NCBI RefSeq assembly: GCF_947495145.1
Contig: NZ_CANLXP010000029.1
Location: forward strand, 1 to 39,372
Length of the DNA stretch: 39,372 nt
From: an uncultured Arthrobacter sp.
Lineage (GTDB): Bacteria > Actinomycetota > Actinomycetes > Actinomycetales > Micrococcaceae
Direction: 5' to 3'
Shown here: in pieces, positions 1-39,372 of the stretch
How positions within the stretch are numbered: the stretch's first letter is position 1
How the letters are laid out: each line of letters begins with the position of its first letter
Program-made: the position numbers and the translations under genes
The notes under the pieces: generated by a model
The model's input: only the letters and a program-made list of their open reading frames with translations
What the model was told of the DNA's origin: nothing
The model's database searches: none

Positions 1-12
1 CAGGCTAACCCA

Positions 13-73
13 TTCGCGGGCATTCCTACCTGAGGCACCGATCAACTTTCACGGGCATATTGACTTGAGGCAC
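13..73. repeat. Two imperfect 26-bp direct repeats, 35-bp period
   Basis: Positions 13-38 and 48-73 share the pattern TTC[G/A]CGGGCAT, seven variable bases, then TGAGGCAC. The 35-bp period is not a multiple of three, so a coding repeat is unlikely. They lie at the window edge, upstream of the first TPR gene. They could be operator copies or the subterminal repeats of an insertion element lying to the left; the sequence does not decide. Confidence 0.45.
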
Positions 74-216
74 TACGCCCCTTTCGCCTGTATCTTCCCG
101 GCATCAGTCAACTCTGTCTCAATCGGCCCTTTTCCGCCTAAACTCAATGACAGTCGCGTCGAGCGCGCCGGGAATCCCCGCCTGCTCGACGCAGACTTCG
201 GATCAAAGGGGTAAGT

Positions 217-1245
217 GTGGCAGCACAACAGTCGAGCGATCTCGTCATGCATGTCCTGCGCGCCCGTGAAGCATGGCATCAGCGTGACTACCGGGCAGCG
301 CGGCTACTCGCAGCCACCGCCGCCAAGCTGGCGGAGCAGGTGGAAGACCATAATGCCTGGTGGAAAATGACTTTCCTTCAGGCTGAGTGCCTGCGGGACG
401 AGGGTCTGCTGAAGGAAGCACTCGAGTCAGCGGGATCGCTTGGCACACACGGGCTTACGCTCAAATCCGAAGCACTCAAGGCGCGCGTCTATACGCTCAC
501 AGCGTTATGCCAACAGGGGCTGGGGCAACTGGAGCAGGCTGTCGAGAATGCAGACCTGGCGGTGAAAAGCGCCGCTGCCGACCCGGACGCGCCGGAATTG
601 CAAATCGAAGCTCATCACGCTCTGATCGCTGCGCTCGCCGAAAGCGATCGGCTGGACGAAGCCTGGAGCACCTGCCTCGACCTCTCCACCTACATCACAC
701 CGGCCATTCACACGCAGACGGCCGGCAAGGCATATTGGGTTATCGGAAACGTTGCCTTCATGCGTCATCAAGTGAACGACGGTGCCCGCTTTCATCATCT
801 GGCGGGAGAGCATCTTTCCCCCAACAACGACCTGGAACTCTGGGCTCATTTCAACCGTGCCTCAGCTGCGCTCCGCCTTACCGCCGGTGTTGTCGACGCG
901 GAAACGCTCGAGTGCATCGAACGGGCCGAGGTCGCGAGCTCAATCGTCGGCGGCACGGAGCGGGATCAACTGCAGCTTTCGCTTACCCGGGCGCACTGGC
1001 TTTTCCTGACCGGCCAACTCAATGCTGCAGTCGAACGACTGAGGCCTATCTGTGCGGACGGTTCAGCACTCTCGCGGCAAACGGAGGGAGAGGCGAACCT
1101 GCTGCTTGCCCAGGCGCTGTCAGCACGGGGCGAAGAGCTTGAGGCGCTGGCACACTTCGAGACGAGCGAGCAGTGTTTCGTCGACGCCGGCGCACCTGAC
1201 CGGGCCGCGCACGTCCGGAACATCGTGGCCAAAATCAGCGGCTGA
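217..1245 (+). CDS. TPR-repeat protein, paralog 1 (Rap-like architecture)
   Basis: This 342-residue, all-helical, soluble protein has no signal peptide, membrane segment or visible helix-turn-helix. TPR-like helix pairs run through the chain, for example around 'NAWWKMTFLQAECL', 'QTAGKAYWVIGNVAF', 'LSLTRAHWLFLTGQL' and 'EGEANLLLAQALSARG'. It starts at GTG 217 behind an AAGGGG Shine-Dalgarno sequence. It is a clear paralog of the protein at 1778-2821: long blocks are nearly identical, such as 'QTAGKAYWVIGNV', 'FNRASAALRL' and 'RAHWLFLTGQ'. A TPR-only protein of this size resembles the cytoplasmic peptide receptors of Firmicutes (Rap and the TPR part of RRNPP regulators), but also many TPR scaffolds. 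The role as a peptide receptor is inference from the neighbouring repeat-peptide gene. No DNA-binding or enzymatic domain is seen. Confidence 0.8.
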   Translation: MAAQQSSDLVMHVLRAREAWHQRDYRAARLLAATAAKLAEQVEDHNAWWKMTFLQAECLRDEGLLKEALESAGSLGTHGLTLKSEALKARVYTLTALCQQGLGQLEQAVENADLAVKSAAADPDAPELQIEAHHALIAALAESDRLDEAWSTCLDLSTYITPAIHTQTAGKAYWVIGNVAFMRHQVNDGARFHHLAGEHLSPNNDLELWAHFNRASAALRLTAGVVDAETLECIERAEVASSIVGGTERDQLQLSLTRAHWLFLTGQLNAAVERLRPICADGSALSRQTEGEANLLLAQALSARGEELEALAHFETSEQCFVDAGAPDRAAHVRNIVAKISG

Positions 1246-1267
1246 CGGTGCTTCCGCAGGCAAGCAG

Positions 1268-1309
1268 AAGGCCGTGGAAGTCAGCTTTGTTGCTGGCCTC
1301 CACGGCCTT
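1268..1309. terminator. Hairpin between converging TPR gene and peptide gene
   Basis: AAGGCCGTGGA at 1268-1278 pairs with TCCACGGCCTT at 1299-1309, an 11-bp perfect stem, and the loop can pair further (CAGC with GCTG). It lies 22 bp after the stop of the first TPR gene and 40 bp after the stop of the opposite-strand peptide gene, so it probably serves both directions. There is no clear T-tract. Confidence 0.6.
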
Positions 1310-1349
1310 CCTGCCAATCCTGAATAGACGGGATCAGCACAAACGGTGG

Positions 1350-1538
1350 TTAGACCGCCTGGTAGGTGCTGTCAGGCCAGTTGCCGACCTTCGTCGTAGT
1401 AGTGCCATCGGGCCAGTTGCCGACCTTCGTCGTAGTGGTGCCATCAGGCCAGTTTCCGACCTTGGCGGCCTGAGCAGCCGTGCCGCCCCCAACCAGAAGC
1501 AACGCAGTCAGCAACAGTGTTGCGGAGACTTTCTTCAT
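1350..1538 (-). CDS. Small secreted precursor with tandem KVGNWPDGTTTT repeats (candidate peptide signal)
   Basis: It encodes 62 residues from an ATG at 1538 behind an AAGGA Shine-Dalgarno sequence. Residues 1-24 form a classical signal peptide: a Lys-Lys start, a leucine-rich core and an AQA cleavage site. The mature part is almost only repeats: two full copies of KVGNWPDGTTTT and a third, KVGNWPDSTYQAV, ending at the stop. The DNA copies are 36 bp (1428-1463, 1392-1427, then the variant 1353-1391) and mostly identical, so the array looks recent or homogenised. There are no cysteines, so a disulfide bacteriocin is unlikely. A precursor holding several copies of one short peptide is the layout of multi-copy pheromone precursors. 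It lies between two paralogous TPR genes, on the opposite strand. Function is inferred; a structural or wall-associated peptide is possible. Confidence 0.75.
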   Translation of the reverse strand: MKKVSATLLLTALLLVGGGTAAQAAKVGNWPDGTTTTKVGNWPDGTTTTKVGNWPDSTYQAV

Positions 1539-1562
1539 ACTTTTTTCCTTGTCACTTGATGG

Positions 1563-1590
1563 ACGCAGAAGATCGTAGTGCCTTCTGCGT
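1563..1590 (-). promoter_or_regulatory. Hairpin in the 5' leader of the repeat-peptide gene
   Basis: ACGCAGAAG (1563-1571) and CTTCTGCGT (1582-1590) form a perfect 9-bp inverted repeat with a 10-nt loop. It ends 25 nt before the peptide start codon. On the same strand a good -10 (TATACT, 1610-1605) lies just upstream, so the hairpin would be in the transcribed leader. It could be an operator dyad or an mRNA element; which one is not decided. Confidence 0.5.
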
Positions 1591-1604
1591 TGCACAGCAT
1601 CCCC

Positions 1605-1610
1605 AGTATA
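1605..1610 (-). promoter_or_regulatory. Probable -10 box of the peptide gene
   Basis: Read on the minus strand the hexamer is TATACT, five of six matches to TATAAT, about 67 nt before the start codon. A TTTATC sequence 16 bp further upstream is only a weak -35. This predicts a leader of about 60 nt that includes the 9-bp hairpin. Confidence 0.45.
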
Positions 1611-1712
1611 GGGATCAAGTAGCACGGATAAAGGGTTTCTTTTCTCATCTTTTCCGCAGTTTTCACCTGCATTCTGAAGAAAGAGCGGACTTGATTCACG
1701 CTCAAGAGAATT

Positions 1713-1741
1713 TTGATGAGTCGTTCTGACAGAATTATCAG
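1713..1741 (+). promoter_or_regulatory. Probable promoter of the second TPR gene
   Basis: TTGATG (1713-1718) and TATCAG (1736-1741) are separated by exactly 17 bp, each with four matches to the vegetative consensus. Transcription would start near 1748, about 30 nt before the ATG at 1778. The promoter diverges from that of the repeat-peptide gene within one 239-bp intergenic region, so both could be controlled together. Confidence 0.45.
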
Positions 1742-1777
1742 CGGGGATCCATTTGAGCGAAGCTTTGGAATGAGGCC

Positions 1778-2821
1778 ATGAATCAATCCCAGCAGCCCGG
1801 CGAACACGTCTTTCTCGAATTGCGTGCCCGTGATGCGTGGAACCAGCGTGAGTATCATCTAGCACTGAAAACTGCAGCCGAGGCTGCAGCGATGGCGCGA
1901 AGCAACGCTGATGACAACGCGTGGTGGAACATGACCTTCCTTGAAGCAGAGTGTTTGAAGAAGACCGGCGCGTTCCATGATGCTCAACGCCTGGCTGAAG
2001 CACTTCGGGAAGACGTTCTCACCCAGCGTTACCCTGATTTATCAGCCAGAGTGTCCACCTTCCTCGCCGGAACGCTGCAAGGCCAAGGTGATCTGGCGCT
2101 TGCCGCCGAAGAGGCGCGCCGAGCTGTCGCCATGGCTGCGTCGGCCGGTGACTCGCCAGACCTGCGCATTACCGCTCAACACGCGCTCATCGCAGCACTC
2201 GCCGAGAGCGACCAGATCGACGACGCCTGGGAGGAGTGCCTTCGACTGGCCGAACTCATCACACCCGACGTAAACTCGCAGACTGCTGGAAAGGCCTACT
2301 GGGTTATCGGGAACGTGGCCTACCTCCGGCGGGATGCCGCCGTCGGAACCGGATACCACCGGCGCGCCGCCAGCAACCTCTCTCCCTCCAACGATCTGGA
2401 CCTGTGGGCCAGGTTCAACCGTGCCTCCGCTGCGCTTCGCCTCGCTGCCGGTGTCGTCGAGCCTGAGACCCTCGAGTGCATCGAGCGGGCCGAGCTGGCC
2501 GCGTCGATCGTCGGCGGTAGTGAGCGGGACAAGCTTGAACTGTCCCTCACACGGGCGCACTGGCTGTTCCTTACCGGACAGTTTGATGCTGCCGTGGAGC
2601 GGCTCCGGCCCATCTGTGAAGCGTCCTCCCTTATAGCCAGCCAAACCGCAGCGGAGGCCTATATGCTCCTGGGCCAGGCGCTCGCGCGATCCGGCGACCC
2701 GCTCGAGGGATTGTTCCAGCTGGAGAAGAGCCAGGAATTGTTCAGGCAGTCAGGAGCCCCGGACCGTGAAGCGCAGGTGGCCACGCTGATTGACGAAGTC
2801 CACCGAACGGCCGACTCCTAA
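1778..2821 (+). CDS. TPR-repeat protein, paralog 2
   Basis: This 347-residue soluble protein is paralogous over its whole length to the one at 217-1245. The shared N-terminal pattern (A-R-[ED]-A-W-[HN]-Q-R-[DE]-Y) and the central 'HALIAALAESD' and C-terminal 'TRAHWLFLTGQ' blocks make this plain. TPR-type helical hairpins fill the chain; there is no DNA-binding domain, membrane segment or signal peptide. The ATG at 1778 has a GAGG sequence 4 nt upstream. It diverges from the repeat-peptide gene, a common arrangement when a receptor and its ligand precursor are co-regulated. Divergence is strongest around residues 60-115, where ligand specificity could differ. A peptide-receptor function is inference; a generic TPR scaffold is the alternative. 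Confidence 0.8.
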   Translation: MNQSQQPGEHVFLELRARDAWNQREYHLALKTAAEAAAMARSNADDNAWWNMTFLEAECLKKTGAFHDAQRLAEALREDVLTQRYPDLSARVSTFLAGTLQGQGDLALAAEEARRAVAMAASAGDSPDLRITAQHALIAALAESDQIDDAWEECLRLAELITPDVNSQTAGKAYWVIGNVAYLRRDAAVGTGYHRRAASNLSPSNDLDLWARFNRASAALRLAAGVVEPETLECIERAELAASIVGGSERDKLELSLTRAHWLFLTGQFDAAVERLRPICEASSLIASQTAAEAYMLLGQALARSGDPLEGLFQLEKSQELFRQSGAPDREAQVATLIDEVHRTADS

Positions 2822-2984
2822 GCGACGGCATCCGGATCTTGAAGCGTGTAGTGTAGCGTCCGTCACATTTCACGCTGCAAGGTTCGCGTCGTCGTCTCAA
2901 CGCGTTGGTAGTGACATGGTCAAACCGGGGGCTTTCCAGGCGGGAAATCACATCACAAGGACGACGCCCCCAGCAAGGAAAGCG

Positions 2985-3377
2985 ATGTTCGGCATGAATT
3001 CACTCTGGCTGATGCCAACTGAAGTACCGGCAACAGCCGCGCCGGTCTCCGTTGTCCGTCTGGTCTTGCCGGAGGGCGAACACATCACAACAGAGATTGC
3101 AGAGTCATTCGCGGAGCAGGTCCGCGCCGAGGGCGGCGGCGTGCCTCAGCCGGTGCTCATTGTCATCAGCGGGATTGCGTCCCTGAGCCGGGGGGCTCGT
3201 GCCGTCTTCAGCCGCTCGCGCTCCGCGTCAGCGATCGCCCTGGTTGGGGCCAGCGCCGTGGACAGGGTGCTTGCAAACTTCCTTCTCGGAGGAGAACCTC
3301 CCGCGTGCCCCACCTCCTATTTCGGAGATGAGGACACAGCGGTCGCGTGGTTGCTGGAGCGCATCCATGGCAGCTGA
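2985..3377 (+). CDS. STAS/SEC14-like (SpoIIAA-like) small protein
   Basis: It encodes 130 residues from ATG 2985 behind an AAGGAAAG Shine-Dalgarno sequence; a longer in-frame reading back to 2790 would overlap the TPR gene and is not favoured. The pattern is that of a small alpha/beta STAS/SEC14-like domain: a strand 'VSVVRLVLPEGEHIT', a helix, the strand 'PVLIVISG', then 'SAIALVGASAVDRVLANFLLG' and a C-terminal 'PTSYFGDEDTAVAWLLE', as in actinobacterial proteins annotated STAS/SEC14 domain-containing. No membrane segment is present. It overlaps the start of the GGDEF/EAL gene by 11 bp, so the two are translated together. It may be a regulatory partner of that enzyme. The family call is by pattern only. 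Confidence 0.65.
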   Translation: MFGMNSLWLMPTEVPATAAPVSVVRLVLPEGEHITTEIAESFAEQVRAEGGGVPQPVLIVISGIASLSRGARAVFSRSRSASAIALVGASAVDRVLANFLLGGEPPACPTSYFGDEDTAVAWLLERIHGS

Positions 3378-4920
3378 CGCCGGTGATCCCCGCCTGGCCA
3401 TGCTGGTAGACGGTATTGTGCGCCTCTCGCGAGGGGACCTCGGCAGCAGAATAGTGCCTTCGCCGGCGCGCGACGACGTAGACGCCGTAATTACCGGAGT
3501 GAACCTCCTGGCAGAAGAACTTGAACTGGTCTACCGGCAGTTTGAGAAGCGGGTGGAAAACCGCACGGCGATGCTGCACCAGGCACATCTGGACATGAAG
3601 CGCATGGCGATGACCGACGCGCTGACCGGCCTGTCCAACCGGGTGGATCTGGTCGAAAAGATTGAAAAAGCGCTCTCCGCTCAACGCGATGGCAGTCCTC
3701 CCCCTGCCCTGCTGCTGCTCGACCTCGATTCCTTCAAGAACGTGAACGACCGTTTCGGGCACGACGCTGGCGACGACGTTTTGCGTGAAGTCGCAGAACG
3801 TTTGCGCGGTGCAGTCCGCACCACCGACACCGTGGCACGGTTGGGCGGCGACGAATTCGCCATTTTGGTTACTCAGGCAACGATGGAGGTTGCCCTTGGA
3901 GTGGCCAATCGGGCCCTGGATGTGCTGTCCAAGAGTATCGATGTAGGGGAATTCGACGTGCATCCCCGCGCGAGCATCGGCCTCCGCGTCGCTACTGAAG
4001 AGCACACGGCCGAGTCCCTGCTTCATGAGGCGGATACCGCCATGTACGCGGCCAAGAACGAGGGCCGCAGCGCCATCAAGGCCTTCGAGCCGGTTATGCT
4101 CTACGACCGGCAGCTCCGCACCCTGATGGCATCGGAACTGCGCGACGCCATTGGGACCGATCAGTTGTGCGTGCACTATCAGCCGATTGTGAATCTGCGC
4201 GACGGGTCGATCAACGGAGTGGAAGTCCTGGTGCGCTGGGCGCATCCCACCAGGGGAATGATCTCCCCCGAATCGTTCATTCCGCTCGCCGAGGAAATCG
4301 GGGCCATTTCCGATCTCGACCGCTGGGTCATGGCGACCGCGCTTCAGCAGTATGCGATTTGGCGGGCCGCGCGCCTGATTCCGGAAGACTTTCAGATACG
4401 AGTCAATATCTCGGCGATCGAACTCCGCCAACTCGACATGGTCGACTTTGTCCGCGGACTGCTCAAGCGCATGTCAATGCCGCCGCGCTCCCTGGTTATC
4501 GAGATCACTGAGTCAGCGCTGGTCAGCGGCGGCGAGGTCGAAACCTACTCGTTGCTGAGCTTCAAGCAACTCGGCGTCTGCATTGAGATCGATGATTTCG
4601 GCACGGGCTACTCGTCGATCAGCTACCTGCGCAAGCTGCCCGTCGACATGGTCAAGGTGGATCGTTCAATTCTTCGTGAGCCGGCAACCGGCTCCTGGCA
4701 GCCTGAATTCGTTGCCGCCGTCTTCCAACTCATCCGGGCAGCCGGACTCGGAGCCGTCTTCGAGGGCATCGAAACGCAGGAACAGGCAGAATTCCTCCGA
4801 TCCCTCGGCGATGTCAGCGGCCAGGGCTTCTTTTTCAGCAAACCGCTCCCTGAGCCGGAGGTGACAGCGCTGCTGCTGTCCGGAAGCGCACTCCCGCTCC
4901 CCCAGGTCGGCCAGCACTGA
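3367..4920 (+). CDS. Cytoplasmic HAMP-like/GGDEF/EAL c-di-GMP turnover protein
   Basis: It encodes 517 residues from ATG 3367. Residues 1-80 look like a HAMP-type helix pair ('LSRGDLGSRI...DDVDAVITGVNLLAEEL') running into a coiled coil, but there is no membrane segment. A GGDEF domain follows, with an intact GGDEF motif and an RTTD inhibitory-site motif five residues before it. The EAL domain has EVLVRW in place of EALxR, and otherwise keeps the acidic and metal-binding set: 'RVNIS', 'EITES', 'IDDFGTGYSS', 'VKVDRS', 'FEGIETQEQ' and 'GQGFFFSKP'. Both activities, diguanylate cyclase and phosphodiesterase, are therefore plausible. The 11-bp overlap with the STAS-like gene suggests that protein supplies the input signal in place of a PAS or membrane sensor. 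A strong terminator follows. Confidence 0.9.
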   Translation: MAADAGDPRLAMLVDGIVRLSRGDLGSRIVPSPARDDVDAVITGVNLLAEELELVYRQFEKRVENRTAMLHQAHLDMKRMAMTDALTGLSNRVDLVEKIEKALSAQRDGSPPPALLLLDLDSFKNVNDRFGHDAGDDVLREVAERLRGAVRTTDTVARLGGDEFAILVTQATMEVALGVANRALDVLSKSIDVGEFDVHPRASIGLRVATEEHTAESLLHEADTAMYAAKNEGRSAIKAFEPVMLYDRQLRTLMASELRDAIGTDQLCVHYQPIVNLRDGSINGVEVLVRWAHPTRGMISPESFIPLAEEIGAISDLDRWVMATALQQYAIWRAARLIPEDFQIRVNISAIELRQLDMVDFVRGLLKRMSMPPRSLVIEITESALVSGGEVETYSLLSFKQLGVCIEIDDFGTGYSSISYLRKLPVDMVKVDRSILREPATGSWQPEFVAAVFQLIRAAGLGAVFEGIETQEQAEFLRSLGDVSGQGFFFSKPLPEPEVTALLLSGSALPLPQVGQH

Positions 4921-4931
4921 GGACATGCGGA

Positions 4932-4964
4932 AAGCCCGGCCTCCCGAAGGGAGAAGCCGGGCTT
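4932..4964. terminator. Bidirectional terminator between the GGDEF/EAL gene and ilvE
   Basis: AAGCCCGGC (4932-4940) pairs with GCCGGGCTT (4956-4964), and CTCCC (4941-4945) pairs with GGGAG (4949-4953) around a GAA loop. This makes a long stem with a 2-nt bulge. It sits between two converging genes. Confidence 0.8.
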
Positions 4965-4982
4965 CTGCAGCGCGGACACTGC

Positions 4983-6089
4983 TCACACGAGGCGTGTCAT
5001 CCAACCATGAGGATCCTCGGCCTTGCCGGTCTGAATGCCCAGGAGTTGCTCCCGAATGGACATGGTTACCTCGCCCGCCGATGGGTTGGGCGCACTAATC
5101 ACGTCATCGCCGTCCTTCAGCTCACCGATTGGTGTGATGACTGCTGCGGTGCCGCAGGCGAACACCTCAGTGATGTCGCCGCTGGCTACGCCATCTCGCC
5201 ACTCGTCCAGGGTGATGGTGCGCTCCTGCACAACAAGGCCGCGGTCGTTGGCGAGCTGGATGATGGATGAACGGGTTATACCTTCAAGGATGGTCCCGCT
5301 CAGCGCCGGAGTGACCAGGGTGCCGTCTTTGAAAACAAAGAAAACATTCATGCCGCCGAGTTCCTCGACAGCGTTGTTGTTGAACTGGTCCAGGAACAGC
5401 ACCTGCTTACAACCGTGCGCCTCTGCCTCGAGCTGTGCTGCCAGCGATGCCGCGTAATTTCCTCCGCACTTCGCCGCACCCGTCCCTCCGCGTCCGGCGC
5501 GCGCATAGTTGCGGGACACCCAGATAGAAACCGGAGCCAGTTCGCCGCCGAAGTAGTTGGCCGCCGGCGAGGCGATCACCCGGTAGGACACTTCCCGGGC
5601 AGGGCGAACGCCAAGGAATGCTTCGGTAGCAATCATGAACGGCCGCAGGTAGAGGCTCTCACCGTCACGGGTGGGCACCCACTGGCTGTCAGCCGCAACA
5701 AGTTGGCTCAGAGACTCCATGAACACTTCTTCCGGCAGCTGCGGAAGCGCAAGGCGGGCGGCGGATCGGTTGAGCCGCGCAGCATTTGCTTCCGGGCGGA
5801 AGGTCCAGATGGAACCGTCAGCGTGACGGTACGCCTTCATGCCCTCGAAAATCTCCTGGCCGTAGTGCAGCACCGCAGCAGCCGGATCCATGGCAATGGG
5901 CCCGTAGGCTTCGAGACGTGCGTTGCCCCAGCCGCCCTCGCCGGCGGTATCCGCCGTGAAGTCGACGACCACGGTGTGGTCCGTAAAGTGGTTACCGAAC
6001 CCGGGGTTGGCGAGAATCGCCTCCCGTTCAGCCTCCGACCTGGGGCTCGCGGATGGGTACTGGGCGAATTCCAGCTGCGTAGCTGTCAT
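4983..6089 (-). CDS. ilvE: Branched-chain amino acid aminotransferase
   Basis: This 368-residue PLP enzyme of fold type IV catalyses the last step of leucine, isoleucine and valine synthesis, transferring the amino group from glutamate to the 2-oxo acids. The N-terminal block 'NPGFGNHFTDHTVVVDF', the 'LHYGQEIFEGMKAYR' motif and 'GTGAAKCGGNYAASL', with the PLP-binding lysine at about residue 207, identify it. Length is normal for the actinobacterial enzyme. The ATG at 6089 has GGAGG 6 nt upstream. It follows leuB on the same strand after 128 bp; that gap holds a small stem (CTCCGC 6112-6117 with GCGGAG 6125-6130). No leucine- or valine-rich leader peptide was found there. Confidence 0.97.
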   Translation of the reverse strand: MTATQLEFAQYPSASPRSEAEREAILANPGFGNHFTDHTVVVDFTADTAGEGGWGNARLEAYGPIAMDPAAAVLHYGQEIFEGMKAYRHADGSIWTFRPEANAARLNRSAARLALPQLPEEVFMESLSQLVAADSQWVPTRDGESLYLRPFMIATEAFLGVRPAREVSYRVIASPAANYFGGELAPVSIWVSRNYARAGRGGTGAAKCGGNYAASLAAQLEAEAHGCKQVLFLDQFNNNAVEELGGMNVFFVFKDGTLVTPALSGTILEGITRSSIIQLANDRGLVVQERTITLDEWRDGVASGDITEVFACGTAAVITPIGELKDGDDVISAPNPSAGEVTMSIREQLLGIQTGKAEDPHGWMTRLV

Positions 6090-6217
6090 GGTTCCTCCAC
6101 GGTTACCAGCCCTCCGCGTGCGATGCGGAGAGGCACAGTGATGCCTTACGGTGATCCCGGACGGGGTGCACCCTCACGGTTTGGTTGGTCTGATTGAGTT
6201 AATGGTTCCTAACCAGC

Positions 6218-7273
6218 TTAGGACACTGCGGCTGCAATCGCATCGCCAATTTCCGCGGTGGGTCGCTGCGCGCCGGACCGCGTGGCGACGTCGTTCTCTG
6301 CCGCCTGCTCAATCTTCGCTGCCTGCTCGGTGAAGCCGAGGTGATGCAGTAATAGTGCCGCGGAAAGGATCGCCGCGGTCGGGTCTGCTTTCTGCTGCCC
6401 GGCGATGTCCGGGGCGGAACCGTGCACCGGCTCGAACATTGAGGGCGCGGTGCGGTCCATATTGATATTGCCGGAGGCTGCAAGGCCGATCCCGCCAGTC
6501 ACCGCAGCCGCGAGGTCAGTGATGATGTCGCCGAAGAGGTTGTCGGTCACGATCACGTCGAAGCGCGATGGATCAGTGACCAGGAAGATCATGGCAGCAT
6601 CCACATGCAGGTAGTCATGGGTGACCTGCGGGTACTCAGCGGCCACAGCCTCGACGGTACGCTTCCACAGATGACCGGCATGAACGAGGACGTTGTGCTT
6701 GTGCACCAGGGTGAGGTGCTTTCGCGGTCGCTCGCTTGCACGCCGGAAACCGTCACGCACCAGCCGCTCCACACCGTGCGCCGTGTTCACCGAGACCTCC
6801 GTGGCGATCTCATGCGGCGTGCCGGTGCGCAGCGCACCGCCGTTGCCCACATACGGGCCTTCGGTTCCCTCACGGACCACCACGAAGTCGATCGCGCCTG
6901 GATTAGCAAGCGGGCTCGACACGCCAGCGTAAAGCCTGGACGGCCGGAGGTTGACGTAGTGGTCAAGGCTGAACCGCAGTTTGAGCAGCATTTCGCGTTC
7001 GATGAGGCCCGAGGGAATGCGGGTATCACCCGGAGCAGCGCCGACAGCGCCGAACAGGATGGCATCGTGCCCACGCAGACGCTCGAGCGTTTCCTCCGGA
7101 AGCGTCTCCCCTGTTGCCAGCCAGTGCTCGGCGCCGAGTTTGTACTCGGTCAGATTAAGTTCGACGTCGGCAGCGGCCGTTGCTGCGCGAAGCACCTTCA
7201 CCGCTTCGGTGATGACCTCCGGTCCAATACCGTCCCCGGGGATTACTGCCACATTGATGCTGTTTGAAGTCAT
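6218..7273 (-). CDS. leuB: 3-isopropylmalate dehydrogenase
   Basis: This 351-residue NAD-dependent beta-decarboxylating dehydrogenase is the third enzyme of leucine synthesis. It has '[13 protein letters not shown]' at the N-terminus, '[16 protein letters not shown]' for substrate binding, and the metal and substrate region '[22 protein letters not shown]'. The ATG at 7273 begins the protein just before the family's first strand; a start at 7294 would add seven residues with no better ribosome site. It is upstream of ilvE on the same strand, and the two probably form a branched-chain amino acid unit. Confidence 0.96.
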
Positions 7274-7380
7274 GGAATCAGCGTAGGCAACCATCCCGCA
7301 TCACGGACAATTCTGTTTCGCATGTTGAGACGTCGGCTGATCTAGACGAATCGGGAGCATCGGCCGCCCATAATACGAAC

Positions 7381-8094
7381 ATGACAGATCCGGGTCCGGA
7401 GGGCGACTTCGCTTGGGACGGCTACAACTGGTCCGCGCGCTCGTGGAGCGGAGGTCCGCATTACAACGGCAGCTTCGCTCCAGCGAACGTAAGCGCGCCC
7501 GACGCCGACGGACGCGTAGTCCTCGCTCTTACCAACCCGACGGGAAAAGCACCCGTGGCAGCCGAGTTCCAGTCCACGCGTCGCGGCTTCGGCTATGGCA
7601 CATTCCGGGTGGTGGTCGAGCGGAACCTGCAGTCGCTCCAACCTGAGGTGGTGTGGGGAGGCATGTTCACCTATGACCCTGATGCCCTTCCAGGTCACAA
7701 CGAAATCGACGTCTGCGAGGCTTCCGCCTGGGGAGGTGGCGCCGGCCCGGGTAAACCGCAGCCGGTCAGGCAGGGCCACGGGTACTGGTTCGACGCAACC
7801 AAACCGGCAGGAGAGGGCAGCACCGTCGTGACTTTCAACTGCACCCCCGATCCGGTTCTCACGCACACACTGCTGTGGCAACCGGGCAGGCTGACGTACG
7901 AGACATTCGTCGGCGAAGGGGACTCCGGCCTGCTGCTCAAACGCACTGTCCTAGAAGGGGCGACGGTCCCGGTTCCCGCGCGGGAAGCTGTCCACTTCAA
8001 TCTATGGGTGACCGGCGGAGGCGGAAAGCCGGACCGTGTGCGGCCGGAGCAGGTCGCTGTCCGCGGCTTCTCATTCACACCATGGGTCGCATAA
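7381..8094 (+). CDS. GH16-like concanavalin-A-fold protein, no signal peptide
   Basis: The protein has 237 residues. 'HNEIDVCE' (about 107-113) fits the ExDxxE catalytic signature of glycoside hydrolase family 16, with Glu108 as nucleophile, Asp110 as helper and Glu113 as acid/base. The aromatic and beta-rich surroundings (FGYGTFRVVVE, VVWGGMFTYDP, HTLLWQPGRLTYETF, HFNLWV) fit a jelly-roll. Unlike typical GH16 laminarinases or agarases there is no secretion signal, and the domain is nearly the whole protein, so it would act in the cytoplasm or on imported oligosaccharides. There is no Shine-Dalgarno sequence; CATAAT at 7369-7374, six bases before the ATG, suggests a leaderless message. The substrate cannot be told from sequence. 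Confidence 0.7.
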   Translation: MTDPGPEGDFAWDGYNWSARSWSGGPHYNGSFAPANVSAPDADGRVVLALTNPTGKAPVAAEFQSTRRGFGYGTFRVVVERNLQSLQPEVVWGGMFTYDPDALPGHNEIDVCEASAWGGGAGPGKPQPVRQGHGYWFDATKPAGEGSTVVTFNCTPDPVLTHTLLWQPGRLTYETFVGEGDSGLLLKRTVLEGATVPVPAREAVHFNLWVTGGGGKPDRVRPEQVAVRGFSFTPWVA

Positions 8095-8134
8095 CTGAAC
8101 ACTCCAACGGTTGAGGCAGCCCCACGTCTATGAC

Positions 8135-8160
8135 CACCGTCGATGATCACCGTCGATGAT
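8135..8160. repeat. 13-bp perfect tandem repeat upstream of the histidine kinase
   Basis: The unit CACCGTCGATGAT occurs twice head-to-tail (8135-8147 and 8148-8160), followed by a partial CACCG. It lies 64 bp before the histidine-kinase start. It could be a binding site for the linked response regulator or a chance tandem duplication. Confidence 0.5.
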
Positions 8161-8223
8161 CACCGGCGACTCCACCCGTGGACCGATGCCGGCAGCATAC
8201 CGGGCGTCCTAGAGTTGGAAGCT

Positions 8224-9420
8224 ATGGATGCGCACCACCGGTTAGCCCGCTGGCTACGGGAGAACCACGGCACAGTCGACCTCGCTGTAGCGGGAGCGGC
8301 GTTTGTCTTTCTTGCCCTTCCGTATGTGTTCCTTGGCTCACTGGTCGAGTTCATCGTGTCGACGGCGCTGGTCATTCCCCTGGCATGGCGGCGCAGCCGC
8401 ACCGTCGGTGCCGCGTCGGCAGTGGCGGCGGTGTCCGTCGGCCAGCTCCTGATCAACCAGCCGCCGGTTCCAGCGCAACTCAGCGTCCTCGTCATGGTGT
8501 ACGCGTTGGCGGTCTATGCACCACGATGGGCGAGCATCGCCGGCGTCGGTGTGGCCGGCTTCGGGATGGTGGCCGGCGTGGCACAGTTCGGCCTGAACCA
8601 GTACCAGACCGGGGTTGCCGCTCTCCCCCTGTATGCGCTGTACATCTTCTTCGCCGTAGCCGTGGTGCTGCTGTGCTGGGCCTTCGGTGACCTTGCACGC
8701 AACCGTAGGCTCACTCTCCGGGCGCTTCAGGACCGTGCCCGCCGGCTTGAGATCGAACGCCAGCAGGAACGCGACCTCGCGGCCGCCGATGAGCGGAGCC
8801 ACATAGCCCGTGAAATGCACGACATCGTCGCCCATTCACTCTCGGTGATGATTGCCCAGGCCGACGGCGCGCGATACGCCAGTGCCGCGGACCCCGCCGT
8901 CGCCACCTCAACCCTTGCCACGATCGCTGAGACGGGCAGGGGTTCCCTGCGGGAGATGCGCCGGCTGCTCGGAGTGCTAAGGAACGATGACGACGCCCCC
9001 ACCCGCCCGCTGCCGGCACTTTCAGATGTGCCCGCCCTGGTCGAAACGGTGCGGCGCGCCGGAATTGACGTCACGCTGACGTACCTGGGCACACCTCGAC
9101 GGCCACTGCCCGCAGGCGCCGAACTCACGGTCTACCGGGTGGTGCAGGAGGCGCTGACCAATGTCCTGAAGCACGCAGGCCCCCGGGCGTCGGCCTCGGC
9201 TTCCCTCTCCTGGACGGGAAAGGGCCTCGAAGTGACCATCGACGACGACGGCCGCGGCGCCGCATCCGACCGCAGCTTCGACGGCAGCGACAGCAGCGCG
9301 GGGCAGGGCATTCGCGGCATGGCCGAGCGGCTGAAACTCTACGATGGAACTGTGCATGCCGGACCGCGCACCGGCGGCGGTTTCGAAGTCCATGCGCTGA
9401 TTCCCTACACAGAGGCCTGA
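8224..9420 (+). CDS. NarL-type two-component sensor histidine kinase
   Basis: It encodes 398 residues from ATG 8224; the reading frame is open further upstream, but this start places the first membrane helix normally. About five hydrophobic segments fill residues 15-160 with almost no extracellular loop, so the sensor is intramembrane. A HisKA_3 dimerisation box, 'HIAREMHDIVAHSLSVMIAQADG', carries the phospho-accepting His199, and an HATPase_c domain follows ('VVQEALTNVLKHAG', 'DDDGRGA', 'GQGIRGMAERL'). The response regulator gene begins directly after the stop codon. With the ABC ATPase and permease downstream this resembles LiaS/BceS-like envelope-stress modules of actinobacteria; the inducer is unknown. 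Confidence 0.92.
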   Translation: MDAHHRLARWLRENHGTVDLAVAGAAFVFLALPYVFLGSLVEFIVSTALVIPLAWRRSRTVGAASAVAAVSVGQLLINQPPVPAQLSVLVMVYALAVYAPRWASIAGVGVAGFGMVAGVAQFGLNQYQTGVAALPLYALYIFFAVAVVLLCWAFGDLARNRRLTLRALQDRARRLEIERQQERDLAAADERSHIAREMHDIVAHSLSVMIAQADGARYASAADPAVATSTLATIAETGRGSLREMRRLLGVLRNDDDAPTRPLPALSDVPALVETVRRAGIDVTLTYLGTPRRPLPAGAELTVYRVVQEALTNVLKHAGPRASASASLSWTGKGLEVTIDDDGRGAASDRSFDGSDSSAGQGIRGMAERLKLYDGTVHAGPRTGGGFEVHALIPYTEA

Positions 9421-10113
9421 ATGAGCATTCCGTCCACCACAGCAACTATCCGGGTGGCCCTGGTCGACGACCAGCAGCTGGTTCGCAGCGGGTTCTCGAT
9501 GCTGATCAACTCACAACCGGACCTCAACGTGGTGTGCCAGGCCGGCACCGGCACCGAGGCGGTGTCCGTACTTGCGGCCACGGAGGCCGACGTCGTGCTC
9601 ATGGATGTGCGCATGCCCGGCATGGACGGCATCGAGGCGACCCGCCGCATCCTCGCCGGCGCACCGGGAAGCGGTCCACGCATTATCGTGCTGACGACCT
9701 TCGATCTCGACGAATACGCGCTAGCGGCTATCCAGGCCGGCGCCAGCGGCTTCCTGTTGAAGGACGCGCCGCCGGAAGAACTGCTGGAGGCGGTGCGAAC
9801 GGTCCATCGCGGCGACGCAGTGATCGCGCCGTCCACCACCCGGAGGCTGCTGGAGCATGTCGCGCCGCTGCTTCGGGCACCCTCCATTGCGAATGAACGC
9901 GCGAAAACGCTCGTGGGAACCCTCACAGCCCGCGAGCGCGAAGTGTTTTCCCTCATCGCGCAGGGCAGATCCAACACAGAGATCGCCGCCGACCTGTTCC
10001 TCTCTGAAGCGACCGTGAAAACGCACGTCGGACACATCCTCGCCAAACTCGGCGCGAGGGACAGGGTGCAGGCGGTGGTGCTTGCTTACGAGGCCGGCGT
10101 CGTCCAGCCCTGA
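9421..10113 (+). CDS. NarL/LuxR-family response regulator
   Basis: This 230-residue protein is encoded immediately after its kinase. The receiver domain has the acidic pair 'VDDQQ', the phosphoacceptor Asp62 in 'VVLMDVRMPGMDG', and 'LTTFDLDEYALAAIQAGASGFLLKD' with the switch threonine and lysine. The LuxR-type helix-turn-helix is 'LTAREREVFSLIAQGRSNTEIAADLFLSEATVKTHV' split over residues 160-195. It is expected to activate the ABC transporter genes that follow after 112 bp. Confidence 0.95.
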   Translation: MSIPSTTATIRVALVDDQQLVRSGFSMLINSQPDLNVVCQAGTGTEAVSVLAATEADVVLMDVRMPGMDGIEATRRILAGAPGSGPRIIVLTTFDLDEYALAAIQAGASGFLLKDAPPEELLEAVRTVHRGDAVIAPSTTRRLLEHVAPLLRAPSIANERAKTLVGTLTAREREVFSLIAQGRSNTEIAADLFLSEATVKTHVGHILAKLGARDRVQAVVLAYEAGVVQP

Positions 10114-10225
10114 AGGTCCTCATCCTTCCCGGCAACTGGCCTCATACCGCGGTAGGAGAAGGAAGCAGCCAAGAACCACCCGCCGTCCGATCCGCGGCGC
10201 ACCGCCTGTCTTCTAGCGTTGAAGC

Positions 10226-10993
10226 ATGTCACCACATCTTTCAGGCACCACGACGCCGTCGTCCATTTTGTCAGCAGCCGTGGCTGCCGAATCCCTCAAC
10301 AAGTCCTACGGCCGCGACAACACCACCGTCCACGCGCTGCGCGATGTCACCGTCGGTTTTCCCGCCGGTCGCTTCACCGCCATCATGGGCCCCTCCGGCT
10401 CAGGGAAATCCACGCTGATGCACTGCCTTGCCGGTCTGGATACCGCCGATTCCGGTCGGATCATCCTGGGCGGGACGGACATCACCGGGTTGAACGACAC
10501 TGAGCTGACACGGTTACGCCGCGATCGTGTGGGTTTCGTTTTCCAGTCCTTCAACCTGATTCCCACCCTCACGGCGGAGCAGAACATCACCCTTCCGGTC
10601 GCGCTGGCGGGAGGCAAGGTGGACCACGAATGGCTGCAGCAGATCTGCACCATCCTCGGACTCACGGACCGGTTGAGCCACCGGCCGCATGAACTGTCCG
10701 GTGGACAGCAGCAGCGTGTGGCTGTGGCCCGCGCGCTGTTGACCCGGCCGGACGTCATTTTTGGCGATGAGCCGACCGGCAACCTCGACTCGCGTTCAGG
10801 CGCTGAGGTGCTGGCTCTCCTGAGGCGCAGCAGCCAGGAAATGGGCCAGACCATCATCATGGTCACGCACGATCCTGTCGCGGCATCCTACGCCGACCGG
10901 GTGATCCTGATGCAGGACGGCCGTCTGGTCGGAGAACTCGACCGAAGCACACCCGACGCGATCCTTGCCGCCCTTTCGCAGCTGGGAGCCTGA
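10226..10993 (+). CDS. MacB/LolD-type ABC transporter ATP-binding protein
   Basis: The protein has 255 residues. Walker A is 'GPSGSGKST', the Q-loop 'GFVFQSFNLIPTLTAEQNI', the signature 'LSGGQQQRVAVARAL', Walker B 'VIFGDEPTGNLDS' and the switch histidine 'VTHDP'. This is the MacB/LolD/BceA class, whose ATPases drive FtsX-type permeases rather than classic import pores. TAGCGT at 10214-10219 lies six bases before the ATG with no Shine-Dalgarno sequence, so a leaderless message is possible. The permease gene starts 2 bp after its stop. The linked two-component system suggests an export or antibiotic-sensing role; the substrate is unknown. Confidence 0.95.
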   Translation: MSPHLSGTTTPSSILSAAVAAESLNKSYGRDNTTVHALRDVTVGFPAGRFTAIMGPSGSGKSTLMHCLAGLDTADSGRIILGGTDITGLNDTELTRLRRDRVGFVFQSFNLIPTLTAEQNITLPVALAGGKVDHEWLQQICTILGLTDRLSHRPHELSGGQQQRVAVARALLTRPDVIFGDEPTGNLDSRSGAEVLALLRRSSQEMGQTIIMVTHDPVAASYADRVILMQDGRLVGELDRSTPDAILAALSQLGA

Positions 10994-10995
10994 CC

Positions 10996-13473
10996 ATGCT
11001 GACTGTTGCACTGTCCCAGGTTGTCAGGCACGCCCGCCGCTATATCGCCGTCGGCCTTGCCGTCATGCTCGGTGTCGGTTTTCTCGCCGCGACGTTGATG
11101 GTCGGTGAAACCACCAAAGCCACGCTGCAGAACAGCATCGGCGGCCAGTACGCCAAGGCCGATCTGGTGGTGTCCCCTGACGGTTCTCCTTTGCCGCCCG
11201 GAGCCCCCGCCGAGGTTGACTCGGTACCGGGGGTAGCCACCGTACACGCCGAGCGGCAGGGGTACTTCGTGCTCCAGCCCGGGGCAGCGGCCAACATGGC
11301 GAGCATCTCGGCGCTCGCGCCGCCTGCTCTGGAAGGCCTGGTCCTTCAGGAGGGCCAGCTACCGGGTTCCGAGGGTGAGGTAGTCGTCGACGCTGCATCG
11401 GCGGAACAGCTTGGCCTGGAGGTCGGTGACACGGTACGTGGCGCAGCACTCGGCGAAGGAACACTTGCCGAGAGCATCGCAGCGTCCGGCATTGAGCTGG
11501 TGATCACCGGTGTCAGCGAACCGTCCGCGCATCCATTCCTCTCCGGAACCATCCAGCTCCACGCCGTCGGCTCGCAGGTCACCGCACTCGCGCCCGATTC
11601 GTCGGCCGCGCAGCTGCAGCTTCTTCTTGCGGACGGAGTGGAGGCGGCAGAGGTCGGTGCCGCCGTCCAACAGGCCCTCGCAGACTCCGGCACGGACGTC
11701 AGCGTACTCACCGCCGAAGAACAGACGACCCATGATGTCGCCGCTCTGTCCGGCGGGCAGGACCAGCTGACGATAGTCCTGCTTGCGTTCGCCGTCGTCG
11801 CAGTGATCGTCACGGCACTGGTGATCGCAAACACCTTCTCGGTTCTCGTCGCCCAGCGCACTCGCGAACTCGCCCTGCTGCGCTGCATCGGAGCCGGGCG
11901 CAGGCAGATCCGGCGCTCGGTGCTGCTCGAAGCGGCGGTCGTCGGGACCGTATCCTCGGCGCTCGGGGTGCTGCTCGCCGCGGGCGTCATGTGGGTGCTG
12001 GTGTCGATTGCGCGCACCATTCCCGGCAGCGAATTCGCTACCCTGGCGGTGCCGGCGTCGGCTGTGCTGACCGGCATGGTTGTGGGAGTACTGATGACTA
12101 TTGCCGCCGCGCTGGTTCCGGGGCGGGCAGCCACCGCCGTCGCACCGCTTGCCGCTCTCCGTCCCGTCGACTACGCGGGCGTCACCACCCGCCGCGGTCG
12201 GATCCGGCTGGTCCTGGGCGTCCTGGCGGTGCTGGCGGGAAGCGCGTTGCTTGCGATCGGAGCTGTTCTTGGCAACCTGCTGCTGGCTCTGCCGGGCGGC
12301 GCACTGTCCTTCCTCGGCTTCCTGCTCTGCGCAGGCCTCTTTGTGCCGGCACTCGTCACGGGTATCGGCAGGCTGGCGTCCCCCCTCGGTGTACCAGGCC
12401 AGCTCGCCGCGGTGAACGCAGTGCGCAACCCCGCACGAACGACGGCGACGGCAACGGCGCTGCTGGTCGGCGTCACCCTGGTCAGCATGATGATGGCCGG
12501 AGCCCAGACCTCGCGCACAGCGTTTGACGACGCGCTGGCCCAGAACTATCCCGTGGATCTGGCCGTACAGCTTGAAGGCGCGGGGGATTCCGATGCAGTG
12601 GATACGCTGCTGGCGCTGGACGGCGTTGAAGCGGTGGTGCAACCCGCACCCGTTGCCCAGACCACGGAGGAGACCGGGGACCAGACGGTCTACAGTCTCT
12701 CAGCCGCCGATGCGGAAGCCGTGCTTCGGTCGGCAACCGCCTACCCACAGGACGGCGAGGTGGCGATGCCCGACGGCACCGGGATAACAGCGGTGGAAGT
12801 GACCGGTTCGTTCACTTCCCAGGTTCTTGCCGTGAAGGAATCCGAAAGCCGCACCATAGTTCCCCTAATAACGCCCGCCACTGCCGAAAGGCTCGGGCTG
12901 GCTGAAAATCCTGGAACCGGCGGAGTGCTCTGGCTGAAACTCGATGACTCCCTGGCTTCCGCGGAAATCATGCAGCTGCGCACGGACGTGGTGGACGCCC
13001 TGGAAGTGCCGGAATATCTTGTTTCGGGTGCGGCGCTGGAGCGGGCTACCTTCAACCAGATCATCGACGTCCTGCTGCTTGTCGTGACGGCGCTGCTGGC
13101 TGTCGCTGTGCTGATCGCGCTGATCGGCGTGGCCAACACCCTGTCCCTCTCGGTGCTCGAACGCACCCGCGAGTCTGCGCTGCTGAGGGCGCTCGGGCTG
13201 ACGAAGGGCCAGTTGCGAGGCATGCTTGCCATCGAAGCCGTGCTGATCGCCGGCGTAGCGGCGCTTATCGGGATCGTGCTCGGCATGCTCTACGGCTGGC
13301 TCGGCGCACAGGCTGCGCTGGGCACCGTGGCGGCTGTGACGCCGTCGTTCCCGTGGCTGCAGCTGGCGGCCGTTCTCATCGTCGCCACCGTTGCGGGGCT
13401 GGCAGCGTCGGTCATGCCGGCCCGCCGCGCGGCGCGTCTCTCCCCCGTGCAGGGATTGGCCGTGGACGGCTGA
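10996..13473 (+). CDS. FtsX-like ABC transporter permease with two FtsX domains
   Basis: This 825-residue membrane protein has a first helix at about 16-36, a large extracytoplasmic domain to about 255, then helices around 260-290, 310-340, 355-380 and 405-455. A second extracytoplasmic domain spans about 500-690, and the final helices lie near 695-725, 745-770 and 795-815. The two FtsX cores carry the usual basic loop ('VAQRTRELALLRCIGAGRRQIRR' split over 288-310, and 'LERTRESALLRALGLTKGQLRG'). It is encoded 2 bp after the ATPase gene and forms the transporter with it. Such pairs export or dislodge envelope-active molecules; nothing here defines the cargo. Confidence 0.93.
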   Translation: MLTVALSQVVRHARRYIAVGLAVMLGVGFLAATLMVGETTKATLQNSIGGQYAKADLVVSPDGSPLPPGAPAEVDSVPGVATVHAERQGYFVLQPGAAANMASISALAPPALEGLVLQEGQLPGSEGEVVVDAASAEQLGLEVGDTVRGAALGEGTLAESIAASGIELVITGVSEPSAHPFLSGTIQLHAVGSQVTALAPDSSAAQLQLLLADGVEAAEVGAAVQQALADSGTDVSVLTAEEQTTHDVAALSGGQDQLTIVLLAFAVVAVIVTALVIANTFSVLVAQRTRELALLRCIGAGRRQIRRSVLLEAAVVGTVSSALGVLLAAGVMWVLVSIARTIPGSEFATLAVPASAVLTGMVVGVLMTIAAALVPGRAATAVAPLAALRPVDYAGVTTRRGRIRLVLGVLAVLAGSALLAIGAVLGNLLLALPGGALSFLGFLLCAGLFVPALVTGIGRLASPLGVPGQLAAVNAVRNPARTTATATALLVGVTLVSMMMAGAQTSRTAFDDALAQNYPVDLAVQLEGAGDSDAVDTLLALDGVEAVVQPAPVAQTTEETGDQTVYSLSAADAEAVLRSATAYPQDGEVAMPDGTGITAVEVTGSFTSQVLAVKESESRTIVPLITPATAERLGLAENPGTGGVLWLKLDDSLASAEIMQLRTDVVDALEVPEYLVSGAALERATFNQIIDVLLLVVTALLAVAVLIALIGVANTLSLSVLERTRESALLRALGLTKGQLRGMLAIEAVLIAGVAALIGIVLGMLYGWLGAQAALGTVAAVTPSFPWLQLAAVLIVATVAGLAASVMPARRAARLSPVQGLAVDG

Positions 13474-13531
13474 CCTGCAAGGATTGCTTCATGGTCTGCA
13501 GCAGCGGGCCGTGAAGCAACCAGGAGGACCG

Positions 13532-14041
13532 GTGAAGAAACCCAACCGGGGAGAACGGGATTGGCTGTTTCGCTACCTCGAGGACCATCTCCTCGGGGCG
13601 ACGGGCGGAGTGCGCCTGTTCCAGGCGGCCGCGCAGACCTGGAAGGGTACGCCGTACGGGCGCACGCTGACACGCCTGCAGGACGAGATTTCGGGCGAAC
13701 GGGCTGAGCTCCTCTCGTCACTCAAGGCACAGGGCCACCGCCCGAACCCAGTCAAAATGGCCGCTGCGCACTTCAGCGCCGTCGTTGCCCGCGTTAATCC
13801 GCTCAACGCTCGCAAGACGGAGAAGGGGCCCGGCGCGCAACTGGAACTCGAAGCGTTACAGAGCCTCGTCCGCGGAAAGGAAGCACTCTGGGTGACGCTG
13901 CTTGCCCTACTCGACGGCGGCTGGTCCTTTCCCGGGTATAGCCATGAGCGGCTCAGCCAGCTTGCCGAGCGGGCACGCGGACAGCAGCAGGAAATCGCGG
14001 CCATCATGATCGCCACGGCGGCGGACCGTTTCCGCGCCTGA
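13532..14041 (+). CDS. Uncharacterised 169-residue helical protein
   Basis: It starts at GTG 13532 behind a strong AGGAGG (13522-13527); an upstream extension in the same frame overlaps the permease gene and is not favoured. The protein is soluble, helical and rich in Ala, Arg and Gln, without signal peptide, membrane helix or cysteines. Local features are the N-terminal 'NRGERDWLFRYLEDHLLGATGG', a central 'RLQDEISGERAELLSSLKAQG' and the C-terminal 'LSQLAERARGQQQEIAAIMIATAADRF' region. A four-helix bundle of ferritin-like or DUF892-like type is conceivable, but no metal-ligand pattern was seen. It lies 58 bp after the permease gene and may be cotranscribed with it. Function unknown. Confidence 0.75.
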   Translation: MKKPNRGERDWLFRYLEDHLLGATGGVRLFQAAAQTWKGTPYGRTLTRLQDEISGERAELLSSLKAQGHRPNPVKMAAAHFSAVVARVNPLNARKTEKGPGAQLELEALQSLVRGKEALWVTLLALLDGGWSFPGYSHERLSQLAERARGQQQEIAAIMIATAADRFRA

Positions 14042-14052
14042 CCCCGCGTTGA

Positions 14053-14105
14053 TTTGTCAGGACACGCCGTGAATAGCTTGGTCATACGGGGTGTGTCCTG
14101 ACAAA
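14053..14105. terminator. Large inverted repeat, probable bidirectional terminator
   Basis: TTTGTCAGGACAC (14053-14065) and GTGTCCTGACAAA (14093-14105) are perfect 13-bp complements with a 27-nt loop; CCGT and ACGG in the loop can extend the pairing. It lies between the converging 169-residue protein gene and metG, and its A/T ends give short T-runs in both directions. Confidence 0.75.
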
Positions 14106-14109
14106 TGAA

Positions 14110-15678
14110 CTACGCTTCGGCGGGCTCCTCGTACTTCGGGAAGATCGGCGCCGGTGCCGGCAGGGCGATCCCGGGAACCAGCGGAGTGGCGAGGGCACTG
14201 AACTGGCGGGCGGCGTCGTCGTTCCCGGTTCCCTGTCCCAGCGCCGTGAGCAGCTTCGCCGCGCCGTCAGGCATCACGGGCTGCACCAGGATCGACACGA
14301 TGCGCAGAATTTCCAGCGTGACGTAGAGGACCGTGTTCATGCGGTCGAGGTCCGTCTTCCGGAGGACCCAGGGCTGCTGCTCGGCGAAATACGCGTTGGT
14401 GTCGCCAAGCACAGCCCAGATCGCCTCGAGCGCACGGGACAGCTCCTGCTTGTCATACGCTGCGCGGCACGATTCCAGCAGGCTGTTTGCGGCGGCCAGG
14501 ATGCGCTGGTCGGCCTCGGATAACGACGACGGCGCGGGCACCAGTGAGTCGCAATTCTTCGCCACCATCGACAGCGAGCGCTGGGCGAGATTCCCCACAT
14601 TGTTCGCCAAATCCGAATTCATGCGGGTGACGATCGCCTCGTGGCTGTAGGAACCGTCAGCGCCGAAAGGCACCTCACGCAGCAGGAAGAAGCGGATCTG
14701 GTCACGGCCGTACTGCTCCATCCAGTCCTTCGGCGCGATGACGTTGCCGAGTGACTTGGACATTTTGACGCCCTTGTTGTGCAGGAAGCCGTGGATCATG
14801 ATGCGCCTGGGCAGCTCGATCCCGGCTGACATCAAAAACGCAGGCCAATAAATTGCATGGAAGCGGGAGATGTCTTTTCCGATCACATGTACATCCGCGG
14901 GCCAGTACTTCCGGAACGGTTCCGACTCGGTGTCCGGATACCCGACGCCCGTGAGGTAGTTGGTCAGCGCGTCCACCCACACGTACATCACATGTTCGGG
15001 GTTGCCCGGCACGGGCACGCCCCAGTCGAACGTGGTGCGGCTGATCGAAAGGTCTTCAAGACCACGTTTCACGAAGCTGATGACCTCGTTGAAGCGGGAC
15101 TGCGGTGCGCCGAACTCAGGCTGGTCCGCGTAAAGGGCGAGGAGCCGGTCCTGGTAGTTGGACAAACGGAAGAAGTAGCTCTCCTCCTCCGTCCAGATGA
15201 CCTCGGTGTCGGTCTCCTTCGAGTAGCGGACGCCGTCCTCGCGGACTTCTGTTTCTTCCTCGGTGTAGTAGGCCTCATCACGCACCGAGTACCAGCCGGC
15301 GTACTTATCGAGGTAGATGTCGCCGGCCGCTTCCATCCGGCGCCAGATGTCCTGCGAGGCGGCGTAGTGGTCCTCGTCAGTGGTGCGGATGAAGCGGTCA
15401 TAGCTGATGGCGAGGTCGGCGTGGGCGGCCTGGTAGACCGCTGCATTGCGGTCCACGAGCTCCTTGGGGGTGATCCCCTCTTTCTCGGCCGTCTGGGCGA
15501 TCTTCATGCCGTGCTCGTCGGTGCCTGTCAGGAACATGACGTCGTAGCCGTCCAGGCGCTTGAAACGCGCGATCGCGTCCGTGGCCACATACTCGTAGGC
15601 ATGCCCAATGTGCGGAACACCGTTGGGGTACGTGATGGCCGTGGTGATATAGAACGGGGATTTCTGCGCAGAACTCAC
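14110..15678 (-). CDS. metG: Methionyl-tRNA synthetase
   Basis: This 522-residue class I synthetase charges tRNA-Met. It has the HIGH motif (residues 23-26 in '[17 protein letters not shown]'), the 'FLTGTDEHG' motif and the KMSKS loop ('[12 protein letters not shown]'). The knuckle region ('[16 protein letters not shown]...') has no cysteine pairs, so it is the zinc-free form, as in mycobacteria. The C-terminal EMAP/tRNA-binding extension of some MetRS is absent. The start is GTG 15678 with only a weak ribosome site; initiation at the [12 protein letters not shown] sequence fits the family. Confidence 0.97.
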
Positions 15679-15753
15679 CCTAGAAAGTTACCCTGACCGC
15701 GCGGGCATTGTCGCTTCGTTGCGGGCTACTCCGGCCCATGTGCGCGGGAACAG

Positions 15754-15795
15754 CCCGAAACCCCGGCATCGGGGGCACGATACCGGGGTTTCGGG
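15754..15795. terminator. 13-bp perfect stem between metG and the SLH protein gene
   Basis: CCCGAAACCCCGG (15754-15766) and CCGGGGTTTCGGG (15783-15795) are exact complements with a 16-nt loop. It lies 55 bp downstream of the minus-strand SLH gene stop and insulates it from metG. GTCTTT follows on the plus strand; there is no T-tract on the minus strand. Confidence 0.7.
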
Positions 15796-15850
15796 GTCTT
15801 TCCTCAGGTAGGTCTATTCGGTTGTGGGTCTTTCGGGCCCCTGCGTCAGA

Positions 15851-18800
15851 TCAGAGCACGTCGAACCGGTACAGGAAGGCAGCCATCGCATCCCTGTTCA
15901 CGGACTGCACCGGCTTGAACGTACCGTCGGGGTACCCCGTGGTGATGCCGGTGGAGGCGAGCCAGCTGATCTCTTTGAAGAACTGGTTGTCCTTCGTGAC
16001 ATCCGGGAAGGTGGCCGGCTCGGATCCGTTGGTAGGCGCTTCCACCATCCGGTAGAGGAAAGCCGCCATCGCATCCCTGTTCACCGGAGTGGTCGGACGG
16101 AAGGTTCCGTCATCCCAGCCCTTGGAGATGCCCTGCTCAGCCAGCCAGGCCATTTCCTTGTAGTGCTCCATGCCGGGCTTGACGTCCTTGAACGGTGACA
16201 CCGCGGGAGCACGATAGGTCGGTTCGCCCGCCATCCGGTAGAGGAAGGCCGCCATGGCGTCCCTGTTCACCGGAGTGACGGGACGGAAGGTGCCGTCATC
16301 CCAACCTGTGGTGATTTCGCTGTCCGCCAGCCAAGCCATCTCGGTGAAGAACTGGATGCCTTGCGGGACGTCCGGGAACGGTGCCGGCAGTGCGGCCAGT
16401 TCAGCCGATGGCAGTGAGAAGGGGCCCTGGCCGTTGGCATTGATCGCCGCCACCTGGAAGCGGGTGGCGAGGTCCGCCCGGAGACCCGTGACGGTCAGGC
16501 TTGTTGCCGTAGCATCAGCGGTGCGCAAGGCTCCGATCTGGGAGCCTGCAGGGTCGATTGCGCGAACCACGAAGCCGGTGACCGGTGATCCGCCATCATC
16601 CGCAGCGGCCAGCTGAACAACCGCTTCGCCGATGCGGGGGGCGGCAGCGACGTCGACCACAGGGGTCTCTGCCGTTGCCACAGTGCCTGGCAGGGTGGGT
16701 GGCGTGGTGCTGGAAAGGCGTCCGACGACGGTGAAGTCGGTTGTCCTTCCGATCGACACCGGATCGATCGAGTTGCCTGCTGCGTCCGTTATCGCCTCAA
16801 CTTCGAAGTAGTTTGTGTCGAATGGGCTTCCCACCACCGGGCCGGCCTGCGCGCCATCGCCCAGGTACCCTGCCGGAGCATCGAGCTGGCGGAGCACCGG
16901 CCCGATACCGGCTTGCGCCATCAAATCGAAGGAGCAGTGCACGTCAAGGCAACCGACGTCGTTGGTGTAACGCAGGTCACCTTCCGTGTCGGCGGTCAGG
17001 ACATCCACACCGTACGGCTGGGTGATGCGATAGGTGACTCCGGGTGTCATGCCTCGCAGGTCGTAACGGGTACGTCCGAAGGCGACCTCGTCTCCCTCGC
17101 GTGGCACTTCATTGGCGAAGGCCGCTTCGAGTGCGAGCACCAGTCGTGCCCGGCCGCCGTTTGCGATTGGCAGTTCGGCGTCGGCTGACCACCAGAAGGC
17201 CTCCCCTGGGAAGCGGTCTGGGTACTTGACCGGAACCTGATCAAAAGGTGACTCAAGGCCACACATCGTGTCGTTCAGGCATAGTGCGAGTTCCACTGGA
17301 TCGAGAGCGCGGTTTCCGTTCTCTTCCGTTGCCGGGGCACCGTAATCCGAAACCGTTACCGGGAACGGGTGATCCTCACCTGGCTCGCTGATCACATCCA
17401 GATGACGCACGTTGTAGCTGGTGGTTGAGAGCGGTCCCTGAACGTCGCCGTCGGTCACGGCTATTGCGCTCACCAAATTACTGCGGGACAACATGAACGG
17501 TCCCGTGTACTCCAGAGTGGTGCCTGCGGGTGCCCCACCTTCGAGGCGCGGACGCGTGCCGTCGGTCGTGTAGTAGATAGTCGACGCTGTGTCCGGGGAG
17601 GATGCGACGGCGGCGGTCAGCTCGATCCGCTGCGGACCCTTAAGGACGCCTGGGCTGACGGAGACGCCCAGGTTTGTCGCTGTGACTACGGGAAGGGATG
17701 TATCCACCGTGTAGTTCTGCGTGGTAACAGCGGAAGTTCCCGTTGAGTCGATAGCGATGTACTTCAACACCGTGTTGCGTGGAGTTCCAACGGGCAGGCC
17801 AGTGGCCGGATCGATGGCCGGGCCGGGGATAACCACTGCCGCAGCCGACGTCGCTGTCCCGTCGGAGGCAACCCTGATGCCGTTGTTCGCGCTCGGCTCG
17901 GAGCCGTCCGTCGTGTAGATGATGTCTGATTCCGCAGGGAACGAAGACTGGATCTTCACGTTGGTTTCATTGCCGTACAGGTCACCCGGCTTATCGATGG
18001 TCGTCTTCAGCTGGGCGAGCTTGCCGGTCACGGAGAACATGTTCGTCTCCATCACCGTGGGAGCTGTGATTTCATCATCGATGGGACCTTCAACACGGAA
18101 GACGTTCTCGCCACTGGTTCCGCCCTCAACGGTGTGAAGCACCCCCGGATTGCCGATGTATCCCTCAGGAGCAGTTGTCTCCCAATTTGTCCATCGAAGG
18201 AAGGGACCGATGTGCCCGCTCATGGCGTTCTCGAAACCACAGGGTGGGCTCATGCAGCCAATGTCCTGGGTGTCGTTGATTTCACCCTCGACGTCGGTGA
18301 CGAAATCCTCTATACCGTAGGGAGTGGTGACCCTGTAGGTAGCGTTCGGAACCAACCCATCAACACGTACGCGCTGGCGGGTGAAGGCAATCTGCTTGCC
18401 GACAGCAACGCCGCCGGCGTCGCCGAAAGCGGCCTCTTGCGCATAGCCAAGCATCGCGCGGTCACCCGGAGCGTCCTCAATCTCGGCTTCCGCTGCCCAC
18501 CAGAACCCCTCGTCCGGATAATTCTCCGGGAACTTGATGTCCGTCGTTGGGTCGGGGATTTCCGCACCGCACATGTCGGCCTCGAGGCAGAGCTCCAGCC
18601 GAAGCGGATCCTGGTCGTCAGCGGTGCCGGGCAGATCCAGGCCCTTGTCCTCGTACCAGAAAGGATATCCGTTCGAATGATCAATTGGTCCGACCGCGCC
18701 GAGGCCGTTACCGCCTGGAGTCGTAACAGCGGTTGCGACTGATGGTGCGACGAGCAGCGGCAAACAAACAGCACCGGCCGCAGTGAATGCCGCCACCCGC

Positions 18801-18859
18801 CTCCCTGCGGATGTCGTGTTCTCTCCCCGGTGAGCCCGAGGACGCCTGTAAGCGTTCAT
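15851..18859 (-). CDS. Secreted 1002-residue SLH surface protein with duplicated cysteine-containing domain
   Basis: A signal peptide ends near residue 44 ('VATA'). A domain at about 60-260 with a paired-cysteine pattern ('LCLEADMCG', 'IGCMSPPCGFE') recurs at about 490-700 ('LCLNDTMCG', 'VGCLDVHCSFD'); both copies share '[FY]PDE/PGE-[GA]FWW' and 'VTYRITQPYGV'-like strands. Between them are two chitobiase/hexosaminidase C-terminal-like beta modules ('IIYTTDGSEPS', 'IYYTTDGTRPR'). A fibronectin type III module ('VTGFVVRAIDPAGS...TSLTVTGLRADLATRFQVAAINANGQGP') follows. Three SLH repeats end the protein, each with 'F.DV...F..E..WLA...I..G..DGTF.P...VNRDAMAAFLYR'. SLH repeats bind wall polymers, so this is a wall-attached protein. 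The repeated N-terminal domain is not one I recognise. ATG 18859 has a good AGGAAA ribosome site. Confidence 0.88.
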   Translation of the reverse strand: MNAYRRPRAHRGENTTSAGRRVAAFTAAGAVCLPLLVAPSVATAVTTPGGNGLGAVGPIDHSNGYPFWYEDKGLDLPGTADDQDPLRLELCLEADMCGAEIPDPTTDIKFPENYPDEGFWWAAEAEIEDAPGDRAMLGYAQEAAFGDAGGVAVGKQIAFTRQRVRVDGLVPNATYRVTTPYGIEDFVTDVEGEINDTQDIGCMSPPCGFENAMSGHIGPFLRWTNWETTAPEGYIGNPGVLHTVEGGTSGENVFRVEGPIDDEITAPTVMETNMFSVTGKLAQLKTTIDKPGDLYGNETNVKIQSSFPAESDIIYTTDGSEPSANNGIRVASDGTATSAAAVVIPGPAIDPATGLPVGTPRNTVLKYIAIDSTGTSAVTTQNYTVDTSLPVVTATNLGVSVSPGVLKGPQRIELTAAVASSPDTASTIYYTTDGTRPRLEGGAPAGTTLEYTGPFMLSRSNLVSAIAVTDGDVQGPLSTTSYNVRHLDVISEPGEDHPFPVTVSDYGAPATEENGNRALDPVELALCLNDTMCGLESPFDQVPVKYPDRFPGEAFWWSADAELPIANGGRARLVLALEAAFANEVPREGDEVAFGRTRYDLRGMTPGVTYRITQPYGVDVLTADTEGDLRYTNDVGCLDVHCSFDLMAQAGIGPVLRQLDAPAGYLGDGAQAGPVVGSPFDTNYFEVEAITDAAGNSIDPVSIGRTTDFTVVGRLSSTTPPTLPGTVATAETPVVDVAAAPRIGEAVVQLAAADDGGSPVTGFVVRAIDPAGSQIGALRTADATATSLTVTGLRADLATRFQVAAINANGQGPFSLPSAELAALPAPFPDVPQGIQFFTEMAWLADSEITTGWDDGTFRPVTPVNRDAMAAFLYRMAGEPTYRAPAVSPFKDVKPGMEHYKEMAWLAEQGISKGWDDGTFRPTTPVNRDAMAAFLYRMVEAPTNGSEPATFPDVTKDNQFFKEISWLASTGITTGYPDGTFKPVQSVNRDAMAAFLYRFDVL

Positions 18860-19002
18860 GCTTTTTCCTGCCCCTCATAAACAGTGGAAGACTGCCACGT
18901 TCTGCGGCCGTCCCCACCGAGCATCCCGGGAGCAACTTGAAAAAACCTTGAAACTTGTGACAGGCACCTGCTCAAAGGTTTTCGTATGGTGCACCACCCA
19001 CC

Positions 19003-19602
19003 ATGGCGACCATGGCATCTTCAGACACCCGCACCCAGTCAACCGCGCTGACAGACCGCGTCGCCGACTCCGGTTCTTCGGACACGTCCGCCGTTACTGC
19101 GCAAACCATTTCGCGCCGTCGCACGCGCTTGCTCGTCCCTCTCCTGCTGATCGCAGCTCTCACGGGAGGACTGCTTTTTGTTTTCACAGCCGGCAAGGAA
19201 GAGCCGGCAACGATGCTGGGAGCGGCCGGCGCCGTCGATGGCGGCCTGGCACGCATCAACGGCATCATTCCCCTTGAAACGGACGGTTGGTCACCGCCGG
19301 TTTCGGTGACCGAGCTAGAGCGCCCGGTCACCGAGGGTGCACACCGGGTCCGGGTCCTACTTGAGCTGACGGCCATCGAAGCTCAGGGAGTTGAGTTCGA
19401 GGCCGAGGGCTACGTGCTTGACGGTCTCGGCACGGGTAGCCCTGGAGTTCTCTGGTCCTCCCCCGTAAGTGAGAACGCGGCCCAGGGCGGAACGATCAAC
19501 GCGACACTGGTTTTCGAAATCCCGAACCGGGCACTCGCCCTCGTCCTTGAGGGGCCGGATGGGTTGCGGTTGTCCCTCGGCACGGAACACCACACTTCCT
19601 GA
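19003..19602 (+). CDS. Single-pass membrane-anchored extracytoplasmic protein
   Basis: It encodes 199 residues. A cytoplasmic Ser/Thr-rich tail (1-38) and an 'RRRTR' stop precede one membrane helix (about 43-63, 'LLVPLLLIAALTGGLLFVF'), leaving about 135 residues outside. The exported part has beta-sandwich character ('HRVRVLLELTAIEAQGVEFEAEGY', 'INATLVFEIPNRALALVLEGPDGLRLSLG'). It is divergent from the large SLH gene across 143 bp, which may mean shared regulation. An ATG at 19012 is an equally possible start; neither has a convincing Shine-Dalgarno sequence. Family not recognised. Confidence 0.65.
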   Translation: MATMASSDTRTQSTALTDRVADSGSSDTSAVTAQTISRRRTRLLVPLLLIAALTGGLLFVFTAGKEEPATMLGAAGAVDGGLARINGIIPLETDGWSPPVSVTELERPVTEGAHRVRVLLELTAIEAQGVEFEAEGYVLDGLGTGSPGVLWSSPVSENAAQGGTINATLVFEIPNRALALVLEGPDGLRLSLGTEHHTS

Positions 19603-19662
19603 AGCAGGGACGCCGAGAGCCAACTACTCGGTCTTCAGCGAGTACTACTTACGCACTACCCG

Positions 19663-19695
19663 AAACGGTACTCACCTCCCAGGTGAGTACCGTTT
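19663..19695. terminator. Perfect 15-bp hairpin with 3-nt loop
   Basis: AAACGGTACTCACCT (19663-19677) pairs with AGGTGAGTACCGTTT (19681-19695) around CCC. It sits 60 bp after the membrane-protein gene and 118 bp before the SARP gene. A terminator is most likely, but the near-perfect dyad could also be an operator for the following regulator. Confidence 0.65.
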
Positions 19696-19813
19696 CCGCG
19701 TGATCTGCCCGTGATCCGGGAAATATTCAGGTAGTTCCTACTCAAGCCGACACCATGTGGCAATCCCTACCTTGGAGGCATCAACACCCGCTCAGAAGTA
19801 TGAGGTCTCCATC

Positions 19814-20788
19814 ATGTTGAAGTCAGATTCCTACCCCACCCCGGCATCCAGCGCCCCGGTCCCCGTCCAGACCCCGGCAAACGTACTGTCCGTGAAAGTC
19901 ATCGGGAGCTTGCAGATAGTCCGCGACGGGGTGACTCTCAGCGCGAAGGATCTTGGTGGCCCGAAGCCCCGGCAGATCCTCGAAATCCTGCTCATCAATC
20001 TCGGTAACCCGGTGTCGAAGGACAAGCTCATCAGCCTGCTGTGGAACGGTAACCCCCCGGCTGAAGCGCTCCCGACTCTCGAAAGCTACGTCAGCGTCCT
20101 GCGCCGCAACGTGCAGCCCGGCGCAGGCAAGAACGGAGTACTGCGCACCACCACCGGTGGTTACGTCATCGACCGCACGCTGGTGGATGTGGATCTCGCC
20201 CGGTTCGAGCGCTCGGTACGCCTTGCCCATCAATGTGAACCGATTGAAGGCTTGAAGCTGATGCAGGAGGCGCTTGCGTTCGCGGACGCACCGCTCCTCG
20301 GTGACGAGCTGCTTCCCGGCTGGGCTGAAGAAGAGCGCGACTTGCACGCTGCCAGGGTCACCGAGGCCAAGCTGTTCGCCGCTGACATCGCGACGACTGT
20401 CGGCGCATACGACCTGGCCATCACCTGGGCCAACCAGATCACGGCGCAGGATCCACTCAACGAACGGGCGTGGACCTCGCTCATCCTCGCGCTGGAGGCT
20501 TCCGGCCGCCACACCGAGGGCCTGCAGAGCTACGAGCGCTGCCGCCGGGCAATGCACCGTGAACTGGGCTGCTCCCCGGGGCCGGCGCTGAAGGCGGCGC
20601 ATGCAAGGCTCCTGCAGGCGACGGCGGACAGCGAGGGAGAGCTGTCCGATGTGCTGTCCGCCCTGCTGATTCTGCACAGTCAGCTCTGCAGGACGGAGCC
20701 CAGCGCGGTACCAAGCGCAGGGAAAGCTCTGCACGACGCCGGCAACGTTCTGAATTCCTTCCTGCGCCGCGCGATGGCGGCAGCGTAG
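19814..20788 (+). CDS. AfsR/SARP-family regulator (winged helix plus BTAD)
   Basis: It encodes 324 residues from ATG 19814, with GAGGT 7 nt upstream; an earlier in-frame start at 19757 is possible but lacks this site. An OmpR-like winged helix comes first ('LSVKVIGSLQIVRDGVTLSAKDLGGPKPRQILEILL' split over 25-60, then 'VSKDKLISLLWNGNPPAEALPTLESYVSVLRR' and 'YVIDRTLVDVDLARFE'). The bacterial transcriptional activation domain, a TPR-like fold, fills about residues 130-275 ('NERAWTSLILALEASGRHTEGLQSYERCRRAMHRELG'). No NB-ARC or sensor domain is present, so it is a small SARP. The multicopper oxidase gene starts 109 bp downstream on the same strand and is its most likely local target. Confidence 0.88.
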   Translation: MLKSDSYPTPASSAPVPVQTPANVLSVKVIGSLQIVRDGVTLSAKDLGGPKPRQILEILLINLGNPVSKDKLISLLWNGNPPAEALPTLESYVSVLRRNVQPGAGKNGVLRTTTGGYVIDRTLVDVDLARFERSVRLAHQCEPIEGLKLMQEALAFADAPLLGDELLPGWAEEERDLHAARVTEAKLFAADIATTVGAYDLAITWANQITAQDPLNERAWTSLILALEASGRHTEGLQSYERCRRAMHRELGCSPGPALKAAHARLLQATADSEGELSDVLSALLILHSQLCRTEPSAVPSAGKALHDAGNVLNSFLRRAMAAA

Positions 20789-20897
20789 ACAGACGGCAGC
20801 AGCACCACTAGCACCACATTCATGAGGCGGAATTGCAGGGTTTCCATAACCATGCCCAGCAATTCTGAAAGTACAGCAAGTAATTAAGGAGAAGATC

Positions 20898-23090
20898 ATG
20901 TCAGTTTCGAGACGCCAAGTGCTGCTGTTCGGCGGTCTGGGTGTGCTGGGGGCCGGAACACTATCACTGCCGACGCGATCAATCGCGGCGAAATCGGCCA
21001 GTGCGTTGCCGGAAGAGCAGATGCCGGTGCCATACCGTACACGCTTGACTCAGGCCCCTTTCCTGGAGCCTTATGCCGTTGGAATGGACCCGGCTGACGG
21101 AGAAACGATCAACTACTACGCAGTCACGCAGGTCGCCGCGACTGCATCCATGTTGCCCAATAGGAATATGCTGACTCAGATTTTGGGCTACAACGGCATT
21201 TTTCCCGGCCCGACGATCAGCGTCGAGCGCGGAACGAAAGCAGTTCTGCGGGTACGAAACCAGATGCCGGCGACCCATCCGCGCGCGGGACACGCCTTAT
21301 ATTCTTCGACACACTTGCACGGATCTGCGTCGCTGCCGCAGTTCGATGGCTATGCAAATGACCTTACTTTCACCGGCTTCGTGAAGGACTACCAGTACCC
21401 TAATAATCAACCTGCGCGGACCCTCTGGTATCACGACCACGCCGTTCACAACACCGCGCCGAATGTCTACTCCGGCCTGGTCGCGCAGTACCACATGCAC
21501 GACGAGATCGAACGCACGCTGCTGCCCCAGGGCAAATACGATGTGGCGTTAACCATCAGCGATGCAATGTTCGCCGAAAACGGGGAACTCGGCTACGACG
21601 ACAACGACCACTCAGGCCTATATGGCGATGTCATCCTCGTCAACGGTCAACCGTGGCCTGTACTGCAGGTTGAACGACGAATCTATCGGTTCCGCGTTCT
21701 GAACGGTTGCCTATCCCGCTCCTTCCGATTCCGTTTGAGCACCGGGGAACCAGTTGTGATGGTTGCCACCGACGGAGGCTTGATGCCATACGCGCAAACG
21801 GTTGAACAGTGGCGCCATGCCAGCGCGGAGCGTTACGAGATCCTCGTCGATTTCCGGAATTACCAGCCCGGTCAGCGAATCGAACTTGTGAACCTGTCAA
21901 ATGACAACAACGTCGACTACGACCACACCAACAAGGTAATGGCCTTCGACGTCGTCGATTCGCCCGTGGACACCAAGGATTCAACCTGGAACACCATTCC
22001 CTACGAGCTCGACCCCGGTAACGAGATCATGGCTTTGAAAGCGGAAGACGCGGTGACGCGGCGGCACTTCCGACTTAAGCGCGACGATGTCACCAACGTG
22101 TGGAGCATAGATGGACAGAGTTGGGGCGATGTTATCGCCAGCAACTATCAGAAAGTCATAGCCAATCCCGAGCTGAACAGCACAGAGATCTGGGAGCTTG
22201 AAAATTCATCCGGTGGCTGGTTCCATCCAATGCACATTCATCTGGTGGATTTCAAGATCATCGGTGGTGAGGACCGGGCAACCTACGCCTACGAGCAGGG
22301 CCCCAAAGACGTCGTCTACGTCGGGGAAGGTGAGACGGTGCGATTGCTGATGAAGTTCGGCCCGCACCGCGGCCGCTACATGGTGCATTGCCACAATCTC
22401 CCGCATGAGGACCATGACATGATGGTCCAGTTCCGCGTCGGCGCAGCTGAACTGGAACCCGCTGAGATTGATCCCAATCTAGCCGCGCCCTGTTACTGGG
22501 ACGACGGGACAGTTCCGCCTTCATACCCGCCGGCCCCCGAGTTCAAGGACGTTCCGCCTGGTACCCAGTTCCGCAAGGAAATCGGCTGGCTGGCCGTCAA
22601 CGGCATTACCACCGGCTGGCCGGACCAGACGTTCCGTCCGCTGGCGCCGGTATCGCGCGAAGCAATGGCAGCGTTTCTGTACCGGCTTTGCGGCAAGCCT
22701 GAACACGAGGTCGAGAACACGTTCAAGGACGTGCCAGCAAGCAATCCCTTCCGCCTCGAGATCAGCTGGCTTGCCGAGGAGGAAATCACTACCGGTTACG
22801 ACGACGGCACCTACCGGCCGCTGGGATCAGTGTCCCGTGAGGCCATGGCTGCGTTCCTTTACCGGATTGCCGGTGAACCGGATGTTGAGTCTGCAGCCGT
22901 GTTCCTGGATGTCTTGCCCGGTCACCAGTTCTACCGAGAGATCAGCTGGCTGGCATCAACCGGCATCACCACCGGTTACCCTGACGGCACTTTCCGGCCC
23001 GGCGCAGCAGTAGCACGCGACGCGATCGCTGCCTTCCTCTACCGGTACTCCCAGAAGTTCGGACGCCCCAACCGCGAGGACCTCGACTGA
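20898..23090 (+). CDS. Tat-exported CotA-like multicopper oxidase fused to three SLH repeats
   Basis: It encodes 730 residues behind an AAGGAG ribosome site. 'SRRQVLL' at the start is a twin-arginine motif. Four copper-binding blocks are intact: 'THLHGS' (about 138-143), 'LWYHDHAV' (176-183), 'HPMHIHLVDF' (443-452) and 'HCHNLPHEDHDMM' (497-509) with the type 1 Cys and axial Met. They match CotA/bilirubin oxidase/phenoxazinone synthase-type laccases, which oxidise phenolics, pigments or metals with O2. From about residue 547 three SLH repeats follow ('DVPPGTQFRKEIGWLAVNGI', 'SREAMAAFLYR', 'ARDAIAAFLYR'), tethering the enzyme to the wall. The fusion is unusual for this family as I know it. The upstream SARP may control it; the substrate cannot be predicted. 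Confidence 0.93.
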   Translation: MSVSRRQVLLFGGLGVLGAGTLSLPTRSIAAKSASALPEEQMPVPYRTRLTQAPFLEPYAVGMDPADGETINYYAVTQVAATASMLPNRNMLTQILGYNGIFPGPTISVERGTKAVLRVRNQMPATHPRAGHALYSSTHLHGSASLPQFDGYANDLTFTGFVKDYQYPNNQPARTLWYHDHAVHNTAPNVYSGLVAQYHMHDEIERTLLPQGKYDVALTISDAMFAENGELGYDDNDHSGLYGDVILVNGQPWPVLQVERRIYRFRVLNGCLSRSFRFRLSTGEPVVMVATDGGLMPYAQTVEQWRHASAERYEILVDFRNYQPGQRIELVNLSNDNNVDYDHTNKVMAFDVVDSPVDTKDSTWNTIPYELDPGNEIMALKAEDAVTRRHFRLKRDDVTNVWSIDGQSWGDVIASNYQKVIANPELNSTEIWELENSSGGWFHPMHIHLVDFKIIGGEDRATYAYEQGPKDVVYVGEGETVRLLMKFGPHRGRYMVHCHNLPHEDHDMMVQFRVGAAELEPAEIDPNLAAPCYWDDGTVPPSYPPAPEFKDVPPGTQFRKEIGWLAVNGITTGWPDQTFRPLAPVSREAMAAFLYRLCGKPEHEVENTFKDVPASNPFRLEISWLAEEEITTGYDDGTYRPLGSVSREAMAAFLYRIAGEPDVESAAVFLDVLPGHQFYREISWLASTGITTGYPDGTFRPGAAVARDAIAAFLYRYSQKFGRPNREDLD

Positions 23091-23109
23091 GGTCGCAGAA
23101 GGATGGGAA

Positions 23110-23143
23110 AAGGGGGAGCTCCAGTTGCCTGGCGTTCCCCCTT
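23110..23143 (+). terminator. Hairpin after the multicopper oxidase gene
   Basis: AAGGGGGA (23110-23117) pairs with TCCCCCTT (23136-23143), with CCAG/CTGG pairing inside the 18-nt loop. It starts 20 bp after the oxidase stop codon. A clear T-tract is missing. Confidence 0.5.
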
Positions 23144-23235
23144 CTGGAATTGGACCCCGGTTTGCGCTTCGGCGAACTGCTCTTCCATCTCTTAAGTCTC
23201 GGCCTGCTGGGCCAAGACAAAACCGGGCCATAAAT

Positions 23236-23261
23236 ATCCGATCTTGTTGCTATTATCGGAT
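23236..23261. promoter_or_regulatory. ArsR-type operator and -10 box of the arsR-cadA-lspA unit
   Basis: ATCCGAT (23236-23242) and ATCGGAT (23255-23261) form an exact inverted repeat spaced by 12 bp, typical of ArsR/SmtB-family operators. TATTAT (23251-23256) overlaps the right arm and ends six bases before the ATG at 23263. No Shine-Dalgarno sequence is present. This fits a leaderless, autorepressed transcript. Confidence 0.65.
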
Positions 23262-23262
23262 T

Positions 23263-23637
23263 ATGACGATACTGACTTCCTGTGAAAGCGCGGCTCGGCT
23301 GGATCCAGCGGTGGCATTGTTTCATTCGCTGAGCGATCCAACTCGGCTGGCCATCGTGAAGGCCATGGCGGGTGGTGAGACGCGCGTAGGTGACTTGACC
23401 GGGCTACTGGGTCTGGCGCAATCGACGGTCTCCGCGCACATGGCGTGTCTACGTGATTGCGGCCTGGTCACGGGCCGGGCCGAAGGCCGCAGCGTCTACT
23501 ATTCCCTGGCGAGGCCCGAACTGATGGATTTGTTGTCCCAGGCCGAAGTCCTGCTCGCGGCAACGGGTAGCGCCGTCAGCCTGTGCCCGGTGTACGGCAA
23601 CGCGGCATCGAACCCGGTGAAGGCGGAAGCAAGATGA
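23263..23637 (+). CDS. ArsR/SmtB-family metal-sensing repressor (CadC/CmtR type)
   Basis: It encodes 124 residues from ATG 23263. The winged helix 'VALFHSLSDPTRLAIVKAMAGG...GLLGLAQSTVSAHMACLRDCGLV...GRSVYYSLA' is complete. Cys62 and Cys66 sit in and after the recognition helix, as in the Cd/Pb sensor CmtR, with further cysteines at 7 and 108. Metal binding there should release the DNA. The gene overlaps the ATPase start by 4 bp and has an inverted-repeat operator on its own promoter, so it likely represses the whole unit. It is different from the second CmtR-like gene at 35797-36126. Confidence 0.88.
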   Translation: MTILTSCESAARLDPAVALFHSLSDPTRLAIVKAMAGGETRVGDLTGLLGLAQSTVSAHMACLRDCGLVTGRAEGRSVYYSLARPELMDLLSQAEVLLAATGSAVSLCPVYGNAASNPVKAEAR

Positions 23638-25598
23638 GCGACGCGTGCTGCGGTCCGAACGAGAACGGACCCGAGACAAAAGAGCTGGCCGGACAAGAGC
23701 AGGAGCCGGAGAAGTTTTGGCAGGTAGCCGAAATCCGTCTGGCCCTGATTGCAGGCGTTCTGCTCCTGGCAGGGTGGTTGGCGGACGCCCGCGGGGTCCA
23801 AGGATGGCTCCCGCCTCTTTTGGAAGCGGCTGCACTGCTGCTGGCCGCGTGGACCTTCGTCCCGTCGACACTTCGCCGATTGCTCAAGGGCAAGATCGGA
23901 GTGGGCACCCTCATGACCATCGCAGCCATAGGCGCGCTGCTGCTGGGCCAACTGGCCGAAGCGGCCGCACTCGCGTTCCTGTATGCGATCGCCGAAGGCT
24001 TGGAGGAATACTCGGTGGCCCGGGCCCGCCGCGGCCTTCGCGCACTGCTGGCTCTGGCGCCGAAGGAAGCTCGCGTACTGCGTTCAGGCGTGGAAGTCAC
24101 GGTGGCCCCGGCGGATCTGGTGCCGGGGGACCTGATGGTCGTCCGTCCCGGTGAGCGTATCGCCACCGACGGGACCATCCGGGTTGGTCGCACGGCTCTG
24201 GATACCTCCGCGTTGACGGGTGAATCAGTCCCCGTCGAAGCCGAACCCGGTGATGACGTGTTCGCCGGGTCGATCAACGGGTCCGGGCCACTGGAAGTCC
24301 TTGTCACCTCCACGGCAGAGAATAATTCCCTGGCGCGGATCGTACACATCGTCGAGGCCGAGCAGTCCCGGAAGGGCACTAGCCAGAGACTGGCTGACAG
24401 GATAGCCGGCAAGCTTGTGCCGGGCATCCTGATCGCTGCAGCGCTGATCATAGTTTTCGGATTCATGGTCGGCGAGCCGCTGTTATGGTTCGAACGCGCC
24501 CTGGTGGTCTTGGTGGCCGCCTCACCCTGCGCGTTGGCCATTTCAGTTCCCGTGACGGTTGTTGCCTCCGTCGGGGCCGCCAGCAGGATCGGTGTATTGA
24601 TCAAGGGCGGCGCCGCAGTGGAAACTCTGGGCAAGATCCGCATCATCGCGTTGGACAAGACCGGCACCTTGACCCGGAACAATCCAGCAGTCGTGGAAGT
24701 CACCGCTACTACCTTGGGAGGTGAGGACCACGTCCTGGCGGTGGCTGCGGCTCTTGAGGCCCGCAGCGAACACCCCTTGGCCCGGGCCATCCTCGCCGCC
24801 ACCGGTGTGCCGGCGGAAGCAGCCGATGTCGTCTCCGTTCCCGGGGCAGGCATCCGGGGCACATTGAACGGGTTACCAGTGCGGCTGGGCCGGCCCGACT
24901 GGATCGGCCCCGGCGTCCTGCACGTGGCGGTGGAACGGATGCAACGGGCCGGGGCCACCGCCGTGCTCATTGAGGAGGACGGCGCACTCATCGGTGCTAT
25001 CGCGGTCCGGGACGAACTGCGCCCCGAGGCTCGTGACGTGATTGATCGGCTCTCCACGGCCGGCTACGACACGGTGATGCTCACCGGAGACAACGCCATC
25101 ACCGCTCACGCGCTGGCAGCCGAAGCCGGCATCACCACGGTGCATGCCGATCTCCGGCCGGAGGACAAAGCACAAAGCGTCCGGGCGCTGCAGGCACGCC
25201 GACCCGTCGCCATGGTCGGAGACGGGATCAACGACGCCCCTGCTTTGGCCACAGCGGATATCGGCATCGCCATGGGTGCCATGGGCACGGACGTGGCCAT
25301 CGAAACGGCGGACATCGCGCTCATGGGAGAGGACCTCAACCACTTGCCCAAGGTGCTTAGTCACGCCCGGCGCACCCGTCGCATCATGCTGCAGAACGTA
25401 GGAATGTCGCTGCTGCTCATCGTCGTGCTGATCCCGCTGGCCCTCTTCGGAGTGCTCGGGCTCGCTGCCGTGGTACTGATCCACGAACTGGCCGAAGTCC
25501 TCGTCATCGGCAACGGTTTGCGCGCCGGTCGTGTCACCCGGACGTCACCGGCCCGCACCATTTCCCCGGCCCGGGATACTGCGGGGCTCACCGCATGA
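23634..25598 (+). CDS. P1B-type heavy-metal translocating ATPase (CtpG/CadA-like)
   Basis: It encodes 654 residues with a 4-bp ATGA overlap to the repressor. It has the actuator 'TGESVPVE', the metal-site 'SPCALAISVPV' (Ser297-Pro298-Cys299), the phosphorylation motif 'DKTGTLT' (Asp341), 'EHPLARAI' and 'GDGINDAPALA'. A last-helix motif 'HELAEVLVIGNG' begins at His617. There is no N-terminal HMA domain, only a Cys-Cys pair at residues 5-6. SPC rather than CPC, together with HELAE, recalls mycobacterial CtpG-like and P1B-4-related pumps, so Cd, Zn, Pb or Co is more likely than Cu. Export of divalent metal is inferred from the CadC/CmtR-type repressor. It overlaps lspA by ATGA. Confidence 0.93.
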   Translation: MSDACCGPNENGPETKELAGQEQEPEKFWQVAEIRLALIAGVLLLAGWLADARGVQGWLPPLLEAAALLLAAWTFVPSTLRRLLKGKIGVGTLMTIAAIGALLLGQLAEAAALAFLYAIAEGLEEYSVARARRGLRALLALAPKEARVLRSGVEVTVAPADLVPGDLMVVRPGERIATDGTIRVGRTALDTSALTGESVPVEAEPGDDVFAGSINGSGPLEVLVTSTAENNSLARIVHIVEAEQSRKGTSQRLADRIAGKLVPGILIAAALIIVFGFMVGEPLLWFERALVVLVAASPCALAISVPVTVVASVGAASRIGVLIKGGAAVETLGKIRIIALDKTGTLTRNNPAVVEVTATTLGGEDHVLAVAAALEARSEHPLARAILAATGVPAEAADVVSVPGAGIRGTLNGLPVRLGRPDWIGPGVLHVAVERMQRAGATAVLIEEDGALIGAIAVRDELRPEARDVIDRLSTAGYDTVMLTGDNAITAHALAAEAGITTVHADLRPEDKAQSVRALQARRPVAMVGDGINDAPALATADIGIAMGAMGTDVAIETADIALMGEDLNHLPKVLSHARRTRRIMLQNVGMSLLLIVVLIPLALFGVLGLAAVVLIHELAEVLVIGNGLRAGRVTRTSPARTISPARDTAGLTA

Positions 25599-26203
25599 GC
25601 TGCAGCGCCAGCTCGACCCGCAGAGGACGCCTCCAGAAGCTCGGTGCGCCTGGTGTCTGGCTGGGTGTAGCCGCCTTATTCGCAGCCATGGACCTTGCGG
25701 TGAAGACTCTGGTGGAAGCCCGCCTGGAGGAAGGGCAGTCCGTCGATCTCGGGGTGCTCGACATTCAGCTCGGTTACAACACCGGCGTCGCGTTCAGTAT
25801 TGGTTCCGGCCTGCCGCCCTGGGTGGTCGTTGTACTCACGGGCGCAATCACGGCTGCAGTGGCAGGTTATGTCTGGCGACAGGCATCCAAGCCCAACCAG
25901 CGGTTGTCTCTGTTGGGGCTGAGCGCTGTCTTGGGCGGTGCCGCGGGAAACTTCATCGACCGCCTCGATGGTGCCGGAGTGGTCGACTACTTCCATACGG
26001 GTTGGTTTCCAACCTTCAATGTCGCCGACGTACTCATCACCGTTGGCACAATAGTCCTCGCCATCGCCGCGGTGATGGCTGATTCCCAAGAGTCGGAGCA
26101 CGAGGACGTCGGCGAAAATGATCAGGATCCGAAGAACCATCCATCCGTCAGCAAACCATCCGAACAGGTCTCGACACCGAGTTCTACACAATGTAGAAAT
26201 TAG
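25595..26203 (+). CDS. lspA: Lipoprotein signal peptidase (signal peptidase II)
   Basis: This 202-residue aspartic peptidase cleaves prolipoprotein signal peptides after lipidation. Four membrane helices are visible, with the catalytic aspartates at about 122 ('GNFIDRLDGAGVVDYFH') and 145 ('FNVADVLITVG'). After the last helix an unusual acidic, Ser/Asn-rich tail of about 40 residues follows ('QESEHEDVGENDQDPKNHPS'). The final codons contain the inverted repeat at 26182-26198. It overlaps the ATPase gene by 4 bp. A second, mobile-type lspA linked to cadA genes is a known arrangement in Gram-positives. The TlpA-like lipoprotein encoded downstream would be a natural substrate. Confidence 0.95.
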   Translation: MSCSASSTRRGRLQKLGAPGVWLGVAALFAAMDLAVKTLVEARLEEGQSVDLGVLDIQLGYNTGVAFSIGSGLPPWVVVVLTGAITAAVAGYVWRQASKPNQRLSLLGLSAVLGGAAGNFIDRLDGAGVVDYFHTGWFPTFNVADVLITVGTIVLAIAAVMADSQESEHEDVGENDQDPKNHPSVSKPSEQVSTPSSTQCRN

Positions 26204-26211
26204 GATAAGAT
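26182..26211 (+). promoter_or_regulatory. Palindromic operator overlapping a promoter for the resB operon
   Basis: TTCTACA (26182-26188) and TGTAGAA (26192-26198) are perfect complements around CAA. The dyad resembles the ACA/TGT-type sites of BlaI/CopY repressors. TCTACA (26183-26188) is also a usable -35, spaced 17 bp from TAAGAT (26206-26211). The element lies in the last codons of lspA and would drive the small ORF and resB operon. No BlaI/CopY gene is in the window, so the regulator is unknown. Confidence 0.45.
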
Positions 26212-26239
26212 TTCATCTGGATCGGCAGGAGAATTAGTT

Positions 26240-26410
26240 GTGCTACACATGAATCTGGCTGGGGGTCACGCTCGGCAGAGCGGCGGACTGTCCTTAAGGG
26301 GCCGGTTCAAGCCCACCTATAACTCTCCGGACATGACTCGGACCGCGTCGACGAGGTCGATCGCACGCAACTCTTGGACCAGTGTCGTCATTAGTGCGGT
26401 GACCAGCTGA
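26240..26410 (+). CDS. Small ORF (56 aa) translationally coupled to resB
   Basis: GTG 26240 has a strong AGGAGA (26227-26232) with a 7-nt spacer. The reading frame ends with TGA at 26408-26410, which shares its last base with the resB ATG (TGATG). resB itself has no good ribosome site, so translation of this ORF would feed resB. The product is basic and Ser/Arg-rich with no membrane segment, and I recognise no family. It may be a true small protein or a coupling ORF whose product is unimportant. A second start at ATG 26249 is possible. Confidence 0.5.
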   Translation: MLHMNLAGGHARQSGGLSLRGRFKPTYNSPDMTRTASTRSIARNSWTSVVISAVTS

Positions 26411-28035
26411 TGGCACCTGATTCGCAAACCGAAACACAACCAGGTTCCCTCAATGCAACGGAAATGCTCCAGTGGGCATGGCGCCAGTTGACGAGTATGC
26501 GGACCGCGGTGCAGCTGCTGCTACTGCTCGCCGTCGCGGCTGTGCCCGGCTCGCTGTTCCCGCAACGCCGCGCGAACCCCGCCGTGGTCACTCAGTATCT
26601 GGAAGACAACCCCGACATCGGGCCCTGGATGGACCGGTTTCAGCTGTTCGATGTCTATTCTTCCGCGTGGTTCTCGGCGATCTATCTGCTTCTGTTCATC
26701 TCGCTGATCGGATGTGTAATTCCCCGAGCCGGAGTGTACTGGAAACACATGCGTGCCCGCCCCCCACGCACCCCCCGCCGGCTCTCCCGGATGCCAGAAC
26801 ATGGAACCCTATCCCTACCGGCGCAAACCGCGATGACGCCTGCGTCGGCTGTCGAAGATGCCTCGGGCCTCCTGCGTCGACGGGGTTACCGAGTCCAGGT
26901 TCAGGACGAGGACACCGACACCCCTTCGGTGGCTGCGGAACGGGGATACTTGAAAGAAGCGGGCAATCTGCTCTTTCACGTGTCCCTGATTGGGGTGCTC
27001 ATCTCGGTGGCGGTGGGCGGGCTGTTCGGGTACCGGGGCCAGAAACTGATCATCGAAGGCGAGAGTTTCACCAATACGGAGATCAGCTACGACTTCTTTT
27101 TTCCGGGCACCAACTACGATACGGATTGGCTGGCTCCCTTTTCCCTGACCCTGAATGATTTCGACGTATCGTTTGACCGCAGTGAGACCAACTACGGTAA
27201 TCCGGTAGATTTCACCGCAGCCATGACCACCCGCGAGAACCCGGAGGCCGCGGACCGGATCGAGACGTTGCGGGTGAACGAGCCCATTGGGTTCGGTGGG
27301 ACGAACGTGTACCTCATCGGAAACGGGTACGCCCCGATGATCACGGTACGGGACGGGAATGGAAACATCGCCCTACAGGGGCCGGTGCCGGCATTGCCAC
27401 AGGACCCCACCTACAACTCGAGCATCGTCATCAAGGCCCCGGACGCACAACCGGACCAGCTCGGATTTGTGGGATTCTTCCTGCCTACGGCGGTCGTGGA
27501 CGACAATGGTGTGGCGTTCGGCTCTGACCCCGACCCGTTCAACCCGCAACTGAATCTGAACTCCTACTACGGGGACCTCGGGCTCGATGACGGCACCCCC
27601 GTCAACGTCTACCAGCTCGACACAACCTCCCTGACCCAGCTAAACGGCCGCAACACCCCCGATGGCGGCATAACCCTGGGCGCCTACCAGACGTATGACC
27701 TCCCAGAGGGCAAAGGGTCGATCACCTTCGACGGCCTGAAACGCTACGTTGCATTAGACATTGTCTATGACCCCGGAAAGACCGGGGCGCTGATCTCCAC
27801 GTCACTGGCCCTGACCGGTCTGATTCTCACCCTGACTATCAGCCGCCGACGGGTATGGGTCCGAGCCAGCACCCACGACGACGGCCGCACGCTCATCGAA
27901 TACGGTCTCCTGGCCCGCGGAAAAGACCAGGGCCTCTCCAAGGAAGCCCTAAGCATCGGAGCGGCCCTCGCCGCCCAGTGGTCCAATACGCTTCATCCCG
28001 CCAATCAGCCACAGCAGGAAGGTAGTAAACAGTGA
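26410..28035 (+). CDS. resB: Cytochrome c biogenesis protein ResB
   Basis: This 541-residue System II heme-ligation subunit has N-terminal helices around 30-50 ('AVQLLLLLAVAAVPGSLFP') and 80-100. A third helix lies near 185-205 ('GNLLFHVSLIGVLISVAVGGLFGY'), a large extracytoplasmic domain spans about 205-455, and a last helix lies near 460-480. 'FHVSLIGVL' carries the family's conserved His. With CcsB it exports heme and attaches it to CxxCH apocytochromes. Start ATG 26410 overlaps the stop of the upstream small ORF. The ccsB gene begins in a 4-bp GTGA overlap at its end. Confidence 0.94.
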   Translation: MAPDSQTETQPGSLNATEMLQWAWRQLTSMRTAVQLLLLLAVAAVPGSLFPQRRANPAVVTQYLEDNPDIGPWMDRFQLFDVYSSAWFSAIYLLLFISLIGCVIPRAGVYWKHMRARPPRTPRRLSRMPEHGTLSLPAQTAMTPASAVEDASGLLRRRGYRVQVQDEDTDTPSVAAERGYLKEAGNLLFHVSLIGVLISVAVGGLFGYRGQKLIIEGESFTNTEISYDFFFPGTNYDTDWLAPFSLTLNDFDVSFDRSETNYGNPVDFTAAMTTRENPEAADRIETLRVNEPIGFGGTNVYLIGNGYAPMITVRDGNGNIALQGPVPALPQDPTYNSSIVIKAPDAQPDQLGFVGFFLPTAVVDDNGVAFGSDPDPFNPQLNLNSYYGDLGLDDGTPVNVYQLDTTSLTQLNGRNTPDGGITLGAYQTYDLPEGKGSITFDGLKRYVALDIVYDPGKTGALISTSLALTGLILTLTISRRRVWVRASTHDDGRTLIEYGLLARGKDQGLSKEALSIGAALAAQWSNTLHPANQPQQEGSKQ

Positions 28036-29078
28036 CACCGGTGAACCCGCTACTCGGGGACTACAGCGAGCTGTTCATGCTGCTCGCCGCCCTGACCTAC
28101 ACCATTGCTTTCCTTGCCTTCACGATTGACCTCATGCGAGCGAAAACCATTCCGCCCGAACCGGCGGACGTGGAGGAATCCTCCGAACAGTCCAACCGGT
28201 CCCGCCTTCCTGCACAAGTGGGCGCGGGAGTTGAATGGTCCCACAGCGGCACCAGCCCCAGAGGCGGAAGCCAAGGAAACGCCGGCACCGGTGCGGCGGG
28301 GAGCAGCGGCATGGGATACGAACCGCTGCGCCGGCCCGCCGCCCGGATCGGGGTGGCGGTCAGCGCCATAGGGCTGCTGATCCACCTCACCGGTGTCCTC
28401 ACGCGCGGTATCGCGGCCGGCCGGGTGCCCTGGGGAAACATGTATGAATTTGTGACCACCGGCGCCCTGATGGTCATGGCCGTCTTTTTGATCTGCCTGA
28501 TTTTCCGGGACTTGCGCTTCCTCGGCACACTCATCACCGGGCTGGTGCTGGTCATGCTGATGGCCGGTGCCATCGCCTATCCCACCCCGGTCGCACAGCT
28601 CATACCCGCACTGCAAAGCTACTGGCTCATCATCCATGTCTCCATTGCCGTCCTCGCATCGGCGATTTTCACCTTGACCTTCTGCCTCTCGGTTCTGCAA
28701 CTGATCAAAACCCGGCAAGAACGCGCTGGACGGCCTTCTTCCTCTGGTGTGATGCGTCTGATTCCTTCCGCGAAGGCTCTGGACCAACTGGCGTACCGGC
28801 TCAACGGCATCGGGTTCATCTTCTGGACCTTCACGCTCATGGCCGGCGCAATCTGGGCTGAGGCCGCCTGGGGCCGGTACTGGGGCTGGGACACTAAAGA
28901 AGTCTGGACCTTCGTCATCTGGGTCCTCTACGCCGGTTACCTCCACGCCAGGGCCACTCGCGGATGGGAGGGTAGTAGGGCCGCGTGGCTATCCATCACA
29001 GGGTACCTCTGCGTGGTCTTCAACTTCACCATCGTCAACATGTACTTTGCCGGACTCCACTCATATTCGGGACTGTGA
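28032..29078 (+). CDS. ccsB: Cytochrome c biogenesis protein CcsB/ResC (heme handling, WWD-type)
   Basis: It encodes 348 residues from GTG 28032 (GTGA overlap with resB). A hydrophilic stretch at about 45-100 follows the first helix. Then come several helices, the family signature 'WGRYWGWDTKEVWTFVIWVLYAGYLHAR' (tryptophan-rich, heme-binding loop) and conserved histidines, as in 'LIHVSIAVL' near 200 and 'LHARATRG'. It forms the System II heme exporter/ligase with ResB. A TlpA-like gene follows in the same operon, to reduce the apocytochrome thiols. Confidence 0.95.
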   Translation: MTPVNPLLGDYSELFMLLAALTYTIAFLAFTIDLMRAKTIPPEPADVEESSEQSNRSRLPAQVGAGVEWSHSGTSPRGGSQGNAGTGAAGSSGMGYEPLRRPAARIGVAVSAIGLLIHLTGVLTRGIAAGRVPWGNMYEFVTTGALMVMAVFLICLIFRDLRFLGTLITGLVLVMLMAGAIAYPTPVAQLIPALQSYWLIIHVSIAVLASAIFTLTFCLSVLQLIKTRQERAGRPSSSGVMRLIPSAKALDQLAYRLNGIGFIFWTFTLMAGAIWAEAAWGRYWGWDTKEVWTFVIWVLYAGYLHARATRGWEGSRAAWLSITGYLCVVFNFTIVNMYFAGLHSYSGL

Positions 29079-29128
29079 TGCGCGCACAAACTCGCGCCGC
29101 GCACGCGCGCCGGGAAAAGGAACCTACC

Positions 29129-29743
29129 GTGCCACATCGATTCCCTCCAAGGTCCGCCGGAACGCCTCTGAAATCGCTGGCGGCCGGCCTGACCCTGATC
29201 GTGGGTCTGTCCGGATGCGCGACCAGTGATGCCCTGGCCGAGCAGGCAAACGCCGGGGACAACAAGAACTATATTGCCGGCGACGGGTCAGTGACCGAGT
29301 ATGCCCCGGAGTCCCGGAGCGAACCGGTTGATCTGAGGGGCACTACCTACGACGGGACCGTTGTGGACTCGGCGGACTTCACGGGCCAGGTGACCGTGTT
29401 GAACATCTGGTACGCGGCGTGCGCACCGTGCCGGGTTGAGGCGCCGGACCTGCAGGCGTTGTCCGAGAAGCACCAGCAGTCCGGGGTGCAGTTCATCGGC
29501 GTGAACATCCGTGACGGGGCCGCGACCGCTGCGGCGTTCGAACGCACGTTCGGAATCACCTATCCGAGCATCGATGACACCGACGGGGCTGTGTTGCTGG
29601 CGATGACCGAATATGTGCCGCCGCAGGCGGTGCCCAGCACACTGATCCTGGATCGACAGGGCAGGGTGGCCGGACGGATCATCGGGCTGGCGGAGAAAAG
29701 CACCTTAAACGCGCTGATCACCGATGCGGTCGCCGAACAGTGA
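29129..29743 (+). CDS. TlpA/ResA-like thioredoxin lipoprotein
   Basis: I choose GTG 29129 because AAAAGG lies 9 nt upstream; an in-frame ATG at 29078, overlapping the ccsB stop, would add 17 residues before the signal. The 204-residue form has a lipoprotein signal ending in the lipobox 'LSGC' (Cys30). The thioredoxin fold carries 'WYAACAPC' (Cys98 and Cys101) and the cis-proline region 'AVPSTLILD'. It should take electrons from CcdA and reduce the CxxCH cysteines of apocytochrome c before heme attachment. Maturation needs signal peptidase II, whose gene lies just upstream. It overlaps ccdA by 4 bp (GTGA). Confidence 0.9.
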   Translation: MPHRFPPRSAGTPLKSLAAGLTLIVGLSGCATSDALAEQANAGDNKNYIAGDGSVTEYAPESRSEPVDLRGTTYDGTVVDSADFTGQVTVLNIWYAACAPCRVEAPDLQALSEKHQQSGVQFIGVNIRDGAATAAAFERTFGITYPSIDDTDGAVLLAMTEYVPPQAVPSTLILDRQGRVAGRIIGLAEKSTLNALITDAVAEQ

Positions 29744-30528
29744 CCGTTCCGACCGCGACCCTTCCGACGGCGGTGGGGAATCCTTTCGCCGAAACCATCC
29801 TTAGCGGGTCCCTGCTGCTGGCTATTCCGGTTGCGGTACTGGCCGGGTTGGTGTCCTTCGCGTCCCCGTGCGTGCTGCCACTGGTTCCCGGTTACCTGGG
29901 GTACGTTACCGGGCTCACTGGTGTGGACTTGGAGAAACAGAAGCGTGGGCGCATGTTCGCCGGAATCGCGCTGTTCGTTCTGGGTTTCTCCTTGGTGTTC
30001 ATGGCGGTCGGCGCAATTTTCGGTCAACTCGGGGCGTGGCTGCAAAGCTCCGAGCAGGCCTGGATCACCCAGCTCCTTGGCCTGGTAGTCATCCTGATGG
30101 GTGTGGTGTTCCTGGGCGGGCTGTCTTGGTTCCAGCGTGATGCCAAACTCCAGGCGAAGCCGCCGGCCGGGTTATGGGGAGCTCCCCTTCTGGGCATCAC
30201 ATTTGGGCTGGGATGGGCGCCGTGCATCGGGCCTACCCTTTCAGCTGTTCAGCTGCTGGCTTTCAGCGACGGAGCCGGGGCCGCCAAGGGGGCGTTACTG
30301 ACGTTCTTCTATTGCCTCGGGCTCGGTGTGCCGTTCCTCCTCATAGCCCTCGGCGCACGCCGCGGCATGGGAGCCCTGGGATTCTTCCGCCAGCACCGGG
30401 TCACCTTGCAGCGCACCGGCGGGGCCATCCTGATCTTGCTGGGTCTACTCATGGTTACCGGCCTCTGGGGGATTTGGGTCGCCCAATTACAGGACTGGTT
30501 CGCCAACGACATCAGGATGCCGATCTGA
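29740..30528 (+). CDS. ccdA: CcdA/DsbD-type thiol-electron transporter
   Basis: This 262-residue membrane protein of six or seven helices starts at GTG 29740. The paired cysteines are in 'FASPCVLPLVPGYLGYVTG' near residue 47 and 'GLGWAPCIGPTLSAVQ' near 162, the two conserved motifs of the CcdA/DsbD core. It carries electrons from cytoplasmic thioredoxin across the membrane to TlpA. The resB-ccsB-tlpA-ccdA order with 4-bp overlaps is a complete System II set. The final helix ends in a short outside tail. Confidence 0.95.
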   Translation: MTVPTATLPTAVGNPFAETILSGSLLLAIPVAVLAGLVSFASPCVLPLVPGYLGYVTGLTGVDLEKQKRGRMFAGIALFVLGFSLVFMAVGAIFGQLGAWLQSSEQAWITQLLGLVVILMGVVFLGGLSWFQRDAKLQAKPPAGLWGAPLLGITFGLGWAPCIGPTLSAVQLLAFSDGAGAAKGALLTFFYCLGLGVPFLLIALGARRGMGALGFFRQHRVTLQRTGGAILILLGLLMVTGLWGIWVAQLQDWFANDIRMPI

Positions 30529-30592
30529 TGCAGGGGTTTCACACTCGTCCTGGCCGTGGGTCCCCCACCTGCGGCCGGGAACTCCTCGTCAC

Positions 30593-30620
30593 GGTTTATC
30601 TGGGCTAGCCCAGATAAACC
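30593..30620. promoter_or_regulatory. Perfect 28-bp palindrome between ccdA and the VKOR gene
   Basis: The 14 bases at 30593-30606 (GGTTTATCTGGGCT) are the exact reverse complement of 30607-30620, with no spacer. It lies 65 bp after ccdA and 41 bp before the VKOR gene. A terminator is possible, but there is no T-tract; an operator for a dimeric regulator fits equally. A 13-codon ORF starts at ATG 30623 just behind it and ends in a GTGA overlap with the VKOR start. Confidence 0.6.
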
Positions 30621-30660
30621 ATATGACCAAGCCCTCATCTACTGATTCGGAAGACACCCC

Positions 30661-31299
30661 GTGAGCCAGCACCTCCCCCTCTCCTCGCCCAAGCTTCACG
30701 ACCGCAGGGACGCCAGCACGGCGCGTTTCGCCCGGCACAGCCCCTTCGCGCTCCTACTGCTGATCACAGGCTCGGTGGGATGGGTCGCATCGACGATCCT
30801 CGTTCTGGAACGGCTCGCCGCCTATGAGGATCCCGGTCATGTCACCAGCTGCGACGTCAACCCCTGGGTTTCCTGTGGGCAGGTGTTCAAGACCTGGCAG
30901 GCATCGATATTCGGATTTCCGAACCCGCTGATCGGGGTCGTCGCATTCGCCATCGTCATCACCACCGCCATGGCGCTGCTGGCTGGAGCACGGCTCGGCC
31001 GCTGGTACTGGATCGGGTTGCAGGCCGGTGTCACCGCCGGCTTCGCGTTTGTGGTGTGGCTGTGGAGCCAGGCCCTGTTCGACATCTACATCCTCTGCAT
31101 CTACTGCATGATCGTCTGGGCCATGATGATCCCCCTGTTCATCCTGCTCACCATCCGCAATCTGGTCCACGGGATCATTAGAGCTCCCTCAGCCGTTGTG
31201 CAGTTTGTCTCCGGCTGGGTCTGGACCATCGTTGCGCTGATCTGGGTGGCGACCGCAGCCTCTGTGTTCTTCCGGTTCCTACCCGTCTTCATCCGATGA
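30661..31299 (+). CDS. Vitamin K epoxide reductase family protein (disulfide generator)
   Basis: The protein has 212 residues, four or five membrane helices and the VKOR cysteines: 'SCDVNPWVSCGQVFKTW' (loop pair) and the quinone-side 'LCIYCMIVW' (CxxC). Bacterial VKOR re-oxidises DsbA-like proteins using menaquinone, making disulfides outside the membrane. Its partner is most likely the DsbA-like protein at 34080-34769. The start is GTG 30661, coupled to a 13-codon ORF. Its location after ccdA puts oxidising and reducing thiol systems side by side. Confidence 0.92.
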   Translation: MSQHLPLSSPKLHDRRDASTARFARHSPFALLLLITGSVGWVASTILVLERLAAYEDPGHVTSCDVNPWVSCGQVFKTWQASIFGFPNPLIGVVAFAIVITTAMALLAGARLGRWYWIGLQAGVTAGFAFVVWLWSQALFDIYILCIYCMIVWAMMIPLFILLTIRNLVHGIIRAPSAVVQFVSGWVWTIVALIWVATAASVFFRFLPVFIR

Positions 31300-31402
31300 A
31301 CGAGCACGCTCCATCGACCGGATGACCTCTTTGGTCGTGCCGGGCCCTCGCGGGTCCGCCGCATCCTCCAACCAACCTTCTAGAACCGCCGGAAGAGCAC
31401 TC

Positions 31403-31714
31403 ATGAATAAACGGAACATACAAGCAAACCGGGACCGCCGGGCCCGGCTCCAGGCTTTCCAGGCACAGCAAGAGGCCACTGACCGGCGCAGAAACGTTGC
31501 GGTGTACGGCACGGTGCTCCTGCTGGTTGCCGGCATTGCAGCGGCCGTGACTTTCGTCATCGTCGACGAAATCCGCCAGGACACGGCACTTCGAACCCAG
31601 CTGGCCGTCGACGACGCGGAGGATCCTCCTTCAGAAACCTTCCTGGCCAAATACATACAGGGACCGCAGACCCCCGAAGCGGGCGCTCCCTGTACCGGCG
31701 GTGTCGATGCGTAG
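31403..31714 (+). CDS. Small single-pass membrane protein, 103 aa
   Basis: ATG 31403 has GGAAGAG upstream; the frame is open back to an ATG at 31322, so a 130-residue form is possible. A strongly basic N-terminus ('NKRNIQANRDRRARLQAF') precedes one membrane helix (about 33-53, 'VAVYGTVLLLVAGIAAAVTFVIV'). An acidic outside tail with one cysteine ('GAPCTGG') follows. The N-terminal layout is that of membrane-anchored DsbA-like or DUF3105 proteins whose outer domain is missing, so it may be a shortened relative. It lies between the VKOR gene and a thioredoxin-like gene and probably belongs to the same operon. Confidence 0.6.
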   Translation: MNKRNIQANRDRRARLQAFQAQQEATDRRRNVAVYGTVLLLVAGIAAAVTFVIVDEIRQDTALRTQLAVDDAEDPPSETFLAKYIQGPQTPEAGAPCTGGVDA

Positions 31715-31726
31715 CAGGTGCAGGTG

Positions 31727-32440
31727 ATGCGCATCGAACTCCAATACACTGACGGCTGCCCGGCGGCACAACCGTTGCGGGAAACAGCCGAGCAGGTCCT
31801 GGAGAACCTCGCCCCGCACGAACACATCGTGTTCACCAGGGTTCCCACAGCCGAGGGTGCCTCCAAGGGGATCTTCCCTGGCAGCCCGATGCTTTTGATC
31901 GATGGACGGGAAGTCGGGCGGAGTGATACTGGACAGGTATATATGTCGGACTTGGGCCTTCCCGACCCGACGGTTCCGCAGGAGCCGGAGATCAGGGCAG
32001 CGCTCGGTCAGGCGGCGTTCAACTCACCGGTCCGCCTGCCCCTGCGTCACCGCCGGACAGTGCTCATTGCCTCGCTGCTGATCCTGTTCGGTGCACTGCT
32101 GGGTCAGCTCGCTGCGTGGGGGGCAGTCGTGACCCTGGCCGCGCTGGCCCTGCTGGCCGTCGGTTTTGCCAGCAACGGTCGCAGGAAGGGCGCCCAACCC
32201 TACATGTGGGCGGCCGGCTTCGCCGCGCTCTCCTGGCTGCTGGCGACGGCCGCAATCTGGTGGGAGGTCTTTTTCGGCTATTCATTACGACTGGGGGCGA
32301 CGGCTGGGCTGCTGTTCCGGGTGGGTTTCATCTCGGCCCTGGTTACCGTGCTCAGCGTCATCGCCGGCACAGTGGCTCGGCACCGGCTACGACAACAGCT
32401 GCGACAAGACCCGGCTGACCAAGACCAGAATCAAACATGA
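31727..32440 (+). CDS. Thioredoxin-like domain fused to a four-helix membrane domain
   Basis: I choose ATG 31727 behind an AGGTG sequence; GTG starts at 31718 and 31724 are possible. The first about 90 residues form a thioredoxin-like domain ('IELQYTDGCPAAQPLRETAEQVL', 'FPGSPMLLIDGREV') with a single Cys-Pro in place of CxxC. Four membrane helices follow, with a C-terminal basic tail ('ARHRLRQQLRQDP'). Cytoplasmic thioredoxin-like domains of the 'GCP' type occur with mercury and organomercury genes, but the helical half is not MerT. I do not recognise a named family for the full protein. It belongs to the VKOR-linked gene set. Confidence 0.65.
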   Translation: MRIELQYTDGCPAAQPLRETAEQVLENLAPHEHIVFTRVPTAEGASKGIFPGSPMLLIDGREVGRSDTGQVYMSDLGLPDPTVPQEPEIRAALGQAAFNSPVRLPLRHRRTVLIASLLILFGALLGQLAAWGAVVTLAALALLAVGFASNGRRKGAQPYMWAAGFAALSWLLATAAIWWEVFFGYSLRLGATAGLLFRVGFISALVTVLSVIAGTVARHRLRQQLRQDPADQDQNQT

Positions 32441-32483
32441 CAACGCCCCTCATATGCCGACACAGCACGAAGGAAGAACCATC

Positions 32484-32786
32484 ATGTTATTGACCGCCTC
32501 AGTGTTTGCGCTGGTACCAGCACCGGATGAGGGCCAGCTGCGGCCTGGTCTGGATCCCAGCGAGGTCACTCCCGGCCTGCTGGGATTCCTTATGACCTTG
32601 TTCATGGTGATCGCCGTGATCCTCCTGATGCGCTCCATGGTGGGCCGCGTCCGCAGGGTCCGGTACCGCGCGCAGGCCGAAGAACAGCAGCGCACCTACA
32701 CCGACGATGCCTCAACGCCTGCGGCGCTCGGCGCCGCGCACACTTCTGCTACTCAGCCCCGCGCAGAATCCGGGCCCGACAGCTGA
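32484..32786 (+). CDS. Small single-pass membrane protein, 100 aa
   Basis: ATG 32484 has AAGGAAG 8 nt upstream. An N-terminal segment ends in 'LDPSEVTPGLLGFLMTLFMVIAVILLMRSMVGRVRRVRYR' (helix about 33-51), and a cytoplasmic Ala/Thr-rich tail follows. Short proteins with this 'TPG.LGF..T......L..SM..R.RRVR' pattern are widespread in actinobacteria and of unknown function. It lies between the thioredoxin-like fusion and the Nramp gene. Confidence 0.7.
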   Translation: MLLTASVFALVPAPDEGQLRPGLDPSEVTPGLLGFLMTLFMVIAVILLMRSMVGRVRRVRYRAQAEEQQRTYTDDASTPAALGAAHTSATQPRAESGPDS

Positions 32787-32790
32787 AGCA

Positions 32791-32833
32791 GGTTTCGGTA
32801 TGCCATGAAGTAATATTTAGGCATGCCGAAACC
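32791..32833. promoter_or_regulatory. Duplicated MntR/DtxR-like operator and leaderless promoter of mntH
   Basis: GGTTTCGGTATGCC (32791-32804) and GGCATGCCGAAACC (32820-32833) form a 14-bp inverted repeat with one mismatch. The right copy is itself a near-palindrome, TTTAGGCATGCCGAAA. Between them TAATAT (32811-32816) ends six bases before ATG 32823. There is no Shine-Dalgarno sequence, so the message is probably leaderless and the operator covers the start codon. Metal-dependent repression by an MntR/DtxR-family protein is inferred from the dyad type and the gene. Confidence 0.55.
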
Positions 32834-34073
32834 TTTCCTTCGCGGCCGTGAACGTCGAGCCTTCCCGCTGCGGGGTGTGCTCCTGCTAGGGCCAGCGTTT
32901 GTGGCGTCGGTGGCTTACGTTGATCCCGGGAACGTAGCGGCGAACCTGACCGCCGGCGCACGGTACGGGTATCTGCTGGTGTGGGTGTTGGTTGCCGCGA
33001 ACCTGATGGCGGTTCTGATCCAGTACCAGTCCGCGAAGCTGGGGTTGGTCACCGGCCGATCGCTGCCAGAGCTGATCGGAGGCAGGCTCCCCGCGGGCCG
33101 CCGCCGGGCGTTCTGGGTTCAGGCCGAAGTGGTTGCCGCCGCCACGGATGTGGCGGAGGTGATCGGCGGGGCGTTGGCGCTGAACCTGCTCTTCGGCACG
33201 CCGCTGGTCCTGGGCGGCATCATCATGGGAGCGGCGTCCATGCTGCTGCTGGCCCTGCAGTCCCGGAATCGGCAGCACCTGTTCGAACGTACGGTACTGG
33301 TTCTCCTGGCTGTCATTGCCGCCGGATTTACCGCCGGGTTCGTTGCGAATCCGCCGGCTCCAGGTCTTGCGGTGGCCGGGCTGGTGCCCCGGTTGGAAGG
33401 AGCGGACACTGTCCTGCTGGCCGCGAGTATGCTGGGCGCAACCGTGATGCCGCACGCTATCTACCTGCACTCGGCGCTCTCGGTGCACCGCCATGGGGCC
33501 GGACACGCGCCGTCGCATCTGCGGCGGCTGATCCGTGCCGCGCGGGTCGATGTCGTTGCGGCCTTGGCTTTGGCCGGTACGGTCAATATCGCCATGCTGC
33601 TCGCTGCCGCCAGCAGCCTACGAGGGGTAGATGGAACGGACTCCATTGAGGGAGCGTACGCGGCGATCGGGCAGAACTTAGGTCCTATCGTGGCGGCCGC
33701 TTTCGCCGTTGGGCTACTCGCCTCCGGGCTAGCCTCAACGTCGGTGGGCTGTTATGCCGGGGCGGTCATCATGGAGGGTTTGCTTAGAGTACGCGTCAGC
33801 CTGTGGGTGCGCAGGGCCGTCACCCTGCTGCCGGCCCTGGTCATTCTCGGCGGCGGTGTCGAGCCGACCATGGCGCTGGTAATCAGCCAGGTGGTGCTGA
33901 GCATGGGTATACCGTTTGCGTTGGTCCCATTGGTGGGTGCATCGGCAGATCGCCGACTGATGGGCGAGCATGTCAACTCCAGGGCGTTGAGTTTTTGCAC
34001 TTATGTCAGTGCGGGCCTGATCATCGCCTTGAATGTGGCCTTACTGGTGTTGACGTTCACCGGCGCCGGCTGA
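32823..34073 (+). CDS. mntH: Nramp-family divalent metal transporter
   Basis: This 416-residue protein has about 11 membrane helices. The metal-site motifs are 'YVDPGNVAANLTAGARYGY' in helix 1 (the DPGN motif) and 'ATVMPHAIYLHSALS' in helix 6 (the MPH motif), which mark proton-coupled Mn(II)/Fe(II) importers. Manganese is the likelier substrate, given the MntR-like operator on its start. It is the only clear metal importer in a block otherwise made of exporters and assembly factors. It converges with the dsbA-like gene with only 6 bp between stop codons. Confidence 0.93.
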   Translation: MPKPFLRGRERRAFPLRGVLLLGPAFVASVAYVDPGNVAANLTAGARYGYLLVWVLVAANLMAVLIQYQSAKLGLVTGRSLPELIGGRLPAGRRRAFWVQAEVVAAATDVAEVIGGALALNLLFGTPLVLGGIIMGAASMLLLALQSRNRQHLFERTVLVLLAVIAAGFTAGFVANPPAPGLAVAGLVPRLEGADTVLLAASMLGATVMPHAIYLHSALSVHRHGAGHAPSHLRRLIRAARVDVVAALALAGTVNIAMLLAAASSLRGVDGTDSIEGAYAAIGQNLGPIVAAAFAVGLLASGLASTSVGCYAGAVIMEGLLRVRVSLWVRRAVTLLPALVILGGGVEPTMALVISQVVLSMGIPFALVPLVGASADRRLMGEHVNSRALSFCTYVSAGLIIALNVALLVLTFTGAG

Positions 34074-34079
34074 AGGGTT

Positions 34080-34769
34080 TTATTGTTCGTCGGAGATACT
34101 GTCGGCAATCAGGGCACGGAACTCCTCCAGAGTGGCCGCTTCCACCAGCTCACCATCAAGGAAGAAGGTCGGTGTTCCGGCGACCTGCAGGGCTGTTCCG
34201 TCCGCAACGTCGCGCTCGATGCGTGCCTGGGTCTGCGGGTCCGCTACCGCCGCGTCGAAAGCGGCCATGTCCAGACCGAGCTCCTGCGCGAAACCCCGGA
34301 ACACGTCGGCCTTGGACTCACTGGCCTCACCCCACGCCTCCTGGGTTTCATACATTCTGTCCAGCATCGGCACGAACTGTCGCTGCTGCGCGGCTGCTTC
34401 GACAGCCAGCGCCGCGTTCATCGAATTGATATGTCCGGGAAGCGGGAAATAGCGGGCAACGATGGTGAGGTTCTGATCGTATTCTTCCTTCAACTCATCG
34501 ACGAAGGGTTTCGCGGCCCGGCACGCCTCGCACTCGAAGTCCAGGAACTCGACCAGGACCGCTTTCTCCTGCGGGGCTTGGGAGATGATCCGGCTGTCCT
34601 CGCGCACCACCTGGGCGCCTCCTTCGGATGTCAGGGTCTCCTGCTCATCTGCCCTGACGAGGTTTGCTATCACGATGGTGAGAACCATCGCTAGGACGGC
34701 GACGGCAATCACAATCCACACGGTGCGTTGCGCCCGGGAGGTGCGTGGCTTCATGGAGGTAGAACTCAT
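34080..34769 (-). CDS. DsbA-family thiol-disulfide oxidoreductase, membrane-anchored
   Basis: It encodes 229 residues. An N-terminal helix (about 16-38, 'VWIVIAVAVLAMVLTIVIA') anchors or exports it. The thioredoxin fold with helical insert carries 'FLDFECEACRAAKPFVDEL' (Cys-Glu-Ala-Cys) and the cis-proline loop 'VAGTPTFFLDG'. It should introduce disulfides into exported proteins and be re-oxidised by the VKOR encoded at 30661. It follows the cation exporter gene by 58 bp on the same strand, so both may be one transcript. The ATG at 34769 has AAGGA 12 nt upstream; an ATG at 34754 is a weaker alternative. Confidence 0.92.
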   Translation of the reverse strand: MSSTSMKPRTSRAQRTVWIVIAVAVLAMVLTIVIANLVRADEQETLTSEGGAQVVREDSRIISQAPQEKAVLVEFLDFECEACRAAKPFVDELKEEYDQNLTIVARYFPLPGHINSMNAALAVEAAAQQRQFVPMLDRMYETQEAWGEASESKADVFRGFAQELGLDMAAFDAAVADPQTQARIERDVADGTALQVAGTPTFFLDGELVEAATLEEFRALIADSISDEQ

Positions 34770-34827
34770 CGGGTAGGGGTTTCCTTACTGGCTAGATCTG
34801 CGAATCAGGCTGGCTGGAGTGTGCTGG

Positions 34828-35742
34828 TCAGTGCGCTAGATGGTGTTCGTGGTCGCGGTGCTCGGCCGGTTCGATCTGGAACGTCGAGTGTTCAATACCA
34901 ATCCTAAAATGCGTGGAGATGCACTCCTGCAACCGGTCCAGTACCTCATGTGTTCCACCTGTGGCAACGACCTCATCGGTGAGGACGACGTGCGCGGTCA
35001 GGACGGGCAGTCCGGTGGCGATCTGGGTAACGTGCAGGTCGTGTACCTCCACGACACCCGGCATAGCCAGGATGTGTTCGCGGATCCGGGCTGGCTCGAT
35101 GCCCGGCGGGGTGCCCTCCAGCAGCACGTGCACTGTCTCCCTGAGGAGCTTGATCGTGCGTGGCAGGATCAGCGCCCCGATCAGCATTGCAACGATCGCA
35201 TCGGCCCGGACCCAGCCGGTGAGGGTGATGATCACCGCGGCGACGATCACCGCAACTGAGCCCAACGCGTCATTGAGGACCTCCAGGAACGCCGCCCGCA
35301 GGTTGAAGTTGGCCGATCTGCTCCGGGACAACACGAACAACGCGGCGATGTTGCCGGCCAGCCCGATCACCCCGAAAATCACCATCTGCTCCGAGGCGAC
35401 CTCGGTGGGGGTGATCAGCCGCTGGATTCCCTCGATCAGGACATAGGTTCCCACCGCCATCAGGATCCCGGCCTGAGCCATCGCGGCCACGACCTCGGCC
35501 CTCCGAAACCCCCAGGACCGCTTCACCGTCGCCGGGCGCAACGCCAGTGTGGCTGCCGTTAGTGCCATCGCCAGTCCACCGGCGTCGGTAAGGACGTGTG
35601 CGGAGTCAAAGAGCAGCGCCAGGCTACCGGTTATCCATGCCCCGAAGATTTGAAACACGAAAACGCTCAGCGTAATTGCCAGCGCTATCGCTATCGGCCG
35701 TCGATGCGTTTCAGCAGCTGCCGCGGGTTCATGGGTGTGCAT
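34828..35742 (-). CDS. czcD: Cation diffusion facilitator (CzcD-like Zn/Cd/Co exporter)
   Basis: The protein has 304 residues, six membrane helices and a cytoplasmic ferredoxin-like domain. The helix-2 metal site is 'SAHVLTDAGG' (HxxxD). In helix 5 the usual histidine is glutamate ('LEVLNDALGSV', ExxxD), a variant I associate with actinobacterial members and one that may shift metal preference. The C-terminus ('HRDHEHHLAH') and N-terminus are histidine-rich. The ATG has no Shine-Dalgarno sequence; TATCAT lies 7 nt before it, so it is probably leaderless. It diverges from a CmtR-like repressor gene across 54 bp. Confidence 0.93.
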   Translation of the reverse strand: MHTHEPAAAAETHRRPIAIALAITLSVFVFQIFGAWITGSLALLFDSAHVLTDAGGLAMALTAATLALRPATVKRSWGFRRAEVVAAMAQAGILMAVGTYVLIEGIQRLITPTEVASEQMVIFGVIGLAGNIAALFVLSRSRSANFNLRAAFLEVLNDALGSVAVIVAAVIITLTGWVRADAIVAMLIGALILPRTIKLLRETVHVLLEGTPPGIEPARIREHILAMPGVVEVHDLHVTQIATGLPVLTAHVVLTDEVVATGGTHEVLDRLQECISTHFRIGIEHSTFQIEPAEHRDHEHHLAH

Positions 35743-35796
35743 ACCTAAAATGATACAGGAGAGGCTGAACTCAGGGTCGGGTGTACATTAGAGGCC
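35743..35796. promoter_or_regulatory. Divergent leaderless promoters of czcD and the cmtR-like gene
   Basis: Both genes start without a Shine-Dalgarno sequence. On the minus strand TATCAT precedes the czcD ATG by 7 nt; on the plus strand TACATT (35784-35789) precedes the ATG at 35797 by 7 nt. The only 54 bp between the start codons must hold both promoters and any repressor site. A bound CmtR-like dimer would cover both. Confidence 0.5.
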
Positions 35797-36126
35797 ATGG
35801 AATCGCTGACAACCGGGCAGGTGCTGGCCAAGTTCGGATACGCCCTTTCCGACCCCACCAGGGCACGGATCCTGCTGGCGCTGCGGTCCGGACCGAACTA
35901 TCCAGCCGCCCTGGCAGACATCCTCGATGTTTCGCGCCAAAGCATGTCAAACCATCTGACGTGCCTGCGCGGCTGCGGCCTGGTGGTCTCCACACCGGAG
36001 GGCCGTAAAGCCCGCTACGAACTCGCCGATCCCCGCCTGGCCCACGCGCTCGGTGACCTGCTCGAAGTGGTCCTGGTCACCGACGCCACGCTGTGCCATG
36101 ACCAGCGGACCATAGCCGGTGGATGA
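35797..36126 (+). CDS. cmtR: CmtR-like ArsR-family Cd/Pb sensor
   Basis: The protein has 109 residues. The winged helix 'GYALSDPTRARILLALRSG...LDVSRQSMSNHLTCLRGCGLV...EGRKARYELAD' is close to mycobacterial CmtR. Three cysteines (56, 60 and 100) match the CmtR cadmium ligands (Cys57, Cys61, Cys102) in position and spacing. It would repress the divergent exporter and release on Cd(II) or Pb(II). Its last codons overlap the ctaG start by 8 bp, which links metal sensing to the next gene. Confidence 0.9.
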   Translation: MESLTTGQVLAKFGYALSDPTRARILLALRSGPNYPAALADILDVSRQSMSNHLTCLRGCGLVVSTPEGRKARYELADPRLAHALGDLLEVVLVTDATLCHDQRTIAGG

Positions 36127-37093
36127 TCCGGTAGTGGAGGGCCCGGTATGGATCCCCACCGCCCCTCCCTCACTCGAAACCTTTCTCGCTCCCACACTTC
36201 AGCCCATCCCGCTGATTCCTGCCATCGCCGTACTGATGGCGCTGCTTTACTTGGCCGGAGCGCTTCGCCTCTGGTCCACCCGCCGAAGGTGGCCCGTATG
36301 GCGGGCCCTCACCTTTCTCTCCGGATGCCTGATCATTGCGGTGGTCATGGGCGCGGGCATCGAAGGATATGGGCTGCGCATGTTCTCCGTATTCATGTTC
36401 CAGCAGTTGACGCTGATGATGGCGGTACCGCCTCTGTTGATTCTCGGACGGCCTGGCACCTTGCTGCTGCGGGCTACCCCGCACTGGGGTCCAGGACGGC
36501 TTGTCCTCCGAATGGCGCACGCCGGATTACGCTCACCGATCAGCCGGCTAGCATTACACCCCGGGTTTATGATCCCGTTGTTTCTAATCAGTTTCTACGG
36601 GGTCTACCTCAGCAACCTGGCTGATCAGCTACTTCCTACCTGGTATGGCCATGTGGGCCTTGAGGTACTCTTCCTGGCCGCCGGGATCCTGTTCACCATC
36701 CCGCTGATTTCCACCGACCCGCTTCCTGTCCGACAAACCCATTTCGGGCGGTTCGTCGACATTTTCGCCGAAATGCCACTACACGCGTTTTTCGGGGTCA
36801 TCATCATGATGGCAACCACGCCGGTTGTCGGCTTCTTTTCAACCCTTCCGGCCTCCTGGGAGGTGGATCCCATGACGGATCAAGGCATCGCCGGCGGGTT
36901 GGCCTGGTCCTACGGTGAGCTGCCGTCCGTGCTCATCCTGTTGTTCATCCTGCGGCGCTGGCAACGCGACGACTCAAGACAAGCAGCCGCCGCGGACCGG
37001 CACGCCGTACTGAACGGGACACCGGAGCTGGATGCCTACAACGCCTACATTTCACGGCTCAACGACCGTGCAGCCCGTGCCCATCGAAGCTGA
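36119..37093 (+). CDS. ctaG: CtaG-type cytochrome c oxidase assembly protein
   Basis: It encodes 324 residues from GTG 36119, overlapping the cmtR-like gene. Seven or so membrane helices show the Caa3_CtaG pattern: 'FSVFMFQQLTLMMAVPPLLILGRP', 'HVGLEVLFLAAGILFTIPLISTDPLP', and 'AEMPLHAFFGVIIMMATTPVVG' with conserved histidines. These proteins help load copper into caa3-type oxidase. CopC, encoded nearby on the other strand, is a plausible copper source. This is unrelated to Cox11-type CtaG. Confidence 0.92.
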   Translation: MDDPVVEGPVWIPTAPPSLETFLAPTLQPIPLIPAIAVLMALLYLAGALRLWSTRRRWPVWRALTFLSGCLIIAVVMGAGIEGYGLRMFSVFMFQQLTLMMAVPPLLILGRPGTLLLRATPHWGPGRLVLRMAHAGLRSPISRLALHPGFMIPLFLISFYGVYLSNLADQLLPTWYGHVGLEVLFLAAGILFTIPLISTDPLPVRQTHFGRFVDIFAEMPLHAFFGVIIMMATTPVVGFFSTLPASWEVDPMTDQGIAGGLAWSYGELPSVLILLFILRRWQRDDSRQAAAADRHAVLNGTPELDAYNAYISRLNDRAARAHRS

Positions 37094-37171
37094 GAGGCTT
37101 CCATGATCGTTCTCCATCACCGCCGGTGCTGCGTGCGCCCTGGTCTCCGTCTTGGAGTGATCAGCACCGTC

Positions 37172-37876
37172 CTACTCCGTACCGTTCTCACGTGCATCTG
37201 CTTTGACGGCTTGGCGGTGTCCAACCACGAACGCTGCGCCGCCTCCGACCACGATGACCGCGATCACAATCAGCAGCAACCAATTGACGCTTCCGGGACT
37301 TCCGGTTTCCTCGGATACCGGTTCGGCAACCGGGTCATCCAGGCTCGAAGTCGGAGCAACAGCTTCGGGGGCCACCGACGGCTCTTCACTTTCAGTACCC
37401 TGCGCGCTCGGAGCGGATGCGGCGGTACCCTCAGCCGGCATCGTACTGGCCGGTTCGTAGGTGAAATCGAAAACGCCCTCAATCGGGTGACCGTCGGAGG
37501 AAACGGTTCGCCACGCCACGCTATACACGCCCGGCGCTTCCATAGCGGTCGGGGCCGACATGACGTTCGCCTCCAAAGTGACGGGCGTTGCTTCCACCGG
37601 GGTCCCGTCGGGCCCGGTGACTTGGATCCGACTCAGTTCCAGCCCGGAGGATTCCAAGGGCGTCTCGGAGAGCGTGATGGTGATGGCCTCCGGAGCGGTA
37701 TCGATGAGAGCTCCTTCAGTCGGCGCGGTGCCAATTAAGGAGTCATGCGCCGTGGCCGCGGGCGCTCCGATGAACCCCATCATCAAGGCGGCGAGCATTC
37801 CCAGGAACACCCTTCGGAGGCCTCGTGCTCGAGGACGACAGGAATGTGAGGAATGGGCTGGATGGGGGCTGATCAT
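37172..37876 (-). CDS. copC: CopC-domain copper-binding protein with C-terminal membrane anchor
   Basis: It encodes 234 residues from ATG 37876 behind AAGGAG. The signal peptide ends at 'ATA', so the mature protein begins with a histidine ('HDSLIGTAPTEGALIDTAPEAITITLSETP'). This N-terminal His and the later 'VSSDGHPIEG' are the Cu(II) ligands of the family. A Pro/Ser/Glu-rich linker and one membrane helix ('WLLLIVIAVIVVGGGAAFVVG') follow. It lies 35 bp after the M23 peptidase gene on the same strand and may share its transcript. Confidence 0.92.
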   Translation of the reverse strand: MISPHPAHSSHSCRPRARGLRRVFLGMLAALMMGFIGAPAATAHDSLIGTAPTEGALIDTAPEAITITLSETPLESSGLELSRIQVTGPDGTPVEATPVTLEANVMSAPTAMEAPGVYSVAWRTVSSDGHPIEGVFDFTYEPASTMPAEGTAASAPSAQGTESEEPSVAPEAVAPTSSLDDPVAEPVSEETGSPGSVNWLLLIVIAVIVVGGGAAFVVGHRQAVKADARENGTE

Positions 37877-37911
37877 GATTCTCCTTCGTGCGCAGCAGAC
37901 GGTCAGAACGA

Positions 37912-38748
37912 TCAGAACCACTGGATGGGATCAACCACTGTGTCGTTCATCATGACCTCGAAGTGGAGGTGACACCCAGTGGAATTTCCTGTCGTACCCG
38001 CGTTCCCGATCAGCTCGCCCTGGGACACCACCTGCCCGGCGCTGACCGCGATGACCGACAAATGGTTATAGGTGGTTTTTAGCCCGTTGCCATGATCTAC
38101 GACGATCCGATTTCCTCCCCCGTAGGGGCTCCAACCGGCTTCGACCACCTCACCGCCTTGGGCGGAGAAAACCTCGGTGGCACAGGAGGCGACCAGGTCA
38201 AGTCCAGTATGCACCTCCCCGGCACCGGTCAACGGGCTGGTACGGTACCCGAAACTCGATGTCGTGGCCATAGAAGCGAGCGGGGCGGTGAAACGTACTC
38301 CGACAACCGGATCATTGGGCTCCTCGATAACGGGATCTGCCGCTTCCGCGGTGGGAGCTTCCACAGAGGGTTCACCCGTTTTGTACTCTACCGAGCCCGC
38401 GGCCGACAGTGAGCGATCACCAACTTCCGCATCTGAACCGGGCACAGCCGCGACGACGCTCCGGGGAAACGCGACTTCCGCCTCGGGATCAGCCGTAATC
38501 TTCTCAGATGGTGCGTTCCCGGTTGAGATCGGCAGTTCGATGCTGCCGCTTCCCTGCGCGGGGAACATTACGCCGCTGAGCAACCCGACTGCACCCAGCG
38601 CTATCGCTGCAGGTTTGATCCAGTTCCCACGGAATCCAGCGACTGGCGCTGCCGCGCGCCGCCGCCCCTGCCGTGGCCGCTCCGCTGCCCGGCGGCCATG
38701 AGGCACTGGTTCCGCACGGCGACGGCCGACGGCCTTGTGTGATGACAC
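37912..38748 (-). CDS. M23-family cell-wall endopeptidase, membrane-anchored
   Basis: It encodes 278 residues from GTG 38748, chosen because AAAGGAA lies just upstream and the longer open frame (to 38949) runs through a riboswitch. A basic N-terminus precedes one helix (about 38-58, 'IKPAAIALGAVGLLSGVMF'), then an acidic linker. The C-terminal LytM/M23 domain has the zinc motifs 'EVHTGLDL' (HxxxD) and 'CHLHFEV' (HxH), with 'YNHLS'. It should cut peptidoglycan cross-bridges or stems outside the membrane. Control by c-di-AMP and probably MtrA fits a growth-linked hydrolase. copC follows after 35 bp. Confidence 0.93.
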   Translation of the reverse strand: MSSHKAVGRRRAEPVPHGRRAAERPRQGRRRAAAPVAGFRGNWIKPAAIALGAVGLLSGVMFPAQGSGSIELPISTGNAPSEKITADPEAEVAFPRSVVAAVPGSDAEVGDRSLSAAGSVEYKTGEPSVEAPTAEAADPVIEEPNDPVVGVRFTAPLASMATTSSFGYRTSPLTGAGEVHTGLDLVASCATEVFSAQGGEVVEAGWSPYGGGNRIVVDHGNGLKTTYNHLSVIAVSAGQVVSQGELIGNAGTTGNSTGCHLHFEVMMNDTVVDPIQWF

Positions 38749-38763
38749 GAAAATTCCTTTCCG

Positions 38764-38932
38764 AACGCCGCTGAAGTTAGCTGTCGGATTCGGGCAAGGA
38801 ATCAGCCCGGCCGGCCAATGCACACACTGGACGGCTTCACCCCAAGACGACACAATGGCCGCCAAAAGAAGTGGGTCCTCCACCCCTGCCGGTATACGAA
38901 CGATGGCTGGCTTTCCGGCAGGGTTAGGCGTC
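38764..38932 (-). promoter_or_regulatory. c-di-AMP riboswitch (ydaO-yuaA type) in the M23 peptidase leader
   Basis: On the minus strand, P1 pairs GACGCC (38932-38927) with GGCGTT (38769-38764). A hairpin CCCTGCCGG/CCGGCAGGG follows, then the conserved runs 'GGAGGACCCAC' and 'GGGGTGAAGCCG', and near the 3' end CCCGAATCCGACAGCTAAC (38794-38776). The last is a hallmark of actinobacterial ydaO elements, which sit before rpf, NlpC/P60 and M23 genes. P1 ends only a few bases before the AAAGGAA ribosome site (about 38755-38761), so ligand binding could block translation. Confidence 0.88.
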
Positions 38933-38984
38933 GAGACCAGCGTCACCAATTCATTTCGGCGACTGGGCCACTCTACAGGGACGG

Positions 38985-39007
38985 ATGTATAGTTACAATT
39001 TCGTGAC
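38985..39007 (-). promoter_or_regulatory. MtrA-like direct repeat and -10 box of the M23 peptidase gene
   Basis: On the minus strand GTCAC-N6-GTAAC (39007-38992) is a direct repeat of the type bound by the essential response regulator MtrA in actinobacteria (GTMAC-N6-GTMAC). It is followed at once by TATACAT (38991-38985), a fair -10. Transcription would start near 38978, giving a leader of about 230 nt that contains the riboswitch. The rest of the gap 38749-39092 holds nothing else I can name. Confidence 0.55.
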
Positions 39008-39092
39008 CTACTGAGAGTGGGACTTGGCTCGTCTCACCAAACGTCCAACCAAAACTGGTCAACGTCTTACAGAAGGGATTATGCGCACTCTC

Positions 39093-39372
39093 TCAGGTCG
39101 CGGTGAAGTTGCTGAAGCGGTACATGAAGGCGGCCATTGCGTCCCGGTTGACGGCCTGCACGGGACGGAACTTTCCGTCGTCGTAACCGGTAGTGATCTT
39201 GGTGGAGGCCAGCCAGGTGATCTCCTTGAAGAACTGCCCGCCCGCTGCAACGTCCGGGAAGGGCGAAATCTTCGGAGCAGTAAACTCAGGCTTATCGGCG
39301 AACCGGTACATGAACGCCGCCATCGCATCACGGTTCACCGGCTGGAGCGGCCGGAACGTCTTGTCGTCGTAG
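39093..39372 (-). CDS. SLH-domain surface protein, C-terminal end only (5' end outside window)
   Basis: The frame is open to the window edge and ends at 39093. About 92 residues are visible: the end of one SLH repeat ('FRPLQPVNRDAMAAFMYR') and one complete repeat ('FPDVAAGGQFFKEITWLAST', 'GKFRPVQAVNRDAMAAFMYR'). A short 'FSNFTAT' tail follows. It is the third SLH protein in the window and close in motif to the other two, with Met replacing Leu in 'AAFMYR'. Its catalytic or structural part lies beyond the window. Confidence 0.85.
   Translation of the reverse strand, partial: YDDKTFRPLQPVNRDAMAAFMYRFADKPEFTAPKISPFPDVAAGGQFFKEITWLASTKITTGYDDGKFRPVQAVNRDAMAAFMYRFSNFTAT

Follow-up and report, generated by a model that had tools for sequence, protein, structure and literature searches.

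Adjacent putative peptide-receptor pairs in an Arthrobacter genome suggest an RRNPP-like pheromone family in Actinomycetota

What does a small gene for a secreted-type repeat peptide do between two genes for TPR proteins in an uncultured soil Arthrobacter? The window analyzed here (39,372 nucleotides) carries near its start TPR-A (217..1245, + strand, 342 aa, GTG start) and TPR-B (1778..2821, + strand, 347 aa) and, on the opposite strand between them, the precursor of peptide B (1350..1538, - strand, 62 aa). The earlier note had described this arrangement, including three near-identical units in the precursor, and had taken the TPR proteins for paralogs; both observations hold, with 55-56% identity between TPR-A and TPR-B. 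By reading of the DNA, a ribosome-binding-site-like sequence precedes each TPR gene, and Rfam at gathering scores gave no match at the locus. We consider it quite likely that two pairs of pheromone and receptor adjoin here, both from an RRNPP-like (Rap/NprR/PlcR-like) family in Actinomycetota, with TPR-A and TPR-B as the predicted receptors of peptides A and B, in an HTH-less branch that would act on a GGDEF-EAL enzyme.

Precursor B (MKKVSATLLLTALLLVGGGTAAQA-AKVGNWPDGTTTT-KVGNWPDGTTTT-KVGNWPDSTYQAV) is oriented divergently to TPR-B and comprises a Sec-like leader (residues 1-25; 1464..1538, - strand) and three tandem VGNWPD units (1428-1463, 1392-1427, and 1353-1391; together 1353..1463, - strand), apparent both as a DNA repeat and in translation. 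An AxA-type site (AQA, residues 22-24) abuts the first unit and is the predicted point of cleavage. The 36-bp DNA repeat at 1372-1463 has 2.6 copies and a score of 163; among the four tandem arrays in the window, just a 186-bp array scores higher. Summed over copy pairs, the three cores show six synonymous and no non-synonymous differences, the precursor keeps its position in relatives, and a 98% identical one occurs at the same place in another genome of the genus; hence, precursor B is more than a chance reading frame. A protein-database search with the precursor gave three relatives at E ≤0.1 among 17 candidates. The divergent intergenic region (1539..1777, 46% GC) contains a 9-bp inverted repeat with a spacer of 10 (1563-1571 and 1582-1590) and no match in a promoter scan; promoter and terminator scans found 1 versus 0.7 expected and 2 versus 3.9 expected, respectively. 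A conserved palindromic operator was considered and rejected, as matches to the rule applied (exact 7-bp arms, spacer ≤6, which leaves the inverted repeat of the window outside it) occurred in 3 of the 31 intergenic regions listed (L073, L086, and L091), with none in common.

The pairing of peptide and receptor extends well beyond this contig. Among 149 TPR loci, reduced to 92 at 90% identity, a divergent xWPx-peptide motif was present ≤700 nt upstream in 77 of the 89 testable loci (three had too little upstream DNA), compared with 0-6 of 86-92 in controls. TPR homologs mostly occurring alone, the outcome that the earlier note had named as speaking against peptide signaling, were thus not encountered. 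By a looser rule, and after three spurious entries (L053, L061, and L152) were taken off the list, peptides were recognized at 55/59 HTH-less and 25/33 HTH-type loci, leaving eight HTH-type loci with no recognizable peptide; these counts include L127, which groups with Arthrobacter despite the record title Vibrio cholerae. Multiple copies are dispensable: 42 of 80 precursors hold a single copy, and the maximum is eight. Where cores are in tandem, synonymous changes outnumber non-synonymous ones by 185 to 23 (W and P codons excluded, and without the copies lacking WP, one each in L086 and L095, that escape the pattern), which indicates that the short peptide units are under strong purifying selection. 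Phr3T and Phr105, which likewise hold more than one pheromone per propeptide, are described in the available text of PMC11343458 as having two copies each and requiring extra proteolysis, compared with up to eight copies here.

The wider family supports the likeness to RRNPP receptors that had been proposed from the TPR proteins. Its members carry N-terminal XRE-HTH domains (Pfam HTH_31/HTH_3 in 20/22 relatives scanned), one of them (L051) in the same genome as the window, and the HTH-less loci form one clade inside an HTH-rooted tree, from which one short core (L152) was excluded; L108 and L110 were assigned to the HTH type from the tree and their own sequences. In our preferred reading, the ancestral receptor was an XRE-HTH-bearing transcription factor, with the HTH lost once in the branch of the window, a loss also seen in Rap. 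Pfam TPR models match TPR-A and TPR-B, both below the curated cut-offs, and AF2 predicts that TPR-B folds into an all-helical TPR superhelix (mean pLDDT 94.4); models with pLDDT of 94.4 and 92.1, together with Pfam, point to the C-terminal TPR superhelix of a cytoplasmic receptor. Foldseek alone fails to single out RRNPP receptors, because none was among the best 50 matches listed for the TPR-B model, and for the HTH-type model PlcR ranked 32 and Rap 36, 39, and 49. In structure comparison, the unrelated TPR proteins LGN, MalT, and APC scored at least as high as RRNPP receptors.

In PlcR-PapR, NprR-NprX, and AimR-AimP, a small peptide gene lies beside the receptor gene. The family shares with these systems an XRE-type HTH followed by a TPR superhelix and an adjoining gene for a small secreted peptide, but differs in having an unrelated peptide family, often in tandem copies, and a different host phylum; among the matches listed, the match to PlcR (E 6.8e-10) is confined to the HTH part. 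The phr genes of Bacillus lie downstream of rap. Compared with Rap-Phr (4gyo, 4i9c, and 8rsu), the precursor here is divergent and upstream, the peptide is of the WP type, the genes are linked to GGDEF-EAL, and the host belongs to Actinomycetota; no Rap sequence was among the matches listed.

Rap phosphatases act on a response regulator such as Spo0F or ComA, whereas the conserved neighbor here is a GGDEF-EAL gene. In the window, a gene for a DUF7793/SpoIIAA-like protein (2916..3377, + strand) follows TPR-B after 94 nt on the same strand and overlaps by 11 nt a gene for a GGDEF-EAL protein (3367..4920, + strand, 517 aa, motifs GGDEF and DDFGTGYSS). A GGDEF-EAL gene lies within 6.2 kb of 59/59 HTH-less loci examined (54 records, five of which have two loci sharing one such gene), compared with 0/33 HTH-type loci. 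This conserved linkage suggests a physical partnership, and the HTH-less branch probably controls c-di-GMP: the receptor would most likely contact a partner protein, as Rap does, with the neighboring GGDEF-EAL enzyme as the best candidate, such that peptide level would set c-di-GMP, which, in many strains, would act on an adjacent exopolysaccharide-type glycosyltransferase. A minority possibility that we take seriously is that the peptide-receptor pair is right but that the HTH-less TPR protein uses another partner (a transcription factor, e.g., the HTH-type paralog), the linkage being an inherited neighborhood. The HTH-less loci are one clade, and the linkage therefore does not represent 59 independent events; the gap is 4.5-6.2 kb in 13 of 57 same-stretch cases, several with intervening genes; and GGDEF-EAL orthologs also occur in genomes with no HTH-less TPR gene seen near them, so the enzyme can do without the TPR protein. 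Nonetheless, both genes lie on the same strand in 57/57 cases, 44 of them with a gap ≤3 kb, and the linkage is retained at four loci where the enzyme is upstream, features that favor the GGDEF-EAL enzyme as partner. RpfR, the receptor of the fatty-acid signal DSF, carries its own GGDEF-EAL domains. The predicted tie between a cell-cell signal and c-di-GMP turnover resembles that of RpfR (PMC6361424), although there the sensing domain is in the enzyme itself, whereas here a peptide would act through a separate TPR protein. How a TPR receptor without a DNA-binding domain gains a new output, here probably c-di-GMP, becomes open to testing.

Judging from its leader, the short precursor would leave the cell through the Sec pathway; predicted trimming would then yield a peptide of ~6-7 residues with the core [VI][GN]xWPx, which an oligopeptide permease would take up again. 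The genome has five genes for SBP_bac_5 (Opp/Dpp-type) binding proteins as importer candidates, which makes import feasible in principle. Sensing of the peptide before export, in the producing cell only, as a private or self-limiting signal rather than a population signal, seems improbable to us. It would suit the five precursors that are missing a clear Sec leader (L051, L094, L100, L102, and L109), but leaders are SP-like in 75/80 precursors (by hydropathy only, with start codons picked to favor a leader), and the precursors of distant relatives are hardly more than a leader and a short tail.

Once inside the cell, the exported peptide would bind in the groove of the neighboring TPR protein, where residues 219 and 220 would read the residue before WP. 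Across 79 listed pairs plus the two of the window (L142, with too short a core, was left out), this residue co-varies with TPR positions 219/220, with D accompanying R/K220, R accompanying E219, and S accompanying D219; in TPR-B, where 216 co-varies as well as 219 and 220, the codons of residues 216-220 lie at 2423..2437 (+ strand). The co-variation between peptide and groove that the earlier note had proposed as a check was thus partly found, with controls coming close in z: leader positions reached 6.3 versus 6.9 by mutual information and 4.2 versus 4.2 in a second test, and for two other core positions z was as high or higher, at columns scattered over the protein (F66 7.0 and S248 6.2 by mutual information; F66 4.6 and E143 4.6 in the second test). 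Mutual information alone was deemed insufficient, given controls at 6.3 and another core position at 7.0, and we therefore used a tree-based count and a table; the co-variation count is 13 of 24 without branch-length correction, and the family-wise p is 0.065 at a stricter block threshold. Associations of the residue after WP with Q168, K172, and T169 were lost at the stricter threshold and were set aside. That 219/220 read the residue before WP is supported by the co-variation, which bears indirectly on the predicted binding in the groove, and the evolution of pheromone specificity through a 219/220 code becomes testable. There is only a slim chance that a bacteriocin, toxin, or cell-surface component is encoded here, with the TPR protein as its cytoplasmic chaperone or immunity protein; a short leader-bearing peptide beside a conserved cytoplasmic protein would fit, but many TPR partners carry DNA-binding HTH domains, the short units occur in up to eight copies under strong purifying selection, the co-variation falls at a groove position, and no modification or immunity genes were recognized among 13 conserved neighbor clusters.

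Similar pairs may exist further afield. In other actinobacterial classes, 11/20 distant XRE-TPR loci have divergent mini-peptides ending in WP, PW, or CC (the count leaves out L232 and L255, which were too short, the eight g109 loci, and L270-L274). An origin from a mobile element or phage was also considered and rejected: a protein search of plasmids and phages with L090 (HTH-TPR) matched nothing, and viral contigs scanned with A1 gave no relative. We are evenly balanced on whether these loci represent an Actinomycetota-wide pheromone language, built on XRE-TPR receptors with divergent WP/PW- or CC-ended mini-precursors and a 219/220 specificity code, in which the receptor of one Micrococcaceae branch lost its DNA-binding domain and turned to GGDEF-EAL, a secreted peptide thereby setting c-di-GMP and exopolysaccharide. 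The available text of PMC10075063 describes intracellular peptide pheromones of the RRNPP type in Firmicutes and in mobile elements of that phylum, and that of a review of actinobacterial quorum sensing names gamma-butyrolactones, LuxR homologs and, in broad terms, cyclic or modified peptides (PMC4748050). As far as our searches show, among the literature matches listed, an RRNPP-like imported-pheromone system is new for Actinomycetota. Through a peptide-receptor family conserved in Arthrobacter and its relatives, and probably with kin in other classes, the phylum would gain a set of signals that are encodable and cheap to make.

The peptide-signaling idea of the earlier note thus stands as a secreted-type peptide kept beside a TPR protein, while its version with one multi-copy precursor for two receptors was not upheld. 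The window spans its contig from end to end and begins 216 nt before TPR-A, and the precursor of TPR-A is therefore cut off from it; a dispersed repeat at the contig end (1..77) would lie between the two in the assembly. The precursor of peptide A is found at the start of another contig of the same genome (C3) and ends in …STLIDNWPN. TPR-A-type receptors have their own divergent precursor there and in L054, L055, L062, L063, and L064, hence two peptide-receptor pairs rather than one peptide with two receptors. That a single precursor serves both paralogs, as its position between the two genes might suggest, can hardly be the case given these separate precursors, the differing cores (IDNWPN or IDDWPH for A, VGNWPD-like for B), and the receptors of L054, L062, and L064, which differ at 219/220 too (S/R versus A/L; both are A/L in the window and L063). 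The core of peptide A, LIDNWPN, goes with A219/L220 of TPR-A, and private channels per cell become countable, with three pairs in this genome.

TPR-A (217-1245, + strand) and TPR-B (1778-2821, +) are two paralogous TPR proteins lacking an N-terminal XRE-HTH domain (HTH-less) and are 55-56% identical to one another. Between them, on the minus strand, lies precursor B (1350-1538), a 62-residue protein in which a Sec-like leader is followed by three near-identical units. On recheck, the earlier note had described this three-unit precursor and its flanking TPR genes correctly. TPR-B is followed closely, on the same strand, by a DUF7793/SpoIIAA-like gene (2916-3377, +), which a GGDEF-EAL gene (3367-4920, +) overlaps by 11 nt. 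The leader region of the gene for precursor B holds a 9-bp inverted repeat (ACGCAGAAG-N10-CTTCTGCGT, 1563-1590) that could represent an operator or an RNA hairpin. The window, which is the complete contig, also carries a c-di-AMP riboswitch (RF00379; 38752-38938, -; 59.1 bits) and a 186-bp tandem repeat (16045-16383; 1.8 copies, 79% matches).

TPR homologues (E 1e-10 or less) are present in 143 of 295 family genomes, spanning 17 of 32 genera. The best 80 of 286 loci in a scan of named genomes belonged to Arthrobacter, Pseudarthrobacter, Paenarthrobacter, one Micrococcaceae bacterium and one record titled Vibrio cholerae 35D; the TPR locus of this last record groups with Arthrobacter, and its title, which does not fit the sequence, is probably a mislabelling. 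Reduction of 149 TPR loci at 90% identity left 92, comprising 59 HTH-less loci and 33 with the XRE-HTH domain (HTH-type). Peptide and receptor genes are paired in most of this set. A strict rule ([GNDVWI]xWP[DNHYFGL] inside an 18-140-aa ORF, on the divergent strand and ≤700 nt upstream) identified a peptide in 77 of 89 testable loci, compared with 2/89 on the other strand, 0/87, 6/87, 3/86 and 0/86 in regions further upstream, and 1/92 and 3/92 downstream. Hence, TPR homologues do not mostly lack a peptide gene, the outcome that the earlier note had named as speaking against its idea. With the rule relaxed to 900 nt and a broader motif, and three spurious rows discarded by eye, a peptide accompanied 55/59 HTH-less and 25/33 HTH-type loci, and no recognisable peptide was found by this rule at the other 8/33 HTH-type loci. 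The four HTH-less misses (the window's TPR-A, L059, L121 and L152) are due to contig breaks or ends, and the matching precursor of L059 is on another contig. Outside the 92-locus counts, a locus from another genus of the family (g37) encodes five AVGNWPD copies in a precursor upstream of an HTH-TPR gene.

The earlier proposal of one peptide with two receptors was not borne out, as relatives carrying both TPR genes have a separate divergent precursor for each. In five such relatives (L054, L055 and L062 to L064), these precursors lie 205-241 nt upstream of each TPR gene. The TPR-A precursor of relatives has a single copy at its end (TLIDDWPH and similar), and that of the window's genome (MKRLSAV...STLIDNWPN) is located where contig C3 begins. 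In the window's genome, each half of the TPR-A/precursor intergenic region known from the relatives can be recognised at one of two contig ends, and window positions 1-77, between TPR-A and its precursor, are a dispersed repeat with four other copies in the genome (contigs C10, C18, C24 and C34), two of which are contig starts. An assembly break at this repeat therefore probably separated the pair. The genome also contains a third pair, consisting of an XRE-HTH-TPR protein on contig C27 and a divergent ORF with three GGIGDWPL units.

The peptide core (xWPx) is present once in 42 of 80 precursors, twice in 23, three times in six, four times in eight and eight times in one, and in the HTH-less class 34 of the 37 single-copy precursors stop exactly one residue past WP. 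Hydropathy, with starts picked in favour of a leader, indicated a signal peptide-like leader in 75 of the 80 and none in L051, L094, L100, L102 and L109. The last four, which have HTH-type receptors, are tiny ORFs (16-40 aa) with the WP core at or near the end and without a clear Sec leader; their peptides may take another export route. Across the six core codons of 120 copy pairs from 39 multi-copy precursors, one of which is the window's, we counted 240 synonymous versus 23 non-synonymous differences (pS 0.56, pN 0.013), with 18 of the 23 in L089. The copy-finding pattern requires W and P; omitting those two codons gave 185 versus 23 (pS 0.60, pN 0.020), or 97 versus 7 for adjacent copies only. 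Selection therefore maintains the amino acid sequence of every copy. In the window's precursor, the AxA site of the leader immediately precedes the first unit, and the mature peptide is predicted to be about 6-7 residues long (VGNWPD or KVGNWPD), presumably exported, trimmed and re-imported.

Covariation between peptide and receptor was assessed for 81 peptide-TPR pairs using clade-restricted shuffles. The residue directly before WP (x) had its strongest associations with TPR columns 219, 220 and 216 (z 6.9, 6.7 and 5.6; family-wise 0/400 shuffles), all on one helix (207-223), although under the same shuffles leader positions reached z 6.3 and other core positions 7.0 (F66) and 6.2 (S248), and stricter blocks gave x a family-wise p of 0.065. 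On a tree built without helix 207-223, x changes on 24 branches, and 219 or 220 also changes on 13 of these versus 17 of 136 others (Fisher p 1.9e-5, from raw branch counts regardless of branch length). A rate-weighted version placed the peak for x at column 219 (z 4.2), followed by 220 (3.9), compared with peaks of 3.3-4.2 for leader labels and 4.6 for each of two other core positions (F66; E143). Some covariation with the TPR groove, which the earlier note had suggested testing, was thus seen for x with 219, 220 and 216, but leader controls come close to it and other core positions equal or exceed it. Two features distinguish x: its three columns adjoin on one helix, and its residue table is chemically sensible. 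Three separate lineages (TPR-A relatives, L051 and L058) combine x = D with R220 or K220; further pairings are x = R with E219 (2/2, one lineage), x = S with D219 (4/4, two lineages), x = W with M220 (15/15) and x = I with V220 (5/5); the window's TPR-A has x = N with L220. Exceptions are L088, L089, L094 and L100, where x = D or E lacks a basic partner. These patterns support a groove contact at 219/220 and are suggestive to good, albeit not conclusive, sequence-based evidence that the peptide sits in the groove there, where the TPR receptor would bind it.

Among conserved neighbours, the GGDEF-EAL gene stood out. It was present within the fetched stretch at 57 of 61 loci first scored as HTH-less, on the same strand in all 57 (53 downstream and 4 upstream of the TPR gene; ≤3 kb in 44), and at 0/31 loci first scored as HTH-type. 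Of the four loci without it, two were HTH-type (giving the totals of 59 and 33), and in two the gene lies 4.5-4.6 kb downstream, just past the fetched stretch, so that the final tally is 59/59 HTH-less versus 0/33 HTH-type loci, for which the stretches reached 3.0 kb or more to either side. This linkage is conserved rather than 59 independent events, because the HTH-less loci form one clade and five of their 54 records have two TPR genes sharing one GGDEF-EAL gene. Orthologues of the latter occur in 109/295 family genomes, not all of which have an HTH-less TPR gene nearby. The window's protein retains the GGDEF and DDFGTGYSS motifs, and its EAL reads EVL. The HTH-less receptor probably acts on this enzyme, with c-di-GMP as the likely output. 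Also located ≤5 kb from the TPR gene are a processive-type glycosyltransferase gene (PF13632; 14 records), which we take to be BcsA-like, and a gene for a presumably secreted protein with carbohydrate-binding modules (PF02839; 13 records), each assigned on one representative and in several records located between the TPR gene and GGDEF-EAL. HTH-type loci instead have genes that we read as purC-like downstream (21/31) and ABC exporter gene(s) upstream of the peptide gene (20/31; one representative has PF00664 and PF00005), which may be co-regulated with it or have a role in export.

We take the window's system to work in a manner like RRNPP signalling, in which re-imported peptides are read by TPR receptors, although here the phylum and the peptide family are different, as, probably, is the output. 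Such a system was not found among the listed literature matches for RRNPP with Actinobacteria (by title), Arthrobacter or c-di-GMP, a scope that excludes preprints and most subscription papers; Arthrobacter and RRNPP together gave no matches, and the string GNWPD matched influenza neuraminidase only. A large RRNPP survey presents its workflow on Firmicutes and viruses (PMC10075063).

The receptor family has an HTH ancestry, and related loci extend to other families. WP peptides accompany two of the four f17-family homologues, as three GGSWPT units in one and a terminal DTWPA in the other, and the remaining two (L223 and L224) yielded none. L211, a more distant XRE-TPR regulator, matched columns 3-387 in a profile comparison (probability 98.9), and tiny leader-plus-tail ORFs lie alongside it and its relatives, with tails such as ...ANWPHH, ...ANWPHVP, ...GFPWPK and ...APWPHCC in other classes of the phylum and ...GPGPMCC.. 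and ...CCTKG in other families of the order. By one fixed rule, a C-terminal WP, PW or CC in a signal peptide-like ORF was found divergently upstream at 11/20 loci of other classes, against 0, 0, 0, 0 and 1 of 20 in five control regions, and at 7/12 loci of the order, with 3/12 more upstream on the same strand (four other regions: 0/12); these counts are a lead and not a test, because the rule was chosen after the peptides had been seen. In other classes, minimal 25-33-aa leader-plus-tail peptides with endings of the WP, PW, FPG or CC type lie beside 12 XRE-TPR regulators. Upstream of XRE-TPR genes, eight loci in other families of the order have small secreted-type ORFs that end in a CC motif or carry one close to the end (further inside the ORF in L262), and three others have same-strand upstream versions. 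Eight XRE-TPR loci from one genus with 6-10 Mb genomes gave no WP or CC peptide, but seven of them have a divergent hydrophobic ORF that ends, or runs on, after [AG]-x-x-GP, a possible third peptide type.
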